Shown: piece after piece, positions 1 to 64,000 of the stretch
Position numbering within the stretch: the stretch's first letter is position 1
How the letters are laid out: each line of letters opens with the position of its first letter
From: Actinomadura spongiicola
GTDB taxonomy: Bacteria > Actinomycetota > Actinomycetes > Streptosporangiales > Streptosporangiaceae
Length of the DNA stretch: 64,000 nt
Direction: 5' to 3'
NCBI RefSeq assembly: GCF_003432485.1
Contig: NZ_QVNQ01000012.1
Location: 1-64,000, forward strand
Translations under genes and position numbers: made by a program
The notes under the pieces: model-generated
Told to the model about the DNA's origin: nothing
Databases searched by the model: none
Seen by the model: only the letters and a program-made list of their open reading frames with translations

Positions 1-249
1 CCCGCCCCTACCGGCCCCAAACCAACGGCAAGGTCGAACGCTTCCACCGCACCCTGCTCCAAGAATGGGCCTACGCCCGGCCCTACCACTCAGAAACCCA
101 ACGCCGCCAAGCCCTTGCGCCCTGGCTGCACATCTACAACCATCACCGCGGACACACCGCACTGGGCGGCCAACCACCCGCCAGCCGCGTCACCAACCTC
201 ACGGGGCAGTACAGCTAGGCGAGCGAAGTGGGCCGATCCTGAGTAGACA
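1..249 (+). mobile_element. Right-hand end of an IS481-type insertion sequence (left part outside window)
   Basis: The window opens inside an insertion sequence. Its transposase ends at 218. About 30 bases later lies a sequence that, read from the outer edge at 249 back into the element, begins TGTCTACTCAGGATC, the usual TGT start of an IS481-type terminal repeat. The left end and target duplication are outside the window, so the edge near 249 is inferred. The element sits against, and partly inside, the 3' end of the convergent helicase gene. Confidence 0.6.
3..218 (+). CDS. IS481-family transposase, C-terminal fragment (5' partial)
   Basis: This is the last 71 codons of a DDE transposase; the start lies before the window. 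The segment TNGKVERFHRTL near residue 8 carries the catalytic glutamate of the rve/IS481 integrase core, and YNHHRGHTALGGQPP near the end is the typical IS481 tail. The stop TAG at 216-218 shares the palindrome CTAG (215-218) with the stop codon of the convergent dinG-type gene. Whether the full element is intact cannot be told from here. Family assignment rests on these motifs and is fairly secure. Confidence 0.8.
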   Translation, partial: RPYRPQTNGKVERFHRTLLQEWAYARPYHSETQRRQALAPWLHIYNHHRGHTALGGQPPASRVTNLTGQYS

Positions 250-2338
250 CAGCGTCGAGGCGGCGGAGCGCGCCGCGGACGACGTCCGGGTCGGTCGTGG
301 CCCAGAACGGCGGCAGCGTGCTCTTGAGGAAGCCGCCGTACCGTGCCGTGGCGAGCCGCGGGTCGAGGACGGCGACGACGCCCCGGTCGTCCATGGACCG
401 CAGTAGCCGTCCGGCGCCCTGCGCGAGGAGTAGCGCGGCGTGCGTCGCGGCGACCGCCATGAAGCCGTTGCCGCCGCGTGCCGCGACCGCCCGTGACCGC
501 GCGGACGACACCGGGTCGTCGGGGCGGGGGAACGGGATGCGGTCCATGATGACGAGTTGCAGCGACGGTCCGGGGACGTCCACGCCCTGCCACAGCGACA
601 GGGTGCCGAACAGGCACGTCCGCTCGTCCTCGGCGAACTGTTTGACCAGCAGGGACGTCGAGTCGTCGCCCTGGCACAGCAGCGGATGCGACAGGTGGTC
701 CTTGAGTTCGTCGGCGGCCTGCCGGGCGGCCCGCATCGACGAGAACAGGCCGAGGGTGCGGCCGCCCGCCGCCTCGATCAGCTCGGTGATCTCCGTCAGG
801 TACGCGTCGGGGAGTCCGTCCCGTCCTGGTTGCGGCAGATGCCGCGCGACGTACAGGATGCCCGCCTTCGGATGGTCGAAGGGCGACCCCACGTCCAACC
901 CCGACCAGGCGACCTCGACCTCTTCGCCCTTCTCCGTCGCGGTTCGGGCCAGGCCCTCGGCCGCCGTCTTCGCGTCCCCTGAGGCGCTCTCGTCCAGCGG
1001 CGGCAGGCCCCATTGGCGGGCGAGCGGTTCGAATGACCCGCCGAGCGTCAGCGTCGCCGATGTCAGGATGGCGGTGCGTTGCTCGAACAGCGTCGTCCGC
1101 AGCAGCCCGCCGACCCCGATCGGCGCGACGTGCAGTGCCGGTGGACGCTTGGGCCGCCCGTCCTGGACGAACGGTTTCTCCAACCACACCACGTCGAAAC
1201 GCTCGGCCATCGCCGGTTGGAACGCCTCCAGCGTCCGGACGGCCGTGACGTGCAGTTCCTCCAGGGACGACCGGGCCGCCTTCCGCGCCGCCATGTCACC
1301 CGGGTCCGCGTCCTTCTTCTCCGGCCCGAGCGCCGTGACACACGCGTGCGCGGCGTCCCGGACGGCCGCGAGGGCGTTGCCCAGGGCGGGGGGCAGGACG
1401 TCCATGCGCCCGGCGGGCAGATCCTCCAACAGGAGCCCGAGGCCCTCCGCGGCCTCCTTCAACCGGTCGGCGGTGGCCTCCTCGATGAGCCGACCGCACC
1501 GGCGGGCCGCCATCTCGACGGCGGCCGCGCTCAGATCACCGGTGGCCACCGACGTGACCCGGTCGACGAGCTCATGCGCCTCGTCCACGATCACCACGTC
1601 GTGTTCCGGGAGAACCTGGAACTCCTCCAACGCGTCGATAGCGAGCAACGCGTGGTTGGTGACGACGATGTGCGCGTCACCCGCCTCCGCGCGGGCCAGT
1701 TCGGAGAAGCACACGGTGCCGTGCGGGCAGCGCTGCGCGCCCAGGCACTCCCTGGCGGTGACGGCGACGTGCCGCCACGCCTGCTCGCTCACCCCCGGCA
1801 CCAACTCGTCACGGTCGCCCGTCTTGGTTTCCTCGGCCCATTCGTTCAGCCGTTTCACCTGCCGTCCGAGCGTGGAAAGCTGCTGCGGATCGAACAGGCT
1901 CGGCCCTTCGTCCTCCTCCGGCACACCGGTCTGCACCCGGTGCAGGCACAGATAGTTACGGCGGCCCTTGAGGATCGCGAACCTCAGCTCCGTCCCGAGC
2001 AGCGGCCCGAGCGTCTCCGCGAGCCGCGGCAGGTCACGGTCGACGAGCTGACGCTGCAACGCGATCGTCGCCGTCGAGACGACGACCGTCGTCTGCTTCT
2101 CCACCGCGTGCCGGATCGCCGGGACGAGATACGCCAGCGACTTGCCGGTGCCGGTACCGGCCTGCGCGGCGACATGCTCCCCGGACGTGATCGCCTTCTC
2201 CACCGCCCGCGCCATCGTCACCTGCCCGGGACGCTCCGCCCCGCCGATGGCGGACACGGCCGTGCTGAGCAGCGTCGCCATGTCGGGAATACGGGTATCG
2301 CTGTCGCTCAACAGATCAGGGGCGGGCACGTCGCACAA
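215..2338 (-). CDS. dinG: DinG-type ATP-dependent DNA helicase (XPD-like, iron-sulfur), C-terminus altered by an IS
   Basis: Superfamily 2 helicase of the DinG/XPD group, expected to unwind forked or damaged DNA 5'-3' using ATP. Counting from a TTG at 2338 there are 707 residues: Walker A GTGTGKS at 61-67, a DEAH box at 252-255, and four cysteines (131, 198, 204, 210) placed like the 4Fe-4S ligands of XPD/DinG. The RAD3-type C-terminal half is present. The start is uncertain: TTG 2338, GTG 2329 and ATG 2281 are all possible and none has a good ribosome site; the N-terminal family pattern (ATLLSTAVSAIGG) is kept by any of them. The last nine or so residues (TQDRPTSLA) and the stop are read from the IS end at 215-249, so the native C-terminus is lost, though the gene looks otherwise whole. 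It is divergent from the DUF4192 gene. Confidence 0.88.
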   Translation of the reverse strand: MCDVPAPDLLSDSDTRIPDMATLLSTAVSAIGGAERPGQVTMARAVEKAITSGEHVAAQAGTGTGKSLAYLVPAIRHAVEKQTTVVVSTATIALQRQLVDRDLPRLAETLGPLLGTELRFAILKGRRNYLCLHRVQTGVPEEDEGPSLFDPQQLSTLGRQVKRLNEWAEETKTGDRDELVPGVSEQAWRHVAVTARECLGAQRCPHGTVCFSELARAEAGDAHIVVTNHALLAIDALEEFQVLPEHDVVIVDEAHELVDRVTSVATGDLSAAAVEMAARRCGRLIEEATADRLKEAAEGLGLLLEDLPAGRMDVLPPALGNALAAVRDAAHACVTALGPEKKDADPGDMAARKAARSSLEELHVTAVRTLEAFQPAMAERFDVVWLEKPFVQDGRPKRPPALHVAPIGVGGLLRTTLFEQRTAILTSATLTLGGSFEPLARQWGLPPLDESASGDAKTAAEGLARTATEKGEEVEVAWSGLDVGSPFDHPKAGILYVARHLPQPGRDGLPDAYLTEITELIEAAGGRTLGLFSSMRAARQAADELKDHLSHPLLCQGDDSTSLLVKQFAEDERTCLFGTLSLWQGVDVPGPSLQLVIMDRIPFPRPDDPVSSARSRAVAARGGNGFMAVAATHAALLLAQGAGRLLRSMDDRGVVAVLDPRLATARYGGFLKSTLPPFWATTDPDVVRGALRRLDAVSTQDRPTSLA

Positions 2339-2377
2339 CGCTACAGCCCGCGACGGACACCCGCGTCCCGCGCGGAG

Positions 2378-2386
2378 TTATCCACA
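2378..2386 (+). promoter_or_regulatory. Isolated DnaA-box-like 9-mer
   Basis: TTATCCACA, a perfect match to the E. coli consensus DnaA box, lies in the 77-bp divergent space between the helicase gene and the DUF4192 gene. It is a single copy and actinobacterial boxes more often read TTGTCCACA, so it may be chance. Confidence 0.2.
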
Positions 2387-2415
2387 ATCAGCAAGGAGGC
2401 GTTGGACGTGAGCGT

Positions 2416-3411
2416 GTGACTGAGAGTGTCGGGAACATGACTCCTCTGGTAATCCGCACCGCTGAAGACGCCATCGCCGCCGTTCCGTACCTGCTGGGGT
2501 TCCATCCGTCCCGCAGCCTCGTCGTGATCGGCTTCGACAACGCCGTCCACGGCACCTGCGCCGTCCGGCTCGACCTGCCGTCGTCCGGCGCCGCCGATCG
2601 GGTCGCGGCGCTCCTCGCCGGCAACGGCTTCCGCCGTTCGCTCCTCCTCGGCTACGGCCCCGACGGCGAGGTCCGCGAATCCGTGGCCGCCCTCAGCGCC
2701 GCCCTGGACGCCGCGGGCGTTCCCGCCGCCGAGGCCGTCCGCGTCGCCGACGGCCGCTGGTGGTCCCTGACCTGCGACGACGACTGTTGCCCCGCCGAAG
2801 GCGTTCCCTACGACAGCTCCGCCACCGTCGTCGCCGCCCAGGCCACCTTCGCGGGCCAGGTAGCCCTCGCCGATCGCGCCGAACTCGCCCGCACCGTCCA
2901 GCCCTTCGACGGCCCCGTCCGCGCCTCCATGCGCCGCGCCACCGACCGCGCCGAAAGACGCTCCCGCACCCGCCCCGACACCACCCACGAGGCCATCACC
3001 TTCATCACGACCGTCCTCGCCCGCGCCCACACCGGAACCCGCCCGACCGACGACGAGGCCGCCCGCCTCGGCGTCCTGCTCACCGACCTGCGCCTCCGCG
3101 ACGAGGCCTGGGTCCGCATCGACGAGGAGTCCCCCGCCGCCGACATCGCCTTCTGGCGCGACATCGTGCGCCGCGTGGAAGAACCGTACGTGCCCGCCCC
3201 CGCCTCCCTGCTCGCCTTCGCCGCCTACGCCGCGGGCGACGGTGGCCTCGCCAACGTGTCCCTGGAACGCGCCCTGGACATCGACCCCGGCTACTCCCTG
3301 GCCCTCATCCTCCGCGAAGTGATCAACGCCGGAGTCCCCCCAGCAAGACTCCGCCTGCGCATGACCCCCGACGAACTCGCCACCGCCTACAACGACCGAA
3401 AAGCATGCTGA
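2416..3411 (+). CDS. DUF4192 domain-containing protein
   Basis: A 331-residue member of the actinobacterial DUF4192 family, recognised by the N-terminal pattern AIAAVPYLLGFHPSRSLVVIG and the overall length. Function is unknown; no signal peptide or membrane segment is visible, so it is probably cytoplasmic. The GTG at 2416 follows an AGGAGG at 2394-2399 by a long spacing of 16; an in-frame ATG at 2437 is the alternative start. It is divergent from the DinG-type helicase with a short shared promoter region. The family call is good; no role can be given. Confidence 0.85.
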   Translation: MTESVGNMTPLVIRTAEDAIAAVPYLLGFHPSRSLVVIGFDNAVHGTCAVRLDLPSSGAADRVAALLAGNGFRRSLLLGYGPDGEVRESVAALSAALDAAGVPAAEAVRVADGRWWSLTCDDDCCPAEGVPYDSSATVVAAQATFAGQVALADRAELARTVQPFDGPVRASMRRATDRAERRSRTRPDTTHEAITFITTVLARAHTGTRPTDDEAARLGVLLTDLRLRDEAWVRIDEESPAADIAFWRDIVRRVEEPYVPAPASLLAFAAYAAGDGGLANVSLERALDIDPGYSLALILREVINAGVPPARLRLRMTPDELATAYNDRKAC

Positions 3412-3520
3412 CACCCCAATACCAAGCCCCCCCAAGCACTACGCCGGGTTGTGAGCCACGGCCTGTGGTGGATCGTCTTCGGCGTGGTGACGCCTGAGGC
3501 CTGTCGTAGACGCCAGGACG

Positions 3521-3694
3521 ATGTGGAGACCGATGCCTCCACGTCATGGGGGCGCGGGCATCGCGGGCCTCGGCGCGGTCGTCCTCAACGCGGCCGGGCT
3601 GCTGTACGTGGTGCCTGTCTTCGGAAAAACAGACGGCGACTTCGTCAGCGCCACGATCGGTGCGCGACTCGACAAGGAGACGCTGCTTGCGTGA
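3521..3694 (+). CDS. Possible small membrane protein or gene remnant
   Basis: A 57-codon frame with a hydrophobic stretch (AGIAGLGAVVLNAAGLLYVV) followed by a short hydrophilic tail ending in KETLLA. Two in-frame ATGs (3521, 3533) exist; GGAG at 3525-3528 is too close to the second to be convincing. It could be a real one-span peptide or the C-terminal remnant of a larger decayed gene, because the frame upstream is closed by a stop at 3488. The rest of the 323-bp gap between the DUF4192 gene and the next gene (3412-3734) shows nothing else I can name. Confidence 0.3.
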   Translation: MWRPMPPRHGGAGIAGLGAVVLNAAGLLYVVPVFGKTDGDFVSATIGARLDKETLLA

Positions 3695-3734
3695 CGCGCA
3701 TGCAGAATCGGATTTCGGAGATCGGTGGAGATGA

Positions 3735-4106
3735 TCAGGGGGATACGGCCTGGCCGGGGGTGCCGGGGTCGAGGCGGCGGCCGGGGTTGCGGGCGTTCCA
3801 GTCGCGCATGCGGGGCGGGTAGCCGACGATCTGGACGTCGTACACCGGGAGGCCGAGGTCGCGGGCCACCTTGCCGATGACCTTGGGGGAGCCGACGCGG
3901 CGGCGGGTCCATTCGCCGTCGTGGGCGACGGCCACGGCGGTCGTGTCGGTGGCGAAGGTCTCCGGTTCGACGAAGAACTCGACGCCCCGGCGCGACCGGG
4001 CGAAGTCGATCAGTGCTTCGATGTCGGAATCGGTCGCCTCGCGGTCGAATCTCGTCACCGTTGATCCGCGGTTCTTGCGGATACCGAATCGGTCCCGGAA
4101 CCTCAT
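3735..4106 (-). CDS. Small conserved actinobacterial protein (unknown function)
   Basis: A 123-residue protein with the pattern FARSRRGVEFFVEPETFAT, VAVAHDGEWTRRRV and GLPVYDVQIVGYPPRMRDWN, which I recall from small Streptomyces proteins sometimes loosely labelled oxidoreductase. No cofactor motif is visible, so that label should not be trusted. The ATG at 4106 has AGGGCGGG just upstream and matches the family N-terminus (MRFRDRFG); the frame stays open to 4199 but that part looks non-coding. It is divergent from the secreted deacetylase. Confidence 0.7.
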   Translation of the reverse strand: MRFRDRFGIRKNRGSTVTRFDREATDSDIEALIDFARSRRGVEFFVEPETFATDTTAVAVAHDGEWTRRRVGSPKVIGKVARDLGLPVYDVQIVGYPPRMRDWNARNPGRRLDPGTPGQAVSP

Positions 4107-4275
4107 TGCCCGCCCTGTCGTCCTGTGCCCCGGATCGGTTCCGGGGTCGGTCGTGGTGTAGACGATAACGACGGTTCGATGGTGCCGGGTTCCCGACACA
4201 GTTGCGGCGTCCCCGGCGGCGTGGGGGCCGAGCCCTAGACTGGCCGCTCAGGGGGGATCGGCAGCGGGGGTGTTG

Positions 4276-5085
4276 ATGGACGGGCCGAACGTGGTCCGGA
4301 GGGGGGCCGCCGCGGTGCTCGCGGCCGCGATCTGCGGTTGGCTGAGCACGCTGGGACAGAGCGCCGCACCGGTCGAGCTCCTCGCCGCGACGCGGAGCGA
4401 GGACCCTCCGCCGAAGCCCGCTCCGAAGCCGAAGCCGAAGCCACCGCCCCCGGACTGTGCCCGCGCGAAATGCGTGGCGCTGACGTTCGACGACGGTCCT
4501 GCGGAGAGCACGAGTGAGCTGCTGGACATCCTCGCCGCCCGCAAAGTGAAGGCGACGTTCTTCCTGATAGGGGAGAACGTCGCCAAGCACCCGGACCTGG
4601 TGCGGCGTGAGCATGAGGCCGGGCACGAGCTCGCCGACCACAGCTACACGCATGCCGACCTCGGGGCCGCGTCCAAGGAAGACGTGCGCTCCGAGCTGAC
4701 GAAGACGCAGGACGCGATCCGGCGGGCGTCCGGTGTGACGCCCGTGCTCCTGCGTCCGCCGTACGGGTCGACGTCCGAGCGGCTGGCCGGGATCACGCGG
4801 CGGATGGGCCTGGCGCAGGTGATGTGGTCGGTGGACCCCTTGGACTGGGAGCACCGCGACACCGGAGACGTCGAGCGCCGGGTGCTGAAGGCGGTGAAGC
4901 CGGGCGACATCGTGCTGATGCACGACATCCACCGCACGACCGTACGAGCCGTCCCGAAGATCATCGACCGGTTGGCGGCCGAGGGGTACGTGTTCGTGAC
5001 GGTGACGGAGCTGTTCGGAGGGCGCCTCGAACCCGGGCAGGAGTTCGTCCGGCGGAACTCAGGGGAGCCTCAGGGTCTTCCCTGA
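4276..5085 (+). CDS. Secreted polysaccharide deacetylase (NodB/CE4 family)
   Basis: A carbohydrate esterase family 4 enzyme that removes N- or O-acetyl groups from a glycan, most likely peptidoglycan or chitin-type polymer, outside the cell. A hydrophobic N-terminal signal or anchor (about residues 10-38) is followed by a Pro/Lys-rich linker (PKPAPKPKPKPPPP) and the NodB domain. Catalytic and metal motifs are in order: TFDDGP (about 70-75), HSYTH (about 122-126), RPPYG (about 160), DPLDWE (about 187) and MHDIH near 215. ATG at 4276 is chosen; an in-frame GTG at 4270 is possible. The lysine-rich linker suggests contact with anionic cell wall. Substrate is inferred, not shown. Confidence 0.88.
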   Translation: MDGPNVVRRGAAAVLAAAICGWLSTLGQSAAPVELLAATRSEDPPPKPAPKPKPKPPPPDCARAKCVALTFDDGPAESTSELLDILAARKVKATFFLIGENVAKHPDLVRREHEAGHELADHSYTHADLGAASKEDVRSELTKTQDAIRRASGVTPVLLRPPYGSTSERLAGITRRMGLAQVMWSVDPLDWEHRDTGDVERRVLKAVKPGDIVLMHDIHRTTVRAVPKIIDRLAAEGYVFVTVTELFGGRLEPGQEFVRRNSGEPQGLP

Positions 5086-5112
5086 TGGTCGGGCGCGCCG
5101 GCGGCGCCGAGG

Positions 5113-5658
5113 ATGGAAGGCATGAACAGCAGTTACGCGGTAGGAGATCTGAGGGTCTCGGACGCCGAACGGGACGGAGTCGTCGAACGCCTTCAAGACG
5201 CGTACGCCGATGGCAGGCTGGAGCACGACGAGTTCGACACGCGCATGCAACTGGCGATGACGGCCAAGACGCGTGGCGACCTCGCCGTCATCACCGCGGA
5301 CCTGGCTTCCGCGCCCCGGTTCGGTGCGGTCGACGAGGCGCCGACGGGTGAGGACCGGATGCTCGCGGCGGCGGCGCACGCCGTGGCGGTCCCGACCCTG
5401 TTCGTCGGGCCGCTGGTGCTGATGCTGGTGAGCGGCAAACGGTCGGAGTACGTCCGGCGGCAGGCGGCGGAGGCCGTGAACCTCCACGTGACGCTGCTGC
5501 TGATCACGATCGTCACGTTCGGGGTCGGCGGACTGCTGTACGCGGTGACGTGGATCCTGTCGATCATCGCGGCGTTCCACGCCCTGGCGGGCCGCACGTT
5601 CCGCTACCCGTGGATCCTGCGCCTGGTGAAGGAGCCGCGCCCCGGCATCAGCGGATGA
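5113..5658 (+). CDS. DUF1707 / DUF4870 membrane protein
   Basis: A 181-residue two-part protein. Residues about 9-62 (LRVSDAERDGVVERLQDAYADGRLEHDEF) are a DUF1707 domain, common at the N-terminus of actinobacterial membrane proteins. The rest is a DUF4870-type domain with hydrophobic segments near residues 93-112 and 123-160 and the basic C-terminal pattern FRYPWILRLVKEPRP. It is probably a small inner-membrane protein of unknown role. ATG at 5113 or 5122 could be the start. It lies 27 bp after the deacetylase and may be cotranscribed with it. Confidence 0.8.
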   Translation: MEGMNSSYAVGDLRVSDAERDGVVERLQDAYADGRLEHDEFDTRMQLAMTAKTRGDLAVITADLASAPRFGAVDEAPTGEDRMLAAAAHAVAVPTLFVGPLVLMLVSGKRSEYVRRQAAEAVNLHVTLLLITIVTFGVGGLLYAVTWILSIIAAFHALAGRTFRYPWILRLVKEPRPGISG

Positions 5659-6359
5659 GACACGCGCCCGCGTGTCATGGCTCGGGTACACCGCGCGTGT
5701 CGTACCGGGCCTCACGGCTAGCCCGCCGCGATGCGGCAACACCAGACCCGAGCCCGGTCGAAATGTTGCTGTGCGGTCGCGTGAGCGGTCGTTTGTGAGC
5801 ACGCTGAGGATTCGAGTGATGCTGTGCTCGGGTGTCGGTGGCGTGTGGTGGTGTGGTCGAGGTGCAGAGGGTTTTGGTTGCGGATCTTGTTCTGCATGGA
5901 TCGTGTTTCGGTGGCGCGGCGGGCTCTAGGGGTGGTGTGCTTGGGGCCGGGGCGTCTGGTTTGGGGATGGCCTGTGGGCGTGCTGCGGTTGGTGGTGGTG
6001 GGTGGGAGTGTGTAAGTGCGGTGGGGCTTCCAGTGGTGTTGTGGTTGGGGTTGTGGCATGTGGTGGTGTGGCTGGTGGTCGCGTTGTCGGGGCTCCCTTG
6101 AGACTGCCGGGTTCTCATGGTGTTGTGTTCGAGGTGGGGGGCTGGTGGGGTGGGGGCGGTGAGGCTGGTTTGTCGAGGTGGGACATCGGGGAAAGTTGAG
6201 CGTGGCCGCCTTCCTGCGGTCGCGTCGCCTCCGGGAGATGAAACGACACCGATGTATGTGCCTGTGGCCTTATTCCCCTTCCTACCTGTGACTCCCCTAA
6301 CGTCCGAGTCGTATGGACCGTCCATGGGATGATCGATTAACTGTGTCCGGGAGGGGTAG
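5659..6359. other. 701-bp gene-poor spacer with a strongly G+T-rich top strand
   Basis: Between the DUF1707 gene and the flavoprotein gene no frame looks like a real protein. From about 5815 to 6190 the top strand is made mostly of G and T (runs such as gtggtggtgtggtcg and ggttggtggtggtgggtgg), giving Trp/Val/Gly-rich or Pro/Thr/His-rich spurious translations on the two strands. The usual actinobacterial third-base periodicity is missing. It could be a decayed region or a structured non-coding element. The last 50 bases hold the operator-like dyad listed separately. Confidence 0.5.
6313..6325. promoter_or_regulatory. Operator-like palindrome before the 10-methyl fatty acid pair
   Basis: ATGGAC-C-GTCCAT, a perfect 6+1+6 palindrome, ends 34 bp before the start of the flavoprotein gene. 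Its size and place fit a TetR- or GntR-type operator overlapping the promoter. No regulator gene is adjacent in the window. Confidence 0.45.
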
Positions 6360-7727
6360 ATGACGGAGCTTGCGGTCGAGGGCGGTCACGAGCGCGCGGT
6401 GGAGGCGCTTCGAAGGTCCTACGAGGCGATTCCGGCGGGCACGCCGGTGCGGTTGGCCAAGCGGACCTCGAACCTGTTCCGCTGGCGCGACCCCTCGGAG
6501 GCGCCCGGCCTGGACGTGTCCGGGTTCGACAAGGTGCTGGGCGTCGATCCGGAGGAGCGGACGGCGCAGGTCCAGGGCATGACGACCTATGAGGCGCTGG
6601 TGGACGCGACGCTTCCGCACGGCCTCATGCCGACGGTCGTCCCGCAGTTGAAGACCATCACGCTGGGCGGGGCGGTCACGGGGCTGGGGATCGAGTCGAC
6701 GTCGTTCCGGGACGGGCTCCCGCACGAGGCCGTCCTGGAGATGGAGGTCCTCACCGGAGACGGCCGGATCGTCACCGCGACGCGTGACAACGAGCACGCC
6801 GATCTGTTCTACGGCTTTCCCAACTCGTACGGGACTCTCGGGTACACGCTCCGGCTGAAGATCGAACTCAGGCCGGTCAGTCCGTATGTCCGGCTGCGGC
6901 ATCTGCGGTTCCGGGACGCGGCGGAGTTGTCCCGCGTGATGGGCGAGATCACCGAGTCGGGGACGTTCGAGGGCGAGAACGTCGACTTCATGGACGGCAC
7001 GGTCTTCGGCGCCGACGAGCAGTACATCACGCTCGGTTTCTTCGCGGAATCGGCGCCCTACACGTCCGACTACACCGGGCAGAAGATCTACTACCGGTCG
7101 ATCCGGCAGCGGTCGGTCGACTTCCTGACGATCCGCGACTACCTGTGGCGCTGGGACACCGACTGGTTCTGGTGCTCGGGCGCGTTCGGCGTCCAGAACC
7201 CGACCGTCCGGCGGCTGTGGCCCGACAAGTACAAGCGGTCGGACGTCTACCGCAGGCTCGTCACCTACGACCGGCGGTACCACATCGTGGCGCGCGTGGA
7301 CCGGTGGCGGGGGCAGCGGCCACGCGAGGACGTCATCCAGGACATCGAGGTGCCGGTCGAGCGGCTGCCGGAGTTCCTGGAGTTCTTCCATGACAAGGTC
7401 GGCATGAGCCCGGTCTGGCTGTGCCCGTTGCGCGCGAAGGAGCGGTGGCCGCTCTACCCGCTGGAGACGGGACGGACGTATGTGAACGTGGGCTTCTGGG
7501 GGACGGTGCGGCTTCCACCCGGGCAGATCCCCGAGTACCACAACCGGCTCATCGAGCGTAAGGTCGCGGCCCTTGACGGCCACAAGTCCCTGTACTCGAC
7601 CGCTTTTTACAGCAGGGACGAGTTCTGGCGGAACTACGACGGGGAGACCTACCGGCGGCTCAAGGGGAGTTACGACCCCGGCGGGCGGCTGCTGGACCTC
7701 TACGACAAGTGCGTGCGCGGACGCTGA
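6360..7727 (+). CDS. tmsA: FAD-binding oxidoreductase, TmsA/BfaA-like (10-methylene to 10-methyl fatty acyl reduction)
   Basis: A 455-residue flavoprotein of the FAD_binding_4 (VAO) type; the FAD-domain signature PQLKTITLGGAVTGLGIES lies about residues 97-115. It is followed 84 bp later by a CFA-synthase-like methyltransferase. This pairing is the known arrangement for 10-methyl branched (tuberculostearic-type) fatty acids: the methyltransferase adds a methylene to a phospholipid-bound oleoyl chain and the flavoprotein reduces it. The enzyme should act at the inner face of the membrane. ATG at 6360 follows GGGAGGGG. The role depends on the pairing; alone it could be any VAO-type oxidoreductase. 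The symbol is used in the Tms/Bfa sense. Confidence 0.8.
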   Translation: MTELAVEGGHERAVEALRRSYEAIPAGTPVRLAKRTSNLFRWRDPSEAPGLDVSGFDKVLGVDPEERTAQVQGMTTYEALVDATLPHGLMPTVVPQLKTITLGGAVTGLGIESTSFRDGLPHEAVLEMEVLTGDGRIVTATRDNEHADLFYGFPNSYGTLGYTLRLKIELRPVSPYVRLRHLRFRDAAELSRVMGEITESGTFEGENVDFMDGTVFGADEQYITLGFFAESAPYTSDYTGQKIYYRSIRQRSVDFLTIRDYLWRWDTDWFWCSGAFGVQNPTVRRLWPDKYKRSDVYRRLVTYDRRYHIVARVDRWRGQRPREDVIQDIEVPVERLPEFLEFFHDKVGMSPVWLCPLRAKERWPLYPLETGRTYVNVGFWGTVRLPPGQIPEYHNRLIERKVAALDGHKSLYSTAFYSRDEFWRNYDGETYRRLKGSYDPGGRLLDLYDKCVRGR

Positions 7728-7811
7728 CCAGGCGGCCGCATCGGGGGATTGCCCGGACGGGAGCGGCGACCTTCGCCGTCCCGGGCGGGTGAAGAGACAG
7801 GAGGGATCACC

Positions 7812-9077
7812 ATGACGCTGGCCAGGGTCTTCGAGCAGCTCGCCGGGGCTGCGGCGCCAGTGGAGTTCACGGCCTACGACGGGTCCCGGGCGGGGTCACC
7901 CGGCGCCGACATCCGGGTCGACGTCCGTTCGCCGTACGCGGTGTCGTACCTGCTGCACTCGCCGGGGGCGCTGGGCCTGGCACGCGCCTACGTCACAGGC
8001 ATGATCGACATCGACGGCGACATGATCGCGGCGTTGACCACGATGCAGCAGATCCTCGGGGAGGTGACACCGCGCGACAAGGCGCGGATCCTCCGCACGG
8101 TGATGCGTGATCCGCTGCTGCGCGGCGCGGTGACGCGTCGGCTGGACCCTCCGCCGCAGGAGGCGCCGTTCAGCCGCATCCCGTCGTGGCTGCGGCACTC
8201 CAAGAAGCGTGACGCGAAGGCGATCTCGCACCACTACGACGTGTCCAACACCTTCTACGAGTGGGTGCTCGGCCCGTCCATGGCCTACACGTGCGCGTGC
8301 TACCCCCGAGAGGACGCGACGCTGGAGGAGGCGCAGTTCCACAAGCACGACCTCGTGGCGAGGAAGCTCGCGCTGAGGCCGGGGATGCGGCTGCTGGACG
8401 TGGGCTGCGGCTGGGGCGGCATGGTGATGCACGCCGCGCGGGAGTACGGCGTCAAGGCGCTCGGCGTCACACTGTCGAAGCAGCAGGCGGAGTGGGCGCA
8501 GAAGGCGATCGCCGACCGGGGGCTGTCCGACCTGGCGGAGGTCCGTCATCTGGACTACCGGGATGTGACCGAGTCCGGTTTCGACGCGGTCAGCTCCATC
8601 GGCCTCACCGAGCACATCGGCAAGCAGAACCTGCCGTCCTATTTCTCGTTCCTGTACGGGAAGCTGAGGACGGGCGGGCGGATGCTGAACCACACCATCA
8701 CCCGTCCGGACAACCTGGCGCCGCCCCGTAAGGAGAACGGGTTCATCAACCGGTACGTGTTCCCGGACGGTGAGCTCGAAGGCCCCGGTTTCATCCAGAT
8801 GAAGATGAACGACGCCGGGTTCGAGATCCGCCACCAGGAGAACCTGCGCGAGCACTACGCCCGCACGTTGACCGGTTGGTGCAGGAACCTCGACGAGCGC
8901 TGGGACGACGCCGTCGCCGAGGTCGGTGACGGCACCGCCCGGGTGTGGCGTGTGTACATGGCGGGCTGTGTGCTCGGCTTCAACCAGAACTGGATCCAGC
9001 TCCACCAGACGCTGGGCGTCAAACTGGACGCCGACGGTTCGAGCCACATGCCGCTGCGTCCCGACTGGGGATCGTGA
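7812..9077 (+). CDS. tmsB: CFA-synthase-type SAM methyltransferase, TmsB/BfaB-like
   Basis: A 421-residue member of the cyclopropane fatty-acid synthase (Mycolic_acid_synthase) family, with the SAM motif LLDVGCGWGGMV at about residues 194-205 and SHHYDVSNTFYEWVL upstream, the typical lipid-methyltransferase entry segment. In the pair with the upstream flavoprotein it should form 10-methylene-stearoyl chains on membrane phospholipid from SAM and oleoyl chains. The start is set by AGGAGGG at 7799-7805, six bases before ATG 7812; the frame is open further upstream but that part is not conserved-looking. A strong terminator follows, so the pair forms a two-gene operon. An ordinary CFA synthase is the alternative. 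Confidence 0.85.
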   Translation: MTLARVFEQLAGAAAPVEFTAYDGSRAGSPGADIRVDVRSPYAVSYLLHSPGALGLARAYVTGMIDIDGDMIAALTTMQQILGEVTPRDKARILRTVMRDPLLRGAVTRRLDPPPQEAPFSRIPSWLRHSKKRDAKAISHHYDVSNTFYEWVLGPSMAYTCACYPREDATLEEAQFHKHDLVARKLALRPGMRLLDVGCGWGGMVMHAAREYGVKALGVTLSKQQAEWAQKAIADRGLSDLAEVRHLDYRDVTESGFDAVSSIGLTEHIGKQNLPSYFSFLYGKLRTGGRMLNHTITRPDNLAPPRKENGFINRYVFPDGELEGPGFIQMKMNDAGFEIRHQENLREHYARTLTGWCRNLDERWDDAVAEVGDGTARVWRVYMAGCVLGFNQNWIQLHQTLGVKLDADGSSHMPLRPDWGS

Positions 9078-9100
9078 CCTTGTAGTCGTCCGCGAACCAT

Positions 9101-9132
9101 GACGAGCCGACCGGGCATCCGGTCGGCTCGTC
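9101..9132. terminator. Perfect 14-bp hairpin after tmsAB
   Basis: GACGAGCCGACCGG, loop GCAT, then its exact complement. There is no T-tract, which is common for actinobacterial hairpin terminators. It lies 24 bp after the methyltransferase stop. Confidence 0.8.
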
Positions 9133-9251
9133 GGCGTCGCGGGCCCCAGGGTGCCCAACCCCGGGTCAACATTCGTACTGCCGGGATATCGCCGCAGGTG
9201 AACGGGGGTAGGCGTTGCTCAGGACCGTCGAGTTCGGGGGGACGCGAGGCC

Positions 9252-10253
9252 ATGCACATCCGGTCCCCGGTGAGGCCGATGCTGGCCGCGGCCATCGACC
9301 GGATCCCGCCGCCGCGGTCGTGCCCGGGCGGCTGCCGGTACGAGCCGAAGTTCGACGGTTTCCGGGCGATCGCGATCGTGGACGACGGCGGTGCCGTCCG
9401 GCTGTCGTCCCGCCGCCGGACCCGCCTGGACGACGGGTTCCCCGAGATCGTGGCGGCCGTCCGTGAGCGGCTCGCCCCCGGAACGGTCGTCGACGGCGAG
9501 ATCATCCGCTGGGGGACGGACGGACGCCTCGACTTCGGCGCGCTGCAACGCCGCCACGTCGCCGGACGGCGCCGCGCCGAACTCGCCAGGACGGAACCGT
9601 GCCACTACGTGGTGTTCGACGTCCTCGAACACGGGGGCGAGGACCTGCGGCCCCGCCCGCTGCGTGAACGCCGCTCGATCCTGGAGGCCCTGCTCGGCGG
9701 CGGCGAGTCGTCCGCTCGGGTCGTCCTCACCCCGCAGACCTCCGAGGTGGAGGAGGCGATGGTCTGGTTCGACGCGCTCGCCGTCCAAGGGGTGGAGGGC
9801 CTTGTCGTCAAGGACGCCGACGGCCCGTACCTGGAGGGACGGCGCCGCTGGCGGAAGGTGAAGCGCCGCGTCACGACCGAGGCGATCGTCGGCGGTGTCA
9901 CCGGGACCCGGCAGGCCCCCGAGTCGCTGATCCTCGGCCGCTACGACGCCGACGGCCGACTCCGGGTCGTGGCGCGGACGACGCCGCTGCCGCCCGGGGC
10001 GCGCGCCGCGCTCGGCGACCTGCTGCGGCACGCCGGACCCGATCATCCGTGGCCCGCGGAACTGCCCGCGGGGCTCGCGGGCGGCGTGTACGGGTCGCAT
10101 CCGCCGATCCGCTACGTCCGGACGGAGCCGGAGACGGTCGTGGAGATCAGCGCGGACGCGGCCGTCGAACGGGGACGCTGGCGACACGCCGTCCGGTTCG
10201 TCCGCGTCCGACCGGATCTGGAGCCGTCGCAGGCTCCGCCGTTCGGCGCCTGA
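9252..10253 (+). CDS. ATP-dependent DNA ligase (LigC/LigD-ligase type)
   Basis: A 333-residue ATP-dependent ligase that seals nicks, as in the stand-alone LigC or the ligase part of LigD. The adenylation motif is YEPKFDGFRA with the nucleophilic lysine at residue 33; motif III (GTVVDGEI), motif IV (GVEGLVVKDADGPY) and motif V (WRKVKRR) follow, then an OB-fold domain. No polymerase or nuclease domain is attached and no Ku gene is nearby. ATG 9252 is chosen because it lies just before the conserved start RPMLA and has a G-rich site upstream; the open frame upstream to 9099 crosses the terminator hairpin and is rejected. It likely serves repair rather than replication. Confidence 0.87.
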   Translation: MHIRSPVRPMLAAAIDRIPPPRSCPGGCRYEPKFDGFRAIAIVDDGGAVRLSSRRRTRLDDGFPEIVAAVRERLAPGTVVDGEIIRWGTDGRLDFGALQRRHVAGRRRAELARTEPCHYVVFDVLEHGGEDLRPRPLRERRSILEALLGGGESSARVVLTPQTSEVEEAMVWFDALAVQGVEGLVVKDADGPYLEGRRRWRKVKRRVTTEAIVGGVTGTRQAPESLILGRYDADGRLRVVARTTPLPPGARAALGDLLRHAGPDHPWPAELPAGLAGGVYGSHPPIRYVRTEPETVVEISADAAVERGRWRHAVRFVRVRPDLEPSQAPPFGA

Positions 10254-10254
10254 G

Positions 10255-11121
10255 TCACTCCAGCCAGCCGAGGACATGACCGTTCACCTCGGTGGGACGG
10301 TCGAGCTGGAGGAAGTGCCCCGCGCCGGTCACCAGGTGGGCGCGGGAGCCGGGGGGAAGCGCCGCGAGGACGCCGCCGAGGTCGCCGCCGGGCGCCACCA
10401 CGTCCGCGCCCAGGCAGCCGTCCTCGGAGCCGTGCAGATACAGGACGGGCACCTGCCCGGCCCCGGTCGGGGACTCGGACGGACGGAACGAGGCGTTGAA
10501 CATCGCGCGGTAGTAGCCGATCGCGGCGGCCACGTTGGCGGGTGCGGCTAGGCAGTCCATGGCGTGATCCACGTCCGGCGTGTGGTCGCCGGACGGGGAC
10601 CAGTCGCGCCACAGCCCTTCGACGAACGCGCGGTCGACGACCGCCTCGGCGAGCGGGGTCTGGAAGAGGAAGACGTAGAACGACCGCTTGGTCTGCTGGT
10701 AGTCGAGGAACGTCGCGGCGGTCACGGGGAGCGGCGGCACGGACATCGCGACGGCCCTGCGCCACCGTCCGGGAGCGAGATCCGCCGCGCCGTAGGCGGC
10801 GAGGGCGCCCCAGTCGTGGCCGATGAGGACGGCGTCGGGGCCGCCGCCGAGGGCCTCGTGTAAGGCGACGGCGTCGGCGGCGAGGGTGTCGCACCGGTAG
10901 TCGCCGTCGCCGGGGACGGACGTCGGCGCGTAACCGCGCAGGAACGGCGCGACGGCGCGGTATCCGGCGGCGGCCAGATCGGGCATGAGATGCCGCCACG
11001 TGTGCGCCGAATCGGGGAAGCCGTGCAGGAGGAGCGCGAGCGGTCCGTCCGCCGGGCCCGCCGTGAGAACGCCGAACCGCAGCCCGTTCGCCGTGACCGT
11101 TCCGGTGGTGATGTCACCCAT
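10255..11121 (-). CDS. Alpha/beta hydrolase, epoxide-hydrolase-like
   Basis: A 288-residue alpha/beta-hydrolase. HGFPDS (33-38) forms the oxyanion region, the nucleophile motif is GHDWG with Asp103, as in epoxide hydrolases and haloalkane dehalogenases, the acid is in HGSEDG near residue 233 and the base in GAGHFLQLDRP near 270. Asp as nucleophile and the HGFP motif favour an epoxide hydrolase over an esterase. No signal peptide is seen. It ends one base from the convergent ligase gene and is divergent from the P450 gene, which might supply epoxide products, but that link is only inference. Confidence 0.8.
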   Translation of the reverse strand: MGDITTGTVTANGLRFGVLTAGPADGPLALLLHGFPDSAHTWRHLMPDLAAAGYRAVAPFLRGYAPTSVPGDGDYRCDTLAADAVALHEALGGGPDAVLIGHDWGALAAYGAADLAPGRWRRAVAMSVPPLPVTAATFLDYQQTKRSFYVFLFQTPLAEAVVDRAFVEGLWRDWSPSGDHTPDVDHAMDCLAAPANVAAAIGYYRAMFNASFRPSESPTGAGQVPVLYLHGSEDGCLGADVVAPGGDLGGVLAALPPGSRAHLVTGAGHFLQLDRPTEVNGHVLGWLE

Positions 11122-11211
11122 GCCGCCTCCTCGGTCCGTCGCGCACGCTACCCCGCGGGCGCACCGTGCGTAGTGTGATGCGGGTCACTCGGGTGATCGG
11201 TGCGCGCACGC

Positions 11212-11242
11212 CGGTTTACTTTGAGAGGCTGCCTGTAAACCG
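11212..11242. promoter_or_regulatory. Operator-like inverted repeat before the P450 gene
   Basis: CGGTTTAC (11212-11219) and GTAAACCG (11235-11242) form a perfect 8-bp inverted repeat with a 15-base spacer, 34 bp before the P450 start and about 90 bp from the divergent hydrolase start. The half-sites are about two helical turns apart, typical for a dimeric regulator. The sequence supports placing the P450 start at 11277, downstream of it. Confidence 0.55.
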
Positions 11243-11276
11243 AACTCGGGTGGGAAGCGACGAGGGGGCGGACGCG

Positions 11277-12524
11277 GTGCTGAAGGTCGACGACATCAAC
11301 CTGACGGACTGGGAGTTCTGGAGGAGCCCGCACGACCACCGGCAGGAGGCGTTCAAGGCCCTGCGCGAACACCCCCAGCTGGTGCTCTTCGAGGAACCCG
11401 ACGTCACCTTCGTGCCGCAGGGCCCCGGCTACTACGCGGTGACCCGGCACGCCGACCTTCTCGAGGCGTCCCGGCGGCCGCAGGACTTCTGCTCCGGCAA
11501 GGGAGCCACCAGCATCTGGGACATGCCCGGTGACCTGCACGAGTACTTCGGCTCGATGATCAGCATGGACGATCCGCGGCACGCGAAGATCAGGCGGATC
11601 GTGTCCCGGGCGTTCTCCCCGCGGATGATCCAGCGGTTCCAGGACCAGGTCGAGACCGTCGCCGCCGAGATCATCGACCGTGTCACGGCGGGCGAGGGCA
11701 CGGGCGACTTCGTCGCCGACATCGCGGCCCGGCTGCCCTTAAAGATCATCTGCGACATGATGGGGATCGCCCCGGAGCACTACCAGACCGTCTTCGACTC
11801 CACCAACATCATCCTCGCGGGCAACGACAGCGAGTTCATCCCGTCCGACGACCCGGAGCAGATGGGGCTGGCGCTCCTCGGCGCGGGCGAGACCCTCAAG
11901 GGCCTGGTCGAGGAACTCGGACGGCAACGCCGCGTCGCCCCCACCGACGACCTGACCTCCGCCCTCGTGAACGCCAACATCGACGGCGAGTCGCTGACCG
12001 ACCAGGAACTCGGGTCGTTCTTCATCCTGCTGGTCGTCGCCGGTAACGAGACCACCCGCAACGCCATCGCGCACGGCCTCGACCTGTTCACCCGCCATCC
12101 CGACCAGCGCGCCCTGCTCACCGAGGACTTCGAGGCCCGGATGCCCGGCGCCGTCGAGGAGATCGTGCGGTACGTGTCGCCGGTGATCTGGATGCGGCGC
12201 ACCGCCACCCGCGACACCATGCTCAACGAACACGAGATCAAGGAGGGCGACAAGCTCCTCCTCTACTACTGGTCCGCGAACCGGGACGAGTCCGTCTTCA
12301 CCGACCCGGAGCGGTTCGACATCCTCCGCGACCCGAACCCGCACGTGGGGTTCGGCGGGCCGGGGCCGCACTTCTGCCTCGGCGCGCATCTGGCCCGGCG
12401 CGAGATCACCGTGGTGTTCCGCGAACTGTTCCGCCGGACGCCCGGCATCCGCGCCACCGGCGAGCCCGATCGGCTGGAGTCCAGCTTCCTCAACGGCATC
12501 AAACGCCTGCCGTACACGTTCTGA
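11277..12524 (+). CDS. Cytochrome P450, CYP124-like
   Basis: A 415-residue soluble bacterial P450. The I-helix motif is VVAGNETTRN, the K-helix motif lies in EEIVRYVSPV, and the heme loop is FGGPGPHFCLGAHLARRE with the ligand Cys367. The heme loop resembles CYP124-type enzymes, which omega-hydroxylate methyl-branched lipids; this is suggestive given the methyl-branched lipid genes nearby, but the substrate cannot be read from sequence. GTG 11277 has GAGGGGG eight bases upstream; the open frame reaches 11166 but overlaps the operator-like repeat. It needs ferredoxin and a reductase, neither of which is encoded here. Confidence 0.87.
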   Translation: MLKVDDINLTDWEFWRSPHDHRQEAFKALREHPQLVLFEEPDVTFVPQGPGYYAVTRHADLLEASRRPQDFCSGKGATSIWDMPGDLHEYFGSMISMDDPRHAKIRRIVSRAFSPRMIQRFQDQVETVAAEIIDRVTAGEGTGDFVADIAARLPLKIICDMMGIAPEHYQTVFDSTNIILAGNDSEFIPSDDPEQMGLALLGAGETLKGLVEELGRQRRVAPTDDLTSALVNANIDGESLTDQELGSFFILLVVAGNETTRNAIAHGLDLFTRHPDQRALLTEDFEARMPGAVEEIVRYVSPVIWMRRTATRDTMLNEHEIKEGDKLLLYYWSANRDESVFTDPERFDILRDPNPHVGFGGPGPHFCLGAHLARREITVVFRELFRRTPGIRATGEPDRLESSFLNGIKRLPYTF

Positions 12525-12555
12525 GCCCGGCCACCCGACCAGGACGCAGGGCCCG

Positions 12556-12667
12556 CGCGGAGGACTTCCGCGAAGCGAACGCCGCGGCGGTGCCCCGCCC
12601 GCGCCGCACAGCGCAGGCGACGCCCGCGGAGGGGTCCCTCGCGAAGAAGGCCGCGGGACGGGGCACC
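12556..12667. terminator. Inverted repeats between convergent P450 and acyl-CoA synthetase genes
   Basis: The 160-bp convergent gap holds CGCGGA/TCCGCG (12556-12572), an outer perfect pair GGTGCCCCG (12589-12597) and CGGGGCACC (12659-12667), and an inner near-palindrome GAGGGGTCCCTC. Together these can fold into a branched structure that likely ends transcription from both sides. No T-tract is seen. Confidence 0.4.
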
Positions 12668-12684
12668 AGCCCGCCCCGTACCGC

Positions 12685-14229
12685 TCAGCGCAGTTCGCGT
12701 TTGAGGATCTTGCCGGTGGCGGTCATGGGCAGCTCGTCCCGGAACTCGACGATCCGCGGGTACTTGTAGCTCGCGAACTGCTCCCTGCCCCACGCGACCA
12801 GGTCGTCCTCGGTGACGGTCGCGTCCGGCGTCCGGATCACGTACGCCTTGATCTCCTCGCCGAGGGACGGGTGCCCGACGCCCACGACCGCGGCCAGCGA
12901 CACGTCCGGATGGGTCATCAGGACCTCTTCCAGCTCCCGCGGATACACGTTGTACCCGCCCCGGATGATCATGTCCTTGGAGCGGTCGATGATGAAGTAG
13001 TAGCCGTCCTCGTCGCGGCGGGCCACATCACCGGTGCGGAACCAGCCGTCCCTGATCGCGTCCGCGGTCGCGTCGGGGCGGCCGTGGTAGCCCTTCATGA
13101 TGTTGTGCCCGCGGATCGCGATCTCGCCGGGCCCCTCGCCCTCGATCTCCTTCCACTCCTCGTCGATCAGCTTCATCTCGACGCCCCAGACGGGCAGGCC
13201 GATCGACCCGGGCTTGGTCGGACGGTCCGGACGGTTGAACGACGCCACCGGCGACGTCTCCGACAGCCCGTAACCCTCCAGGACGTCCACGTCGAACTTC
13301 CGCTTGATCCCTTTGAGGACCTCCATCGGCATCGCCGAGCCGCCCGACACCGCGACCCGCAGGTTCTCCCGGATCGTCGCGATGTCCTCGTCGGAGGTGG
13401 CGTGGGTCAGGAGCCCCCAGTACATCGTCGGGACGCCCGCGAAGACGCTCACCTTCTCCTTGACCATCAGCTCGACGGCCTGCTCGGCGTCGAACCTGGC
13501 CTGCATGACGAGCGTCGCGTGACGGTAGAACCCCACGTTCATCACGCAGGTCTGCCCGAAGATGTGGAACAGCGGCAACGTCGCCAGCATCGTGTCGTGC
13601 AGCGTCCGGTAGAAGAGCGTGTCGTCCACCATGGCGTTCAGCAGGAGGTTGTGGTGCGTCAGCTCGGCGCCCTTCGGCTGCCCGGTCGTCCCGCTGGTGT
13701 AGATGATGACGGCGGTGTCGTTCGGCTCGGTCTGCACCGTCTCGAACGTGTTCGGCCGGCCGCCGAGCGCCGCCCAGAACAACTCCGCCCCTTCGATCGG
13801 GGACTCCGTCGCCGCCGGGTTCACGGGCAGCAGGACGAAGTGCTCGCAGCCCTCGGCCTGCTCGAAACCGGCATACCCCATTTCGCCGAGCGGCAGCTCC
13901 GGCGTCCCCTCGAAGCAGAACAGAACCTTCGCGTCGGAGTCTCTCAGGTGGTAGGCGACCTCCCGCGGCTTGAGCAGCACGTTCAGCGGAACGACCACCG
14001 CGCCCGCCTTCAGCGCCCCGAAGTACACCATCGGGAAGTACGGCAGGTTGGGGCAGGACAGGGCCACCTTGTCGCCGGGCCGGACACCGCGATCCCGCAG
14101 CAGGTTCGCGACCTGGTTCGCGACCGAGTCGATGAACGAGTAGGGCAGCCGGATGTCGCCGAAGACGACCGCTTCACGGTCGGGTGTTTCCCTGGCGGCG
14201 TCCTCCAGCAGCACGGACAGGTTGAGCAT
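12685..14229 (-). CDS. Acyl-CoA synthetase / AMP-dependent ligase (FadD-like)
   Basis: A 514-residue member of the ANL adenylating family that joins a carboxylic acid to CoA with ATP. Core motifs: the AMP/phosphate loop YTSGTTGQPKG, the hinge region DRSKDMIIRGGYNVYPRE and the C-terminal catalytic lysine in TGKILKREL. The overall pattern suggests a medium- or long-chain fatty acid or a side-chain acid as substrate. The start is ATG 14229, preceded by GAGGAG; the open frame to 14325 crosses an operator-like dyad. It faces the P450 gene, so the two may belong to the same lipid-related regulon without being one operon. Confidence 0.87.
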   Translation of the reverse strand: MLNLSVLLEDAARETPDREAVVFGDIRLPYSFIDSVANQVANLLRDRGVRPGDKVALSCPNLPYFPMVYFGALKAGAVVVPLNVLLKPREVAYHLRDSDAKVLFCFEGTPELPLGEMGYAGFEQAEGCEHFVLLPVNPAATESPIEGAELFWAALGGRPNTFETVQTEPNDTAVIIYTSGTTGQPKGAELTHHNLLLNAMVDDTLFYRTLHDTMLATLPLFHIFGQTCVMNVGFYRHATLVMQARFDAEQAVELMVKEKVSVFAGVPTMYWGLLTHATSDEDIATIRENLRVAVSGGSAMPMEVLKGIKRKFDVDVLEGYGLSETSPVASFNRPDRPTKPGSIGLPVWGVEMKLIDEEWKEIEGEGPGEIAIRGHNIMKGYHGRPDATADAIRDGWFRTGDVARRDEDGYYFIIDRSKDMIIRGGYNVYPRELEEVLMTHPDVSLAAVVGVGHPSLGEEIKAYVIRTPDATVTEDDLVAWGREQFASYKYPRIVEFRDELPMTATGKILKRELR

Positions 14230-14303
14230 GGCACTCCTCGCGCGGACGGTGACCGGCTGGTTGGGCCCTCGAAGGGTCCATGACCCGTTTCGCTCATCCT
14301 CAT

Positions 14304-14327
14304 ACATGGCGTCCACCGGCGCCATGT
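14304..14327. promoter_or_regulatory. Operator-like inverted repeat before the acyl-CoA synthetase gene
   Basis: ACATGGCG and CGCCATGT form a perfect 8-bp inverted repeat with an 8-base spacer, 75 bp upstream of the acyl-CoA synthetase start. The spacing fits a dimeric TetR/FadR-type repressor. Confidence 0.45.
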
Positions 14328-14451
14328 TTCGCGCCGCGCCGATGGGCGATCTCCTGGGCGTCCAGGTGGCGCGACGGGGGAGTGCCGGGCTCGTCGACGC
14401 GCACCGGGCGAGACGGACGGACGCTGCGGGGAGACCGCCCGGAAAAAGAAG

Positions 14452-14489
14452 GAGGGACCGGGCGGGAGCGCGGTCCCGCCCGGTCCCTC
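14452..14489 (-). terminator. Strong intrinsic terminator of the LPMO gene
   Basis: A perfect 16-bp stem (14452-14467 with 14474-14489, loop GCGCGG). On the minus strand it is followed by CCTTCTTTTTCC, a good T-tract. It lies about 50 bp beyond the LPMO stop and is the clearest intrinsic terminator in the window. Confidence 0.9.
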
Positions 14490-14537
14490 AGGTGCGGGCG
14501 ACGGAGAGCGACGCGGCCCGCGGAGGGTGGTCTTGTG

Positions 14538-15146
14538 TCAGCTGAACTCCACGTCGGAGCACTGGTAGAACGCGTTGCCGGTGTCGGCGATGTCCCACAC
14601 CGCGAGCAGAAGGTGCCTGCCCTGCTTGGGCGGCAGCGCGACCTCGTGGGAGAGGGTGCTCGGCGGACGCCGGCCACCGCCGCTGAAGGTCCCGAGCGGC
14701 TTCGATTCCAGGTCGGCGCGCGTGAGCGGCTTCGTGGGGTCCCAGCCGTCCTTGGTGACGTAGTAGTGCCACGAGGTGGTGGCGTGGGGGACGGCGTGAC
14801 GCCAGGTGAACGTGAACGACTGGCCGCTCGTGAGCTTGTTCGTGGGCCACTGGCCGTTGCGCGGGTCGTCGAGCTGCTTGAAGCGGCCGACGCCCCCGGC
14901 GCAGATCGTGCCGTCACGGGGGCCGCGCTGCGGGAACCCCTTCGGGCCCTCGACGCTCGAAGGTTCGTACTGGATCTCGCCACAGTTCCGCGCGGTGCCC
15001 TTCTGACAGAACAGGGCACGGCTGATCGGGGCGGTGGTGTAGCCGTGGGACAGCGCGGGAGCGGTCGTCACCATGGTGATCCCGGCGGCAGCGACGGCCG
15101 CGTACGCGAATGTGCGTTTTCTGGGGGTACGGAGGTTGGCGGGCAT
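14538..15146 (-). CDS. Secreted lytic polysaccharide monooxygenase (AA10, chitin-binding type)
   Basis: A 202-residue copper monooxygenase precursor that oxidatively cleaves chitin or cellulose outside the cell. A signal peptide runs to residue 33 (ends TTAPALS) and the mature protein begins with His34 (HGYTTAPISRA). His34 and His121 (in VPHATTSW) form the copper histidine brace; the aromatic axial residue is in NAFYQCSDVEF. There is one catalytic domain and no extra binding module, so about 169 residues when mature. The start ATG 15146 follows AGGAGG closely; the frame is open to 15221 but those residues are not signal-like. A dyad lies upstream and a strong terminator downstream. Confidence 0.92.
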   Translation of the reverse strand: MPANLRTPRKRTFAYAAVAAAGITMVTTAPALSHGYTTAPISRALFCQKGTARNCGEIQYEPSSVEGPKGFPQRGPRDGTICAGGVGRFKQLDDPRNGQWPTNKLTSGQSFTFTWRHAVPHATTSWHYYVTKDGWDPTKPLTRADLESKPLGTFSGGGRRPPSTLSHEVALPPKQGRHLLLAVWDIADTGNAFYQCSDVEFS

Positions 15147-15239
15147 ACTCGGTCCTCCTGGCGGGGGGTGGAGGCGACCTTGGTCTCGGAGTTCGGTAGC
15201 CACGAACGGACGGGCGGACATGGAGTGCGGAAGCTTTTT

Positions 15240-15256
15240 ATAGGAAACCTTCCTAT
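15240..15256. promoter_or_regulatory. Operator-like palindrome upstream of the LPMO gene
   Basis: ATAGGAA-ACC-TTCCTAT, a perfect 7+3+7 palindrome in an unusually A+T-rich patch, 93 bp before the LPMO start. Such a site before a secreted polysaccharide-degrading enzyme suggests substrate-dependent control. The regulator is not in the window. Confidence 0.55.
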
Positions 15257-15428
15257 TAGATTTGAGGATGGAGGATGGACGCCCACCGCGTCAACCCCCG
15301 AATTTCCGCGACCCGGGACCGGCCGTCCCGGCCCGCGGCGAGGGCCTCCCCATCGGTCGAATCCCACCCCATCACCCACCCCGGCACCGTTACTATGTGC
15401 GACTTCCACCGAGAAGAGGTGCGCCATT

Positions 15429-16043
15429 TTGATCATCTTCGGCTGGCGGGTGGTGTTCTTCACCCTGACCAGGGGAGTCTTCCACTGTCCCAACTGCGGC
15501 GGCGACCGCGACTACCGGCGCAGACAGGGCCGCAACTTCTTCACCCTGTTCTTCGTCCCCGTCATCCCGCTGACCAAGGCGGGCGGCGAGATCGTCGAGT
15601 GCGACGTCTGCCACGGACGCTGGGAACCCGCCGTCCTCGACGTGCCGACCACCGCGCAGCTCGCCCAGATGCCCGCCATGCTCCTGCGGATGACGATCGC
15701 CCAGGTCCTGCGCTCGGGCGACTACACCGACCCGACCGCCCGCGGCCGCGCCGTCGCCGTCGTCCGGCAGGCGGGCGAGCACGCCTACGACGACAACGCC
15801 CTGAACGCCGACCTCGGCCGACCGTTCGAGGAGGTCCGCGTCGAGATCGGCCACGCCGCGCCCGCCCTGGCGCCCGAGGCCCGCGAGAGCATCCTGCGGG
15901 CCGCCGCCGAGATCGCCCTCGTGGACGGCCCGCTCAGCGTCTCGGAGGAGGAGACCCTGTCCGCCGTCGGCGCCGACCTCCGGCTCACCCGCGTCCAGGT
16001 CACCGGCGTCATCTCCCTGGCCCGCCAGGAATCCGGCCACTGA
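15429..16043 (+). CDS. Zinc-ribbon protein with TerB-like C-terminal domain
   Basis: A 204-residue protein. The N-terminus MIIFGWRVVFFTLTRGVF is hydrophobic, then CPNCGG and CDVCHGRW form a zinc ribbon separated by NFFTLFFVPVIPL. The C-terminal half (AAAEIALVDGPLSVSEEETL) has the acidic helix pattern of the TerB family. It may be membrane-associated. The start is TTG 15429, chosen because the family begins MII(F/W)G and AGAGG at 15415-15419 sits nine bases before it. Reading the same frame further upstream gives a long open frame back to 14280 that is only a shadow of the LPMO and spacer. Role unknown; possibly linked to envelope stress. Confidence 0.78.
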   Translation: MIIFGWRVVFFTLTRGVFHCPNCGGDRDYRRRQGRNFFTLFFVPVIPLTKAGGEIVECDVCHGRWEPAVLDVPTTAQLAQMPAMLLRMTIAQVLRSGDYTDPTARGRAVAVVRQAGEHAYDDNALNADLGRPFEEVRVEIGHAAPALAPEARESILRAAAEIALVDGPLSVSEEETLSAVGADLRLTRVQVTGVISLARQESGH

Positions 16044-16094
16044 ACAGGCGGCAAGAACCCGCGGCCCCGCTTGCGATTGCGCTACTGTTGATGT

Positions 16095-16130
16095 ATGTCG
16101 GCAAGGCTGCTCCTCGAACGACCACGTTGA
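16095..16130 (+). CDS. Leucine-rich leader peptide of the leuS attenuator
   Basis: An 11-residue open frame, MSARLLLERPR, with three consecutive leucine codons (16107-16115). It sits between the zinc-ribbon gene and leuS, just before two stem-loops, the second a terminator. Leu codons in a leader before leucyl-tRNA synthetase are the hallmark of ribosome-mediated attenuation. A possible -10 element TACTGT (16083-16088) would place the transcript start at or near the ATG, so the leader may be translated without a leader sequence. An overlapping ATG at 16091 in another frame gives no leucine run. Confidence 0.7.
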   Translation: MSARLLLERPR

Positions 16131-16149
16131 CGCGCTGACGTCGACGTGG
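16122..16149 (+). promoter_or_regulatory. Attenuator stem-loop 1 before leuS
   Basis: CCACGTTGACG (16122-16132) pairs with CGTCGACGTGG (16139-16149) with one G-U pair; the left arm overlaps the end and stop codon of the leader peptide. A ribosome stalled on the Leu codons or finishing the peptide would change whether this stem can form. Its right arm abuts the terminator stem, so a full switch of exclusive structures cannot be proved by eye. Confidence 0.6.
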
Positions 16150-16150
16150 T

Positions 16151-16177
16151 GGCCCCTCCTGCGCGAGGGGCCCTTTC
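16151..16177 (+). terminator. Intrinsic terminator of the leuS attenuator
   Basis: GGCCCCTC, loop CTGCGC, GAGGGGCC, then CTTTC. It lies 21 bases after the leader peptide stop and 66 before the leuS start. It could alternatively end the upstream zinc-ribbon transcript, but the leader peptide makes attenuation more likely. Confidence 0.75.
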
Positions 16178-16243
16178 ATGTCGGAGGACGGCCCACCGCC
16201 TTGGTGCAGCCAGCGAGCGAGCAAGAAACCGGAGTCTGGAAAC

Positions 16244-18763
16244 GTGAGCAGCGACGTCACCCCTCGCACGACGACGAGGGGAACAGGAGGGTCGTCCCCC
16301 CTGAACGACTCGTACGATCCACGGGCCGTTCAGGACAAATGGCAGGCCCGATGGGCGGAGCTCGAACCGTTCGCGGCCGACGAGAAGGACGACACCCGGG
16401 AACGGCGCTACGCGCTGGACATGTTCCCCTACCCGAGCGGTGACCTGCACATGGGCCACGCGGAGGCGTTCGCCATCGGCGACGTCCCCGCCCGGTACTG
16501 GTTCCAGCGCGGCTTCAACGTCCTGCACCCCATCGGCTGGGACTCCTTCGGCCTGCCCGCCGAGAACGCCGCCATCAAACGCGACTCGCACCCCGCCGAA
16601 TGGACCTACGCCAACATCGAGACCCAGGCGACGTCGTTCCACCGCTACGCCCCGTCGTTCGACTGGACGCGGCGGCTGCACACGTCCGACCCCGAGTACT
16701 ACAGGTGGACGCAGTGGCTGTTCCTGCGCTTCTACGACCGCGGCCTGGCCTACCGTAAGGGGGGCCACGTCAACTGGTGCCCGAAGGACCAGACCGTCCT
16801 GGCCAACGAGCAGGTCGTCGGCGGGCACTGCGAACGCTGCGGCACCCTGGTCGAGAAGCGCGTCCTGACCCAGTGGTACTTCAAGATCACCGACTATGCC
16901 GACCGGCTGCTGGACGACATGGAGCAGCTGGAGGGCAAATGGCCCGAGCGCGTCCTGCTGATGCAGCGCAACTGGATCGGCCGCTCCACCGGCGCCGACG
17001 TCGACTTCGTCATCGAGGGACGCGACGAGCCCGTCACCGTCTACACCACCCGGCCCGACACCCTGTTCGGCGCGACGTTCATGGTCGTCGCCGCCGACGC
17101 CGCCCTGGCCGAGGAGATCTGCGCCCCCGACCAGCGGGCCGCGTTCGAGGCGTACCGCGATGAGGTCTCCCGCGAGAGCGAGATCGAGCGGCTGTCCACC
17201 GAACGTGAGAAGACCGGCGTGTTCCTGGGTCGCTACGCGGTGAACCCGGTCAACGGGGAGCGGCTGCCGATCTGGGCGTCGGACTACGTCCTGGCCGAAT
17301 ACGGCCATGGCGCGATCATGGCGGTTCCGGCGCACGACCAGCGCGACCTGGACTTCGCGCTGAAGTTCGGCCTGCCCGTCCGCGTCGTCGTCGACACCGG
17401 CCTGCCCGACCCGGCCGACACCGGCGTCGCCACGCCAGGCGACGGCGCGATCGTCAACTCCGGGCCGATCGACGGGCTGGCGAAGGACGCGGCGATCTCC
17501 CGCATCATCGAGATCCTGGAGTCGCGGGGCACCGGCCGCGCCGCCGTGAACTTCCGGCTGCGCGACTGGCTGGTGTCACGGCAGCGGTTCTGGGGCTGCC
17601 CGATCCCGATCGTGCACTGCGAGGCGTGCGGCGAGGTCCCCGTCCCCGACGAGCAACTGCCGGTGACGCTGCCCGAGGGACTGCGCGGCGCCGACCTGGC
17701 CCCGAAGGGCACCTCCCCGCTGGCCGCCGCGACCGACTGGGTGAACGTGGCATGCCCCAAATGCCACGGCCCCGCCAAACGCGACACCGACACCATGGAC
17801 ACGTTCGTCGACTCGTCCTGGTACTTCTTCCGCTACTGCTCGCCCCACTACGAGGACGGCCCGTTCGACGTCGAGCAGGTCCGTAAGTGGATGCCGGTCG
17901 ACCAGTACACGGGCGGTGTCGAGCACGCCATCCTGCACCTGCTGTACAGCCGGTTCTTCACCAAGGTCCTGTACGACATGGGCATGGTCGGGTTCACCGA
18001 GCCGTTCCGCCGGCTGCTGAACCAGGGGCAGGTCATCAACCAGGGCAAGGCGATGTCGAAGTCGCTGGGCAACGGCGTCGACCTGGGCGAGCAGATCGCC
18101 GAGTTCGGGGTGGACGTCGTCCGGCTGGCGATCCTGTTCTCCGGACCGCCGGAGGACGACATCGACTGGGCGGACGTGTCCCCGCACGGCATGGCGAAGT
18201 TCCTGTCCCGCGTGCACCGCATCGCCGCCGAGGTCACGTCCCCGCCCGGCGCCGACGCCACGTCCGGCGACCAGGCCCTGCGCCGCGTCACCGCCCGCAC
18301 GATCGACGAGGCCACCACCCTGATCGAGACGCAACGGTTCAACGTGGCGATCGCCCGGATCATGGAACTGGTCACCGCGACCCGCAAGGCCATCGACTCG
18401 GGCCCCGGCCCCGCGGACCCCGCCGTCCGGGAGGCGGCCGAGGCCATGGCGGTGATGCTGTCGCTGTTCGCGCCCTACACCGCCGACGAGACCTGGGAAC
18501 TGCTGGGCCGCGCCGCACCGGTGATCAACGCTGGTTGGCCCTCCGCCGACCCGGCCCTGCTGGTGGAGGAGTCGGTGACCTGCGTCGTCCAGGTCGCCGG
18601 GAAGGTCCGGGACCGCCTGGAGGTTCCGCCCGGCATCACGGAGGCCGACCTGGAACGTCAGGCCCTGGCCTCGACCAAGGTCCAGGACGCCCTGGGCGGC
18701 GCCGAGATCGCCAAGATCATCGTTCGCCCGCCCAAGATCGTGAACGTCGTCCCCAAGCGCTGA
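16244..18763 (+). CDS. leuS: Leucyl-tRNA synthetase
   Basis: An 839-residue class Ia synthetase that charges tRNA-Leu in the cytoplasm. The HIGH-type motif is HMGH near residue 70, the editing (CP1) domain follows ([20 protein letters not shown] and [15 protein letters not shown]), and the KMSKS-type motif is KAMSKS near 602. Zinc-type cysteines appear around [13 protein letters not shown] and CERCG. The start is taken as GTG 16244, with GGAG about nine bases upstream; ATG 16178 lies on the edge of the terminator and has no ribosome site. Expression is probably governed by the leucine leader peptide and terminator upstream. A strong hairpin follows the stop. Confidence 0.96.
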
Positions 18764-18783
18764 CCCCCGGCACGCCACACCCC

Positions 18784-18813
18784 GTTCACGGCGCCCGACC
18801 GGGCGCCGTGAAC
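18784..18813. terminator. Perfect 13-bp hairpin after leuS
   Basis: GTTCACGGCGCCC, loop GACC, then the exact complement. It ends the leuS transcript. The rest of the gap up to lexA (18814-19061) has a tandem CACCGATGGT pair near 19007-19030 flanked by GGGCGG/CCGCCC that may act as a weaker lexA terminator, and otherwise nothing notable. Confidence 0.8.
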
Positions 18814-19061
18814 GCCCCCTTGACACACTTTTCGGGCCGCTTCGAGGCGGCGACAGAGGCCTACGCCGAGAATTGCGCCCACGAACGTCATCTGGCGTCG
18901 CGCATCTCTGAACCCGGTCGTTCAGGTCGCTGACCGCCGCGCTTCGTCGACCGCTCCAGGTGACGTCAAGCGCCTCAATCCCCTCCAGAACGAACGAAGG
19001 GCGGCCACCGATGGTCACCGATGGTCCGCCCCTGGTTCGTCGCCCGGGAAGGGCGCGGAGG

Positions 19062-19763
19062 TCACATCTTGCGGAGGACCGCCACGACGCGTCCGAGCAC
19101 CGTCGCCTCGTCGGCGGGAATCGGCTCGTACGCCGGGTTCTGCGGCAGCAGCCAGAGGTGCCCGTCGTCGCGGCGCTTGAACGTCTTCACCGTCGCCTCA
19201 CCGTCGATCATGGCGGCCACGATGTCGCCCTGCTCGGCCACCGGCTGCTGCCGGACGACCACCCAGTCACCGTCCGCGATCGCGGCCTCGATCATCGAGT
19301 CACCGGTGACCTTCAGCAGGAAGTGCGTGCCCTCGCCGACGAGCTGCTTCGGCAGCGTGAACACGTCCTCCACGGCCTCCTCGGCGAGGATCGGCCCACC
19401 CGCGGCGATCCGACCGACGAGCGGCACGTACGCGGGCGCGGGCTGTGCGGAGGCCGACTGGACGCCCGCCGCCTCGTAGGTCTCCTCGTCCGTCCGCACC
19501 GGCGTGGCGCCCGGCACCCGCACCTCGACGGCACGCGGCCGGTTGGGGTCGCGGCGCAGGAAACCCTTGCGCTGCAATGCCCGGAGCTGGTGGGACACGC
19601 TGGAGGTGCTGGTCAGCCCGACCGCCTCGCCGATCTCGCGCATCGAGGGCGGGTACCCACGGCGCTGGACCGAGTCGCGGATCACCTCCAGCACCATGCG
19701 CTGCCGCTGCGTCAACCCCGTCTCGTCCATGGGGCCGTCGGGCAGCTCCCGGACCTTGCTCAT
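19062..19763 (-). CDS. lexA: LexA SOS repressor
   Basis: A 233-residue LexA. The N-terminal winged helix (about 16-80, with [20 protein letters not shown]) binds SOS boxes. The S24 autopeptidase domain has the cleavage site Ala121-Gly122 (RIAAGGP), catalytic Ser156 (GDSMIE) and Lys193 (ATVKTF). RecA filaments trigger self-cleavage. It is divergent from the LysM gene and two SOS boxes lie between them, so it is autoregulated. ATG 19763 is used; an in-frame ATG at residue 12 is less likely. Confidence 0.96.
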
Positions 19764-19834
19764 CGCTCGTCGCCTCCCGGGCGCCTCGATCCGTCACTCC
19801 TTGTCATGAACGCTATCGCGTCGAAGCGCGATGA

Positions 19835-19850
19835 TCAAACAATTGTTCGA
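19835..19850. promoter_or_regulatory. SOS box (LexA site), lexA-proximal
   Basis: TCAAACAATTGTTCGA matches the actinobacterial SOS box TCGAAC-N4-GTTCGA with one mismatch in the left arm. It lies 72 bp from the lexA start and 89 from the LysM start. Confidence 0.85.
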
Positions 19851-19889
19851 AGTGGTACTCGCTTTTTCTCGGCGCCTCCTGGTAGAACA

Positions 19890-19905
19890 TCGTACAGACG
19901 TTCGA
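19890..19905. promoter_or_regulatory. SOS box (LexA site), LysM-gene-proximal
   Basis: TCGTACAGACGTTCGA matches TCGAAC-N4-GTTCGA with one mismatch. It lies 33 bp before the LysM protein start, placing that gene under direct LexA control. Confidence 0.85.
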
Positions 19906-19938
19906 TCGAAAATGCATTCGACGTCGAGGAGGGGAGAG

Positions 19939-20274
19939 ATGTCCGGTTCGCCGCGCAGTGACCCTGCCCCGATCCGCCTGACCCGCCGCGGACGCGCCGT
20001 CGTCATCTGCTTCGCCGCGACCGTCACGCTCGTCTCGCTGTGGCTGAACGTCGGCCCCGGCGCCCTGGCCGGGGGCCGCGACTCCCGCGACACCCCGTCC
20101 CGCGCCACCAGGACCGTCGTCGTCGAACCAGGCGACACCCTCTGGGACTTCGCCGCCGACGCCGATCCCGACACGGACCCGCGCCTCGTCGTCCAGCGCA
20201 TCATCGACCTCAACGGCCTGGGCGGCGACCCCACCGTCGTGCCGGGCCAAGAGCTCCGCCTCCCCGCCCGATGA
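19939..20274 (+). CDS. SOS-induced LysM membrane protein (DivS/ChiZ/YneA-like division inhibitor)
   Basis: A 111-residue protein with one transmembrane segment (about residues 20-40, VVICFAATVTLVSLWLNV) and a C-terminal LysM domain (VVVEPGDTLWDFAAD ... VPGQELRLP) that binds peptidoglycan outside the cell. Divergence from lexA, SOS boxes in front and nrdR next door match the C. glutamicum divS and M. tuberculosis Rv2719c (chiZ) arrangement, where the gene blocks cell division during DNA damage. ATG 19939 has an excellent GAGGAGGGGAG site; the frame open from 19831 covers the SOS boxes and is not used. Function is inferred from context and domains. Confidence 0.85.
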   Translation: MSGSPRSDPAPIRLTRRGRAVVICFAATVTLVSLWLNVGPGALAGGRDSRDTPSRATRTVVVEPGDTLWDFAADADPDTDPRLVVQRIIDLNGLGGDPTVVPGQELRLPAR

Positions 20275-20727
20275 CCGTACACCCGGCACGTGCGCGAAGC
20301 CCGTTAGCGACCCTTGGAACACATCCCTAAGAAAATGTCTCCCATGTGAGACAGGCCGTCCTCTCCCCGAGCCGGATGCGCGTCCGTTGTGGCGCATGTG
20401 CCCGCGTGCGCGGCCACGGGAGGTCGCCGACCGCCCGGGCCGCGAGACCCGCTAATTTCTGGGACATCTGGGGCCCAAGGGCACCGGCAGCCCCCGTTGT
20501 GACGCCCGGGGGCCGAGGGGAGCGACACGCCCGGGGAGGAAGCCGGGACAGCCGAACATGAGCTGGCCGGACGGGCGGATGTGACGTTCGAGGCACCGGA
20601 TCAGGTTGCACATGCCTGCGCCGAGCCGTACCGTTGACCACAACATCTAGTAGTCACACCAATGTGCTTTACCCATATGTAGCACCGCGCGGCGGTTGAA
20701 GCGTTTTCGTCAGGGGAGGTATCCAAC
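20275..20727. other. 453-bp spacer between the LysM gene and nrdR
   Basis: No convincing gene. An inverted repeat TGTCTC-N6-GAGACA lies at 20336-20353 after the LysM gene and could be a weak terminator. The middle is G+C-rich with several short stems. I looked for the conserved cobalamin-riboswitch core, since NrdJ needs B12, and did not see it. The last 90 bases hold the paired NrdR-box-like sites. Confidence 0.5.
20638..20685. promoter_or_regulatory. Pair of NrdR-box-like sites before nrdRJ
   Basis: Two related AT-rich sites, CCACAACATCTAGTAG (20638-20653) and ACCCATATGTAGCACC (20671-20686), share the pattern ACAT/ATATnTAG; their TAG triplets are 32 bp apart, three helical turns, which is the classic spacing of NrdR box pairs. 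They end about 42 bp before the nrdR start. Each match to the consensus is imperfect. Confidence 0.6.
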
Positions 20728-21201
20728 GTGCACTGCCCGTTCTGCCGCAACCCTGACACCAAAGTGATCGACAGTCGTGCGACCGACGACGGGGGCGCCA
20801 TCAGGCGTCGCCGGTCGTGCGCCGAATGCGGTCGGCGATTCACCACACAGGAGAATGTGCTCGTGATGGTGGCCAAGCGAAGCGGGGTCACCGAGCCGTT
20901 CTCCCGAGAAAAGATCATCGCCGGGGTGCGCAGAGCCTGCCAGGGCCGCCCGGTCGACGAGGATGCGCTCGCGAAACTGGGGCAGCGGGTCGAAGAGGCG
21001 ATCAGATCGTCCGGCTCCGCGGAAATCCCCTCCCATGAGGTCGGGCTCGCGATCCTGGGCCCGCTTCGTGAACTCGATGAGGTCGCATATCTGCGATTCG
21101 CCTCGGTCTACCGGAGCTTCGAGTCCATCGACGACTTCGCCAAGGAGATCGAAGCACTGCGAAGGACCGGCTCCCCGGGGGAGCCCGGCCCGTCCCGCTA
21201 G
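20728..21201 (+). CDS. nrdR: NrdR, repressor of ribonucleotide reductase genes
   Basis: A 157-residue regulator with an N-terminal zinc ribbon (Cys3, Cys6, Cys31, Cys34) and an ATP-cone domain (about 46-136) that senses ATP/dATP. It represses ribonucleotide reductase genes when dATP is high. GTG 20728 has GGGGAGG upstream. It is the first gene of an nrdR-nrdJ operon and probably controls itself through the paired sites upstream. Length and motifs are standard. Confidence 0.96.
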
Positions 21202-21241
21202 GGACGGATTCCGAAACACAGCAGCACACGTAAGAGCGCCA

Positions 21242-21264
21242 CCGCGCGGGCATGGCCCGCGCGG
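21242..21264 (+). promoter_or_regulatory. Hairpin between nrdR and nrdJ
   Basis: CCGCGCGGGC, loop ATG, GCCCGCGCGG: a perfect 10-bp stem with a three-base loop in the 119-bp gap. It may pause or partly end transcription, or be an RNA-processing point, so that NrdR and NrdJ levels differ. It also argues against the ATG at 21252, which lies in the loop, as the nrdJ start. Confidence 0.55.
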
Positions 21265-21320
21265 CGGCGGGGTTGTTCCTGAACAGGGCCCCGGCGGGTG
21301 GGCCCGAGAGGGGGAAGGTC

Positions 21321-24300
21321 ATGACGGAGACGGTGAGCGGCTCGGCGGCACGGCGCGGCAAGGGGGGGCGCAAAGGGCTGAAGGTCGAGCGCATCTTCAC
21401 CACACCCGGCGTGCATCCGTACGACGAGCTGCGCTGGGAACGTCGTGACGTCGTCATGACCAACTGGCGCGACGGCTCGGTGAACTTCGAGCAACGCGGC
21501 GTCGAGTTCCCCGACTTCTGGTCGGTGAACGCCGTCAACATCGTCACCTCGAAGTACTTCCGAGGGGCGGTCGGCACGCCGCAGCGGGAATGGAGCCTGA
21601 AGCAACTCGTCGACCGCGTCGTCCGCATGTACACGGACACGGGCCTCAAAGAGGGCTACTTCGCGTCCGAGCAGGACGCCGAAATCTTCGACCACGAACT
21701 GAAGTACGCCCTCGTCCACCAGCTCTTCAGCTTCAACTCGCCCGTCTGGTTCAACGTAGGCACCAAGTCCCCGCAGCAGGTGAGCGCGTGTCTGCCCTAC
21801 GACTCGCTGGTCAGCACACCCGCGGGACTGGTTCCGATCGGCCGACTGGTGGAGCAGGACGCGGTCGGGGCCAAGGTGTACGACGCCCAGGGGCTCACCC
21901 GCGTCGTCGCCACCAAGGCCAATGGTGTGAAGGATGTGCTCCGCGTCCACACCAAGGCCGGCTACACCTTGGACGTCACCGCCGACCACCTCGTCTGGAA
22001 GGCCACGGGCGCCGGGACGGGACGCTTCGTCCCCGCCGGCGAACTCAAGGTCGGTGACCAGCTCGAATGGCACAGGCGCGACGCCTTCGGCGAATCCGAG
22101 ATCACGCCGCGTGGCTTCGCCGAGGCCGCGCTCGCGGGCTGGCTCCAGTCCGACGGCTTCGTGGGCCGCTACGAGAACGGGACGAACCGTTCGCTGACCA
22201 TCGAGGCCATGACTGTGACCGACGCCGAACGGGAGTGGGTCCAACGTCACCTGAATGTCGTCTTCCCCGACGTTCACCGGCACGAGCGCACCGTCGAAAC
22301 GCAGGACCCCACCCTCGACTGCCGTCGTACCAGGCTCTACGGGAACGTGCTCCAGGAGTTCGTGGACGAGTGGGGGCTGATGGCCCGCGGGGTCGACATG
22401 GTGGTCCCCGAACGGCTGTTCACGGCCCCCCTGCCCGACGTCGCCGCGTACCTCCGCAGCATCTTCCAGGCCGAGGGTTTCGTGTCCGCGCGCCCGTCCT
22501 CGACGGTCATCGAAGTCGACATGATCTCCGAGAAGCTGATTCGCGGCATGCAGCGACTCCTGCTGCGTTTCGGAATCTTCTCAAGGGTCGGCTTCAAGGA
22601 GGACGCGCGGGCGGACCGGCACGGCTGCTGGACGCTCCGCATCCAGAACGCGGGAGATCGCCGCATCTTCGCCGACGAGATCGGATTCGTCGACCCGGCG
22701 AAGGCGCTCAAGATGCACCAGGGTTTCGACAAGCCTGGACGCCCCGCCCACCCGACCAAGCGGCTGGAAATCGCCAAGGTCGAGCACCTGGGTCCCATGG
22801 ACGTCTATGACATCCAAACCGAGAGCGGAGAGTTCCTCTCCGACAACATCCGGGTCCACAACTGCTTCATCCTATCTGTGGACGACACGATGGAGTCGAT
22901 TCTCGACTGGTACAAGGAAGAAGGCGTCATCTTCAAGGGCGGGTCCGGTGCCGGGCTGAACCTGTCACGTATCCGGTCCAGCAAGGAACTGCTCTCGTCC
23001 GGAGGGACGGCCAGCGGACCCGTCTCGTTCATGCGCGGCGCCGACGCCTCCGCGGGGACGATCAAGTCGGGCGGCGCGACGCGGCGGGCCGCCAAGATGG
23101 TGGTGCTGGACGTCGACCACCCCGACATCGAGGAGTTCATCGAGACCAAGGCGCGCGAGGAGGACAAGATCCGCGCGCTGCGGGACGCCGGGTTCGACAT
23201 GGACCTCGGCGGCAAGGACATCGGCAGCGTCCAGTATCAGAACGCCAACAACTCGGTCCGCGTCTCGGACGAGTTCATGCACGCCGTCGAATCCGACGGC
23301 GAGTTCGGGCTGCGCGCCCGGATGACCGGCGAGGTCGTCGAGACCGTCAAGGCCAAGGACCTGTTCCGGCTGATGGCGCAGGCCGCGTGGGAGTGCGCCG
23401 ACCCCGGCATCCAGTACGACGACACGATCAACGACTGGCACACCAACCCCGAAACCGGACGTATCACAGCAAGTAACCCTTGTTCCGAATATATGAGTCT
23501 GGACAACTCGTCCTGCAATCTGGCGAGCATCAACCTGCTCAAGTTCCTCACGGACGAGGGGACGTTCGACGTTCCGAAGTTCGTGAAGCTCACCGAGCTG
23601 ATCATCACGGCGATGGACGTCTCGATCACGTTCGCCGACTTCCCGACGGAGAAGATCGCGGAGACGACGCGCGACTACCGGCAGCTCGGGATCGGGTACG
23701 CCAACCTCGGCGCGCTGCTCATGGCGACCGGGCACGCCTACGACTCCGAGGGTGGACGGGCGATCGCCGCGGCGATCACGTCGCTGATGACGGGTGTCGC
23801 CTACCGCCGGTCGGCGGAGCTCGCCGGTGTGGTCGGTCCGTACGTGGGCTACGCGCGCAACGCCGAGGGGCACAAGCGCGTCATGCGCAAGCACGCCGCC
23901 GCGAACGACGGAATCCGCACTTTGGATGCGATGGACAAGGCGATCCACGCGGCGGCCGCGAAGCAGTGGCAGGAGTGCCTGAAGGTCGGTGAGAAGCACG
24001 GCTACCGGAACGCCCAGGCCAGCCTGCTCGCTCCGACGGGGTGCCTGACGGGCGACACGCTGGTGACGACCGACCGCGGCCTGATGCGCCTGTCCGAGAT
24101 CGGCGACGTGTACGGCGATCGCTGGCAGGACTTGGACATGGTCGTGTCCACCGACGAAGGGCCGCGTCAGGCGACCAAGTTCTTCGTCAACGGTGAGGAG
24201 CCGACCCGCCTCATTCGTACCGGGGGTGGTTACACGATCCAGGGAACTCTGACTCACCGCGTGAAGGTGGTCGAGGCAGGGACGGGCGCATGGGTGTGGC

Positions 24301-26501
24301 GTCGACTGGCGGACATCCGTGAGGGTGACCTGGTGCCCATGCAGATGCGGACGCTCGTCGGCGACCGTCGACAGGTTCCGCTGCCGGTCCTCGATCAGGC
24401 CTACTACGCCGGTGACCGGCATATCGATGTTCCCGACTCCGTCACTCCGGAGCTGGCCGAACTCGTCGGCTACTTCATGGGGGACGGGAGCCTCCACGCG
24501 AAGGGCCTGCGACTGTGCGTGGCGGACGACTCGTTCGACGTCGCCGAGCGGTTGCAGATTCTCGCGAAGGACTTGTTCGGCATCACGCCCGTCGTGGTCG
24601 AACAGCAGGGATATCGCGAGGTGACCCTCTCATCCATGCGGCTCGCCCGGTGGTGGAAGGCGGCGGGCTTCGCGAAGGACCTGCCCGGCGCCGACCATTC
24701 GGGCAAGGGCTGGACGCCCCGGGTGCCCTCCGCGATCCTCGAAACGAACGACGTCGAGGTCTACGCCGGGTTCCTGCGGGGGCTCTTCGAGGCGGACGGG
24801 ACGGTGACCGAAGGCGTCCCCAGCCTGTCGACCGCCTCCGAGTCCTTCGCGGGCGAAATTCGGACGCTGCTGCTCGCGCTGGGCCTCGCAACGACCACAC
24901 GTACGACCGTCAGCGGCTTCGGTGGGGACATCTACCAGGTCCGTATCCGGAACCTCGACCATGCGTTGAGCTTCGACGAGATCGTGGGCTTCATCGGTGA
25001 GCGGAAGGCGCGGCTCATGGCCGCGTTGGAACCGGCGCGATCCGCGAAGAACGACTATGTGGTGCTCTCTCGGACTGATTGGGACGAGATCGTTCCGGTG
25101 GGTCATCCCTTGAGGGCCACCGTCCTCCAGTCGATCCGGAAGAACGGTGGCGTCCCCCGGATGGTGGCGCGCTCCCTCTTCACCGAGACGTTCCATGAGC
25201 GGCTCGGACACGCGCTGGAGTACCTGTTCGAGCGCGTGGCGGCCAATGAGGACGGCGGCGTCCAGCCGACGTACGACCTGTCCGTGCCGGAGAACGTCAC
25301 TTACGTGGCCAACGGCATGGTGAGCCATAACACCATCGGATTGATGATGGACTGCGATACGACCGGTATCGAGCCCGATCTCGCGTTGATGAAGTTCAAG
25401 AAGCTCGTCGGCGGCGGGTCCATGCAGATCGTCAACCTGACGGTGCCGCGGGCGCTGGAGAAGCTCGGTTACCAGCAGGAGCAGATCGAGGCGATCGTCG
25501 AGTACATCTCCGAGCACGGGCACGTCGTGGACGCGCCCGGGCTGCGTCCCGAGCACTACGAGGTGTTCGACTGCGCGATGGGGGAGCGGGCGATCAGCCC
25601 GATGGGGCACGTGCGGATGATGGCGGCCGTCCAGCCGTTCCTGTCCGGCGCGATCTCCAAGACGGTGAACATGCCGGAGAAGGCGACCGTCGAGGACATC
25701 GAGAAGGTGTACTTCGAGGGGTGGCGGCTCGGCCTGAAGGCCCTGGCGATCTACCGGGACAACTGCAAGGTCGGCCAGCCGCTGTCGGCGGCGGGGAAGA
25801 AGGAGACGGTCAAGGAGGTCCCGGCGGCGACCGGGCCGACGCCGCCGGTGCGCAGGCGGCTGCCGAAGCAGCGTCCCGCGACCGTCACGCGCTTCTCCGT
25901 CGCGGGCGCCGAGGGTTACATGACCGCTTCGTCCTACCCGGACGACGGTGTCGGTGAGGTGTTCCTCAAGCTGGGCAAGCAGGGTTCCACGCTCGCCGGT
26001 GTGATGGACGCCTTCTCGATGGCGATCTCCATCAGCCTCCAGTACGGCGTGCCGCTGGAGACCTGGGTGGAGAAGTTCACCAACATGCGGTTCGAGCCCG
26101 CCGGGATGACCGACGACCCGGACATCCGCATGGCCACCTCGGTGATGGACTACATCTTCCGTCGGCTGGCCCTCGATCACCTGCCCTACGAGGAGCGTGC
26201 GGGTCTCGGCATCCTGTCCGCCGAGGAGCGCGCGATGCAGGCCAACGGAGAGGACCCCGCCGCCCTGCACGCCGAGGACGAGGTCGACCACGAGTCCCTG
26301 GCGCAGTCCGCGGCGATCGCCCGGCCCGCGGCGCCGGTGTCCGCTCCGGCGAGCGAGGCGCACTCGTCCATGGAGGTCATCGAGAGCCGGCAGGGCCGTA
26401 CCGCGGACGCGCCGTTGTGCCTCACCTGCGGGACGAAGATGCGCCCGGCGGGCAGCTGCTACGTGTGTGAGGGCTGCGGCTCCACCAGCGGATGCAGCTG
26501 A
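21321..26501 (+). CDS. nrdJ: Adenosylcobalamin-dependent (class II) ribonucleotide reductase interrupted by two inteins
   Basis: The precursor has 1726 residues; removing the two inteins leaves 938, the usual size of actinobacterial NrdJ. It reduces ribonucleotides to deoxyribonucleotides with vitamin B12 and does not need oxygen. Exteins: 21321-21788, 22863-24041 and 25332-26501. The active site is intact: the first redox Cys follows intein 1 (SA|CFILSVDD), the radical Cys is in SNPCSEYM with the second redox Cys in SSCNLAS, LAPTG|TIGLMMDCDTTG follows intein 2, and the C-terminal zinc/redox tail has CLTCG and CVCEGCGS. ATG 21321 has GGGGAAGG in front. It is in an operon with nrdR. Protein splicing is required before the enzyme can work, as both inteins sit at conserved active-site segments. 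Confidence 0.95.
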   Translation: MTETVSGSAARRGKGGRKGLKVERIFTTPGVHPYDELRWERRDVVMTNWRDGSVNFEQRGVEFPDFWSVNAVNIVTSKYFRGAVGTPQREWSLKQLVDRVVRMYTDTGLKEGYFASEQDAEIFDHELKYALVHQLFSFNSPVWFNVGTKSPQQVSACLPYDSLVSTPAGLVPIGRLVEQDAVGAKVYDAQGLTRVVATKANGVKDVLRVHTKAGYTLDVTADHLVWKATGAGTGRFVPAGELKVGDQLEWHRRDAFGESEITPRGFAEAALAGWLQSDGFVGRYENGTNRSLTIEAMTVTDAEREWVQRHLNVVFPDVHRHERTVETQDPTLDCRRTRLYGNVLQEFVDEWGLMARGVDMVVPERLFTAPLPDVAAYLRSIFQAEGFVSARPSSTVIEVDMISEKLIRGMQRLLLRFGIFSRVGFKEDARADRHGCWTLRIQNAGDRRIFADEIGFVDPAKALKMHQGFDKPGRPAHPTKRLEIAKVEHLGPMDVYDIQTESGEFLSDNIRVHNCFILSVDDTMESILDWYKEEGVIFKGGSGAGLNLSRIRSSKELLSSGGTASGPVSFMRGADASAGTIKSGGATRRAAKMVVLDVDHPDIEEFIETKAREEDKIRALRDAGFDMDLGGKDIGSVQYQNANNSVRVSDEFMHAVESDGEFGLRARMTGEVVETVKAKDLFRLMAQAAWECADPGIQYDDTINDWHTNPETGRITASNPCSEYMSLDNSSCNLASINLLKFLTDEGTFDVPKFVKLTELIITAMDVSITFADFPTEKIAETTRDYRQLGIGYANLGALLMATGHAYDSEGGRAIAAAITSLMTGVAYRRSAELAGVVGPYVGYARNAEGHKRVMRKHAAANDGIRTLDAMDKAIHAAAAKQWQECLKVGEKHGYRNAQASLLAPTGCLTGDTLVTTDRGLMRLSEIGDVYGDRWQDLDMVVSTDEGPRQATKFFVNGEEPTRLIRTGGGYTIQGTLTHRVKVVEAGTGAWVWRRLADIREGDLVPMQMRTLVGDRRQVPLPVLDQAYYAGDRHIDVPDSVTPELAELVGYFMGDGSLHAKGLRLCVADDSFDVAERLQILAKDLFGITPVVVEQQGYREVTLSSMRLARWWKAAGFAKDLPGADHSGKGWTPRVPSAILETNDVEVYAGFLRGLFEADGTVTEGVPSLSTASESFAGEIRTLLLALGLATTTRTTVSGFGGDIYQVRIRNLDHALSFDEIVGFIGERKARLMAALEPARSAKNDYVVLSRTDWDEIVPVGHPLRATVLQSIRKNGGVPRMVARSLFTETFHERLGHALEYLFERVAANEDGGVQPTYDLSVPENVTYVANGMVSHNTIGLMMDCDTTGIEPDLALMKFKKLVGGGSMQIVNLTVPRALEKLGYQQEQIEAIVEYISEHGHVVDAPGLRPEHYEVFDCAMGERAISPMGHVRMMAAVQPFLSGAISKTVNMPEKATVEDIEKVYFEGWRLGLKALAIYRDNCKVGQPLSAAGKKETVKEVPAATGPTPPVRRRLPKQRPATVTRFSVAGAEGYMTASSYPDDGVGEVFLKLGKQGSTLAGVMDAFSMAISISLQYGVPLETWVEKFTNMRFEPAGMTDDPDIRMATSVMDYIFRRLALDHLPYEERAGLGILSAEERAMQANGEDPAALHAEDEVDHESLAQSAAIARPAAPVSAPASEAHSSMEVIESRQGRTADAPLCLTCGTKMRPAGSCYVCEGCGSTSGCS
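21789..22862 (+). other. Intein 1 in NrdJ with LAGLIDADG-type homing endonuclease motifs
   Basis: An in-frame 358-residue insertion, Cys1 (CLPYDSLVSTPAG) to the C-terminal RVHN, followed by Cys +1 of the extein. Splicing motifs: block A at the start, block B DVTADHLV with the TxxH pattern, block F VYDIQTESGEFL and block G VHN|C. In the middle are two dodecapeptide motifs, LAGWLQSDGFV and LRSIFQAEGFV, each keeping one acidic residue (Asp, Glu), so a LAGLIDADG endonuclease may be active. The insertion point is directly before the first redox cysteine of the reductase. Confidence 0.93.
24042..25331 (+). other. Intein 2 in NrdJ with LAGLIDADG-type homing endonuclease motifs
   Basis: An in-frame 430-residue insertion from CLTGDTLVTTDRG to MVSHN, followed by Thr +1 of the extein (TIGLMMDCD). 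Splicing blocks: A at the start, B with TLTH (GYTIQGTLTHRV), F TYDLSVPENVTYVANG, G SHN|T. The endonuclease motifs LVGYFMGDGSL and LRGLFEADGTV are near-canonical and both keep the catalytic Asp. It differs in sequence, length and insertion point from intein 1, so the two entered independently. Confidence 0.95.
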
Positions 26502-26521
26502 AGCGTTGAAGCAGCGGGGCA

Positions 26522-26547
26522 GGGGAGTCGATTTCGGTCGGCTCCCC
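26522..26547 (+). terminator. Hairpin terminator after nrdJ
   Basis: GGGGAGTCGA, loop TTTCGG, TCGGCTCCCC (one G-U pair), 20 bp after the nrdJ stop. Outer bases can extend the stem. It ends the nrdRJ operon before the convergent gene. Confidence 0.7.
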
Positions 26548-26601
26548 GTCCTGCGTTTCCGGCTGAAGTGGTGTCTTGGGGCCGCTGTTCTCGTTCTGTG
26601 G

Positions 26602-27354
26602 TCAGCGGGTCTTATCCGTTGGTTCGTCTAGCGGTGTTCGCTCGGTTTCCAAGGCGGAGATGACGGAGAAGGCCGCGTCGCAGGTGCCGCACGTCGCGTC
26701 GCCGAAAACGTGTGTGAGGCCCCAGGCGAGCCTTGGTCGGGCGTCCCGCACGGCTGCGTGGTGCAGGTGCCGTTGGACGTGCCCCAGGTCGTCCGGGGAG
26801 GCCGGGCGGAGCGGGATGGGGTGGACGTCACCGAGGTCCCAGTCGCGAATGGACGAGTAACAGCCGTAGTCCCCGATCACGATGCTGACCTTGTCGGAGC
26901 ACCGGGGGCAGGGGACGTCACAGCAGAAGTCCAGGAAATCGTCCAGCAGGTCGCTCAGCATGGGAAAGCCGTCCAGTGCCAGTTTTGCGCGGAAGAGGGC
27001 CCCGTAGTCGGCCGGATTTCCCGACAGGCATTCGTCGGCTGAGGCGCTGAGGATGGTGACGGGACGGCGGAGTTCCTCCTTCTCGTTCAGAGGTCGCCCT
27101 TCTCGTAGACCGGCTCCGTAGATCGCGCCGGCGAGTTCGACCGCGCGAGGTCGCACCGCCCGGTTCGCGTGTCGGGCGAGCGAGGCCAGCGGCGGTATCG
27201 CCGCGATGCCCGCGTCGCAGGTGGTCCCCTGGTGCCAGAGCCGGGTCCAGAGCTCTGCCCAGGCATCGTCGGCGCCGGTCTCCGCCGCCTGGAGCAGTGC
27301 GGGGACATCGTGTGCCGGGCCGTACACATCGTGCAGGCGTGCCCAGTCGATCAT
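26602..27354 (-). CDS. Conserved protein of unknown function, HEAT-like N-terminus
   Basis: A 250-residue protein that begins MIDWARLHDVYGPAHDVP, followed by alpha-helical repeats (AIPPLASLARHANRAVRPRAVEL) resembling HEAT units. A CPRC pair near residue 160 and CGTC near residue 228 might bind zinc. No signal peptide. I do not recognise a function; similar proteins occur in streptomycetes as hypothetical. ATG 27354 is the first start before the conserved region; the upstream open frame is arginine/proline-rich and looks like a shadow of the pirin gene end. It follows the pirin gene on the same strand after 35 bp. Confidence 0.72.
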   Translation of the reverse strand: MIDWARLHDVYGPAHDVPALLQAAETGADDAWAELWTRLWHQGTTCDAGIAAIPPLASLARHANRAVRPRAVELAGAIYGAGLREGRPLNEKEELRRPVTILSASADECLSGNPADYGALFRAKLALDGFPMLSDLLDDFLDFCCDVPCPRCSDKVSIVIGDYGCYSSIRDWDLGDVHPIPLRPASPDDLGHVQRHLHHAAVRDARPRLAWGLTHVFGDATCGTCDAAFSVISALETERTPLDEPTDKTR

Positions 27355-27389
27355 CGTCGGAGTCAACCACGACCGTGGCGTTCGGGTGG

Positions 27390-28358
27390 TCAGCGGGTGC
27401 GGCCGCGGGGTTTCAGGGGGGTGGCGGGAAGGGTGGGTGCGGGGATCGGCGGGCCGTCGTAGCCGTGCACTTCGCCGAACCGGTCGCCGGTCATCCAGTC
27501 CTGGCGTGCTCGGGCGATCTCGTCGCCGGTGCGGGCGACGAAGTTCCACCACATGACCAGTTTCTCCGCGAAGGGTTCGCCGCCCAGGAGGACGACTCCG
27601 CTGTCGCCATCGGCCGCCCGGAGGGGGAGTTCGCGGCGGCCCGAGCCGAGGTACAGCATGGAGCCCGGCTCAACGAGCATTCCGTCTATTTCCGTTATTC
27701 CGGACATGGTGAGGGCGGCGTACTCGAAGTCGGGTTCGACCGGCAGGCGCGCCTCGGCTCCGTCCGCCAGGGCGAGGTCCGCGCCCATGATCGGGGTGAA
27801 GGCGGTGCCGGGGGACGTGGCCGTGTCGAGCCGTCCGAGGATCACCGTGGCGTCGAAGCCGGGGGCGCGCACGGTGGGGAGTTCGGGGTGGTGTTCGAAG
27901 GCGGGGTCGGTGTCGCGGTGGGTGTCGGGGAGTGCGACCCACAGTTGGGCCCCGTGCAGGAGGGGGGCGTGTGTACGCGGTGACTCCTCCGAGTGGGCGA
28001 TGGCGCGTCCGGCGGTCATCAGTCCGAGTTGTCTGGGACGGACGGTCTGGAGGCTGCCCAGGCTGTCGCGGTGCAGGACTTCGCCCTCGTGGAGCCAGCT
28101 CACCGTCTGCAGTCCTACGTGCGGGTGCGGGGGCACCTGCATGCCGGGTTCGTCGGTGATGTCGTCCGGGCCGTAGTGGTCGACGAAGCACCAGGCGCCG
28201 ACCATGCGGCGTCCCAGGCTGGGCAGTAGCCGGCGGACGACCGTGCTCTCGCCGAGCGGGACGCGCCGTGGAGGTAGGAGTTCGCGCACGGGACGGCCCG
28301 GCACGTCGTCCCGTCCGCCGCACTCGACCGTCTTCGGTCGAACATCGAGGTTGCTCAC
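27390..28358 (-). CDS. Pirin family protein
   Basis: A 322-residue bicupin of the pirin family. The metal-binding set is visible in PPHPHVGLQTV and the later HSEESPRTH. Some bacterial pirins act as quercetin 2,3-dioxygenases or as regulators of pyruvate metabolism; which applies here is unknown. GTG 28358 (VSNLDVRPKTVECGG) is chosen because the conserved part starts there; the open frame to 28466 overlaps the divergent lipoate ligase gene. A 7-bp inverted repeat lies in the 93-bp space between the two start codons. Confidence 0.85.
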   Translation of the reverse strand: MSNLDVRPKTVECGGRDDVPGRPVRELLPPRRVPLGESTVVRRLLPSLGRRMVGAWCFVDHYGPDDITDEPGMQVPPHPHVGLQTVSWLHEGEVLHRDSLGSLQTVRPRQLGLMTAGRAIAHSEESPRTHAPLLHGAQLWVALPDTHRDTDPAFEHHPELPTVRAPGFDATVILGRLDTATSPGTAFTPIMGADLALADGAEARLPVEPDFEYAALTMSGITEIDGMLVEPGSMLYLGSGRRELPLRAADGDSGVVLLGGEPFAEKLVMWWNFVARTGDEIARARQDWMTGDRFGEVHGYDGPPIPAPTLPATPLKPRGRTR

Positions 28359-28386
28359 CTGCGCCGTCCTTCCGCGATCGCCACCG

Positions 28387-28415
28387 TTGACGGTTCCCCG
28401 CGACCCGTCCGTCAA
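28387..28415. promoter_or_regulatory. Inverted repeat between pirin and lipoate ligase genes
   Basis: TTGACGG (28387-28393) and CCGTCAA (28409-28415), perfect 7-bp arms with a 15-base spacer, centrally placed in the divergent promoter region. It could be an operator for both genes. Confidence 0.4.
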
Positions 28416-28451
28416 GCCGACCGGAATCAGCGGTCGGACGGCGGGGTTCGA

Positions 28452-29510
28452 ATGTACGTGATGCACGGTGAGTACAAGGTTCCCGGTGGCAAGCTCGTCG
28501 TCGCCGATGTGGACGTGGTGGACGGCCTCCTGCGCGGGCCGAGGATCAGTGGCGACTTCTTCATGGAACCCGACAGGGCCTTGGAGGACATCAACGCGGC
28601 ACTAGAGGGCCTTCCCGCGGGGTTGGACGCCAAGGCGATCGGCGAGCGCGTCGAGGCGGGTCTGCCGGAGGGCACGGTGATGCTCGGCATCACCGCGGAG
28701 GCGGTGGGGATCGCGGTGCGGCGTGCCGTCACGCGGGCGTCCGACTGGCGCGACCACCCCTGGCGGCTGGTTCACGAGGCGCCGCAGGAGCCGGCGCTGC
28801 ACATGGCGCTGGACCAGGTGCTCGCCGAGGAGGTGGGCGCGGGACGGCGCCCGCCGACGCTGCGGGTGTGGGAGTGGGCGTCGCCCGCGGTGGTCATCGG
28901 GAGTTTCCAGTCGCTGCGGAACGAGGTCGACGCCGAGGCGGCCGGACGGTACGGCGTGGAGGTCGTCCGCCGTATCAGTGGCGGCGGCGCGATGTTCATC
29001 GAGCCCGGCAACACGATCACCTATTCGCTGTACGCGCCGGAGTCGCTGGTGGCGGGCATGTCGTTCGTGGAGAGCTACGCGTTCCTGGACGACTGGGTGC
29101 TCGGCGCGCTCGGCGAGTTGGGGATCAAGGCGTGGTACCAGCCGTTGAACGACATCACGTCCGACCAGGGCAAGATCGCGGGTGCGGCGCAGAAGCGGCT
29201 CGCCGCCGGCACGGTGCTGCACCATGTGACGATGGCCTACGACATCGACGCCGAGAAGATGCTGCGGGTGTTGCGGATCGGCAGGGAGAAGATCTCCGAC
29301 AAGGGGGTCGCCAGCGCGGTGAAGCGGGTGGATCCGCTGCGCCGCCAGACCGGTCTCGCCCGCGAGGAGATCATCGATCGGATGATCGCGCATTTTCGGG
29401 GCCGGTACGGCCTGGTCGACGATCGTCTGGGCGAGGACGAGGTGCGGCTGGCCCGGAAGTACGTGACCGACAAGTTCAGCACGCGGGAATGGACGGCTCG
29501 CGTCCCCTGA
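28452..29510 (+). CDS. Lipoate-protein ligase with accessory domain at the N-terminus
   Basis: A 352-residue protein that joins lipoate (or a related acid) to the lysine of 2-oxoacid dehydrogenase E2 or GcvH proteins. The first ~95 residues (HGEYKVPGGKLVVADVDV ... RISGDFFMEP) resemble the separate accessory domain LplB of Thermoplasma-type ligases or the C-terminal domain of E. coli LplA. The catalytic BPL/LplA domain follows (RRISGGGAMFIEPGNTITYS, and DQGKIAGAAQ with the lipoate-binding lysine). The order is thus the reverse of E. coli LplA. ATG 28452 or 28461 may be the start. It is divergent from pirin. Confidence 0.83.
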   Translation: MYVMHGEYKVPGGKLVVADVDVVDGLLRGPRISGDFFMEPDRALEDINAALEGLPAGLDAKAIGERVEAGLPEGTVMLGITAEAVGIAVRRAVTRASDWRDHPWRLVHEAPQEPALHMALDQVLAEEVGAGRRPPTLRVWEWASPAVVIGSFQSLRNEVDAEAAGRYGVEVVRRISGGGAMFIEPGNTITYSLYAPESLVAGMSFVESYAFLDDWVLGALGELGIKAWYQPLNDITSDQGKIAGAAQKRLAAGTVLHHVTMAYDIDAEKMLRVLRIGREKISDKGVASAVKRVDPLRRQTGLAREEIIDRMIAHFRGRYGLVDDRLGEDEVRLARKYVTDKFSTREWTARVP

Positions 29511-29696
29511 GGCCGGTCGAGGGCCGGTTTCTGTGGGTGGGGGCGTCGTGTCCTGTCCGGTGGGCGGTGCCCCGAAACGGGGGTCGACGGTCGGACCGGA
29601 ACTCCCGGTGGTTTCCGTGCGTCCCTCATGGCAGGTCGCGGGGCCCGTGCGAGGGCCCGTAGGTTTGGGGACATCGATCGATGATGGGGAGCGTTC

Positions 29697-31106
29697 ATGT
29701 CGATGCAGAAGGGCGCCAACACCGCGGTGCCGGTTCCCTCGGTCCGGGTCGAACTGGGGTGGCAGGGTGGTCCGGGCGTTCCGGACGCGGACGCGTCCGC
29801 GCTCCTGCTGGCGGACACGGGTCGGGTGCGTTCGGACGATGACTTCGTCTTCTACAACCAACCGGCGCACAAGTCGGGCGCGGTCCGGCATGACGGCAAA
29901 CAGCGGGGGCCGACGGTCCTGGACGTCCTGTCGATCGATCTCGACCGCGTCGAACCCGCCATCGACAAGATCGTCGTGGCGGCGTCGTCGGACGGCGGGA
30001 CGTTCGGTCAGTTCCAGGGGCTGTACGTCCGCGTGGTGGACGCCGGAGCGGGAACGGAGGTCGCGCGGTTCGACAGCCAGGGCGCCACGACCGAGACGGC
30101 GTTCGTGCTCGGGGAGCTGTACCGGCGGCAGGGCGCGTGGAAGTTCCGCGCGGTCGGCCAGGGCTACGACTCGGGTCTCGCCGGTCTGGCCACCGACTTC
30201 GGCATCTCGGTCGACGACCCCGGCCAGGCCGCCGCGCCTCCGCCGCCCGCGCCCCCTCCCGCGCCGACGCCCCCTCCCGCGCCCGCGCAGCCGCAGGCGG
30301 CGCCGCCTCCGCCGCCCGCCGGCCAGTACGCGCCCCCGCCCCCGCCGCCCGGTGGCCAGTACGTGCCTCCGCCGCCCGGTGGGCAGTACACGCCGCCTCC
30401 GCCGCCGGGCGGCCAGTACGCGCCACCCTCCCCTCCGCCTCCGCCCGCGCCGCCCCAGGCGCCGCAGCGGCAGGGCGCCGCGATCTCGCTGACCAAGAAC
30501 TCTCCGTCGGTGTCGCTCACCAAGCACGGCGCGACGTCCGGTCACATGCGGGTCAATCTCAACTGGACCGCGCGTGAGGGCGTCGCCAAGGGACGGTTCG
30601 GCAAGCGGCGCCGGGGCGTCGACCTCGACCTCGACCTGTGCTGCCTCTGGGAGCTGAAGAACGGTCAGAAGGGCATCATCCACGCGCTCGGCGACATGGG
30701 CGCCCTGGAACGCCCGCCGTACATCAAGCTCGACAAGGACGACCGGACGGGCGCGGTCGAGACGGGCGAGAACCTGCACATCAACCTCGACCACACCGCG
30801 GACTTCAAGCGGATCCTGGTGTTCGCCGAGATCTACGACGGTGCCGACGACTTCCGTGGCCTGGACGCGGTCGCGACGCTGTACCCGGTGGGCGCGCCGC
30901 CGATCGACATGCGCATGGACGACTGCGTCGACGCGTCCCGTGACGCGGTCCTCGCTCTCATCGAGAACGTGAACGGCGAACTGGTCGTCCGCAGGGAGGG
31001 CCGGTTCATCCTGCCGCCCCCCGGCCGTCCCCGCTGGGGGAAGATGACGGTCGACCAGGCGTACGGGTGGAACCTGGAGTGGGTCGCCTCACGCGGTAAG
31101 GACTGA
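29697..31106 (+). CDS. TerD/TerA-like stress protein with proline-rich linker
   Basis: A 469-residue protein with two TerD-superfamily domains. The N-terminal one (about 1-177; [60 protein letters not shown]) has the acidic residues used for calcium in TerD proteins. Residues about 180-255 are a Pro/Gly/Gln/Tyr-rich linker with repeats of PPPGGQY. The C-terminal half ([16 protein letters not shown] ... [19 protein letters not shown]) resembles TerA. It is probably cytoplasmic, linked to tellurite/oxidative or envelope stress. ATG 29697 follows GGGGAG. The linker DNA is simple-sequence and could vary in length. Confidence 0.82.
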
Positions 31107-31199
31107 ACGTCCCCTGTCTGCATGTGTGCTGGTACGGGCCCGGACGTTGGCTGATCCTGCCGATTGCTCCGGGCCCGATGGCGAGGGTAGGAACGTCGC

Positions 31200-31862
31200 A
31201 TGAGCTCTGAGCGGCAGTATCCAGTTGTTCCCGCACCGCGTTTCGAGGTTCCGGAGGGGGAGGCGGTTCAGCGTGTGGAGGCGTTCGCCGACACGATGAC
31301 GTTGCGCCGTACCGTGCGCGACTTCTCCCGACGCCCCGTGCCGATGGACGTCATCGACCACGCGATCCGTGCGGCGGCGACCGCTCCGAGCGGCGCCAAC
31401 CTGCAACCGTGGCGGTTCGTGGTCGTCACCGATCCGGAACGCAAGCGGAGGCTCAGGGCGGCTGCGGAGCAGGAGGAACGCGAGTTCTATGAACGGCGCG
31501 CCTCCCAGGAGTGGCTCGACGCGCTGGCGCCGTTGGGAACCGACTGGCGTAAGCCGTTCCTGGAGGACGCCCCGGCCGTCATCGTGGTCTTCGAGGTGCA
31601 CAAGGGTCCGGAGACGCCGCGTCCCTACTACGTGAAGGAGTCGGTGGGGATCGCCGTGGGGTTCCTGCTGGCGGGACTGCATCAGGCGGGCCTGGCGACC
31701 CTCACGCACACGCCGAGCCCCATGCGGTTCCTGAACGAGGTGTGCGACCGTCCGCAGGAGGAACGGGCCTACGTCGTGATCCCGGTCGGGTATCCGGCCG
31801 ACGACGCGATGGTGCCCGACATCACGCGGAAACCGGTGGAGGACGTCATCGTCCGGCTGTGA
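31200..31862 (+). CDS. Nitroreductase-family FMN oxidoreductase
   Basis: A 220-residue member of the nitroreductase family that uses FMN and NAD(P)H to reduce nitro groups, quinones or flavin-like substrates. The FMN-binding start is RRTVRDFSRRPVPMDVIDHA and AATAPSGANLQPWRFVVV near residues 38-75; the second FMN motif is near the C-terminus (YVVIPVGYPADDA). ATG 31200 follows GAGGGTAGGA. No physically linked partner suggests its substrate. Confidence 0.87.
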   Translation: MSSERQYPVVPAPRFEVPEGEAVQRVEAFADTMTLRRTVRDFSRRPVPMDVIDHAIRAAATAPSGANLQPWRFVVVTDPERKRRLRAAAEQEEREFYERRASQEWLDALAPLGTDWRKPFLEDAPAVIVVFEVHKGPETPRPYYVKESVGIAVGFLLAGLHQAGLATLTHTPSPMRFLNEVCDRPQEERAYVVIPVGYPADDAMVPDITRKPVEDVIVRL

Positions 31863-31905
31863 CCCCGCCGGGGCGGAGGGCCGCGGAGGGCGCCGCTGAG
31901 GCGAC

Positions 31906-32538
31906 CTACGCGGCCTTCAGGGAGTCGGCGAGCTTCTTGTCGCGGGCGACCCGCACCAGGGCGGCGGTCAGCCGCGCCAGGTCCTTGTCGGGCACGGTGG
32001 AGGCGAGTTCGCGGGCGTCGGTGGGAAGCCCGAGCCGTTCGGCGCCCTTCTTCACCTGGCCGTCGACGTAGGGGCGCAGCCAGGGCCAGATGGACTGGGC
32101 CTCGCGGCAGAAGATGTCCACGCCGGTGGGGCCGATGCCGGGGAACTCGCGGAGCAGTTCGGCCGCCTTGCGCGGGTCGCGTCCGGCGTCGATGGCGAGA
32201 CGTCGCAGGTCTCCCTTGTACTTGTCCTGGACGATCCGCGCGGTGTCGCCCAGGCGGGACGCGGTGCTCTCGTCGTAGCGGACGTAGTGGCCGCGTCCGA
32301 GTGCGTCGACCCGTTCCTGCCAGGTCAGTCTGCTCATTCCGCGTGGTGTTCCACCGCCCGCCTCGAACAGTTCCCGGGCGGCGGCGACGGCGATGTCGGA
32401 CGAGATGCGCGCGCTCAGCAGGTTGGCCAGGACGAGGAGTTTGAACAGTGCGGCCGGCTGGTCCTTCAGCGGGATGCCGGCCTGTTCGGCGAACGTCTCA
32501 CCGGACTCATGCAGCAACTTCTTCACGACGGTGTCCAT
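31906..32538 (-). CDS. HhH-GPD family protein (endonuclease III-like DNA repair)
   Basis: A 210-residue helix-hairpin-helix protein; the HhH motif is LREFPGIGPTGVDIFCRE about residues 125-142, followed by the GPD-type segment PWLRPYVDGQVKKGAERLGL. There is no C-terminal 4Fe-4S cluster. It resembles endonuclease III relatives common in actinobacteria, so base-excision repair is likely but the lesion is unknown. ATG 32538 is preferred over 32547 because GGGAGG lies eight bases before it. It may be cotranscribed after rnhB. Confidence 0.8.
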   Translation of the reverse strand: MDTVVKKLLHESGETFAEQAGIPLKDQPAALFKLLVLANLLSARISSDIAVAAARELFEAGGGTPRGMSRLTWQERVDALGRGHYVRYDESTASRLGDTARIVQDKYKGDLRRLAIDAGRDPRKAAELLREFPGIGPTGVDIFCREAQSIWPWLRPYVDGQVKKGAERLGLPTDARELASTVPDKDLARLTAALVRVARDKKLADSLKAA

Positions 32539-32623
32539 GGCATGCACCTCCCGTTGACGCGGCCCTACCCGGGACTGTGGCGATGACTCATGCCGGGACG
32601 CCGATCAGGGACGAGAGGCACGG

Positions 32624-33421
32624 TCACAGGAGACTGAGTTGCCCTTCTCCTGCGAGCGGGTCACGGGGCTTCTTCAGATGCCGCCAGCGCGGCAGGTCGT
32701 CGAGGTAGGACCAGGACATCCGGTGATGCGGCGTCGGCCCGAACTCCTCCAGGGCCTTCTGGTGGACGGGTGACGGATAACCGGCGCTGTCCGCGAACCC
32801 GTAGCCGGGGAAATCTTCGTCCAGGCCCGCCATCAGCCGGTCACGATGGACTTTGGCCAGGACGGATGCGGCCGCGACGGTGACCGACCTCTGGTCGGCC
32901 TTGACCTCGCAGCGCACACGCCAGGGGCGGCTCAGGAAATCGTGCTTGCCGTCGAGGATGACCACGTCGGGCGGTACGGGCAGCGACTCCAACGCGCGGA
33001 CGGCGGCGCGACGCAGGGCCTCGGTCATGCCGACCTCGTCGATCTCCCCGGGGCCGGACTCGCCGATGGCGTGGCCGGTGAGCCATCCGGGCAGCAGGGC
33101 GGCGAACGACTCGCGGTGCGTCTCGGTGAGGAGTTTCGAGTCGGTCAGGCCGATCGTCCTGTTGCCGCGTCCCTGGAGGACGGGTGGCGGGGTCAGGTCC
33201 GTGACCGCCGCGCACACCACGACGGGGCCCGCCCACGCGCCGCGTCCCACTTCGTCCACCCCGGCGATCGTGACCGTGCGGCCCTTCGGGGCCGACAGGG
33301 CGAGCAGCTCGTCCTCGATCTCATAGCCCGCGACACGCGAGATCTCCTTGGCGGCGGGGCCGGGTTCGAGGCCGGGCAGAGCGCCCGTGGGATCGGTCGG
33401 GGATTCCATGCCGCTCATCAT
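32624..33421 (-). CDS. rnhB: Ribonuclease HII
   Basis: A 265-residue RNase HII that cuts RNA in RNA-DNA hybrids and removes misincorporated ribonucleotides. The catalytic motif DEVGRG is at 56-61, the second metal acid is in [10 protein letters not shown], and the [10 protein letters not shown] and [21 protein letters not shown] segments are typical. It has a longer N-terminus than the E. coli enzyme, as usual in actinobacteria. ATG 33421 or 33409 may be used; no strong ribosome site is seen. It is divergent from the double AAA+ gene. Confidence 0.93.
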
Positions 33422-33593
33422 CGCAGCCGCCTGTTCCCACCGTGGGGAACCGAACCGCTACTTCTGGACAGCACAAATGTGGTGGTGCTGGGACGGAGGT
33501 CTTCCCTGTTCCGTACCAGGCAGGCGCGGGGAGGCCAACGAACCGGGCGCGGGGAGTGCCGTTCCGGGCGGTCCTGCGCTTTACTCGCTTCTG

Positions 33594-36194
33594 ATGGCAT
33601 TGTTCGGCAGGTCTCGCTCCCGTGCGGCGAAGGACGCCGCGGCGCGGGATCTATTCGAGCGCCTGCGGTGGCGGTACTTCCAGGTGACCCCGGGAGTGCG
33701 GTTCCTGGGCGGGCTGCTGCTGATCGCCCTGGTGGTGTCGGCGACGGTGGTACTGGACGGGCCGTTCCTCGCCGCGGCGGCGTTCACGGCGATCCTGCTC
33801 GTCGTCGCCCATCTGACGTTGCGTTCGCCGACGGGGATGGCGGTCGTCGCCGTCATCACGGCCTGGCTGGTTCTCTCGGTGCCGTTGGGACGGCTCTACC
33901 CGGACGAAGAACACCCGCCGTATCTGAGTCCTGAGCTGCTCCTGGCATTGCTGGCACTTCCGGTCGCGTTCGTCGCGTTCCGGTTGCGCGGGTACACGCC
34001 GTGGCGTTCCACGCTCGTCGCCCTGGGCACCGCCGGAATGACGACGGCGGCCGTGGTGCATCCGCTGCCGGAGGCGAACGTGGCACCGGGCTGGATCGCG
34101 GCACTGATCGTCCTCGGCTACCGCTGGGATCAGGCGCGGCGCACGGTGCCCGCCGAGGCGTACGAGACGGGGTGGGTCCAGGAACAGGCGGGTCCGAAGG
34201 GGGACGGAACGGCGACATCGCGAAAGAACCCGTCCGGCAACGACAAACGCGACCGGCCGGAACGTGTCGACAGGGCCGCGAAGGACGACGGGCCGGGCCG
34301 CCCCGGCAGACCCGACCGGCGTGCCGCCGACGACGCCGAGGCCGGTGCCGCGTCGGCCGGGCACGCGGGCCACGACCAGCGCGTCGCGGCGCAGACGACC
34401 GACACCGCCGAACCCGGACGCGCGGCGCCCGCGGAGCCGCGCGGGGAGGCCACCCCGGAGATCTCGGTGGCGGACGCGCTCGCCGAACTCGAGGACATGA
34501 TCGGGTTGGAGCCGGTCAAACGGCAGGTCCGGTCGATCGCCGCGTCGATCGAGGCGGCGCACATGCGCGCCGCCGCCGGGGTGCCCACGGAGAAGCCGAT
34601 GCGGCACTTCGTGTTCGTCGGACCGTCCGGGACGGGCAAGACGACCGTGGCGCGCGTCCTCGCCAAAATCTTCTACGCCTTCGGGTTGCTGCCGGAACCG
34701 GCGTTGGTCGAGGCGCACCGCGCGGACCTCGTCGGGGAGTTCCTCGGCGCCACGGCCCTCAAGACCAACCGGCTCGTCGACTCGGCCCTGGGCGGCGTGC
34801 TGTTCGTCGACGAGGCGTACGGTCTCGTCAACTCCGCCGAGGGGCAGCCCGACCGGTTCGGGGACGAGGCCGTGCAGACGCTCCTCAAACGCGCGGAGGA
34901 CGACCGCGACAACCTGGTCATCATCCTCGCGGGATACGACGCGCAGATGGCCGAGTTCCTCGACTCCAACCCCGGGCTGGCGTCACGGTTCGGCACGCGC
35001 GTGCACTTCCCGTCGTACCGTCCGTCCGAACTGCTCCGGATCGCCGACTACCACGTCGGCCTCCGCGAGGACCGGTTCGACCCGGAGGCGCGGCGGCGTC
35101 TCGCCGCGCGGTTCGAGGAGGTCGAACGGCGCGGCATCGTCGACGAGCTGGGCAACGGACGGTTCGTCAGGTCCCTGACCGAGGCGGCCGCGCGGGCGCG
35201 CGACGTGCGCGTCGTGAACGCCGCCTCCGGGTCCGCCGGACCGGCCGCGCCCAGCGCCGACGACCTGGTCACCCTGCGCGCCGAGGACGTCGAGGCCGCG
35301 TTCGCCGAGGTCACCGAACGGTACCGCGGGTACGCGGAGACCCCGACGCTCGACGAGGCGCTCCGCTCGCTCGACGCGATGATCGGGCTCGAACCGGTGA
35401 AACGGCAGGTCCGCGAGATCGCCGCCCAGCTCCAGGTCGCCCGGATGCGTGAGGAGCAGGGCCTGGTCACCCGCCCGCCGACACGCCACTTCGTGTTCAC
35501 CGGGCCGCCCGGAACCGGCAAGACGACCGTCGCCCGTGTCCTCGGCCGCATCTTCGCCGCGGCCGGGCTCCTCGCCCGTCCGGAAGTGGTCGAGGCGCAG
35601 CGCGCGGACCTCGTCGGTGAGCACCTGGGCGCGACGGCCCTCAAGACGAACAAGGTGGTCGACTCCGCACTCGGTGGAATTCTGTTCGTCGACGAGGCGT
35701 ACGCCCTGAGCAACCCGGGTTACTCCGGAGGGGACGCGTTCGGCGCCGAAGCCGTACAGACCCTGCTCAAGCGCGCGGAGGACGACCGGGACCGTCTCGT
35801 CATCGTCCTCGCCGGATACGAGACCGAGATGGACGGGTTCCTGTCGTCCAACCCCGGGCTGGCGTCACGGTTCGACGTCCGCGTCGACTTCCCCTCCTAC
35901 GGGCCCGACGAGTTGCTGCGCATCGCGCAGCTCATCGCCGAGGAAGGCGGCGACCATTGGGAGGACCGCGCCCTGGACGACCTCGCCCTGGTGTTCCAGC
36001 GCGCCTGCGGATCGGGACGGATCGACGAACTGGGCAACGGCCGGTTCGCCCGGTCCATGTACGAGAAGGCATGCGCGCGGCGCGCGCTGCGGGCCGCCGG
36101 GCTGGGCGACGCCGCCACCGCCGCCGACCTCACGGTCCTCACCGCCGACGACGTGCGCGACGCCTTCGCCGAACTCACCCATCGCCTGGGCTGA
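33594..36194 (+). CDS. Membrane protein with two tandem CbxX/EccA-type AAA+ ATPase domains
   Basis: An 866-residue protein. Residues about 28-185 carry several hydrophobic segments (GVRFLGGLLLIALVVSATVV, FTAILLVVAHLTL, MAVVAVITAWLVLSVPLG, LLLALLALPVAFVAFRL), then a charged Lys/Arg/Asp/Glu-rich linker (about 195-290), then two AAA+ domains of the CbbX/SpoVK/EccA class: Walker A GPSGTGKTT near 341 and GPPGTGKTT near 637, Walker B LFVDEAY in each. The domains share long stretches, even a 28-base identical DNA segment, so they arose by internal duplication. A membrane-tethered remodelling ATPase is inferred; the client is unknown. ATG 33594 is chosen because the upstream frame is shadow-like. Confidence 0.85.
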   Translation: MALFGRSRSRAAKDAAARDLFERLRWRYFQVTPGVRFLGGLLLIALVVSATVVLDGPFLAAAAFTAILLVVAHLTLRSPTGMAVVAVITAWLVLSVPLGRLYPDEEHPPYLSPELLLALLALPVAFVAFRLRGYTPWRSTLVALGTAGMTTAAVVHPLPEANVAPGWIAALIVLGYRWDQARRTVPAEAYETGWVQEQAGPKGDGTATSRKNPSGNDKRDRPERVDRAAKDDGPGRPGRPDRRAADDAEAGAASAGHAGHDQRVAAQTTDTAEPGRAAPAEPRGEATPEISVADALAELEDMIGLEPVKRQVRSIAASIEAAHMRAAAGVPTEKPMRHFVFVGPSGTGKTTVARVLAKIFYAFGLLPEPALVEAHRADLVGEFLGATALKTNRLVDSALGGVLFVDEAYGLVNSAEGQPDRFGDEAVQTLLKRAEDDRDNLVIILAGYDAQMAEFLDSNPGLASRFGTRVHFPSYRPSELLRIADYHVGLREDRFDPEARRRLAARFEEVERRGIVDELGNGRFVRSLTEAAARARDVRVVNAASGSAGPAAPSADDLVTLRAEDVEAAFAEVTERYRGYAETPTLDEALRSLDAMIGLEPVKRQVREIAAQLQVARMREEQGLVTRPPTRHFVFTGPPGTGKTTVARVLGRIFAAAGLLARPEVVEAQRADLVGEHLGATALKTNKVVDSALGGILFVDEAYALSNPGYSGGDAFGAEAVQTLLKRAEDDRDRLVIVLAGYETEMDGFLSSNPGLASRFDVRVDFPSYGPDELLRIAQLIAEEGGDHWEDRALDDLALVFQRACGSGRIDELGNGRFARSMYEKACARRALRAAGLGDAATAADLTVLTADDVRDAFAELTHRLG
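34965..34992 (+). repeat. 28-base direct repeat inside the double AAA+ gene (second copy 35847-35874)
   Basis: The segment coding SNPGLASRF is identical at DNA level in both AAA+ domains, 882 bp apart, together with several shorter identical blocks. It points to recent duplication or gene conversion between the domains. Confidence 0.85.
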
Positions 36195-36392
36195 CGCTAG
36201 GCGAAACGGACACGCCGAGCCCTGTCACGTCTCCTGCGGCACCTCCTCGACGCCCCCAAGTCCCTCATCCGCCGGGCCGATGCCGTGTTCTGGAGTGCCG
36301 TCAGGACGGGGTGCGGGCGATCCGGAGCTCACGGAGAGCGTCGGCGGCCGGGAGGGGCGTGTCGTGTCGGCGGCGTGCGATGTAATCGGTGG

Positions 36393-37475
36393 ATGGAATC
36401 GGTGACATGGGCGCAGGTCCTGGGCTGGCGTATGCGGCGGCAGCTCGTCGAACGCGCGGGCGACGCGCCGGTGGTGGAGGTCGCCCGGCGTCTGGCCGGG
36501 GTGCAGGCGCAGGTCGCCTCGTCAGCCGAATTCGCCATCGCGGTGCGGCAGGCGGCCCCTGAAGCGGGTGCGGTACGACGGGCGCTCATCGACGAACGGA
36601 CCCTCGTCAAGACGTGGGCCATGCGTGGAACGCTGCATCTGCTGCCCGTCGACGAGGCCGCCGCCTATCTCGTGCTGTGCGCCGCCGTCCGCCACTGGGA
36701 GAAACCCGTCTGGCAGCGCAACTTCGGGGCCACGCCCGCCGACCTGGAGGCGATGGCCGGGGCGGCCGCCGACGCGCTCGCGGACGGCGCGGCGCTCACG
36801 CGGGAGGAACTCACCGAGGCCATCGTCGCCGAGACCGGCTCCCGGCACCTCGCCGAGGTCCTCGGCTCGGGTTGGGGCACCATCCTCAAACCCCTGGCCT
36901 GGTGGGGCGTCCTCTGCCACGGTCCGTCACAGGGAACGCGCGTGACGTTCACCTCACCGGAGCGGTGGCTGCCCGGTTGGAGGGGCCTGCCGTCCGTGGA
37001 GGACGCCGCCCGCACCGCGATCCACGCGTTCCTCGGTGCGCACGGGCCCGCGACCCCCGACATGTTCGACAACTGGCTGATGCGCAAGATGAACCGGAAG
37101 AGGGACGTCAAGGGCTGGTTCGCCGCGGCCGAGGACGGGCTTTCCACCATCGAGGTGGACGGCGAGCAGATGTACGTCCTCGACGAGCACCGGGACGAAC
37201 TTCTGGCCACTGAGCCCAGCACGTCCGTCCGGCTGCTCGGAGCCTTCGACCAGTACGTTCTGGGCGCGGGAACGGGCGCGGCCTACCTTGTGCCCCCGGC
37301 GCGTCGCAAAGAGGTGAGCCGGGCCGCGGGCTGGATATCCCCGGTCGTGCTGTACCAGGGACGCGTGGCCGGCGTGTGGGAGGCCAAGGACGATGACGTG
37401 ACCGTGACCCCGTTCGAGGACATTCCCGCCGCTCCGCTCAACGACGCGCTGGGTCGTGTGAAGCCGCTGCTGTAA
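36393..37475 (+). CDS. Winged-helix DNA-binding domain protein (HTH_42/AlkZ-like family)
   Basis: A 360-residue protein of the widespread winged-helix family PF06224, to which the interstrand-crosslink glycosylase AlkZ/YcaQ belongs. Signature parts are VARRLAGVQAQVASSAEFAI, KTWAMRGTLHLLP and, near the C-terminus, RLLGAFDQYVLGAGTG. Members include DNA repair glycosylases and uncharacterised proteins; the QxQ catalytic motif of AlkZ (QVQ type) appears here as QAQ, so activity is possible but not certain. ATG 36393 is the start before the conserved region. It is 198 bp after the AAA+ gene, with nothing notable between. Confidence 0.78.
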   Translation: MESVTWAQVLGWRMRRQLVERAGDAPVVEVARRLAGVQAQVASSAEFAIAVRQAAPEAGAVRRALIDERTLVKTWAMRGTLHLLPVDEAAAYLVLCAAVRHWEKPVWQRNFGATPADLEAMAGAAADALADGAALTREELTEAIVAETGSRHLAEVLGSGWGTILKPLAWWGVLCHGPSQGTRVTFTSPERWLPGWRGLPSVEDAARTAIHAFLGAHGPATPDMFDNWLMRKMNRKRDVKGWFAAAEDGLSTIEVDGEQMYVLDEHRDELLATEPSTSVRLLGAFDQYVLGAGTGAAYLVPPARRKEVSRAAGWISPVVLYQGRVAGVWEAKDDDVTVTPFEDIPAAPLNDALGRVKPLL

Positions 37476-37494
37476 GGCGTCGCACGGGCGGCCG

Positions 37495-38343
37495 TCACAG
37501 GTGAAAGCGGAGGCGCTGGCCCGGACGCAACTGCGCGGCGTCGGCGACCGAGGACGAGGCGAGCACCGCGATGACGGGGTAGCCGCCGGTCGTCGGATGG
37601 TCGGCCAGGAAGATGATGGGCGTCCCGCTGGGCGGCACCTGGAGCGAACCGGTCACCATGCCCTCGCTGCCGAGTTCGCCGTCGCGGGCTCGGGCCAGCG
37701 GTGGCCCGTCCAGCCGCACGCCGACCCGGTTGCTGTCCGGCGACACCATGTAGGACGCGGTGGTGAGCGTGGTCAACGCGTCTTCCGCGAACCAGTCGTC
37801 ACGTGGACCCGGCAGTATGCGCAGTACCGGCGTCTCGGGGAGGGACGGCACGGGCGCGACGTCCACGACGATGTCACCGAGATGTTTGGTGTCGCCTATT
37901 GGAAGGCGATCCCCGGACGACAGCGGCGCGGGCCCGAGACCGGACAGAAGGTCGGTCGAACGGCTCCCCAGGACTTCGTCGACTACGACACCACCGCGGA
38001 CGGCGAGGTAACTGCGCAGCCCGGACGTCGGCGTCCCGAACTCGACCAGCGCACCGTCCGGGACGTGACACGGCGCGCCCATCCCGCATGCGCGGCCGTC
38101 GACCCGCAGCGGAACGGGCGCCCCAGTCACCGCGATCCAGGCGTGCCGGTGAAACCGCAGCGCGGCCCCGCCGAGCGTCAACTCCACGCCCGCCGCGCCC
38201 TCGGAATTGCCGACGAGCCGGTTGGCGAGGCGGAGGGCGGGCTCGTCGGCGGCTCCGGAACGCGGCACGCCGAACTGCGCGCGGCCCGGCCTGCCGAGGT
38301 CCTGGACGGTCGCGAGCGGCCCGGGCCGCACCACCTCGATCAA
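37495..38343 (-). CDS. pxpC: 5-oxoprolinase subunit PxpC (biotin-dependent carboxyltransferase-like)
   Basis: A 282-residue PxpC/KipA protein, recognised by MIEVVRPGPLATVQDLGRPG and PRSGAADEPALRLANRLVGN. With PxpA and PxpB it hydrolyses 5-oxoproline (pyroglutamate) to glutamate using ATP in the cytoplasm. Its start overlaps the pxpB stop by four bases (ATGA), showing translational coupling. The C-terminus ends AQLRPGQRLRFHL, normal for the family. Confidence 0.92.
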   Translation of the reverse strand: MIEVVRPGPLATVQDLGRPGRAQFGVPRSGAADEPALRLANRLVGNSEGAAGVELTLGGAALRFHRHAWIAVTGAPVPLRVDGRACGMGAPCHVPDGALVEFGTPTSGLRSYLAVRGGVVVDEVLGSRSTDLLSGLGPAPLSSGDRLPIGDTKHLGDIVVDVAPVPSLPETPVLRILPGPRDDWFAEDALTTLTTASYMVSPDSNRVGVRLDGPPLARARDGELGSEGMVTGSLQVPPSGTPIIFLADHPTTGGYPVIAVLASSSVADAAQLRPGQRLRFHL

Positions 38344-38954
38344 GAGGACCCCTCAGGCACGAAACGGACGCGTGTCCCCGGACGGAGCAGAGACGGCGGA
38401 TCGCGCGTCACGTCCCACAGCCGCAGTCCGGTCCGGCCGAGGAGCCGCCAGCCGCCCGGCGACCGCGACGGGTAGACGGCCGCGTACGGACCCGCGATCG
38501 CCACCGAACCCGCCGGGACCGACGTCCGCGGCGACGCGCGCCGCGCCACGTGCAGGCGGGGATCGAGACCCGTCAGATACCCGAAACCGGGAGAGAAACC
38601 CAGGTAGGCGACCGTGTACTCGGCCGCGGCGTGCCGGTGGACGACCTCCTCGCGCGACAACCCCGTGTCGTCGGCGACCTCGTCCAAGTCTGCGCCGTCG
38701 TAGACCACCGGGATCTCGACCGGTTCGGTGTCACCCCCGGCGCTCTCAGGCAGCCGCAACCGTGGAAGCCGCGCGGCGAGCAGGTCCAGGTCGGCGGACG
38801 GGTCGAGGATCACCAGGACGGTCTGTTCACCGACGACGACGTCCACGACGCCAGGGATCGGTTCGTCCCGCAGGGCGGTGTTCAAGCGGTGGGCGGTCGC
38901 GAGGTCATCGGCCTCCACGAGCAGGGCCGTGTCACCGGCGCGCAGCACTCTCAC
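38340..38954 (-). CDS. pxpB: 5-oxoprolinase subunit PxpB
   Basis: A 204-residue PxpB/KipI protein with the cyclophilin-like fold; typical motifs are VPVVYDGADLDEVA-like text (IPVVYDGADLDEVADDTGLS) and YTVAYLGFSPGFGYLTGLDP. It partners with PxpC. The start (38954) overlaps the pxpA stop by four bases and its stop overlaps pxpC by four, so the three genes are tightly coupled. It could also act like KipI on a kinase, but the full pxpABC set favours 5-oxoprolinase. Confidence 0.92.
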   Translation of the reverse strand: MRVLRAGDTALLVEADDLATAHRLNTALRDEPIPGVVDVVVGEQTVLVILDPSADLDLLAARLPRLRLPESAGGDTEPVEIPVVYDGADLDEVADDTGLSREEVVHRHAAAEYTVAYLGFSPGFGYLTGLDPRLHVARRASPRTSVPAGSVAIAGPYAAVYPSRSPGGWRLLGRTGLRLWDVTRDPPSLLRPGTRVRFVPEGSS

Positions 38955-39709
38955 GCGAACGACTCCAACACCACACCCGCCTCCGTCAGCGCCGACCGTA
39001 CCGATCGGGCCAGCTCCACAGCGCCGGGAGTGTCACCGTGCACGCACATGGACCGGGCGTTGAGCACGATCTCACCGCCGTCCACCGCCGTGACGGTTCC
39101 CTCGGTCGCCATCTGGACGGCGCGCCGGGCGACGGTGTCCCGGTCGTGGATGACGGCCCCCGGTTCACGGCGGGACACGAGCCGCCCCGACGGCGTGTAC
39201 GCCCGGTCGGCGAAACACTCGGTGACGACGGTGAGCCCGTCGGCGACGTCGCGCAGCGCGGAGTCGCCGAGCGTCAGCAACGGAAGCGACGGGTCGTACG
39301 CCCGCACCGCCTCGGCCACCGCACCGGCCTGCTCGGTATCGCGGACCGCGCGGTTGTAGAGCGCCCCGTGCGGTTTGACGTACGCCACCCGGCCCCCCTC
39401 CGCGCGGGCTATGCCGTCCAACGCCGCGATCTGGTACAGGACCTCGGCGGTCAGTTCCGGCGCGGGAACGTCGATCTCCCGGCGTCCGAAACCGGCCAGG
39501 TCCCGGTACGACACCTGCGCGCCGATCGTCACCCCGCGCTCGACGGCCGCCGCGCACACCCGCCGCATGATCGACGGATCGCCCGCGTGGAACCCGCACG
39601 CCACGTTCGCGCTCGTGATCACGTCCAGGAGGGCGAGGTCGTCGCCCAGCTCCCAGATGCCGAACCCCTCACCGAGATCGGCGTTGATGTCGATGACCGC
39701 CATGCCCAA
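38951..39709 (-). CDS. pxpA: 5-oxoprolinase subunit PxpA (LamB/YcsF family)
   Basis: A 252-residue LamB/YcsF protein, first gene of the pxpABC operon. Key segments: DINADLGEGFGIWELGDD, TSANVACGFHAGDPSIMRR, YVKPHGALYNRA and CVHGDTPGAVELA, which hold the conserved Asp/His residues of the family. Start at 39709 or the ATG two codons later. The 220 bp upstream (39710-39928) shows no gene or clear operator. Confidence 0.94.
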   Translation of the reverse strand: MGMAVIDINADLGEGFGIWELGDDLALLDVITSANVACGFHAGDPSIMRRVCAAAVERGVTIGAQVSYRDLAGFGRREIDVPAPELTAEVLYQIAALDGIARAEGGRVAYVKPHGALYNRAVRDTEQAGAVAEAVRAYDPSLPLLTLGDSALRDVADGLTVVTECFADRAYTPSGRLVSRREPGAVIHDRDTVARRAVQMATEGTVTAVDGGEIVLNARSMCVHGDTPGAVELARSVRSALTEAGVVLESFA

Positions 39710-39928
39710 GACCTATCACCGATCTTCGTGTCTCAGACGGCCGCCCCGGTCGTGTTCCGCCGCTCGTGTCCCGATCCGCGTGATCGTGAACCGGGAGGGT
39801 GGCGTCCGAGCACGTCGGACGCGCCTGTGAGCGCCTGTGAGACCCCGAAGGGCGGGGAAGGCCGCCCAGTTCTCGTCCGCGTCCGAGAAGGGCTCTGTGG
39901 CGGGCTGATGGCCGTAGGGGCGGGGAGT

Positions 39929-41665
39929 TCACTCGGGGCGCGGAGCCGGGAGGGCGTCGGTCCTGGCCGGGGCCCACACGCCGCCGATGGCGTCGTAGAC
40001 CGCCAGGATCGTCTCCTCGCCGTCGCCGGTCGAGCGCCAGAGGCGGGCCCCGTGCGGCGGCCGCATCGGGACGCCCGCGGACTTTTGAGCCGGGCCGTCC
40101 ACCACCGGGCTCTTCCTCGTCGGCGCGCCCAGGGGGAGCTTCCCGGCGGCCTCCGGCACAGCGGCCTCAGGCACAGCGACGTCGGGGGCCGACGGTTCCG
40201 GAGCGGCAGGTTCAGCAGCGGCCTGCTCGTGGACGGCGGGTTCGTGGACGGCCTGTTCGGGGGTGACGGGTTCGGGGGCGGCCTCTTCGGGGGTGGCGGG
40301 TTCCGGAGCCGCGGGTTCCGGCTCGGCGGGCTCCTCCGCCGCGACCGGCTCGGGTGACAAGCCGTTCGGGTGGGTCTTGTTCGGGTCGAGCGCCGCGCTC
40401 AGCTCGGAGAGCGTGTACGGGTCGATCGCGGTGTGCGATTCGTCCTGCGCCCGGTCGACACCGTGCGCCCGATCGACGCCGTGCGCCCGATCGACGCCGT
40501 GGGAGGAGCCGTTCACCGGTGGGGGCGTGCCGCCGACGATCGGGTTGGGCCCCGAGAGCGCGTTCGGGTTCACCGTCCCGTACGGGTTGGTGACGTCCGG
40601 GGCGAGGGACGGTGCCGCGCCGGTGACTCCGAGCATGCGGGTGATGACCGACGAGTCCAGCAGGACCTCGCTCGGCAGGCCCCAGTTGATCGCCAGCCGC
40701 CAGGTGGGATCGGGCCAACCCGCCGCGAGCCGGGCGAAGGAGGTGCGCCGGTAGAGGCCCGGGTGCCGGTCGCCGGTGCGGGCCAGCGCGCCCGGCGAGG
40801 TGAAGACCGTGACGTAGGTGCTGCTGCCGATCGTGATGGTGGGGAACTCGGCGTGGTCGGGATCCTCCACGGCGGGGGCGGTCGCGGGGAGCACCAGGTC
40901 GGCGCTCGCCAGCAGCCGGAAGTACGTGGTGTTGTCGCCGTTCGCCTTGGCCTCGGCGAGACGGGGCTCCAGCGGGTCGGCGTCCGCGTGGGGCGGGCCG
41001 TCGGGGGCGAGGGGGGTCCCCGCGGGCGGAGCCGCGGCGGGCGGCAGGGCGGGCGGTGTGGGCGGCGGCGAGAGGGGCGGCGGGGGCGGCGGGGGCGGCG
41101 GCGCCGCGGTGGGCGGCGACCCCGCCTCCGCGAACCACCCACCGAACGGGTGATCGGAGGCGCCGCCGGACGAGGCGCGGCGCTTGTTCACGCGCGACGG
41201 GTCCGCGACGTCGATGCCGAAGTCCGTCAACTCGATCAGGCCGGTGCCGTGCCGGTGGAACGATTCGTACACCAGGTCGGACGGCCGCCGGACGCCCTGG
41301 ACGTCGCGAAGGGCGGTGACCATGACGTCGGCCAGCCGCGAGAAGTCGCCGTCGGTCACCGCCGGCATCCCGCCGGGCGTGCCGAACTCCGGCAGTTCCG
41401 TCCACCAGTTGCGGGGGGCGGGGTCGGCGGGCGGGCGCCAGCCCACGTCGCTCATGATCTCCTCGTCGGCCTTCGTGAGCAGCAGCGGCCCTTCGAGGAA
41501 GTTGTTGCTGACGGCCTCGGCGTAGAGCCGGTCGGGCTCGCGCATGGCCTGGACGTAGTGCCGGCTCTCGTCCCGCTCCCGCACGATGAGGATCGTGTCC
41601 CGTTCGAGACCCGCCAGCTCACGACCCAGCCGCCGGGCGAACTCGGACCACTCCAACAAGATCAC
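39929..41665 (-). CDS. Large TY-Chap / SseB-like protein with proline- and alanine-rich linkers
   Basis: A 578-residue modular protein. Residues about 1-165 (WSEFARRLGRELAGLERDTILIV, WWTELPEFGTPGGMPAVTDG) resemble the TY-Chap N domain, proposed as a chaperone-like module near type VII secretion and related systems. A proline-rich stretch (about 185-225) leads to an SseB-like domain (about 235-345; EAKANGDNTTYFRLLASADL ... EFPTITIGSSTYVTVFTSPG). Next come three HGVDRA repeats, then an acidic Pro/Ala/Glu-rich segment (about 425-510) and a short conserved C-terminus (GARLWRSTGDGEETILAVYD). No signal peptide or membrane span. Domain names are from pattern memory and moderately sure; function unknown. 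Confidence 0.72.
   Translation of the reverse strand: MILLEWSEFARRLGRELAGLERDTILIVRERDESRHYVQAMREPDRLYAEAVSNNFLEGPLLLTKADEEIMSDVGWRPPADPAPRNWWTELPEFGTPGGMPAVTDGDFSRLADVMVTALRDVQGVRRPSDLVYESFHRHGTGLIELTDFGIDVADPSRVNKRRASSGGASDHPFGGWFAEAGSPPTAAPPPPPPPPPLSPPPTPPALPPAAAPPAGTPLAPDGPPHADADPLEPRLAEAKANGDNTTYFRLLASADLVLPATAPAVEDPDHAEFPTITIGSSTYVTVFTSPGALARTGDRHPGLYRRTSFARLAAGWPDPTWRLAINWGLPSEVLLDSSVITRMLGVTGAAPSLAPDVTNPYGTVNPNALSGPNPIVGGTPPPVNGSSHGVDRAHGVDRAHGVDRAQDESHTAIDPYTLSELSAALDPNKTHPNGLSPEPVAAEEPAEPEPAAPEPATPEEAAPEPVTPEQAVHEPAVHEQAAAEPAAPEPSAPDVAVPEAAVPEAAGKLPLGAPTRKSPVVDGPAQKSAGVPMRPPHGARLWRSTGDGEETILAVYDAIGGVWAPARTDALPAPRPE
40447..40500 (-). repeat. Three tandem 18-bp units coding HGVDRA
   Basis: Units 40447-40464, 40465-40482 and 40483-40500; the last two are identical and the first differs at two bases. 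They lie in the linker of the SseB-like protein and may change copy number. Confidence 0.85.
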
Positions 41666-41759
41666 TCCCTACGACCGGGGCCGGCCCCCCGGGTCCCCCG
41701 CGAGACCGTGTCCGAGACCTGATGATTGCCGCCGGGGACGCCGCGTGCAAACCGGGAGT

Positions 41760-43385
41760 TCACTCCGGTGCGGGTTCGTGGCGGAGCGCGCGCAGCGCCT
41801 CGTGGAGCGCGTCGGGATCGTCCCCGTGGAGGTCCAGGACATCGATGAGTCTGTGCAGGATCTCGTGGCGTTCGTAGCCGACGTCGAGCAGCGACTGTGC
41901 GGTATCCCACAGCTGCGGCGGCTCGCCGTCCCACAGCCGCCGGGTGAGGCGTTCGTGCGCGTCCAGGTGCTCCTCGTCGCCGCCGGGGTGTTCGAATTCC
42001 AGGATGACGCGCCGGTCGTCGGGGTCGGAGGGGTCCAGGGTCGATAGATCGAGGTAGCCGTGCCGCCCGGTCCGCCTGTGCGTCCCGGACAGGAACGGCA
42101 GGGCGAACGCGCGGCGGGGGAGCGCCTCCAGGTCTCCGTCGGGCAGGAGGCGGTCGACCACCGCGCGGTCGAGGCCGAATGCGGCCGGGTCGCGGTAGGC
42201 GTCGGCGAACTTGGCGGTGGCGTCCCAGAGGGCGTCCAACGTCACCCTGATGCCCTCCTCGGGCAGCCCCGTGCGCCGACCCGCCCACCGCACCCACGCG
42301 GCCAGCACGTGCGGCACGGCCTCCTGCTCGGTCGGGGACAGCAGCACTTTGCGCGGCAGCCAGTCGAGCAGGAACATCTCGCATTTGACGGGACTGACCC
42401 GAAGTGGCCGCCCGAAGTCGTGGGTGCAGCCGTAGTCGATGATGCGGTCGACGCACCGGCTGGCGGCGGACAGGTCGGACAGGTGCCCGGCCTCCTCCGA
42501 CGCCAGGAACCTCGCCGCGATCGTCGCCCGCCTGTCGTGCCCGTACACCGGAGGGTCGGGCAGGCGCCCACCCGGCGGGAGGATGTCCACACGTGCTCGG
42601 ACGAAGGCGTGGTAGGACCCGAAGTTCTCGTTCACCGGCGGGTCGCGGGTGTCGTCGGTCACGTCCAGCGCGCTCAACAGCAACGCCCTGGCGTCCCGTG
42701 GATCGAGGGGCTCGAACCGAATGAGGGGGTTCTCGCGGCCCTCGCGGCGGCACTGCTCCAGGAGGTCATCGACCCTGGACGAGACCCAGGCGTCCCTGAC
42801 CATCCCCGGCATCGGCGGGCGCACGACACGCGTGGCGCGGGCGAACGGGTCGGTCGGATCGAAGACCCCGGCCTTGTTTCGGTCGACCAGGACGACCAGG
42901 GCGTGCCGTTCGGTGCCGCCGTACGTGTAGGTGCAGACGACGGAGTCCTGGTCGCCGTAGACGTCCCGGGACACGAAGCACTCCTCGGACGCGACCATCC
43001 CCACGTGGTCGGCCCAGCCGGGCCTGGCGACGCCGTTCCCCATCAGGTCCAGCGCGGCGCGTTCGGCCTTCGCCGCCTGACGGGGGGTGCCCATGTAGGC
43101 CATTCCGATGAGCAGCCCCAGCGCGGCAGGGGTCCCGGCCGCCGTGGCGTGGTCGACGAGGGCCTCGCCGATGACCTCCTCGACGTCGCCGCCCGGCACC
43201 CGCTTCCCCCACCACGCCCCGAGGATCTCGCTGACGATGAGTTCGGCGTCCAGGGGGCTGCGCACGGCAAGCAGCTCGCGTGCGTGCTGGAGCATGCCGT
43301 CGAAAATCGCGGAGACCTCGCCCGGGGGTGTCGACTCGTCCCGGCCCGGTTCCCCGGAGGGGCGGTGGCGGCTACGGGGACTCAC
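41760..43385 (-). CDS. Large conserved actinobacterial protein of unknown function
   Basis: A 541-residue protein I cannot assign. Visible features: an N-terminal helical segment (FDGMLQHARELLAVRSPLDAE), GLLIGMAYMGTPRQAAKAER near 100, a VVLVDRNKAGVFDPT strand-loop near 168, a KCEMFLLDWLPRKVLLSP segment near 335, and a C-terminal DAHERLTRRLWDGEPPQLWD ... YERHEILHRLIDVL reminiscent of DUF1841. No signal peptide or membrane segment. Similar proteins occur in many actinomycetes as hypothetical. It lies 94 bp upstream of the SseB-like gene on the same strand and may be cotranscribed. Confidence 0.75.
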   Translation of the reverse strand: MSPRSRHRPSGEPGRDESTPPGEVSAIFDGMLQHARELLAVRSPLDAELIVSEILGAWWGKRVPGGDVEEVIGEALVDHATAAGTPAALGLLIGMAYMGTPRQAAKAERAALDLMGNGVARPGWADHVGMVASEECFVSRDVYGDQDSVVCTYTYGGTERHALVVLVDRNKAGVFDPTDPFARATRVVRPPMPGMVRDAWVSSRVDDLLEQCRREGRENPLIRFEPLDPRDARALLLSALDVTDDTRDPPVNENFGSYHAFVRARVDILPPGGRLPDPPVYGHDRRATIAARFLASEEAGHLSDLSAASRCVDRIIDYGCTHDFGRPLRVSPVKCEMFLLDWLPRKVLLSPTEQEAVPHVLAAWVRWAGRRTGLPEEGIRVTLDALWDATAKFADAYRDPAAFGLDRAVVDRLLPDGDLEALPRRAFALPFLSGTHRRTGRHGYLDLSTLDPSDPDDRRVILEFEHPGGDEEHLDAHERLTRRLWDGEPPQLWDTAQSLLDVGYERHEILHRLIDVLDLHGDDPDALHEALRALRHEPAPE

Positions 43386-43443
43386 CCCTCTAGCCTCTCA
43401 GATCAGACGTGGGCGGTGTCCCCTACACGTCCGAAGAGGGACC

Positions 43444-43692
43444 TCAGCCGTCCGCCCCGGCCGCCGACGCGCGCCGTGAGGGCGGCTCCGATTTGAGTCT
43501 CCCGGTGAGATGCTCGCGAGCCATCCGTTCGACCCTGGCGGAAGTGACCTCCAGACCCAGATGGGCCATGCGCGCCTGGACGTCGGCCACGCACCGGTGC
43601 ACCGTGTCCGACGGGACGGACACGAACTCGTCGCAGAGCCGCCGGGTCAGTGCCTCGCGGATTTGGCTCCGGTGATCGGCCAGTGCAGGCAT
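43444..43692 (-). CDS. Small helical actinobacterial protein
   Basis: An 82-residue protein with IREALTRRLCDEFVSVPSDT and HRCVADVQARMAHLGLEVTS and VERMAREHLTGRLKSEPPSR, a three-helix pattern I recall from small actinobacterial proteins. The start ATG 43692 is set by GGAGG ten bases upstream. No function is known. It is on the same strand as, and 58 bp before, the 541-residue unknown gene. Confidence 0.65.
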   Translation of the reverse strand: MPALADHRSQIREALTRRLCDEFVSVPSDTVHRCVADVQARMAHLGLEVTSARVERMAREHLTGRLKSEPPSRRASAAGADG

Positions 43693-43862
43693 CAGCGCAC
43701 ACCTCCGTGCACGGGGTTCCGGTAGAAGGCTCTGCCTTGATGTCCCATTCCAGTGCTTTTGCGGGGAGAGTCAATACGTTCCGGGAGGTGGTTTGGCAAA
43801 TTCTGCGCCGTCCCTGGTGGAGGCCTCGCGAACCGCGGGTGTCACCCTGGGCTGGACGGACC

Positions 43863-44207
43863 TCAGACACTGCGCAGACCTCTGACGGTGGCGCCCGTCC
43901 ATAAGTCGCCCGTCCATAAGCGGGGCGACGGCGTCATCGTCGTCGGCCCCGCCTCGATCGGCCGTCCGGCGTCAGTGGGTGGCTTCCGAGAGCCCCGCCG
44001 TGCGCGGAGCGCCGGGGGAAAGCGGGGCGGTGGGGGAATCGGCGCGCAGTCATCGCACGCGAACACCCCGGTCGAGTCCGGCAAGTGTCCGACGCGAACA
44101 CGCGGCCGAGGCCACCTCTTGTGGCAGACGACGCACGCGGCGCCCCGACGCTGCGCCGGACTCAACCCACTCGGGTCCACGGTCGGCTCGTTCGCCTGAC
44201 GTATCAT
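43863..44207 (-). CDS. Small zinc-ribbon protein
   Basis: A 114-residue protein whose first half holds LSPAQRRGAACVVCHKRWPR and STGVFACDDCAP, a CxxC-CxxC zinc ribbon; the second half is basic and disordered-looking. ATG 44207 is chosen because GGAGGGG lies just upstream; the frame is open to 44255. It may bind nucleic acid or protein, but no function is known. It ends in a 170-bp gap before the small helical gene. Confidence 0.6.
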   Translation of the reverse strand: MIRQANEPTVDPSGLSPAQRRGAACVVCHKRWPRPRVRVGHLPDSTGVFACDDCAPIPPPPRFPPALRARRGSRKPPTDAGRPIEAGPTTMTPSPRLWTGDLWTGATVRGLRSV

Positions 44208-44334
44208 CTTCGCCCCTCCGCCCGTTCGTTCTCGTTCACCTCCACAATCGAACACTCGCGCCAGGCGTGATGCCCAGGTTTCGGGCGTTCTCGTAAGACT
44301 TCTGAGAGATTCGGACCGGCCCTAAGCTGGGCTC

Positions 44335-44934
44335 ATGGCCACGAAGGTTCATCTCACCCAGCGTCCTGAAGCCGACGAACTGCTCGGCCGCAGCCCCCTG
44401 GCCGCGCTTGTGGGCATGCTGCTCGACCAGCAGATTCCGATGGAGTGGGCCTTCACCGGTCCCTACACCATCGCCCAGCGGCTCGGCTCCGACGACCTGG
44501 ACGCCCACGAGATCGCCGCGTACGACCCGGAACGGTTCGCCGCGTTGCTGTCGGAGAAGCCCGCCGTGCACAGGTACCCGGGCTCCATGGCGAAGCGGGT
44601 TCAGCAGCTGTGCCAGTACCTCGTGGACAACTACGACGGGGACGCTGAGCAGGTCTGGAAGGGCGTGGACACCGGCAAGGAACTGTTCAAGCGCCTCAAC
44701 GGCCTTCCCGGCTTCGGTAAGCAGAAGGCCCAGATCTTCCTGGCGCTGCTGGGCAAGCAGTACGGGATCCGGCCGGACGGCTGGCGTGAGGCGGCCGGGG
44801 CGTACGGGGAGGAGGGCTCCCACCGGTCCGTCGCCGACATCACCGGCCCCGAGTCGCTCGCCCAGGTCCGGGCCTTCAAGCAGGAGCAGAAGGCCGCCGC
44901 CAAGTCCGCCAAGTCCGCCAAGTCCGCCACCTGA
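44335..44934 (+). CDS. HhH-GPD-type base-excision repair protein
   Basis: A 199-residue protein of a conserved actinobacterial HhH-GPD family. The N-terminal part (SPLAALVGMLLDQQIPMEWAF) and the hairpin LNGLPGFGKQKAQIFLALLG (about 121-140) are typical of DNA glycosylases. The tail is a lysine/alanine/serine repeat (AAKSAKSAKSAT) coded by short tandem units, likely for DNA contact. ATG 44335 is used. A strong hairpin follows 29 bp after the stop. Confidence 0.85.
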   Translation: MATKVHLTQRPEADELLGRSPLAALVGMLLDQQIPMEWAFTGPYTIAQRLGSDDLDAHEIAAYDPERFAALLSEKPAVHRYPGSMAKRVQQLCQYLVDNYDGDAEQVWKGVDTGKELFKRLNGLPGFGKQKAQIFLALLGKQYGIRPDGWREAAGAYGEEGSHRSVADITGPESLAQVRAFKQEQKAAAKSAKSAKSAT

Positions 44935-45272
44935 GCGGGCCCGTCGCCGACGCGGACGCCATCGCGTCAACTCGCCGAAAAAGCCGAGTTGACGCCCTGT
45001 GACACGGTAGCGCCGTAACATCTCGACTCGCCGTCCTGGCGGACCGCCTCCCGTGTCCTCCACGACGGTGTCCGATCCGACGTGTTCGCCGGGGCCGAAG
45101 GGGACAAGTATGTTTCAGCAGGGGTTCCGTACGCGGCGAACCATCGGGATGATGAGTACCTGACTCCGACCGGTGTTGTGATGGAGGCGGGAGCGCTAGC
45201 CTGCTCCCATTCACTCATAGTGATGAAAAATTGCCGCGCGGTACGGGACCCTCTGGGGCGGAGGTGTTGTCC
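44935..45272. other. 338-bp spacer before the phosphatase gene
   Basis: Contains the terminator at 44964-44995, then A+T-richer sequence with a small palindrome TCACT-CAT-AGTGA at 45211-45223, about 50 bp before the phosphatase start, which could be a promoter-linked operator. No gene is seen. Confidence 0.5.
44964..44995. terminator. Hairpin terminator after the HhH gene
   Basis: GCGTCAACTCG, ten-base loop containing GAAAAAG, CGAGTTGACGC: a perfect 11-bp stem. Confidence 0.75.
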
Positions 45273-47495
45273 TTGAGCACCGAGACGTCCGTTCCGCATC
45301 CCCGCGTCTCAGGGGTGGAGGGGCAGCCCATGGATGCGACCGACGCCGCGCTGTACGCGACCTTGCTGACCGAGGCCCCCGCCGGGCTGGCGTTCTTCGA
45401 CCGCGACCTGCGCTGCCGTAGGGCCAACGACGCGCTCGCGGCGCTCCTGCGGGTGCCCGTGCGCGACCTGCAACAGCGAAGGCCGCGCGAGGTTCTGCCC
45501 GAGGCGCTGGCGACGGCGTTCGAGACCGCGCTGCGCAGGGTGATCGACGAGAACCGTCCGCTGAGCGACCTCGATCTGGTCGTCCCGGCCGGTGAGCCGT
45601 CACCCGACCCGCACGAAGCGGACGAACCTTCCGCGTCGCCGTCCCCGCCACCGGCGCCATCGTCCACGTCGGCTTCCACGTCGGCTTCCACGTCCACCGC
45701 GCACACCGTCACGGCCACGGCGCTCGACGAGCGCATCCTGGCCTGCTCGTGGCTGCCCGCCAAGGGCGCCGACGGCGAGCACCTGGGCGTCGTCCTGACC
45801 GCGCTGGACGTGACCGACCGGCGCAGGGGCGAGGAGGTCATCCGCCGCAAGGAGCAGCGCTACCGCTCGCTCGTGGAGGCCAGCGCCCAGGTGGTGTGGG
45901 TCGCCGCCCCGGCCGGCGGCGTGATCGACGACGCGCCCGAGTGGCGCGCGATCACCGGCCAGACGCCGGACGACTACGCGGTCGGCGGATGGCTGTCGGT
46001 GGTGCACCCCGAGGACCGTCCCCGCATCGAGGCCGCCTGGCGCGACTGCGTCGAGGAGAACCGCGTCTTCGAGACCAACTACCGGGTCCGCACCAAGAGC
46101 GGCACCTACCGCCACTTCGACGTGCGGGCCGTGCCCATCTGGCAGGGCGACGCGGTCATCGAGTGGGTCGGCGCCAACACCGACGTCACCGGGCAGCGCG
46201 AGGCCGAGGAGATGCGCGGGCGGCTGACCGAGCAGCTGTCGGCGGCGGCGCTGCGCACGGCGCGCCTCCAGCAGGCCACGTCGATGCTCGCCGAGGCCCT
46301 GACCGTGTCCCAGGTCGTCCAGGTCATCACCGAGGTGGGACGGTCGGCCATCGGCGCCGACTACTCCGCGGTGGCGCTCCTGGACGACGACAAACTCCGC
46401 CTCAGGATCGTGGCGCCGTCCCAGCCGGGCGCCGAGAGCGAGACCGCGCCCGTCTCCCGCGACGAGATCAAGGTCAGTGACCAGACCGTGATGTCGGTGG
46501 CGGTGCGCGAGAGCCGGCCGTTCCTGGCCGAGCACCCCGACAGCCTGCGCCTGCAACTCGGCCACGGAGAGCGGGACCTGTTCGCCCAGCACATCGAGGA
46601 ACGCGCCTGGGTGGGCCTTCCCCTGCTCGCGGCGGGCGCCCCGATCGGCGCGCTGCGCTTCTCGTTCACCCGGCCCCGGGAGATCACCGAGGAGGAGCGG
46701 GTCTTCCTGGAGGCGCTCGCGGGGCAGTGCGCGCTGGCCGTGGAGCGTGCCCTGCTGTTCGAACGCGAGCACCGGACGGCCGAGGAGCTCCAGCGCAGCC
46801 TGCTGCCGAGCGATCTGCCCCAGCTTCCCAGCATGGTGCTGGCCGCCCGCTACAACCCCGCGACCCGCCACGTCCAGGTCGGCGGCGACTGGTACGACGT
46901 GTTCCGGCTCCCCGACGACCGGCTCGCCATGGCCGTCGGCGACGTCATGGGCAAGGGCGTCCTCGCCGCGGCCGGTATGGGACGCGTCCGCAACGCCCTC
47001 AGGGCGCTCGCGCTGAACGATCCGCGTCCGGCCGCGGTCCTGGCCGGGCTCGACCGCCTGTTCAGCGCCACCGAGGACGAGGAACAGTTCACCACCGTCG
47101 CCTACGCGGTCATCGACCCGGAGACCGGGCAGGGCGAGTTCAGCAACGCCGGGCACCCGCCACCCCTCCTGATCTCCCCGGACGCGCCCGCACGCGTCAG
47201 CGCCCGGGAGCCCGGCACGCCCCTCGGCTGGCCGAGTCAGCGACAGCAGACAAGTTTTTCCATCGAGACCGGCAACACTGTGGTCTTCTATTCCGATGGA
47301 CTTGTGGAGAACCGTAGACGTGGGGTGGACGCAGGGCTGGAGGAGCTTGTCGCCGTCGCGGCGGACGCCCCACCTGAAGTGGTAGGAGATCCCGAGAGAC
47401 TCGTCGACTTCCTGGTCGATCGGATGCTTGCCGGGTATGAGCAGGTAGACGATGTGACCGTGCTTGCTCTGCACGTCCCGCCCAAGTTCGCCTGA
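45273..47495 (+). CDS. PAS-PAS-GAF-PP2C (RsbU/SpoIIE-type) serine phosphatase
   Basis: A 740-residue cytoplasmic sensor phosphatase. From the N-terminus: PAS (about 25-150, LTEAPAGLAFFDRDLRCRRA), Ser/Pro/Thr-rich insert, second PAS (about 195-315, YRSLVEASAQVVWVAAPAGG), GAF (about 335-490), and SpoIIE/PP2C catalytic domain (about 515-735) with GGDWYDVF, GDVMGKG, SNAGHPPPLL and YSDGLVE, which hold the Mn-binding acids. Such enzymes dephosphorylate anti-anti-sigma factors and so release sigma factors under stress. Start: TTG 45273 has a perfect GGAGGT seven bases upstream; ATG 45330 with GGAGGGG is a strong alternative. It lies upstream of the principal sigma gene. Confidence 0.9.
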   Translation: MSTETSVPHPRVSGVEGQPMDATDAALYATLLTEAPAGLAFFDRDLRCRRANDALAALLRVPVRDLQQRRPREVLPEALATAFETALRRVIDENRPLSDLDLVVPAGEPSPDPHEADEPSASPSPPPAPSSTSASTSASTSTAHTVTATALDERILACSWLPAKGADGEHLGVVLTALDVTDRRRGEEVIRRKEQRYRSLVEASAQVVWVAAPAGGVIDDAPEWRAITGQTPDDYAVGGWLSVVHPEDRPRIEAAWRDCVEENRVFETNYRVRTKSGTYRHFDVRAVPIWQGDAVIEWVGANTDVTGQREAEEMRGRLTEQLSAAALRTARLQQATSMLAEALTVSQVVQVITEVGRSAIGADYSAVALLDDDKLRLRIVAPSQPGAESETAPVSRDEIKVSDQTVMSVAVRESRPFLAEHPDSLRLQLGHGERDLFAQHIEERAWVGLPLLAAGAPIGALRFSFTRPREITEEERVFLEALAGQCALAVERALLFEREHRTAEELQRSLLPSDLPQLPSMVLAARYNPATRHVQVGGDWYDVFRLPDDRLAMAVGDVMGKGVLAAAGMGRVRNALRALALNDPRPAAVLAGLDRLFSATEDEEQFTTVAYAVIDPETGQGEFSNAGHPPPLLISPDAPARVSAREPGTPLGWPSQRQQTSFSIETGNTVVFYSDGLVENRRRGVDAGLEELVAVAADAPPEVVGDPERLVDFLVDRMLAGYEQVDDVTVLALHVPPKFA

Positions 47496-47749
47496 AACGC
47501 GCCGGAGACGACGCGAAGACGGCGGAGCACGTTCGAAGGACCGTCCGGCGCCCTCTAAGGTGGAGAGTTACCGGGTAGGACTTCACAGGCGGAATGCGCA
47601 GCAGTGCCAGAATGCTTGACCCAATGAGAGCGGGTACGCTGCGGTCCCGCACCGGGAGGTCCGTTCCGTGTGTGGTCCCACCCAGTGTGAGGCCGGGCCC
47701 ATCAGGGCACTCGGGTCAGCCAAGCCACACGTTCGTTCGAGAGGTATTT

Positions 47750-49426
47750 GTGTCGCCTGCTAGCTCGACCTCGAAAGCGTCAGATCTGCACGATCACGTC
47801 ATCGCGCAACTGATCGAGCGTGGACGGTCCCAGGGCAATCGCCTCGAAGCCGACGACGTACGACGTACGTTCGAGGAGGCCGACATCCCCGTGTCTGCGG
47901 CCTCCAGCATTCTGCGGAGCCTCAGCAAGGAGGGTGTGACCGTCATGGTGAGCGCTGCCGACTCCGCGGCGCCCAAGCGTTCGCGCAAACGCGCGTCGCA
48001 ACCGGTGCGCAGGCCCAAGACCGCCGCGGCGGCCAAGGAGCAGCCCGACACGGTGACCGCGGTCGTCGGCGACGACGCGGTCCCCGGGGGCGCCGCCGAA
48101 GGGGTCGCGGCCGAGCCGCGCCCCGCGGCCGTCGAACCCGCGCCGAAGAAGGCCGCGCCCGCCAAGGGCGCCAAGTCCAAGAAGGCCGCGCCCGCGAAGA
48201 AGGGCGTGGCGCAGGCCGCCAAGGCGGCGGTCCCGGCCAAGCCCGACGCCAAGAAGGCGTCCGACGACCCCGAGGTCGAGGACGACGTGGACGTCGACAT
48301 CGACGCCGACCTCGCCGACCTCGACGTCGACCTGGAGGACGACGCGGCCGCCGAGGTCGTGGAGACCCCCGAGGACGACGAGGCCGTCGCCGCGCCCGCC
48401 GCGAAGGCCGCGCCCACCGGCAAGCCGACCGAGGGCGCCGCCAACGAGGAGGAGGGCTTCACCCTCGGCGACGACGACGAGGACGCCCCCGCGCAGCAGA
48501 TCGCGGCCGCGGGCGCCACCGCCGACCCGGTCAAGGACTACCTCAAGCAGATCGGCAAGGTTCCCCTGCTCAACGCCGAGCAGGAGGTGGAGCTCGCCAA
48601 GCGCATCGAGGCCGGGCTGTTCGCCGAGGAACGCCTCGCCGTCGCCGCGTCCGCCATGTCCGAGGAGGACCTGGAGGACTTCGAGTGGATCGCCGAGGAC
48701 GGCCGCCGCGCCAAGAACCACCTCCTGGAGGCCAACCTCCGCCTGGTGGTGTCGCTGGCCAAGCGCTACACCGGCCGCGGCATGCTGTTCCTGGACCTGA
48801 TCCAGGAGGGCAACCTCGGTCTGATCCGCGCCGTGGAGAAGTTCGACTACACCAAGGGCTACAAGTTCTCCACGTACGCCACCTGGTGGATCCGGCAGGC
48901 GATCACCCGCGCGATGGCCGACCAGGCCCGCACCATCCGCATTCCGGTGCACATGGTCGAGGTCATCAACAAGCTGGCCCGCGTGCAGCGGCAGATGCTC
49001 CAGGACCTGGGCCGCGAGCCCACCCCGGAGGAACTCGCCAAGGAACTCGACATGACCCCGGAGAAGGTCGTCGAGGTCCAGAAGTACGGCCGCGAGCCCA
49101 TCTCCCTGCACACCCCGCTCGGTGAGGACGGCGACAGCGAGTTCGGCGACCTCATCGAGGACTCCGAGGCCATCGTCCCGGCGGACGCGGTCAGCTTCAC
49201 GCTCCTTCAGGAGCAGCTCCACTCCGTCCTGGACACGCTCAGCGAACGCGAGGCGGGTGTGGTGTCGATGCGGTTCGGCCTCACCGACGGCCAGCCGAAG
49301 ACCCTGGACGAGATCGGCAAGGTGTACGGGGTGACCCGGGAACGCATCCGCCAGATCGAGTCCAAGACCATGTCGAAGCTGCGCCACCCGTCCCGCTCGC
49401 AGGTCCTGCGCGACTACCTCGACTGA
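47750..49426 (+). CDS. sigA: Principal RNA polymerase sigma factor (RpoD/HrdB/SigA)
   Basis: A 558-residue sigma-70 group 1 factor, the HrdB/SigA homologue. The N-terminal helix segment (region 1.1-like, to about 65) is followed by a long Ala/Lys-rich then Asp/Glu-rich region (about 70-250). Region 1.2 begins [20 protein letters not shown]; region 2 includes [17 protein letters not shown] and [14 protein letters not shown] (promoter melting); region 4 ends with [13 protein letters not shown] (-35 recognition). GTG 47750 has GAGAGG five bases upstream; the frame is open back to 47594 without a likely start. The 254-bp gap upstream holds the promoter. A very strong terminator follows. Confidence 0.95.
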
Positions 49427-49448
49427 CCGTCACCCGACAGGCACGAAT

Positions 49449-49478
49449 TCAGGGCCCCTCCTCTCGGAGGGGCCCTGA
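49449..49478 (+). terminator. Strong intrinsic terminator after the sigma gene
   Basis: TCAGGGCCCCTCC, loop TCTC, GGAGGGGCCCTGA, then TTTT: a perfect 13-bp stem with a T-tract, 22 bp after the stop. Confidence 0.92.
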
Positions 49479-49986
49479 TTTTCGCGCTACCGCCTGGAGC
49501 CGAAGGCCCCCTAGGGACGATCGCGCACGTCCCTACGACAACAGCCCTCCCTGGCTCGACGACGTCCGCCACCGCCGCGACGCGGGGCGCAGGCGACCAC
49601 CAGCTTCCAGAAGCCGCGGTGGCCGAACCCGATTGCCGGATCACGGTGCCGGACGGTGTGGTGCGGCCTGTGGTGGCGCGTATCCGCAGGCCGGTCGGGC
49701 GCAGCCGACCACCGGGCGCCCCGGCTCCGTCAGCAGGTCCCAGAGGGCGTCGTGGCCGAACCTGGTGGCTGAATCGGGGGGCCGACGGCGGGCTGCGGCA
49801 CTCCGGTGGCCGGTGACGGGTCCGGTCATGTGGTCGCCTGAGGGAGGGGTGAAGAATGTCACCTGAAGGTTAGAGTTGGACGAACTCGGTGGTCCGCGTC
49901 ACTGGACGATACCTTTCTGCCACGTATCGTGATCAATCAATAACGTTATGTAGTTGTGGTCGATTGGCTGAACGGGCGTGGAAATG
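49479..49986. other. 508-bp spacer between convergent sigma and DUF7455 genes
   Basis: No gene-like frame with proper codon bias. The first part is G+C-rich; 49905-49960 is A+T-rich (for example aatcaataacgttatg) and could be a promoter or small-RNA start. Nothing else can be supported. Confidence 0.45.
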
Positions 49987-50022
49987 CGAACGGCGGCCAC
50001 CGTTTCCGGTGGCCGCCGTTCG
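49987..50022 (-). terminator. Perfect 16-bp hairpin after the DUF7455 gene
   Basis: CGAACGGCGGCCACCG, loop TTTC, then the exact complement, 20 bp beyond the stop of the minus-strand gene. Confidence 0.85.
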
Positions 50023-50042
50023 GGGCTCCTGCTATATGGGGA

Positions 50043-50273
50043 TCACCGCTCGTCGGTCGGGGCGGTGGCCGGGGTTTCGTTGAGCCGGTCGGTCTCGTCC
50101 TGAATGTCGGCCCCGTTGGCGCGGAGGGCCTCTGCGTACTTGCGTCCGTGGTGGGCGCAGAACAGGAGGTCGCCGCCGCCGACAAGGACTGCACGGACGT
50201 AGGCCTGAGCGCCGCAGCGGTCGCATCGATCGGCGACGGTCAACGGCTTGGTTGGGGCAAGGGCTCCAGTCAC
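50043..50273 (-). CDS. DUF7455 protein (small zinc-ribbon-like)
   Basis: A 76-residue protein with VADRCDRCGAQAYVRAVL and GGDLLFCAHHGRKYAEAL, holding CxxC and CxHH metal-ligand patterns. It belongs to a small conserved actinobacterial family that I recall next to the principal sigma factor gene. Function unknown; perhaps a transcription-linked zinc protein. GTG 50273 has GAGGAAGG upstream. It is convergent with the sigma gene and divergent from parE. Confidence 0.85.
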   Translation of the reverse strand: MTGALAPTKPLTVADRCDRCGAQAYVRAVLVGGGDLLFCAHHGRKYAEALRANGADIQDETDRLNETPATAPTDER

Positions 50274-50668
50274 GGCACCTTCCTCATGCTCGGGGTCGGT
50301 ACTTAGGACAACATCTAACCCGACGCCGACGTTCCCAACCTGGTTCTTCGTACGCCCACAGCAGAATGGCCCAATAAGTGACCGACATCACATTAGACGG
50401 TACGATGCGACGGGACATGCGACTGCTCGCCCGCGATCCTTCGTGAGAAGGGCGGCGACGGCCGCGGCGACACCCGTGACCGGACCTTGATCCGTGACCG
50501 GCGACCGGGACGGGAGCGTTCCGGGTAGCCTGCCAAAGGTCGGATTTCGTCGTGCGGCCGAGCCGGCGGAAGCGCTGGAACGTCCGTGGCGGCGAGCCTT
50601 TCGGAGGACTGTCGGTGACCGGGGGTACTCTTCTGCCGACCGTCCCACCCCCGAGGAGCACAGGCACG
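50274..50668. other. 395-bp divergent promoter region between DUF7455 and parE
   Basis: Holds promoters for both genes. A+T-richer stretches near 50305-50330 and 50370-50410 (ataagtgaccgacatcacatt) are likely promoter parts. No perfect operator or gene is seen. Confidence 0.4.
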
Positions 50669-52759
50669 TTGACCGCCGCGACCGCAGAAGCCACCACCGA
50701 AGACCCGCACGGCTACTCCGCCCGGCACCTGTCGGTGCTGGAGGGCCTGGAGGCCGTGCGCAAGCGACCCGGCATGTACGTCGGGTCGACCGACAGCCGA
50801 GGCCTCGCGCACTGCCTGTGGGAGATCGTCGACAACAGCGTCGACGAGGCCCTGGCGGGCCACTGCACGCACATCAGCGTGACGCTGCGCGCCGACGGGT
50901 CCTTCGAGGTGGCCGACAACGGCCGTGGCATCCCGGTCGACATCGAGCCGAAGACGGGCCTGCCCGGCGTCGAGCTGGTCATGACGCGGTTGCACGCGGG
51001 CGGCAAGTTCGGCGGGGTGTCCTACACGGCGTCCGGTGGCCTGCACGGTGTCGGCGCGTCCGTGGTCAACGCGCTCTCCGCCCGGCTGGACGTGGAGGTC
51101 GACCGCGACGGGCACACCCACGCGATCAGCTTCCGGCGCGGGCTGCCCGGCGAGTTCGCCGACGACGGCCGCCCGAACGCCCGGTTCAAGAAGAGGTCCG
51201 GCCTCCGGCAGATCCGCAAGGTCGCCAGAAAGGTCACCGGCACCCGGACCCGCTTCTGGCCCGACCAGCAGATCTTCCTGAAAGAGGCCACGGTCGACCA
51301 GGCCCTCGTCCTCGACCGGATGCGGCAGACCGCGTTCCTCATCCCGGGCCTCACCATCGACGTCCGCGACGAGCGCGGTGAGGAGACCGTCGACGAGACG
51401 TTCCGGTTCGACGGCGGCATCAGCGAGTACTGCGCCTACCTGACCAAGGACGCCCCCATCATCGACGTGCTGCGGCTCCAGGGGCGCGGCCACTTCACCG
51501 AGACCGTTCCCGTCCTGGACGACCAGGGCCACCTGACGCCCACCGACGTCGAACGCGACCTCGAGGTCGACGTCGCGCTGCGGTGGGGCACCGGCTACGA
51601 CACGGTCACCAAGTCGTTCGTCAACGTGATCGCCACCCCGAAGGGCGGCACCCACGTTCGCGGCTTCGAGCGGGCGGTGCTGAAGGTGCTCAACGAGCAG
51701 CTCCGCGCCACCAAGCTGCTGAAGAACGGCGACGAGGACGTCGTCAAGGAGGACGTCCTGGAAGGCCTCACCGCGGTGGTGACGGTCCGGTTGCCCGAAC
51801 CGCAGTTCGAGGGCCAGACCAAGGAGATCCTCGGCACCTCCGCCGCCACCCGCATCGTCTCCCAGGTCGTCCTGCGGGAGCTGCGCGCGGTCTTCGAGAA
51901 CCCGTCGCGCGGGCGGAAGCAGCCGCTGCGGGCCGTCCTGGAAAAGGTCGCCGGGGCCGCCAAGACCCGCATCGCCGCCCGCACTCAGCGCGACAACCAG
52001 CGCCGCAAGAACGCGCTGGAGAACTCGGCGCTGCCCGCCAAGCTCGTCGACTGCCGCGCCACCGACGACCGCAGCGAGTTGTTCATCGTCGAGGGCGACT
52101 CGGCGCTCGGCACCGCCAAGCTCGCCCGCGACTCCGAGTTCCAGGCGCTGCTGCCGATCCGCGGCAAGATCCTCAATGTGCAGAAGGCGTCCGTCGCCGA
52201 CATGCTGAAGAACGCCGAATGCGCCGCGATCATCCAGGTCATCGGCGCCGGCTCGGGCCGCACCTTCGACATCAACGCCTCCCGCTACGGCCGGATCATC
52301 CTGATGGCGGACGCGGACGTCGACGGCTCCCACATCCGCACCCTGCTGCTCACCCTGCTGTACCGGTACATGCGGCCGATGCTGGAGGAGGGACGCGTCT
52401 ACACCGCCGTCCCGCCGCTGCACCGCATCGAGCTGGTCAAGCCGAAGAAGGGGCAGGACAAGTACGTCTACTGCTACAGCGACGGCGAGTTGACCCGGAA
52501 GCTGGTGGAGTTCGAGCGCAAGGGCCAGCGGTGGAAGGAGCCCGTCCAGCGCTACAAGGGCCTCGGTGAGATGGACGCCGACCAGCTCGCGGAGACCACC
52601 ATGGACCCGCGGTACCGCATGCTGCGCCGGATCCGCGTCGAGGACGCCGACGAGGCGACCAAGATCTTCGAGTTGCTGATGGGCAGCGACGTGGCCCCAC
52701 GGCGCGCGTTCATCACCGCGGGCGCCTCGGAACTCGACGCCGAACGCATCGACGTCTGA
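50669..52759 (+). CDS. parE: DNA topoisomerase IV subunit B (GyrB-like type IIA ATPase subunit)
   Basis: A 696-residue GHKL ATPase plus TOPRIM subunit. Motifs: GLEAVRKRPGMYVGS, WEIVDNSVDEALAG (ATP site), ADNGRGIPVD, GGLHGVGASVVNALS, and in TOPRIM ELFIVEGDSALG and ADADVDGSHIRTLLL; the C-terminus has RYKGLGEMDADQL. With ParC it decatenates chromosomes. The call as ParE rather than GyrB rests on its location beside the sigma factor and opposite parC, away from dnaA/recF. TTG 50669 is chosen: AGGAG is nine bases upstream and the residues before it look non-coding. Confidence 0.92.
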   Translation: MTAATAEATTEDPHGYSARHLSVLEGLEAVRKRPGMYVGSTDSRGLAHCLWEIVDNSVDEALAGHCTHISVTLRADGSFEVADNGRGIPVDIEPKTGLPGVELVMTRLHAGGKFGGVSYTASGGLHGVGASVVNALSARLDVEVDRDGHTHAISFRRGLPGEFADDGRPNARFKKRSGLRQIRKVARKVTGTRTRFWPDQQIFLKEATVDQALVLDRMRQTAFLIPGLTIDVRDERGEETVDETFRFDGGISEYCAYLTKDAPIIDVLRLQGRGHFTETVPVLDDQGHLTPTDVERDLEVDVALRWGTGYDTVTKSFVNVIATPKGGTHVRGFERAVLKVLNEQLRATKLLKNGDEDVVKEDVLEGLTAVVTVRLPEPQFEGQTKEILGTSAATRIVSQVVLRELRAVFENPSRGRKQPLRAVLEKVAGAAKTRIAARTQRDNQRRKNALENSALPAKLVDCRATDDRSELFIVEGDSALGTAKLARDSEFQALLPIRGKILNVQKASVADMLKNAECAAIIQVIGAGSGRTFDINASRYGRIILMADADVDGSHIRTLLLTLLYRYMRPMLEEGRVYTAVPPLHRIELVKPKKGQDKYVYCYSDGELTRKLVEFERKGQRWKEPVQRYKGLGEMDADQLAETTMDPRYRMLRRIRVEDADEATKIFELLMGSDVAPRRAFITAGASELDAERIDV

Positions 52760-52882
52760 CCGGCGGCTCGCCACCTCACCCGCCCGCGCGGTCCCGTTCT
52801 CCGTGGTCAGGGGTTGATCGTCGATCATCGGGCGGCAAGAGCTCGGTCAACTCCCGCGCGACGCCGCCCGGCTGCCCCGAGC

Positions 52883-53290
52883 ATGGGGACCGTGCTCAGA
52901 ACCCGCATGATCGCGCACTACCTGCGCCCGTACGCGCAATGGCGGATCAACCGTCCGGACCCGTGTGACGACGGCCGCAACGCCCGCGCCGCGATCGGTC
53001 TCATCGACGCGGCGACCTACGTGACGCAACTGGAGGACGGCGAACCCGTCATCGTCCGCCTGGCCCTCGCCGGTTGCTTCGACCGGGGCCATTTCGATCC
53101 GGGGCCCGAAGGCGAGAGACTCGTCCGCTTCTGGCACTACGACAGCGTCGACGGCGGCCCGCCGGATCTCCTTGAGGCCTTGGCGGCGTCCGCCGAACAC
53201 GGGACGCGTCACGGCCCGCGCGAGGCGCGTCAGGGACACGACCTGGCGACGTTGCCGCGTCCACGCCAGGGCGAAGTCACTCCGGCGTAA
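52883..53290 (+). CDS. Conserved hypothetical protein
   Basis: A 135-residue soluble protein of unknown function. The part RMIAHYLRPYAQWRINRPDP and DAATYVTQLEDGEPVIVRLALAGCF looks structured, followed by LVRFWHYDSVDGGPPDLLEA and a basic tail. ATG 52883 is the first start in the conserved-looking part; earlier residues are arginine-rich. It follows parE on the same strand after 123 bp. Confidence 0.55.
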   Translation: MGTVLRTRMIAHYLRPYAQWRINRPDPCDDGRNARAAIGLIDAATYVTQLEDGEPVIVRLALAGCFDRGHFDPGPEGERLVRFWHYDSVDGGPPDLLEALAASAEHGTRHGPREARQGHDLATLPRPRQGEVTPA

Positions 53291-53333
53291 TTCGTCCGGT
53301 GTGGTTCAGGCCTTGTGATTACACGCGCTGAAA

Positions 53334-53900
53334 TTACGCCGGGTCGTCTTCGGGCTTCCACTTGATTCCGCAGCCGATGCTCGGCGTGTGCGGCTCCGGG
53401 ACGTCCCGGCCCGCGAGCACCAGGTCGAGCGCGGCCCTGAGCGACGCCCCGTCCGACGCCACGTCGTTCCTGGGCCGCGCACCGTCGAACTGGCCCCGGT
53501 ACGCGAGCCGACGCTCACCGTCGTAGAGGAAGAAGTCCGGGGTGCAGGCGGCCCTGAACGCCCGGGCGGTCTCCTGCGACTCGTCCACCAGGTAGGGGAA
53601 CGTGAACCCGGCCCGTTCGGTCTGCTCACGCAGACGCTCCGCGCCGTCGTCCGGGTAGTTCGTCACGTCGTTGCTGCACACGGCGACGGTGGCGAGGCCC
53701 TTGCCCGCGTACTCGGCCGTGACGGCGCCGATCTCGTCCTCGATGCGGCGGACGTACGGGCAGTGGTTGGACAGGAACATGACCAGCAGCGCGGACGCGT
53801 CCGGGAAGTCGTCGTGCGACACCGTCCGGCCGTCGATGGACGGCAACGTGAACGCGGGAACCGTGGACCCAAGCGGAACCATGAAGGATTCGATCGCCAT
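53334..53900 (-). CDS. Thioredoxin-like (AhpC/TSA-type redoxin) protein
   Basis: A 188-residue redoxin-fold protein, likely a thiol peroxidase or resA-like factor. VPAFTLPSIDGRTVSHDDFP begins the fold and VMFLSNHCPYVRRIEDEIGA holds the single peroxidatic-type cysteine; no second CxxC cysteine is present at that position. No signal peptide, so probably cytoplasmic. ATG 53900 or 53909 is the start; neither has a good ribosome site. The frame stays open to 54134 through a decayed copy of the parC 3' end, which is not part of this gene. Confidence 0.82.
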   Translation of the reverse strand: MAIESFMVPLGSTVPAFTLPSIDGRTVSHDDFPDASALLVMFLSNHCPYVRRIEDEIGAVTAEYAGKGLATVAVCSNDVTNYPDDGAERLREQTERAGFTFPYLVDESQETARAFRAACTPDFFLYDGERRLAYRGQFDGARPRNDVASDGASLRAALDLVLAGRDVPEPHTPSIGCGIKWKPEDDPA

Positions 53901-54028
53901 GCGCGCCATTGTCGCGCACGCCGACGCGGTCAGGGGAGCAGCGAAGGCCCGGACGGCCGACGAGTCCCGCGTGCCGTCGCGCCGGTGCGGAAACCGCGCG
54001 GGTACGCGCCCGTGATCCATCCGGGACC

Positions 54029-54111
54029 CTCCGCGGTCAGCTCTCGTCCTCCTCCGGAGGCAGCGGCGCCAGGGGCCGCTGGCCGACGTCAGCGGGCTGT
54101 CGCGCCGCTCG
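54029..54111 (-). pseudogene. Decayed duplicate of the parC 3' end
   Basis: This stretch is a diverged direct copy of 54206-54289, the end of parC: the first 26 bases are identical, then by hand alignment there are 12 mismatches and a one-base gap. The copy reads RRDSPLTSASGP where parC has [13 protein letters not shown], then shifts frame at the gap. It lies 177 bp beyond the real stop, between parC and the redoxin gene. Confidence 0.75.
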
Positions 54112-54213
54112 TCCGGCCCGGCCCCGCGTTTCATCCCCCGATGCGGCGGTCCGGTGTCGGCTGCTGGGCGCTACGCCTGGTGGTCGGGCAGGCCGCGTTG
54201 GGGCTCTCCGCGG

Positions 54214-56697
54214 TCAGCTCTCGTCCTCCTCTGGGGGTGGTGGCCCCAGGGGGCCGCTGATCGACGTCAGGGGGGTGTCGAGTCGCTCGCCTGAGCCGTC
54301 GCGGCGGCCCATCGTCACGTTCAGTGTCGCCGGGCGGCCGCCCGCGGCGGCGGCTCGTAGCGGTGTCGGTGCCGCCCAGGCCTGGAGCAGGACGTCCTCG
54401 CCCTTGAGGAACCGGTGCGCGCGGACCCCGCCGGTGGCGCGGCCCTTGGACGGGAAGTCGGCGAAGTCGGCGAGTTTGATCGCGCCGGTCTGGGTGCCGG
54501 GCAGCGCCGACGACGACCCGGAGACCGTGATGACCCGTGCCTCACGGGTCGGGTCGATGGCGCCGAACCACAGGACGCGGGCGCCCGCGCCGAGTTTGAT
54601 GCCCGCCATGCCGCCCGCGGCGCGGCCCTGCGGCCGGACGAGCGAGGCGGCGAAGTGCAGGAGTTGCGCGTCGGTGGTGATGAACACGAGGTGCTGATCC
54701 TCGGCGAGCAGTTGGACGGCGCCGACGACGCGGTCACCGTCCTTCAACGAGATGACCTCGAACTCGTCACGGTTGGCGGGGAAGTCGGGGACGACCCGTT
54801 TGACCACGCCCTGGGCGGTGCCGAGGGCGAGGCCGCCTCCCACCTCGGACACGGCCGCCAGACCCACGACCGTCTCGTCGGGCTCCAGGTCGAGGTATTC
54901 GGTGATCGGTGCCCCGCCCGCCAGGGACGGTGGTGACGCCGACGGTGGTAGCCCAGGTAGGTCGAGGACGTCGATGCGGACCATCCGGCCCAGCGACGTC
55001 ACCGCGCCGACCTGCCCCCGGACCGTGGTGGGCACGACGGACGTCAGCACGTCGTGCGCGGCGCGGGGGCCGCTGTCGGGCAGCGGACCGGCGTCCTGGG
55101 TGCGGGCCAGCAGACCGGTGGACGACAGCAGCACCGTGCACGGGTCGTCGGCCACCTCCAGCGGCACGGCCGCCGCTGCGGTGTGGCCCGAGGACTCCAG
55201 CAGGATCGTCCGGCGGGGCGTCGCGAACTCCTTCGCGACCTCGCCGAGCTCCCGGGAGACGACACCGCGGAGCTTGCGCTCCGACTCCAGGATCGCGGTC
55301 AGCTTGGCGATCTCCTTGGCGAGCTGCTCCTTCTCCTTCTCCAGTTCGAGCCGGTCGTACCGGGTGAGGCGGCGCAGCGGGGTGTCCAGGATGTACTGCG
55401 CCTGGATGTCGGAGAGCTCGAAGATCTGCATCAGCCGTTGCTTGGCCTGCGCGGCGTCGTCGCTCTGCCGGATGACCTGGATGACCTCGTCGATGTTGAG
55501 GAGCGCCACCAGCAGGCCCTCCACGAGGTGCAGGCGGTCCTCGCGCTTGGTGCGGCGGTACAGCGACCGGCGCCGGACGACCTCGATGCGATGGTCGATG
55601 TAGACCTGCAGCATGTCGCGCAGGCCTAGGGTGCGGGGCTGGCCGTCGACGAGCGCGACGTTGTTGATGCCGAACGTCTCCTCCATCGGCGTCAGCCGGT
55701 AGAGGTCCTGCAGGACGGCCTCCGGGTTGAACCCGTTCTTGATCTCGATGACCAGGCGGAGGCCGACGTTCCGGTCGGTGAGGTCCTTCAGGTCGGCGAT
55801 GCCCTGGAGCTTCTTCGCGTTGACCAGTTCCTTGATCTTGGCCTTGACGCGTTCCGGGCCGACGGCGTAGGGGAGTTCGCTGACGACGATGCCCTTGCGG
55901 CGGGGCGTGACGTTCTCGATGGACGTGGTGGCGCGGGTGCGGAACGTCCCCCGCCCGCGCTCGTAGGCGTCGCGGATCCCGTCCAGGCCGACGATCTTGC
56001 CTCCGGTGGGCAGGTCGGGTCCGGGGACGTGGCGCATCAGCTCGTCCAGCGTGGCGTCCGGGTGGTCGATCAGGTGCCGGGCCGCGGCGATGACCTCGCC
56101 GAGGTTGTGCGGCGCCATGTTCGTGGCCATGCCGACCGCGATGCCGGACGCCCCGTTGACGAGCAGGTTCGGGAACGCGGCCGGCAGGACCTCCGGCTCG
56201 GTCTCCTGCCCGTCGTAGTTCGGGCGGAAGTCGACCGTGTCCTCGTCGATGGAGGCGACCATGAGCATCGCCTCGCGCGACAGGCGGGCCTCGGTGTACC
56301 GCATGGCGGCGGGCAGGTCGTCGCCGCCCAGCGACCCGAAGTTGCCGTGCCCGTCCACCAGCGGCATCCGCATCGCCCAGGACTGCGCCATCCGCACCAT
56401 CGCGTCGTAGATGGCGCTGTCGCCGTGCGGGTGCAGCTTGCCCATGACCTCGCCGACGACGCGGGCGCACTTGACGTGCCCGCGGTCGGGGCGCAGCCCC
56501 ATCTCGTTCATCGAGTACAGGATCCGGCGCTGCACGGGCTTCAACCCGTCGCGCACGTCGGGAAGCGCCCGCTGGTAGATCACCGACAGGGCGTACTCGA
56601 GGTAGCTGCCGCGCATCTCGTCGGAGACGTCGACGTCGACGATGTTCTCCTCGAAGTCCGGCGGTGGGGGAGGTGCCTGGGATCCGCGTCGTGCCAT
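54214..56697 (-). CDS. parC: DNA topoisomerase IV subunit A (GyrA-like)
   Basis: An 827-residue type IIA topoisomerase breakage-rejoining subunit; partner of ParE. The catalytic tyrosine is Tyr134 in [11 protein letters not shown]. The quinolone pocket reads [10 protein letters not shown] with Ser94 and Asp98, the sensitive-type residues. The C-terminal beta-pinwheel is present but the GyrA-box QRRGGKG is absent, which favours ParC. ATG 56697 is chosen: it begins [21 protein letters not shown], and upstream residues look non-coding. It converges with parE across two small genes. The last codons are duplicated downstream. Confidence 0.93.
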
Positions 56698-56864
56698 GCC
56701 CCACATTGTGGCCGGTCCCGGGGACATCTTTCGCCAGCCCCACCGGGTGCGGCGGCCGGTTCACCGAAATCGGTTCCGTTCCGTCACCTCCGCGCCCCTG
56801 GCGGATCGAGGCCGGACCGTTCCGGTCGCCGCAGGTGGACGTCTCGTCGGACGCGCCGCCGCCC

Positions 56865-57554
56865 CTAACGGCGGGCCATGACGAGGCTTCCCCGCTTGGT
56901 CACGGGAAGGGGGGTGCGGAGGCGGCGGGCGGCCGCCGCGGCCTCCGGGCGGGGGACGCGGCGGGCGACCAGGTAGTCGCGGATGGCGTCGTGGTCGGGC
57001 AGCGTGATCAGCGGTGCGTCCCAGCGTTCCACCTCGACCTCGTCGAACACCTCGCAGACCCGGTCGGCGGCCTCCTCGGCGTCGAACGTGGTCGGCCGGG
57101 GCCGCCAGACGGGCGCCAGTTCGGGGCTGTCGTTCCGGCAGATCGCGGTGGCGAGCAGGACGCCGCCGGGGGCGAGGACACGGCGTGCCTCGCGGAGGGC
57201 GAGGCGCGGATCGTCCAGGTGGTAGAGCATGTTCACGGCGACGGCGGCGTCGAACGTTCCGTCCCGGAAGGGGAGCCGAGCCGCGTCCGCCCGCACGCGC
57301 GGACCCGGATGGGCCCGCAGCAGGGCCGCGGACGCGTCCAGCCCGACGAGCCGGAACGGCGGCGGGTCGGGGAGCGCGTCGCGGAGGGCGCCCTCCCCGC
57401 AGCCGATGTCCAGAACACGGGACGGCTTTTCGTGGAGCAGCTTCGCGGCGATGTGGTCGTGCAGGCTCCGCGCCCCGATCAGGTACTTCCTGGTGACCCT
57501 CGCGGCGAGGCGGAAGCGCTCGGAATCGGAGTCGTGGTCGGGTGTGCGCGCCAT
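56865..57554 (-). CDS. Class I SAM-dependent methyltransferase
   Basis: A 229-residue Methyltransf_11-type enzyme: SAM motif I VLDIGCGEGALRDAL near residues 47-61, motif II LVGLDASAALLRAHPG, and DAAVAVNMLYHLDDPR. The substrate cannot be told. ATG 57554 is used. Upstream lies the SDR gene on the same strand, 39 bp away, so cotranscription under the TetR operator is possible. Confidence 0.83.
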   Translation of the reverse strand: MARTPDHDSDSERFRLAARVTRKYLIGARSLHDHIAAKLLHEKPSRVLDIGCGEGALRDALPDPPPFRLVGLDASAALLRAHPGPRVRADAARLPFRDGTFDAAVAVNMLYHLDDPRLALREARRVLAPGGVLLATAICRNDSPELAPVWRPRPTTFDAEEAADRVCEVFDEVEVERWDAPLITLPDHDAIRDYLVARRVPRPEAAAAARRLRTPLPVTKRGSLVMARR

Positions 57555-57593
57555 GGACTGAGTCTGCCCCGTGGGCCGCCCCGAAAAGCGTCG

Positions 57594-58343
57594 TCAGGCG
57601 GTCGCGCCGCCGTCGACGACCAGGTCGTGCCCGACCACGTGGCTCGACGCGTCCGACGCCAGCCACAGCACCGCCTCGGCGACCTCGGACGTGTCCGCCA
57701 CCCGCCCGGACGGCGCGGCGACGCGCATCCGCTCCGCGCGTTCGTCCCGGGTCTCGCCGGGCAGCAGCGACATCGGCGTGTCGCTGGCGCCGGGGCTCAC
57801 GGCGTTGATCCGGACGCCGTCGGCGACGTGGTCGAGGGCGGCGGCGCGGGTGAGGGCGCTGACCGCCGCCTTGGACGCCGCGTACGCTGCCAGGCCGGGG
57901 CGGCGGCCGTGCGCGCCGATGTTGGACGAGACGTTCACGATCGCTCCGCCGCCGTGCCGCCGCATGTACGCGACCTCGTGTTTCATCGACAGGAACACGC
58001 CGGTCACGTTGACCGCGAGGACCTCGTCCCAGGCGGCCTCGTCGACGTCGGCCAGGGGGCCGGTCGCGCCGAGGATCCCGGCGTTGTTGACCGCCGCGTG
58101 CAGCCCTCCGTGCCGGGCGGTCACGGTTTCGACCATGCGGGCGACGGCGGACGTGTCGGTCACGTCGGCGACGACGTGGTCGGCGTGGTCCGAGCCGACC
58201 TCCTTGACGGCGTCGGCGAGCGCCGTCGCGTCGCGTCCGGCGAGGACGACGGTGGCGCCCGCGCGGGCGAAGGTGTGCGCGAGGGCGCGGCCGATGCCGC
58301 CCGCGCCGCCGGTGATGAGGACGGTTCTGCCGTCGAACGACAT
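57594..58343 (-). CDS. SDR-family NAD(P)-dependent oxidoreductase
   Basis: A 249-residue short-chain dehydrogenase: coenzyme motif TGGAGGIG (about 10-17), NNAGILG, and catalytic Ser with YAASKAA (Tyr and Lys), then NAVSPGASDTPM. The substrate is unknown. ATG 58343 has GGAGG upstream. A motif shared with the TetR gene promoter lies at 58366-58379, so it is probably repressed by that TetR protein and induced by its ligand. Confidence 0.9.
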   Translation of the reverse strand: MSFDGRTVLITGGAGGIGRALAHTFARAGATVVLAGRDATALADAVKEVGSDHADHVVADVTDTSAVARMVETVTARHGGLHAAVNNAGILGATGPLADVDEAAWDEVLAVNVTGVFLSMKHEVAYMRRHGGGAIVNVSSNIGAHGRRPGLAAYAASKAAVSALTRAAALDHVADGVRINAVSPGASDTPMSLLPGETRDERAERMRVAAPSGRVADTSEVAEAVLWLASDASSHVVGHDLVVDGGATA

Positions 58344-58365
58344 GGCTGTCTCCTCCAGAGATACT

Positions 58366-58379
58366 AGATCGATCGTTCT
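58366..58379. promoter_or_regulatory. TetR operator before the SDR gene
   Basis: Read on the minus strand, AGAACGATCGATCT, centred on CGATCG, 23 bp before the SDR start. It matches the site before the TetR gene at 12 of 14 positions. Confidence 0.7.
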
Positions 58380-58422
58380 TGAATCGGATTGGAAAGGGTC
58401 CGTGTGGCGGGGCGGTGGGAGG

Positions 58423-59004
58423 TCAGTCGAAGAGGGCCAGAGCCTCGCGGGTCGCGTCGCGGAGGCGGTCGTCGTCGCCCGGCGCGCGGCCCAGCACGCG
58501 AAGGCCCTGGAAGAAGACGACCAGGAAACGGGCCAGCGAGCGGGGGTCTCGATCCCCGGGCAGTTCACCCTGCGCGCGGGCGCGAGTTAGCGCGGAGGTG
58601 AGGGACGCCTCCAGGAAGGTCCAGCTCGCCTCCACCAGCCGCGCGGCCTCGGGGTCACGTGCGGCGAGCTCCACCGCCGTGTTCACGACGAAGCAGCCGT
58701 TCCGCGGACGGCCCCGGAACGACTGCTCGGCATAGTCTTCGATCAGCCGTCTGACCTGCGGCAGGACGGGCCCCGGCCGGGACAGCGCCTCCGCGATCGC
58801 CGGGTCGGTGGTCCGGAGGTAGCGTTCGAGCGCCTTCAGGTACAGCTCGTGCTTGCCGCCGAACGTCGCGTAGATGCTCGCGCGGGCGACGCCCAGGCAC
58901 GCCACGAGGTCGGCCATGGAGGTCGCCTCGTATCCACGCTCCCAGAACAGCTCCAGCGCGCGTCGCAGCGCCTCGTCCGGGTCGAACTCCTTCGCCCTGG
59001 CCAT
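58423..59004 (-). CDS. TetR-family transcriptional regulator
   Basis: A 193-residue TetR repressor: N-terminal helix-turn-helix (ALELFWERGYEATSMADLVA, GVARASIYATFGGKHELYLK) and a C-terminal ligand domain of the TetR_C type. It probably represses its own promoter (site at 59026) and the downstream SDR gene (site at 58366); both genes are on the same strand, 79 bp apart. The inducing ligand is unknown. ATG 59004 is followed by MARAKEFDPDEALRRAL, a common TetR start. Confidence 0.92.
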   Translation of the reverse strand: MARAKEFDPDEALRRALELFWERGYEATSMADLVACLGVARASIYATFGGKHELYLKALERYLRTTDPAIAEALSRPGPVLPQVRRLIEDYAEQSFRGRPRNGCFVVNTAVELAARDPEAARLVEASWTFLEASLTSALTRARAQGELPGDRDPRSLARFLVVFFQGLRVLGRAPGDDDRLRDATREALALFD

Positions 59005-59025
59005 GGCGGGAGCGTAGAGCTATCG

Positions 59026-59039
59026 AGAACGATCGGTCA
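59026..59039. promoter_or_regulatory. TetR operator before the TetR gene
   Basis: AGAACGATCGGTCA on the plus strand, 22 bp upstream of the TetR start and overlapping the end of the upstream gene. It matches the SDR-gene site at 12 of 14 positions. Confidence 0.7.
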
Positions 59040-59621
59040 AATATCGGCGCTGAGGACGGGCCGCGGCAGCCGGGTGCCGAGGTCGAGGACGTCCAGGACC
59101 GCCCCGTCCGGGGCGAGGGCCTCGACGACCGGGCCGCGGCGCGCACCCCACACCACGACGGCGTGCCCGTGCGCGGGGACGTCCAGCAGCCGCTGGCCGA
59201 TCCTGATCCGCGCGACCTCGGCCGCCGCGTGCAGGCGCGCCTGGTTCACCCATTTCGCGCCCCAGGGCAGGAGCCGGTTGGCGTTGCGGACCGTCCGGCC
59301 CGACCCGTACTTCAGCAGGTGACGTCCCATCTCCCCGGACGAGCGGCGCGTCAGGGGCTCGGCGGGCGCCGAACCACCGCCGCCGCCGAGTTCCCGCCAC
59401 TCGCCGTCACGGCGGTGGAACGTCCAGCCCTCGATGAAGTCGGCGCCCACGGACGACCCGTCCCCCGACCGGTAGAGGAACGTGACGACGGCGACGTCGC
59501 CGTCGATGTCGAGCCCCAGCGGGAGAAAGCCCCGTCCTTCGTCGAAGGTGGCGGGGGCCGGGGTGGGCAGGCCGTCCCTGAGGAGTCGCAAGCACTCCTC
59601 GAGCACCTCGTCGTCGTTCAT
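59037..59621 (-). CDS. Conserved hypothetical protein
   Basis: A 194-residue protein of unknown function; FLPLGLDIDGDVAVVTFLYR, GADFIEGWTFHRRDGEWREL and DVPAHGHAVVVWGARRGPVV look structured and soluble, with a Gly-rich loop between. No signal peptide. ATG 59621 has AGAGGT upstream; the frame is open to 59759 but crosses a terminator-like hairpin. It lies just before the TetR operator and gene. Confidence 0.62.
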   Translation of the reverse strand: MNDDEVLEECLRLLRDGLPTPAPATFDEGRGFLPLGLDIDGDVAVVTFLYRSGDGSSVGADFIEGWTFHRRDGEWRELGGGGGSAPAEPLTRRSSGEMGRHLLKYGSGRTVRNANRLLPWGAKWVNQARLHAAAEVARIRIGQRLLDVPAHGHAVVVWGARRGPVVEALAPDGAVLDVLDLGTRLPRPVLSADI

Positions 59622-59722
59622 GGTGGGGACCTCTGGATCGTACGGGTGGGACGGTTCGAGCATGACCGTGCCGGCGGGGCGGTGCGGGCAGGATTGCGAA
59701 CACAAGATGTGGGCAGAACAAC

Positions 59723-59746
59723 GGGGCCTTCCCGCGAGAAGGCCCC
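59723..59746 (-). terminator. Hairpin upstream of the 59.0 kb gene
   Basis: GGGGCCTTC, loop CCGCGA, GAAGGCCCC; on the minus strand it is followed by GTTGTTCTG. It could end a short minus-strand transcript that includes the small frame at 59761-59820. Confidence 0.6.
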
Positions 59747-59760
59747 ACGTCGGACTCACT

Positions 59761-59820
59761 CTAGACGTCCGGCTCGCCTGGTTTCACCCATCTGGCACAC
59801 TCCCGTCGGCGCTTCGCCAT
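59761..59820 (-). CDS. Possible 19-residue small ORF
   Basis: ATG at 59820 opens MAKRRRECARWVKPGEPDV, ending TAG at 59761, just before the minus-strand terminator hairpin. A GGAAGTGAG-like ribosome site lies upstream. Codon bias is only weakly coding. It might be a real small protein or part of a small RNA; the sequence alone cannot decide. Confidence 0.3.
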   Translation of the reverse strand: MAKRRRECARWVKPGEPDV

Positions 59821-60337
59821 GAGGTGTTCATCTCACTTCCACCGCGGCCTCACCAGGTGTGACCGGCTGGGACCGGGGACGTGTCGAGCGCCTCACCCGA
59901 ATGGGTTTGCGTAAGTTGCATGGAGCGAGTTAACTGCTGACATGACCTCCGTACGCCAGTGCCATGAGCCTCCGCTGTCCCCGCGGGCCATGCGGCGTAT
60001 GCGGTGTTGTCGAATGTGCGACCGCTGAGGGCCCCCGTCCGAGGCTCGCGCCCCGAAGCGAGCAAGCCCCGAGCCGGAAGTCGCGCATGCACTTCGTTCG
60101 CCATCTGTTGAGCCACGGCCCCTACCCGCCCGGACTCGCCTGACCACGCCCGTGCCCGGTCGACCCTGCCGGGCCGCGTGTCCGGCCGACCGTGTTCGAC
60201 CGGCGGCGCCCGGTCGACCGGCGCGGCTGACCGTGTTCGGCTGATCGCGATTCCGATCCGCGCCGCGCTCGCGGCCCGCGTCCCGCCCAGACCGTCGCCC
60301 ACCCGGCGGCTCTCCGTCACGCCTGGACTGATTTCCT
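59821..60337. other. 517-bp spacer before metNIQ
   Basis: Several overlapping short frames exist on the minus strand (59850-60320) with weak codon bias; none is convincing. An 11-bp direct repeat GACCGTGTTCG lies at 60188-60198 and 60229-60239, 41 bp apart, before metN. I saw no SAM-riboswitch core. Nothing else can be supported. Confidence 0.45.
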
Positions 60338-61345
60338 GTGATTCAGATCGAAAAACTTCGAAAGGTGTACCGCGGCCGAGACCGCGAGGTGACCGCCGTC
60401 GACGGCGTCGACCTCACCGTCGCCGAGGGCGAGGTCTTCGGCGTCCTCGGCCGCAGCGGCGCCGGTAAGAGCACGCTGCTGCGCTGCGTCAACCTGCTGG
60501 AACGTCCCGACGAGGGCCGTGTCGTGATCGACGGCCGTGACCTGCTCTCCCTGCGCGGCGCCGAACTGCGCCGCGCACGCCAGGGCATCGGCATGATCCA
60601 CCAGCATTTCGGGTTGCTCGGCAGCCGCACCGTCGCCGGAAACGTCGCGTTCCCCCTGGAGGTCATGGGCGTGCCCCGCGCGGAGCGGGCCCGGCGCGTC
60701 GCCGAACTGCTGGACCTCGTCGGCCTCGGCGACCACGCGAAGGCCTATCCCTCGCGGATCTCCGGCGGCCAGAAACAACGCGTCGGCATCGCCCGCGCCC
60801 TCGCCGGACGTCCGAAGGTCCTGTTGTCGGACGAGGCGACGTCCGCGCTCGACCCCGAGACCACGGCGTCGATCCTGGACCTGCTGCGCGACCTGAACCG
60901 GCGGCTCGGCCTCACCATCCTGCTGATCACCCATGAGATGGACGTGGTCAAGAGCATCTGCGACTCGGCCGCGATCATGCGCGACGGTCGCCTCACCGAG
61001 TCGGGGCCGGTGCCCGAGCTCCTCGCCCGTCCGGACTCCGACCTGGCGCGCGGCCTGTTCCCGCTGCCGCCCGCCGACCCCCGTGAGGGCACCACCCTCG
61101 TCGAGGTCACCTTCGTCGGCTCCGTCGCCGACGAGCCGTTCGTGTCGGCCCTGGCGCGCAAGTACTCCCTGGACGTCAACATCCTCGGCGGCGCGGTCGA
61201 GACGGTCGCCGGCGAGCGGGTCGGGCGTCTCCAGCTCGAACTGCCCGGCGACCCGTCCCTGAACGCCGCCCAGCTCGCGTTCTTGCGCGAGTCCGGCCTG
61301 ACCGTGACCGTGCTGAACCCCGCGACCCCCGAGGAGGCGCGATGA
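60338..61345 (+). CDS. metN: Methionine ABC transporter ATP-binding protein MetN
   Basis: A 335-residue ABC ATPase of the D/L-methionine importer. Walker A GRSGAGKST near 37-45, signature ISGGQKQR, Walker B VLLSDEATSALDPET, and a C-terminal NIL regulatory domain (about 250-335) that senses methionine. GTG 60338 has no clear ribosome site, so translation may be leaderless or weak. Its stop overlaps metI by four bases. Confidence 0.95.
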   Translation: MIQIEKLRKVYRGRDREVTAVDGVDLTVAEGEVFGVLGRSGAGKSTLLRCVNLLERPDEGRVVIDGRDLLSLRGAELRRARQGIGMIHQHFGLLGSRTVAGNVAFPLEVMGVPRAERARRVAELLDLVGLGDHAKAYPSRISGGQKQRVGIARALAGRPKVLLSDEATSALDPETTASILDLLRDLNRRLGLTILLITHEMDVVKSICDSAAIMRDGRLTESGPVPELLARPDSDLARGLFPLPPADPREGTTLVEVTFVGSVADEPFVSALARKYSLDVNILGGAVETVAGERVGRLQLELPGDPSLNAAQLAFLRESGLTVTVLNPATPEEAR

Positions 61346-61998
61346 GCTGGGACGAGGTCACCCCGCTGCTGTGGCCCGCCACGGTCGACACGCTCGTCAT
61401 GACCGGTGTGGCCACGCTGTTCACCGCCGTCCTCGGGCTGCTGCTCGGGGTGCTGCTGGTGGTCACCGAGCGCGGCGGGCTGCTGCCCGCGCCGCCGGTC
61501 AACCGGGTGCTCGGCCTGGTCGTCGACATCGGGCGGTCGCTGCCTTTCCTGATCCTGATGGTGGCGATCATCCCGTTCACCCGGGCGGTCGTCGGCACCA
61601 GCATCGGGAACGCGGCCGCGATCGTCCCGTTGACGGTCGGCGCCATCCCGTTCTACGCGCGGCTCGTCGAGATCGCGTTGCGCGAGGTGGACCCGGGCGT
61701 GGTCGCCGCGGCGAACGCGATGGGCGCCACCCGCCGCGAGATCGTCGGCAAGGTCCTGCTGCGGGAGGCGCGGCCGGGCCTGGTGTCCGGCCTGACCGTC
61801 ACCGTGATCGCGCTGATCGGCTACACGGCCATGGCCGGGACGGTCGGCGGCGGCGGGCTCGGCAACCTCGCCGTCGTCTACGGCTACGAGCGCTTCGAGA
61901 CCAAGGTCATGGTCGCCACGGTGGCGCTGCTCGTCGTCATCGTCCTGGCCGTCCAGGCGATCGGGGACCTCGTCGCCCGCCGCCTGACCCACAAGTAA
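61342..61998 (+). CDS. metI: Methionine ABC transporter permease MetI
   Basis: A 218-residue inner-membrane permease with about five transmembrane segments (TLVMTGVATLFTAVLGLLLG, LVVDIGRSLPFLILMVAIIP and others) and the EAA-type loop NAMGATRREIVGKVLLREAR that contacts MetN. ATG 61342 overlaps the metN stop (ATGA), indicating coupling. Confidence 0.95.
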   Translation: MSWDEVTPLLWPATVDTLVMTGVATLFTAVLGLLLGVLLVVTERGGLLPAPPVNRVLGLVVDIGRSLPFLILMVAIIPFTRAVVGTSIGNAAAIVPLTVGAIPFYARLVEIALREVDPGVVAAANAMGATRREIVGKVLLREARPGLVSGLTVTVIALIGYTAMAGTVGGGGLGNLAVVYGYERFETKVMVATVALLVVIVLAVQAIGDLVARRLTHK

Positions 61999-62028
61999 CC
62001 GCTTGAGACACAGAGAAAGGCACCTGTC

Positions 62029-62844
62029 GTGCTACGCAAGATCACTGTCGCGCTGGCCTCCGTCGGGCTCCTCGCGGGACTGACCGCCTGCGGCTCGTCG
62101 TCGGCGTCCGACGATCCGGACGCCCCGCTGAAGGTCGCGGTCAACCCCGTTCCGCACGGCGACATCCTGACCTACGTCAAGGACAACCTTGCGGCCGAGA
62201 ACGGTCTGAAGATCGACGTCGTGACGTTCAACGACTACCAGCAGCCGAACACGGCGCTGAAGGAGAAGCAGGTCACGGCCAACTACTTCCAGCACGTCCC
62301 CTTCATGAAGGAGTTCGAGAACGAGTCCGGGACGAAGCTGGCCTTCGTCGCGCCCGTCCACCTGGAACCGCTCGGCGTGTACTCCAAGAAGGTCAAGAAC
62401 CTGGGGGCGGTTCCGCGCGGCGCGACGGTCGCCGTGCCGAACGACCCGGCCAACCAGGGCCGCGCGCTGAAGCTGCTCGCCGCCAACGGCCTGCTCACCC
62501 TGAAGCCGGACGCGCCGGCCACCGCCACCGAACGCGACATCGCGAGCAACCCCAAGGAGTTGAAGGTGAAGCCGCTGAAGGCCGCGCAGCTGCCCCGGTC
62601 GCTGGCGGACGTGGACCTCTCGGTGATCAACGGGAACTACGCGATCGAGGCGGGGCTCGCCCCGAACAAGGACGCGCTCGCCGCCGAGAAGCCCGAGGGC
62701 AACCCGTACGCCAACGGCGTCGTCACGCTGCCCGAGAACAAGGACGACCCGCGCGTGCAGAAACTCGTCCGGCTTCTCCAGGGGCCCGAGGTCAAGAAGT
62801 TCGTCGCGGACAAGTACCAGGGGTCGGTGCTCGTGACGTCCTGA
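62029..62844 (+). CDS. metQ: Methionine-binding lipoprotein MetQ
   Basis: A 271-residue NlpA/MetQ lipoprotein. The signal peptide ends in the lipobox LTAC, with Cys22 as the lipidation site, so it is anchored outside the membrane. The family segments KVAVNPVPHGDIL, FNDYQQPNTALKEKQVTANY and VPNDPANQGRALKLL are clear. GTG 62029 has GAGAAAGG upstream. Third gene of metNIQ. Confidence 0.95.
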   Translation: MLRKITVALASVGLLAGLTACGSSSASDDPDAPLKVAVNPVPHGDILTYVKDNLAAENGLKIDVVTFNDYQQPNTALKEKQVTANYFQHVPFMKEFENESGTKLAFVAPVHLEPLGVYSKKVKNLGAVPRGATVAVPNDPANQGRALKLLAANGLLTLKPDAPATATERDIASNPKELKVKPLKAAQLPRSLADVDLSVINGNYAIEAGLAPNKDALAAEKPEGNPYANGVVTLPENKDDPRVQKLVRLLQGPEVKKFVADKYQGSVLVTS

Positions 62845-62949
62845 CCCCACCAAAGCGGGCGAATCAGAGGAAACCCGGGGATTGCGCGGTGTACTGTCCG
62901 TCGCTCCTGATAGGACAGGGCCCGACGATCTCGCTCGCGAAGGGGACCC

Positions 62950-63918
62950 ATGGGCGTTTACCAGCACCTCGAAGAGTACGTCGGCCTGCCGGTGGTCACG
63001 TTCAACGAAGAGACGCGACCGGACGGGACCGAGGAGGACGACGGCCGCGGGTCCGGGCCCGGCGGGGAGTTCCCGCCCGCGGCGGAGGCCGCCTGGTACG
63101 TCGGGACGTCCTTCAACGGGGAGTCCTTCGCGGACACGTTCGCGCGGTTCCTCCAGGTTGTCGACACCACCGAGGTCACGGCACTGATCATCGGCTACTG
63201 GGGCGCGTCCTACGACGACGACGTCGCCGACCCGGTCGATCTGCTGGAGAAGGCCGCCGGGTCGTTTCCCAAGCTGAAGGCGCTGTTCCTCGGCGACATC
63301 ACCGGGGAGGAGTCGGAGATCTCCTGGATCGAGCACTCCGACATCTCCCCGCTGTTCACCGCGTTCCCCGACCTGGAGCGGTTCGAGGTCCGCGGCTCAC
63401 AGGGGCTGCGGCTCGAACCGATCAAGAGCGACCGGCTGAGGGTGCTGCGGTTCGAGTCGGGCGGGCTGCCCGCGCACGTCGTCCGGACCGTGGGAGCGAG
63501 CGACCTGCCGAACCTGGAGCATCTCGACCTGTGGCTCGGCGAGGAAAACTACGGCGGTGACACGACCGTCGCCGACCTCGCGCCGTTCCTCAGCGGCGAA
63601 CGGTTCCCCGCCCTGCGCCATCTCGGCCTGGAGGACAGCGAGATTCAGGACGAGATCGCGGCGGCGGTCGCGGGCGCGCCCGTCGTGGCCCGGTTGGAGT
63701 CGCTCAGCCTCGCGATGGGGATTCTCACCGACCAGGGCGCCGAGGCGCTGCTGTCCGGTCAGCCGCTGACGCATCTGCACGCTCTCGACCTGCACCACCA
63801 CTTCCTCTCGGACGCCATGATGGAGCGGGTGAAGGCGGCGCTTCCCGACGTCGAGGTCGACCTGGACGAACAGGAGAACCGGGACGACGACTGGCGGTTC
63901 ATCGCGGTGTCGGAGTGA
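62950..63918 (+). CDS. STM4015 family protein (leucine-rich-repeat-like)
   Basis: A 322-residue protein of the STM4015 family, recognised by YQHLEEYVGLPVVTFN at the start and LRR-like units such as FPALRHLGLEDSEIQDEIAA and HLHALDLHHHFLSDAMMERV. STM4015 genes lie in a cluster with STM4011-STM4018 genes, thought to be a biosynthesis or modification system of unknown product. ATG 62950 has an AGGGGA site. Its stop overlaps the next gene by four bases. Confidence 0.85.
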   Translation: MGVYQHLEEYVGLPVVTFNEETRPDGTEEDDGRGSGPGGEFPPAAEAAWYVGTSFNGESFADTFARFLQVVDTTEVTALIIGYWGASYDDDVADPVDLLEKAAGSFPKLKALFLGDITGEESEISWIEHSDISPLFTAFPDLERFEVRGSQGLRLEPIKSDRLRVLRFESGGLPAHVVRTVGASDLPNLEHLDLWLGEENYGGDTTVADLAPFLSGERFPALRHLGLEDSEIQDEIAAAVAGAPVVARLESLSLAMGILTDQGAEALLSGQPLTHLHALDLHHHFLSDAMMERVKAALPDVEVDLDEQENRDDDWRFIAVSE

Positions 63919-64000
63919 CGTTCACGGTCGTCGGCACGCCCGGCGATCGGCGTCCCGCGCTGTTCGCGGCGGCGTGCCGGTCGTCGGGGCTGCCCGAGCC
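63915..64000 (+). CDS. STM4014 family protein (3' partial)
   Basis: The first 28 codons of a gene that runs off the window. The start VTFTVVGTPGDRRPALFAAA matches the N-terminus I associate with STM4014, an ATP-grasp-like partner of STM4015. GTG 63915 overlaps the upstream stop by four bases, indicating coupling. Confidence 0.75.
   Translation, partial: MTFTVVGTPGDRRPALFAAACRSSGLPE

Follow-up and report, generated by a model that had tools for sequence, protein, structure and literature searches.

A probable leaderless leucine attenuator of fixed geometry upstream of leuS in Actinomadura

The leuS gene of Actinomadura spongiicola is very probably preceded by a real, conserved and leaderless leucine attenuator of a kind known from Streptomyces, and it is very probable that this leader raises enzyme output when the supply of charged leucine tRNA falls. 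We hold with high confidence that the leader is a leucine-responsive attenuator; the signal would be charged tRNA-Leu. Its specific interest lies in a strict geometry and in the lack of a recognisable antiterminator. Leaderless leuS attenuators have already been reported for Streptomyces (PMC1262725; PMC8079986), and what is newer relative to that work is the fixed spacing of codons and hairpins, the absence of an antiterminator, and the presence of a comparable leader before cimA, the citramalate synthase gene. A limited literature search found no earlier report of the cimA leader or of the spacing from codons to the first hairpin (P1) and on to the terminator hairpin (T).

Parts of the leader in the window

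All parts of the element lie on the forward strand of the window, the whole stretch of 64,000 nucleotides that was analysed. A −10 hexamer, TACTGT (16083–16088), follows a conserved TGCGC and precedes a start codon at 16095; judged from the conserved position of the hexamer, transcription would begin on the leader ATG or right beside it. The predicted leaderless reading frame (16095–16130, stop codon TGA) encodes MSARLLLERPR in 11 codons, and the peptide with three consecutive leucines that the original prediction placed before leuS is indeed present. The regulatory codons CTG CTC CTC occupy 16107–16115, and P1 begins 5 nucleotides past the last of them. This hairpin of 12 base pairs (16121–16150) joins 16121–16132 to 16139–16150 around a loop at 16133–16138. 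It abuts the GC-rich hairpin T (16151–16172; 16151–16158 with 16165–16172), which is followed by a weak U-tract, CTTTCATG, at 16173–16180. The original prediction counted two stem-loops and a terminator. Both hairpins exist, but there are only two in all, and the second of them is the terminator. The bases past the U-tract, for example 16173–16190 of the window, are partly conserved among 105 leaders, approximately as TTTTNTNTGTCCGGG.

The gene 3′ of the leader is leuS of the bacterial type (16244–18763; NCBIfam leuS_bact, 950.6 bits), probably starting at GTG, with a possible ribosome-binding site, GGAG, at 16231–16234; the closest relatives that bear a name are Actinomadura species. A covariance model of the leader, R1, matches 16107–16177 with 77.8 bits, the window sequence being itself among the 45 used for the model. 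On the 5′ side an open reading frame on the same strand ends at 16043, 107 nucleotides before T.

Several measures place the element beyond chance. The RNA of 16095–16180 folds with −40.8 kcal/mol, compared with a mean of −30.5 for 200 shuffles (sd 3.45, z −2.99), one of which folds as stably as the observed sequence. The only terminator-like site on either strand between 15900 and 16400 is that at 16151–16172, compared with 0.3 such sites in shuffled sequence; a search of the same interval for a sigma-70 consensus promoter gave none. A pattern of −10, ATG, three CTN codons and CC, which was written to fit the site, matches once in the 7.7-Mb genome, at the leuS leader, and its reversed control matches nowhere. 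Rfam gives no match at the gathering threshold in the window or in six related loci, and none down to E 1 within 16040–16260; in that scan the leader thus matches neither the T-box nor any other curated covariance model.

Conservation, spacing and codon choice

R1 was built from 45 leuS leaders, partly from this genus and including that of the window. It matches upstream of leuS in all 65 genomes of the genus, and all 65 carry the leader, P1 and T. The regulatory codons read LLL in 61 genomes, LLP in 2 and RLL in 2, the four genomes with two leucines having been added by the R1 search, which did not demand LLL. The TANNNT hexamer ends 6 nucleotides before the start codon in 59 of the 65 genomes and 7 in the remaining 6, which supports the −10-like element and leaderless start that had been proposed for TACTGT. 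A leaderless start has, moreover, been reported from RNA-seq for the S. lividans counterpart, MRAVRLLLSEPR (PMC8079986). The original prediction had named two outcomes as fatal to it, leucine codons that are not conserved among relatives and a transcript start downstream of the leader. The codons are conserved, with LLL in 61 of 65 genomes and two leucines in the other 4, and neither outcome occurred.

Outside the genus the architecture is widespread. Leader, P1 and T were found in 116 of 207 leuS regions (204 with the short LeuS type and 3 with the long), some of these regions being one species fetched twice or having little upstream sequence, and in 33 of 73 regions before the long type, which Streptomyces-like genomes carry. 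The search required LLL; a −10 was not required for either count but served as a preferred tie-breaker among candidate starts, and these counts replace an earlier one (104) that had demanded it. Because the leader occurs before both short and long LeuS, it stands before two different synthetase types. Several of the long-type leaders are MRAVRLLLSEPR, identical to the published S. lividans peptide. Pooled, the two sets comprise 137 distinct leaders, of which 104 precede the short type and 33 the long. Because the locus L203 is present in both, 138 rows correspond to 137 leaders; the 138-row set underlies the codon comparison, the stop distances, the ribosome-position pairing and the counts of overlap with T, and figures for 137 are a recount. 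Start codon, leucine codons, spacing and the pair of hairpins all persist across many families and upstream of either LeuS type.

The leader is not universal in the class sample: of its 168 genomes, 75 lack an R1 match at E 0.01, and among the other 93 are some whose only matches lie elsewhere. Three of the 65 genus genomes (G063, G064 and G023) have a second, longer LeuS, and R1 matches before both genes (L063/L203, L059/L202 and L055/L204, respectively). In G063 and G064 the third leucine codon before the short leuS gene is replaced by proline.

The geometry varies little among the 137 leaders. TANNNT ends 5–7 nucleotides before the start codon in every one, and a CCRY box that marks the start of P1, with its offset counted over 18 nucleotides, lies 6 nucleotides after the leucine codons in 135 and 3 in the other 2. 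The gap from P1 to T is −1 to +2 nucleotides. These P1 spacings are bounded by the search, since P1 was sought 3–9 nucleotides past the leucine run and ending between 5 nucleotides before T and 1 inside it (gap −1 to +5). The P1 loop ranges from 3 to 38 nucleotides, and the stop codon falls 3 to 30 nucleotides past the leucine codons. The quantities that are kept are the distance from codons to P1 and the distance from the base of P1 to T. In 136 of 137 leaders at least 16 nucleotides separate the stop codon from T, a distance at which a ribosome on the stop codon need not block the hairpin. In the remaining leader, L140, an early stop codon has been lost and the new one is only 9 nucleotides before T. 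A spacing of 5 nucleotides resembles that of frameshift-stimulating hairpins.

Covariation supports both helices. It was assessed in 45 of 48 sequences, which had been selected from the 138 rows for less than 88% identity and a P1 loop of no more than 12 nucleotides. Compensatory changes occur in 10 of 12 pairs of P1 and 3 of 7 pairs of T; 95.0% of cells pair overall, and 98.4% do so in T, which supports the intrinsic terminator that had been predicted before leuS. The observed values were never reached by 500 shuffles on four of five measures, and one shuffle in 500 reached the fifth; slid versions of the alignment all scored lower.

Codon choice within the leucine run is distinctive. The third codon is CTT in 108 leaders, CTC in 28, CTA in 1 and CTG in none of the 137, to be compared with 1.4% CTT and 80.5% CTG in 161 LeuS genes. 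The leuS gene of the window uses CTG 60 times and CTC once; its leader alone uses CTC twice. A single isoacceptor reads both CTT and CTC. The pattern of the third codon agrees with a stall sensor, although another constraint may lie behind it.

Ribosome position, mechanism and rival readings

The original prediction had failed to find an antiterminator that excludes the terminator stem, and that gap is real. In our test the RNA stops short of the 3′ arm of T, and pairing of the T 5′ arm is followed by ribosome position. E. coli leuL and trpL show an antiterminator, with the 5′ arm 0.75–0.83 paired on stalling and 0.01–0.02 at the stop codon; hisL is not a working control, because its arm stays 0.75 paired at stop. 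The leuS leaders show none: in 105 of them the arm is paired 0.21, 0.22 and 0.35 with the ribosome at Leu1, Leu2 and Leu3 and 0.37 at stop, while shuffled spacers give 0.55, and pairing exceeds 0.5 in 0, 1 and 18 leaders at the three codons. A helix of at least 5 pairs that takes at least 3 nucleotides of T occurs in only 2 of the 138 rows (137 distinct). Folding with the ribosome footprint, which had been suggested as a check, yields no strand-exchange antiterminator against T, and by these predictions an antiterminator of the trp type was not found in leuS leaders. When the whole terminator is present, T is above 0.5 in 105 of 105 leaders in every ribosome state, and 4 fall below without a ribosome; in the 138 rows T is above 0.5 in 135 or 136. 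Ribosome-mediated attenuation as first proposed holds up in its leucine codons, leaderless start and terminator, all of which are kept, but not in the classical means of antitermination.

What does change with ribosome position is P1. If the ribosome keeps about 9 nucleotides beyond the start of the A site single-stranded, mean pairing of P1 is predicted to be 0.96, 0.96 and 0.75 with Leu1, Leu2 and Leu3 in the A site, 0.36 one codon past the leucine run, and 0.10 two codons past it. With a boundary of 12 nucleotides the switch comes one codon earlier (0.36 with Leu3 in the A site). Because P1 is predicted to melt once the ribosome leaves the leucine codons, it may be regarded as the read-out of a leucine stall, and it is probably a ribosome-gated antiterminator.

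The reading that we consider fairly probable is a leaderless, ribosome-mediated attenuator that reads the charging of leucine tRNA, with P1 as its read-out and adjacency as the means of blocking T. A ribosome would start on the bare 5′ AUG of the leader. With any of the leucine codons in the A site, P1 would lie at or outside the leading edge of the ribosome and would be mostly folded; one or two codons past the run it would melt. Backed by the stalled ribosome, an intact P1 would keep T from zipping fully at the exit of RNA polymerase, so that leuS is transcribed, and melted P1 would leave single-stranded RNA ahead of T, which would close and end transcription. Since P1 directly abuts T and shares 0–2 nucleotides with it, intact P1 should hinder closure, and P1 may counteract T despite so few shared bases. 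That the exclusion is steric rather than by base pairing is a tentative proposal, to which we give somewhat less than an even chance. By analogy with the published leader of M. tuberculosis ilvB1, intact P1 most likely corresponds to leuS being on.

Observations bear on this scheme from both sides. In E. coli, a ribosome close to a terminator is reported to repress it (PMC4824070). Against the adjacency model, clustered or directly adjacent hairpins have been described as effective terminators (PMC8355165). P1 and T are predicted to fold together at equilibrium, so that secondary structure does not reveal their exclusion. The weak U-tract of the window and the four genus leaders with only two leucines also count against the mechanism, as do the earlier loss of P1 at the 12-nucleotide boundary and the 75 class-sample genomes that R1 does not match. 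The fixed spacings from codons to P1 and from P1 to T make the mode of action directly testable by read-through. If adjacency alone blocks the terminator, it would provide a design rule for RNA switches without overlapping sequences.

Comparison with described systems brings out what is shared. The Streptomyces leuS attenuators (PMC1262725; LeuL2 of S. lividans TK24, PMC8079986) are reported with the same LLL leader, leaderless start, hairpins and terminator, but stand before the longer LeuS type, whereas that of the window precedes the short one. A leaderless LLL leader directly before leuS, as in LeuL2, is what is found here, with a start that is placed by the conserved −10. In the leader of C. 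glutamicum ilvBNC, as described in PMC11857589, transcription likewise starts one nucleotide from the start codon and an antiterminator touches the terminator, and its control codons, CUU and GUA, are a further likeness; in contrast, its hairpins overlap by 3 nucleotides rather than by 0–2, and it senses branched-chain amino acids. Starvation induces M. tuberculosis ilvB1, and with LVVI replaced by AAAA induction is lost and expression stays low (PMC13236596). Its hairpin is said, as is proposed for P1, to form at the LVVI stall and to be masked with the ribosome at stop; unlike P1 and T, which can fold together, its terminator and antiterminator are mutually exclusive according to the authors, and its 166-nucleotide leader does not count as leaderless as that paper usually applies the term, whereas the leuS leader is predicted to be (PMC13236596). 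The LEU element before leuA is likewise an actinobacterial leader with leucine codons, but it is described as a pseudoknot in which these codons pair with the ribosome-binding site, without a terminator (PMC1262725). The same source reports that leader codons of S. coelicolor ilvB have no effect and that some actinobacterial attenuators lack parts. In broad terms an attenuator is indicated by the sequence itself, which holds a conserved reading frame with leucine codons and a predicted terminator between it and leuS.

Four other accounts of the element have to be weighed. A classical three-hairpin attenuator of the trp/leu kind, in which the stalled ribosome masks one strand and the next pairs with the 5′ arm of T, was the interpretation of Seliverstov et al., whose 2005 text reports an antiterminator and a terminator for the leuS leaders of S. 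coelicolor and S. avermitilis (PMC1262725). The E. coli leu and trp attenuators share with the leuS leader a peptide rich in the cognate amino acid and a terminator before the gene. However, a 2:3 antiterminator appears in our test for the E. coli leaders and not for those of leuS: none was found in the 137 leaders, the T 5′ arm reaches 0.21–0.35 at the leucine codons of 105 leaders against 0.75–0.83 in leuL and trpL, and the two rows of 138 noted above are the only ones with a helix that invades T. We judge this account quite improbable. Rather unlikely, in our view, is a fast exchange at the boundary as in C. glutamicum ilvBNC, by which P1 would take the outermost bases of T by branch migration. 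There, the touching hairpins are reported to share GCC, and mutations in the overlap raise expression seven- to eightfold (PMC11857589). The first one or two nucleotides of T do pair upstream in part at Leu1 (means of 0.60 and 0.26 for the first set and of 0.49 and 0.39 for the long type), with T+2 of the window leader at 0.85, so that the small boundary shared by P1 and T may matter. Abutting hairpins are common to both systems, yet the three-nucleotide exchange is absent from leuS: contiguous P1 takes no base of T in 94 rows, 1 in 41, 2 in 3 and 3 in none of the 138 (137 distinct).

It is unlikely that P1 is mainly a pausing hairpin, holding RNA polymerase for the ribosome while the choice at T is kinetic. 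A pause-like element, G−10 Y−1 G+1, lies 9–12 nucleotides past P1 in 87 of 137 leaders, compared with 32.5 in shuffles (sd 5.0, 138 rows), an excess that is inflated because the leader sequences are related. This element is one known from E. coli, and pausing alone does not explain how T is passed on starvation. That T merely terminates the upstream gene, the leader being incidental, is very improbable. The same-strand frame that ends at 16043, 107 nucleotides before T, would supply such a gene, but start codon, leucine codons, spacing and hairpins are retained before two LeuS types and across many families, and the homologous leader of S. lividans is reported to be transcribed leaderless (PMC8079986).

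An arrangement in which the leucine codons mimic the T 5′ arm by pairing with GAGGGGC was considered and rejected. No pair changes on both sides, and although 94.9% of cells in the 45 sequences can pair, as against 57.8–77.1% in slid alignments, shuffles do equally well; the pairing is broken in leaders with CTTCTGCTT, and its polarity would also be wrong. In the window only, the loops of the two hairpins were noticed by eye to offer a contact, CGCGC in P1 against GCGCG in T.

Similar leaders at other genes

The cimA leader, MRHSLVIIGWRAGSS, sited between ilvE-like and cimA-like genes (TIGR00977 match, Pfam), contains isoleucine codons followed by 5 nucleotides, P1, 1 nucleotide and T. In the organism's own genome R1 gives a weak second match (25.8 bits, E 0.0057) on the minus strand at L327:2421–2502 (G000:C23:825220–825301). 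Similar leaders occur in L328, L331 and L332. A search that required a −10 (TA or CA) and a P1 within 5 nucleotides of T, and thus had adjacency built into it, yielded such leaders at 16 of 30 cimA loci (gene matched in 46 of 59 genomes) and 20 of 30 ilvB loci (58 of 59). The distance from codon run to P1 is 5 in 6 of the 16 cimA leaders and 11 of the 20 ilvB leaders and otherwise 0–8, a spread due in part to the ambiguous end of the codon run. For 15 leaders chosen from these 36, pairing of the T 5′ arm amounts to 0.27 at the first codon and 0.43 at the last codon, at stop and in shuffles alike. Three ilvB leaders of one family (f4) are predicted to have P1 abutting T, with both folding together.

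The cimA and ilvB data suggest, and do not prove, a design shared with leuS. It is conceivable, though we rate it somewhat below even, that there is a general actinobacterial "stacked-hairpin" attenuator for branched-chain genes, consisting of a leaderless leader with its control codons, about 5 nucleotides, P1, 0–1 nucleotide and T, in which a helix placed against the terminator stem, with help from the stalled ribosome, would bring about antitermination without exchange of base pairs; it would stand before leuS of both types and, more loosely, before ilvB and cimA.

No convincing tryptophan leader was found in 30 trpE loci (52 genomes matched; the family match starts inside TrpE) or in 30 trpS loci (58 genomes matched), where two doubtful reading frames precede trpS. 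An R1 match of 36.9 bits at L329:1411–1490 lies just past what appears by eye to be a tRNA-like gene; it is probably the tRNA terminator and a false positive.

Two neighbours of the leader deserve mention. Near the leuS region, 14538–15221 on the minus strand encodes a protein that carries a lytic polysaccharide mono-oxygenase domain (LPMO_10). Farther downstream, 21252–26501 encodes a class II ribonucleotide reductase that contains an intein splicing domain and LAGLIDADG sequence in two places; by eye, two inteins can be discerned.
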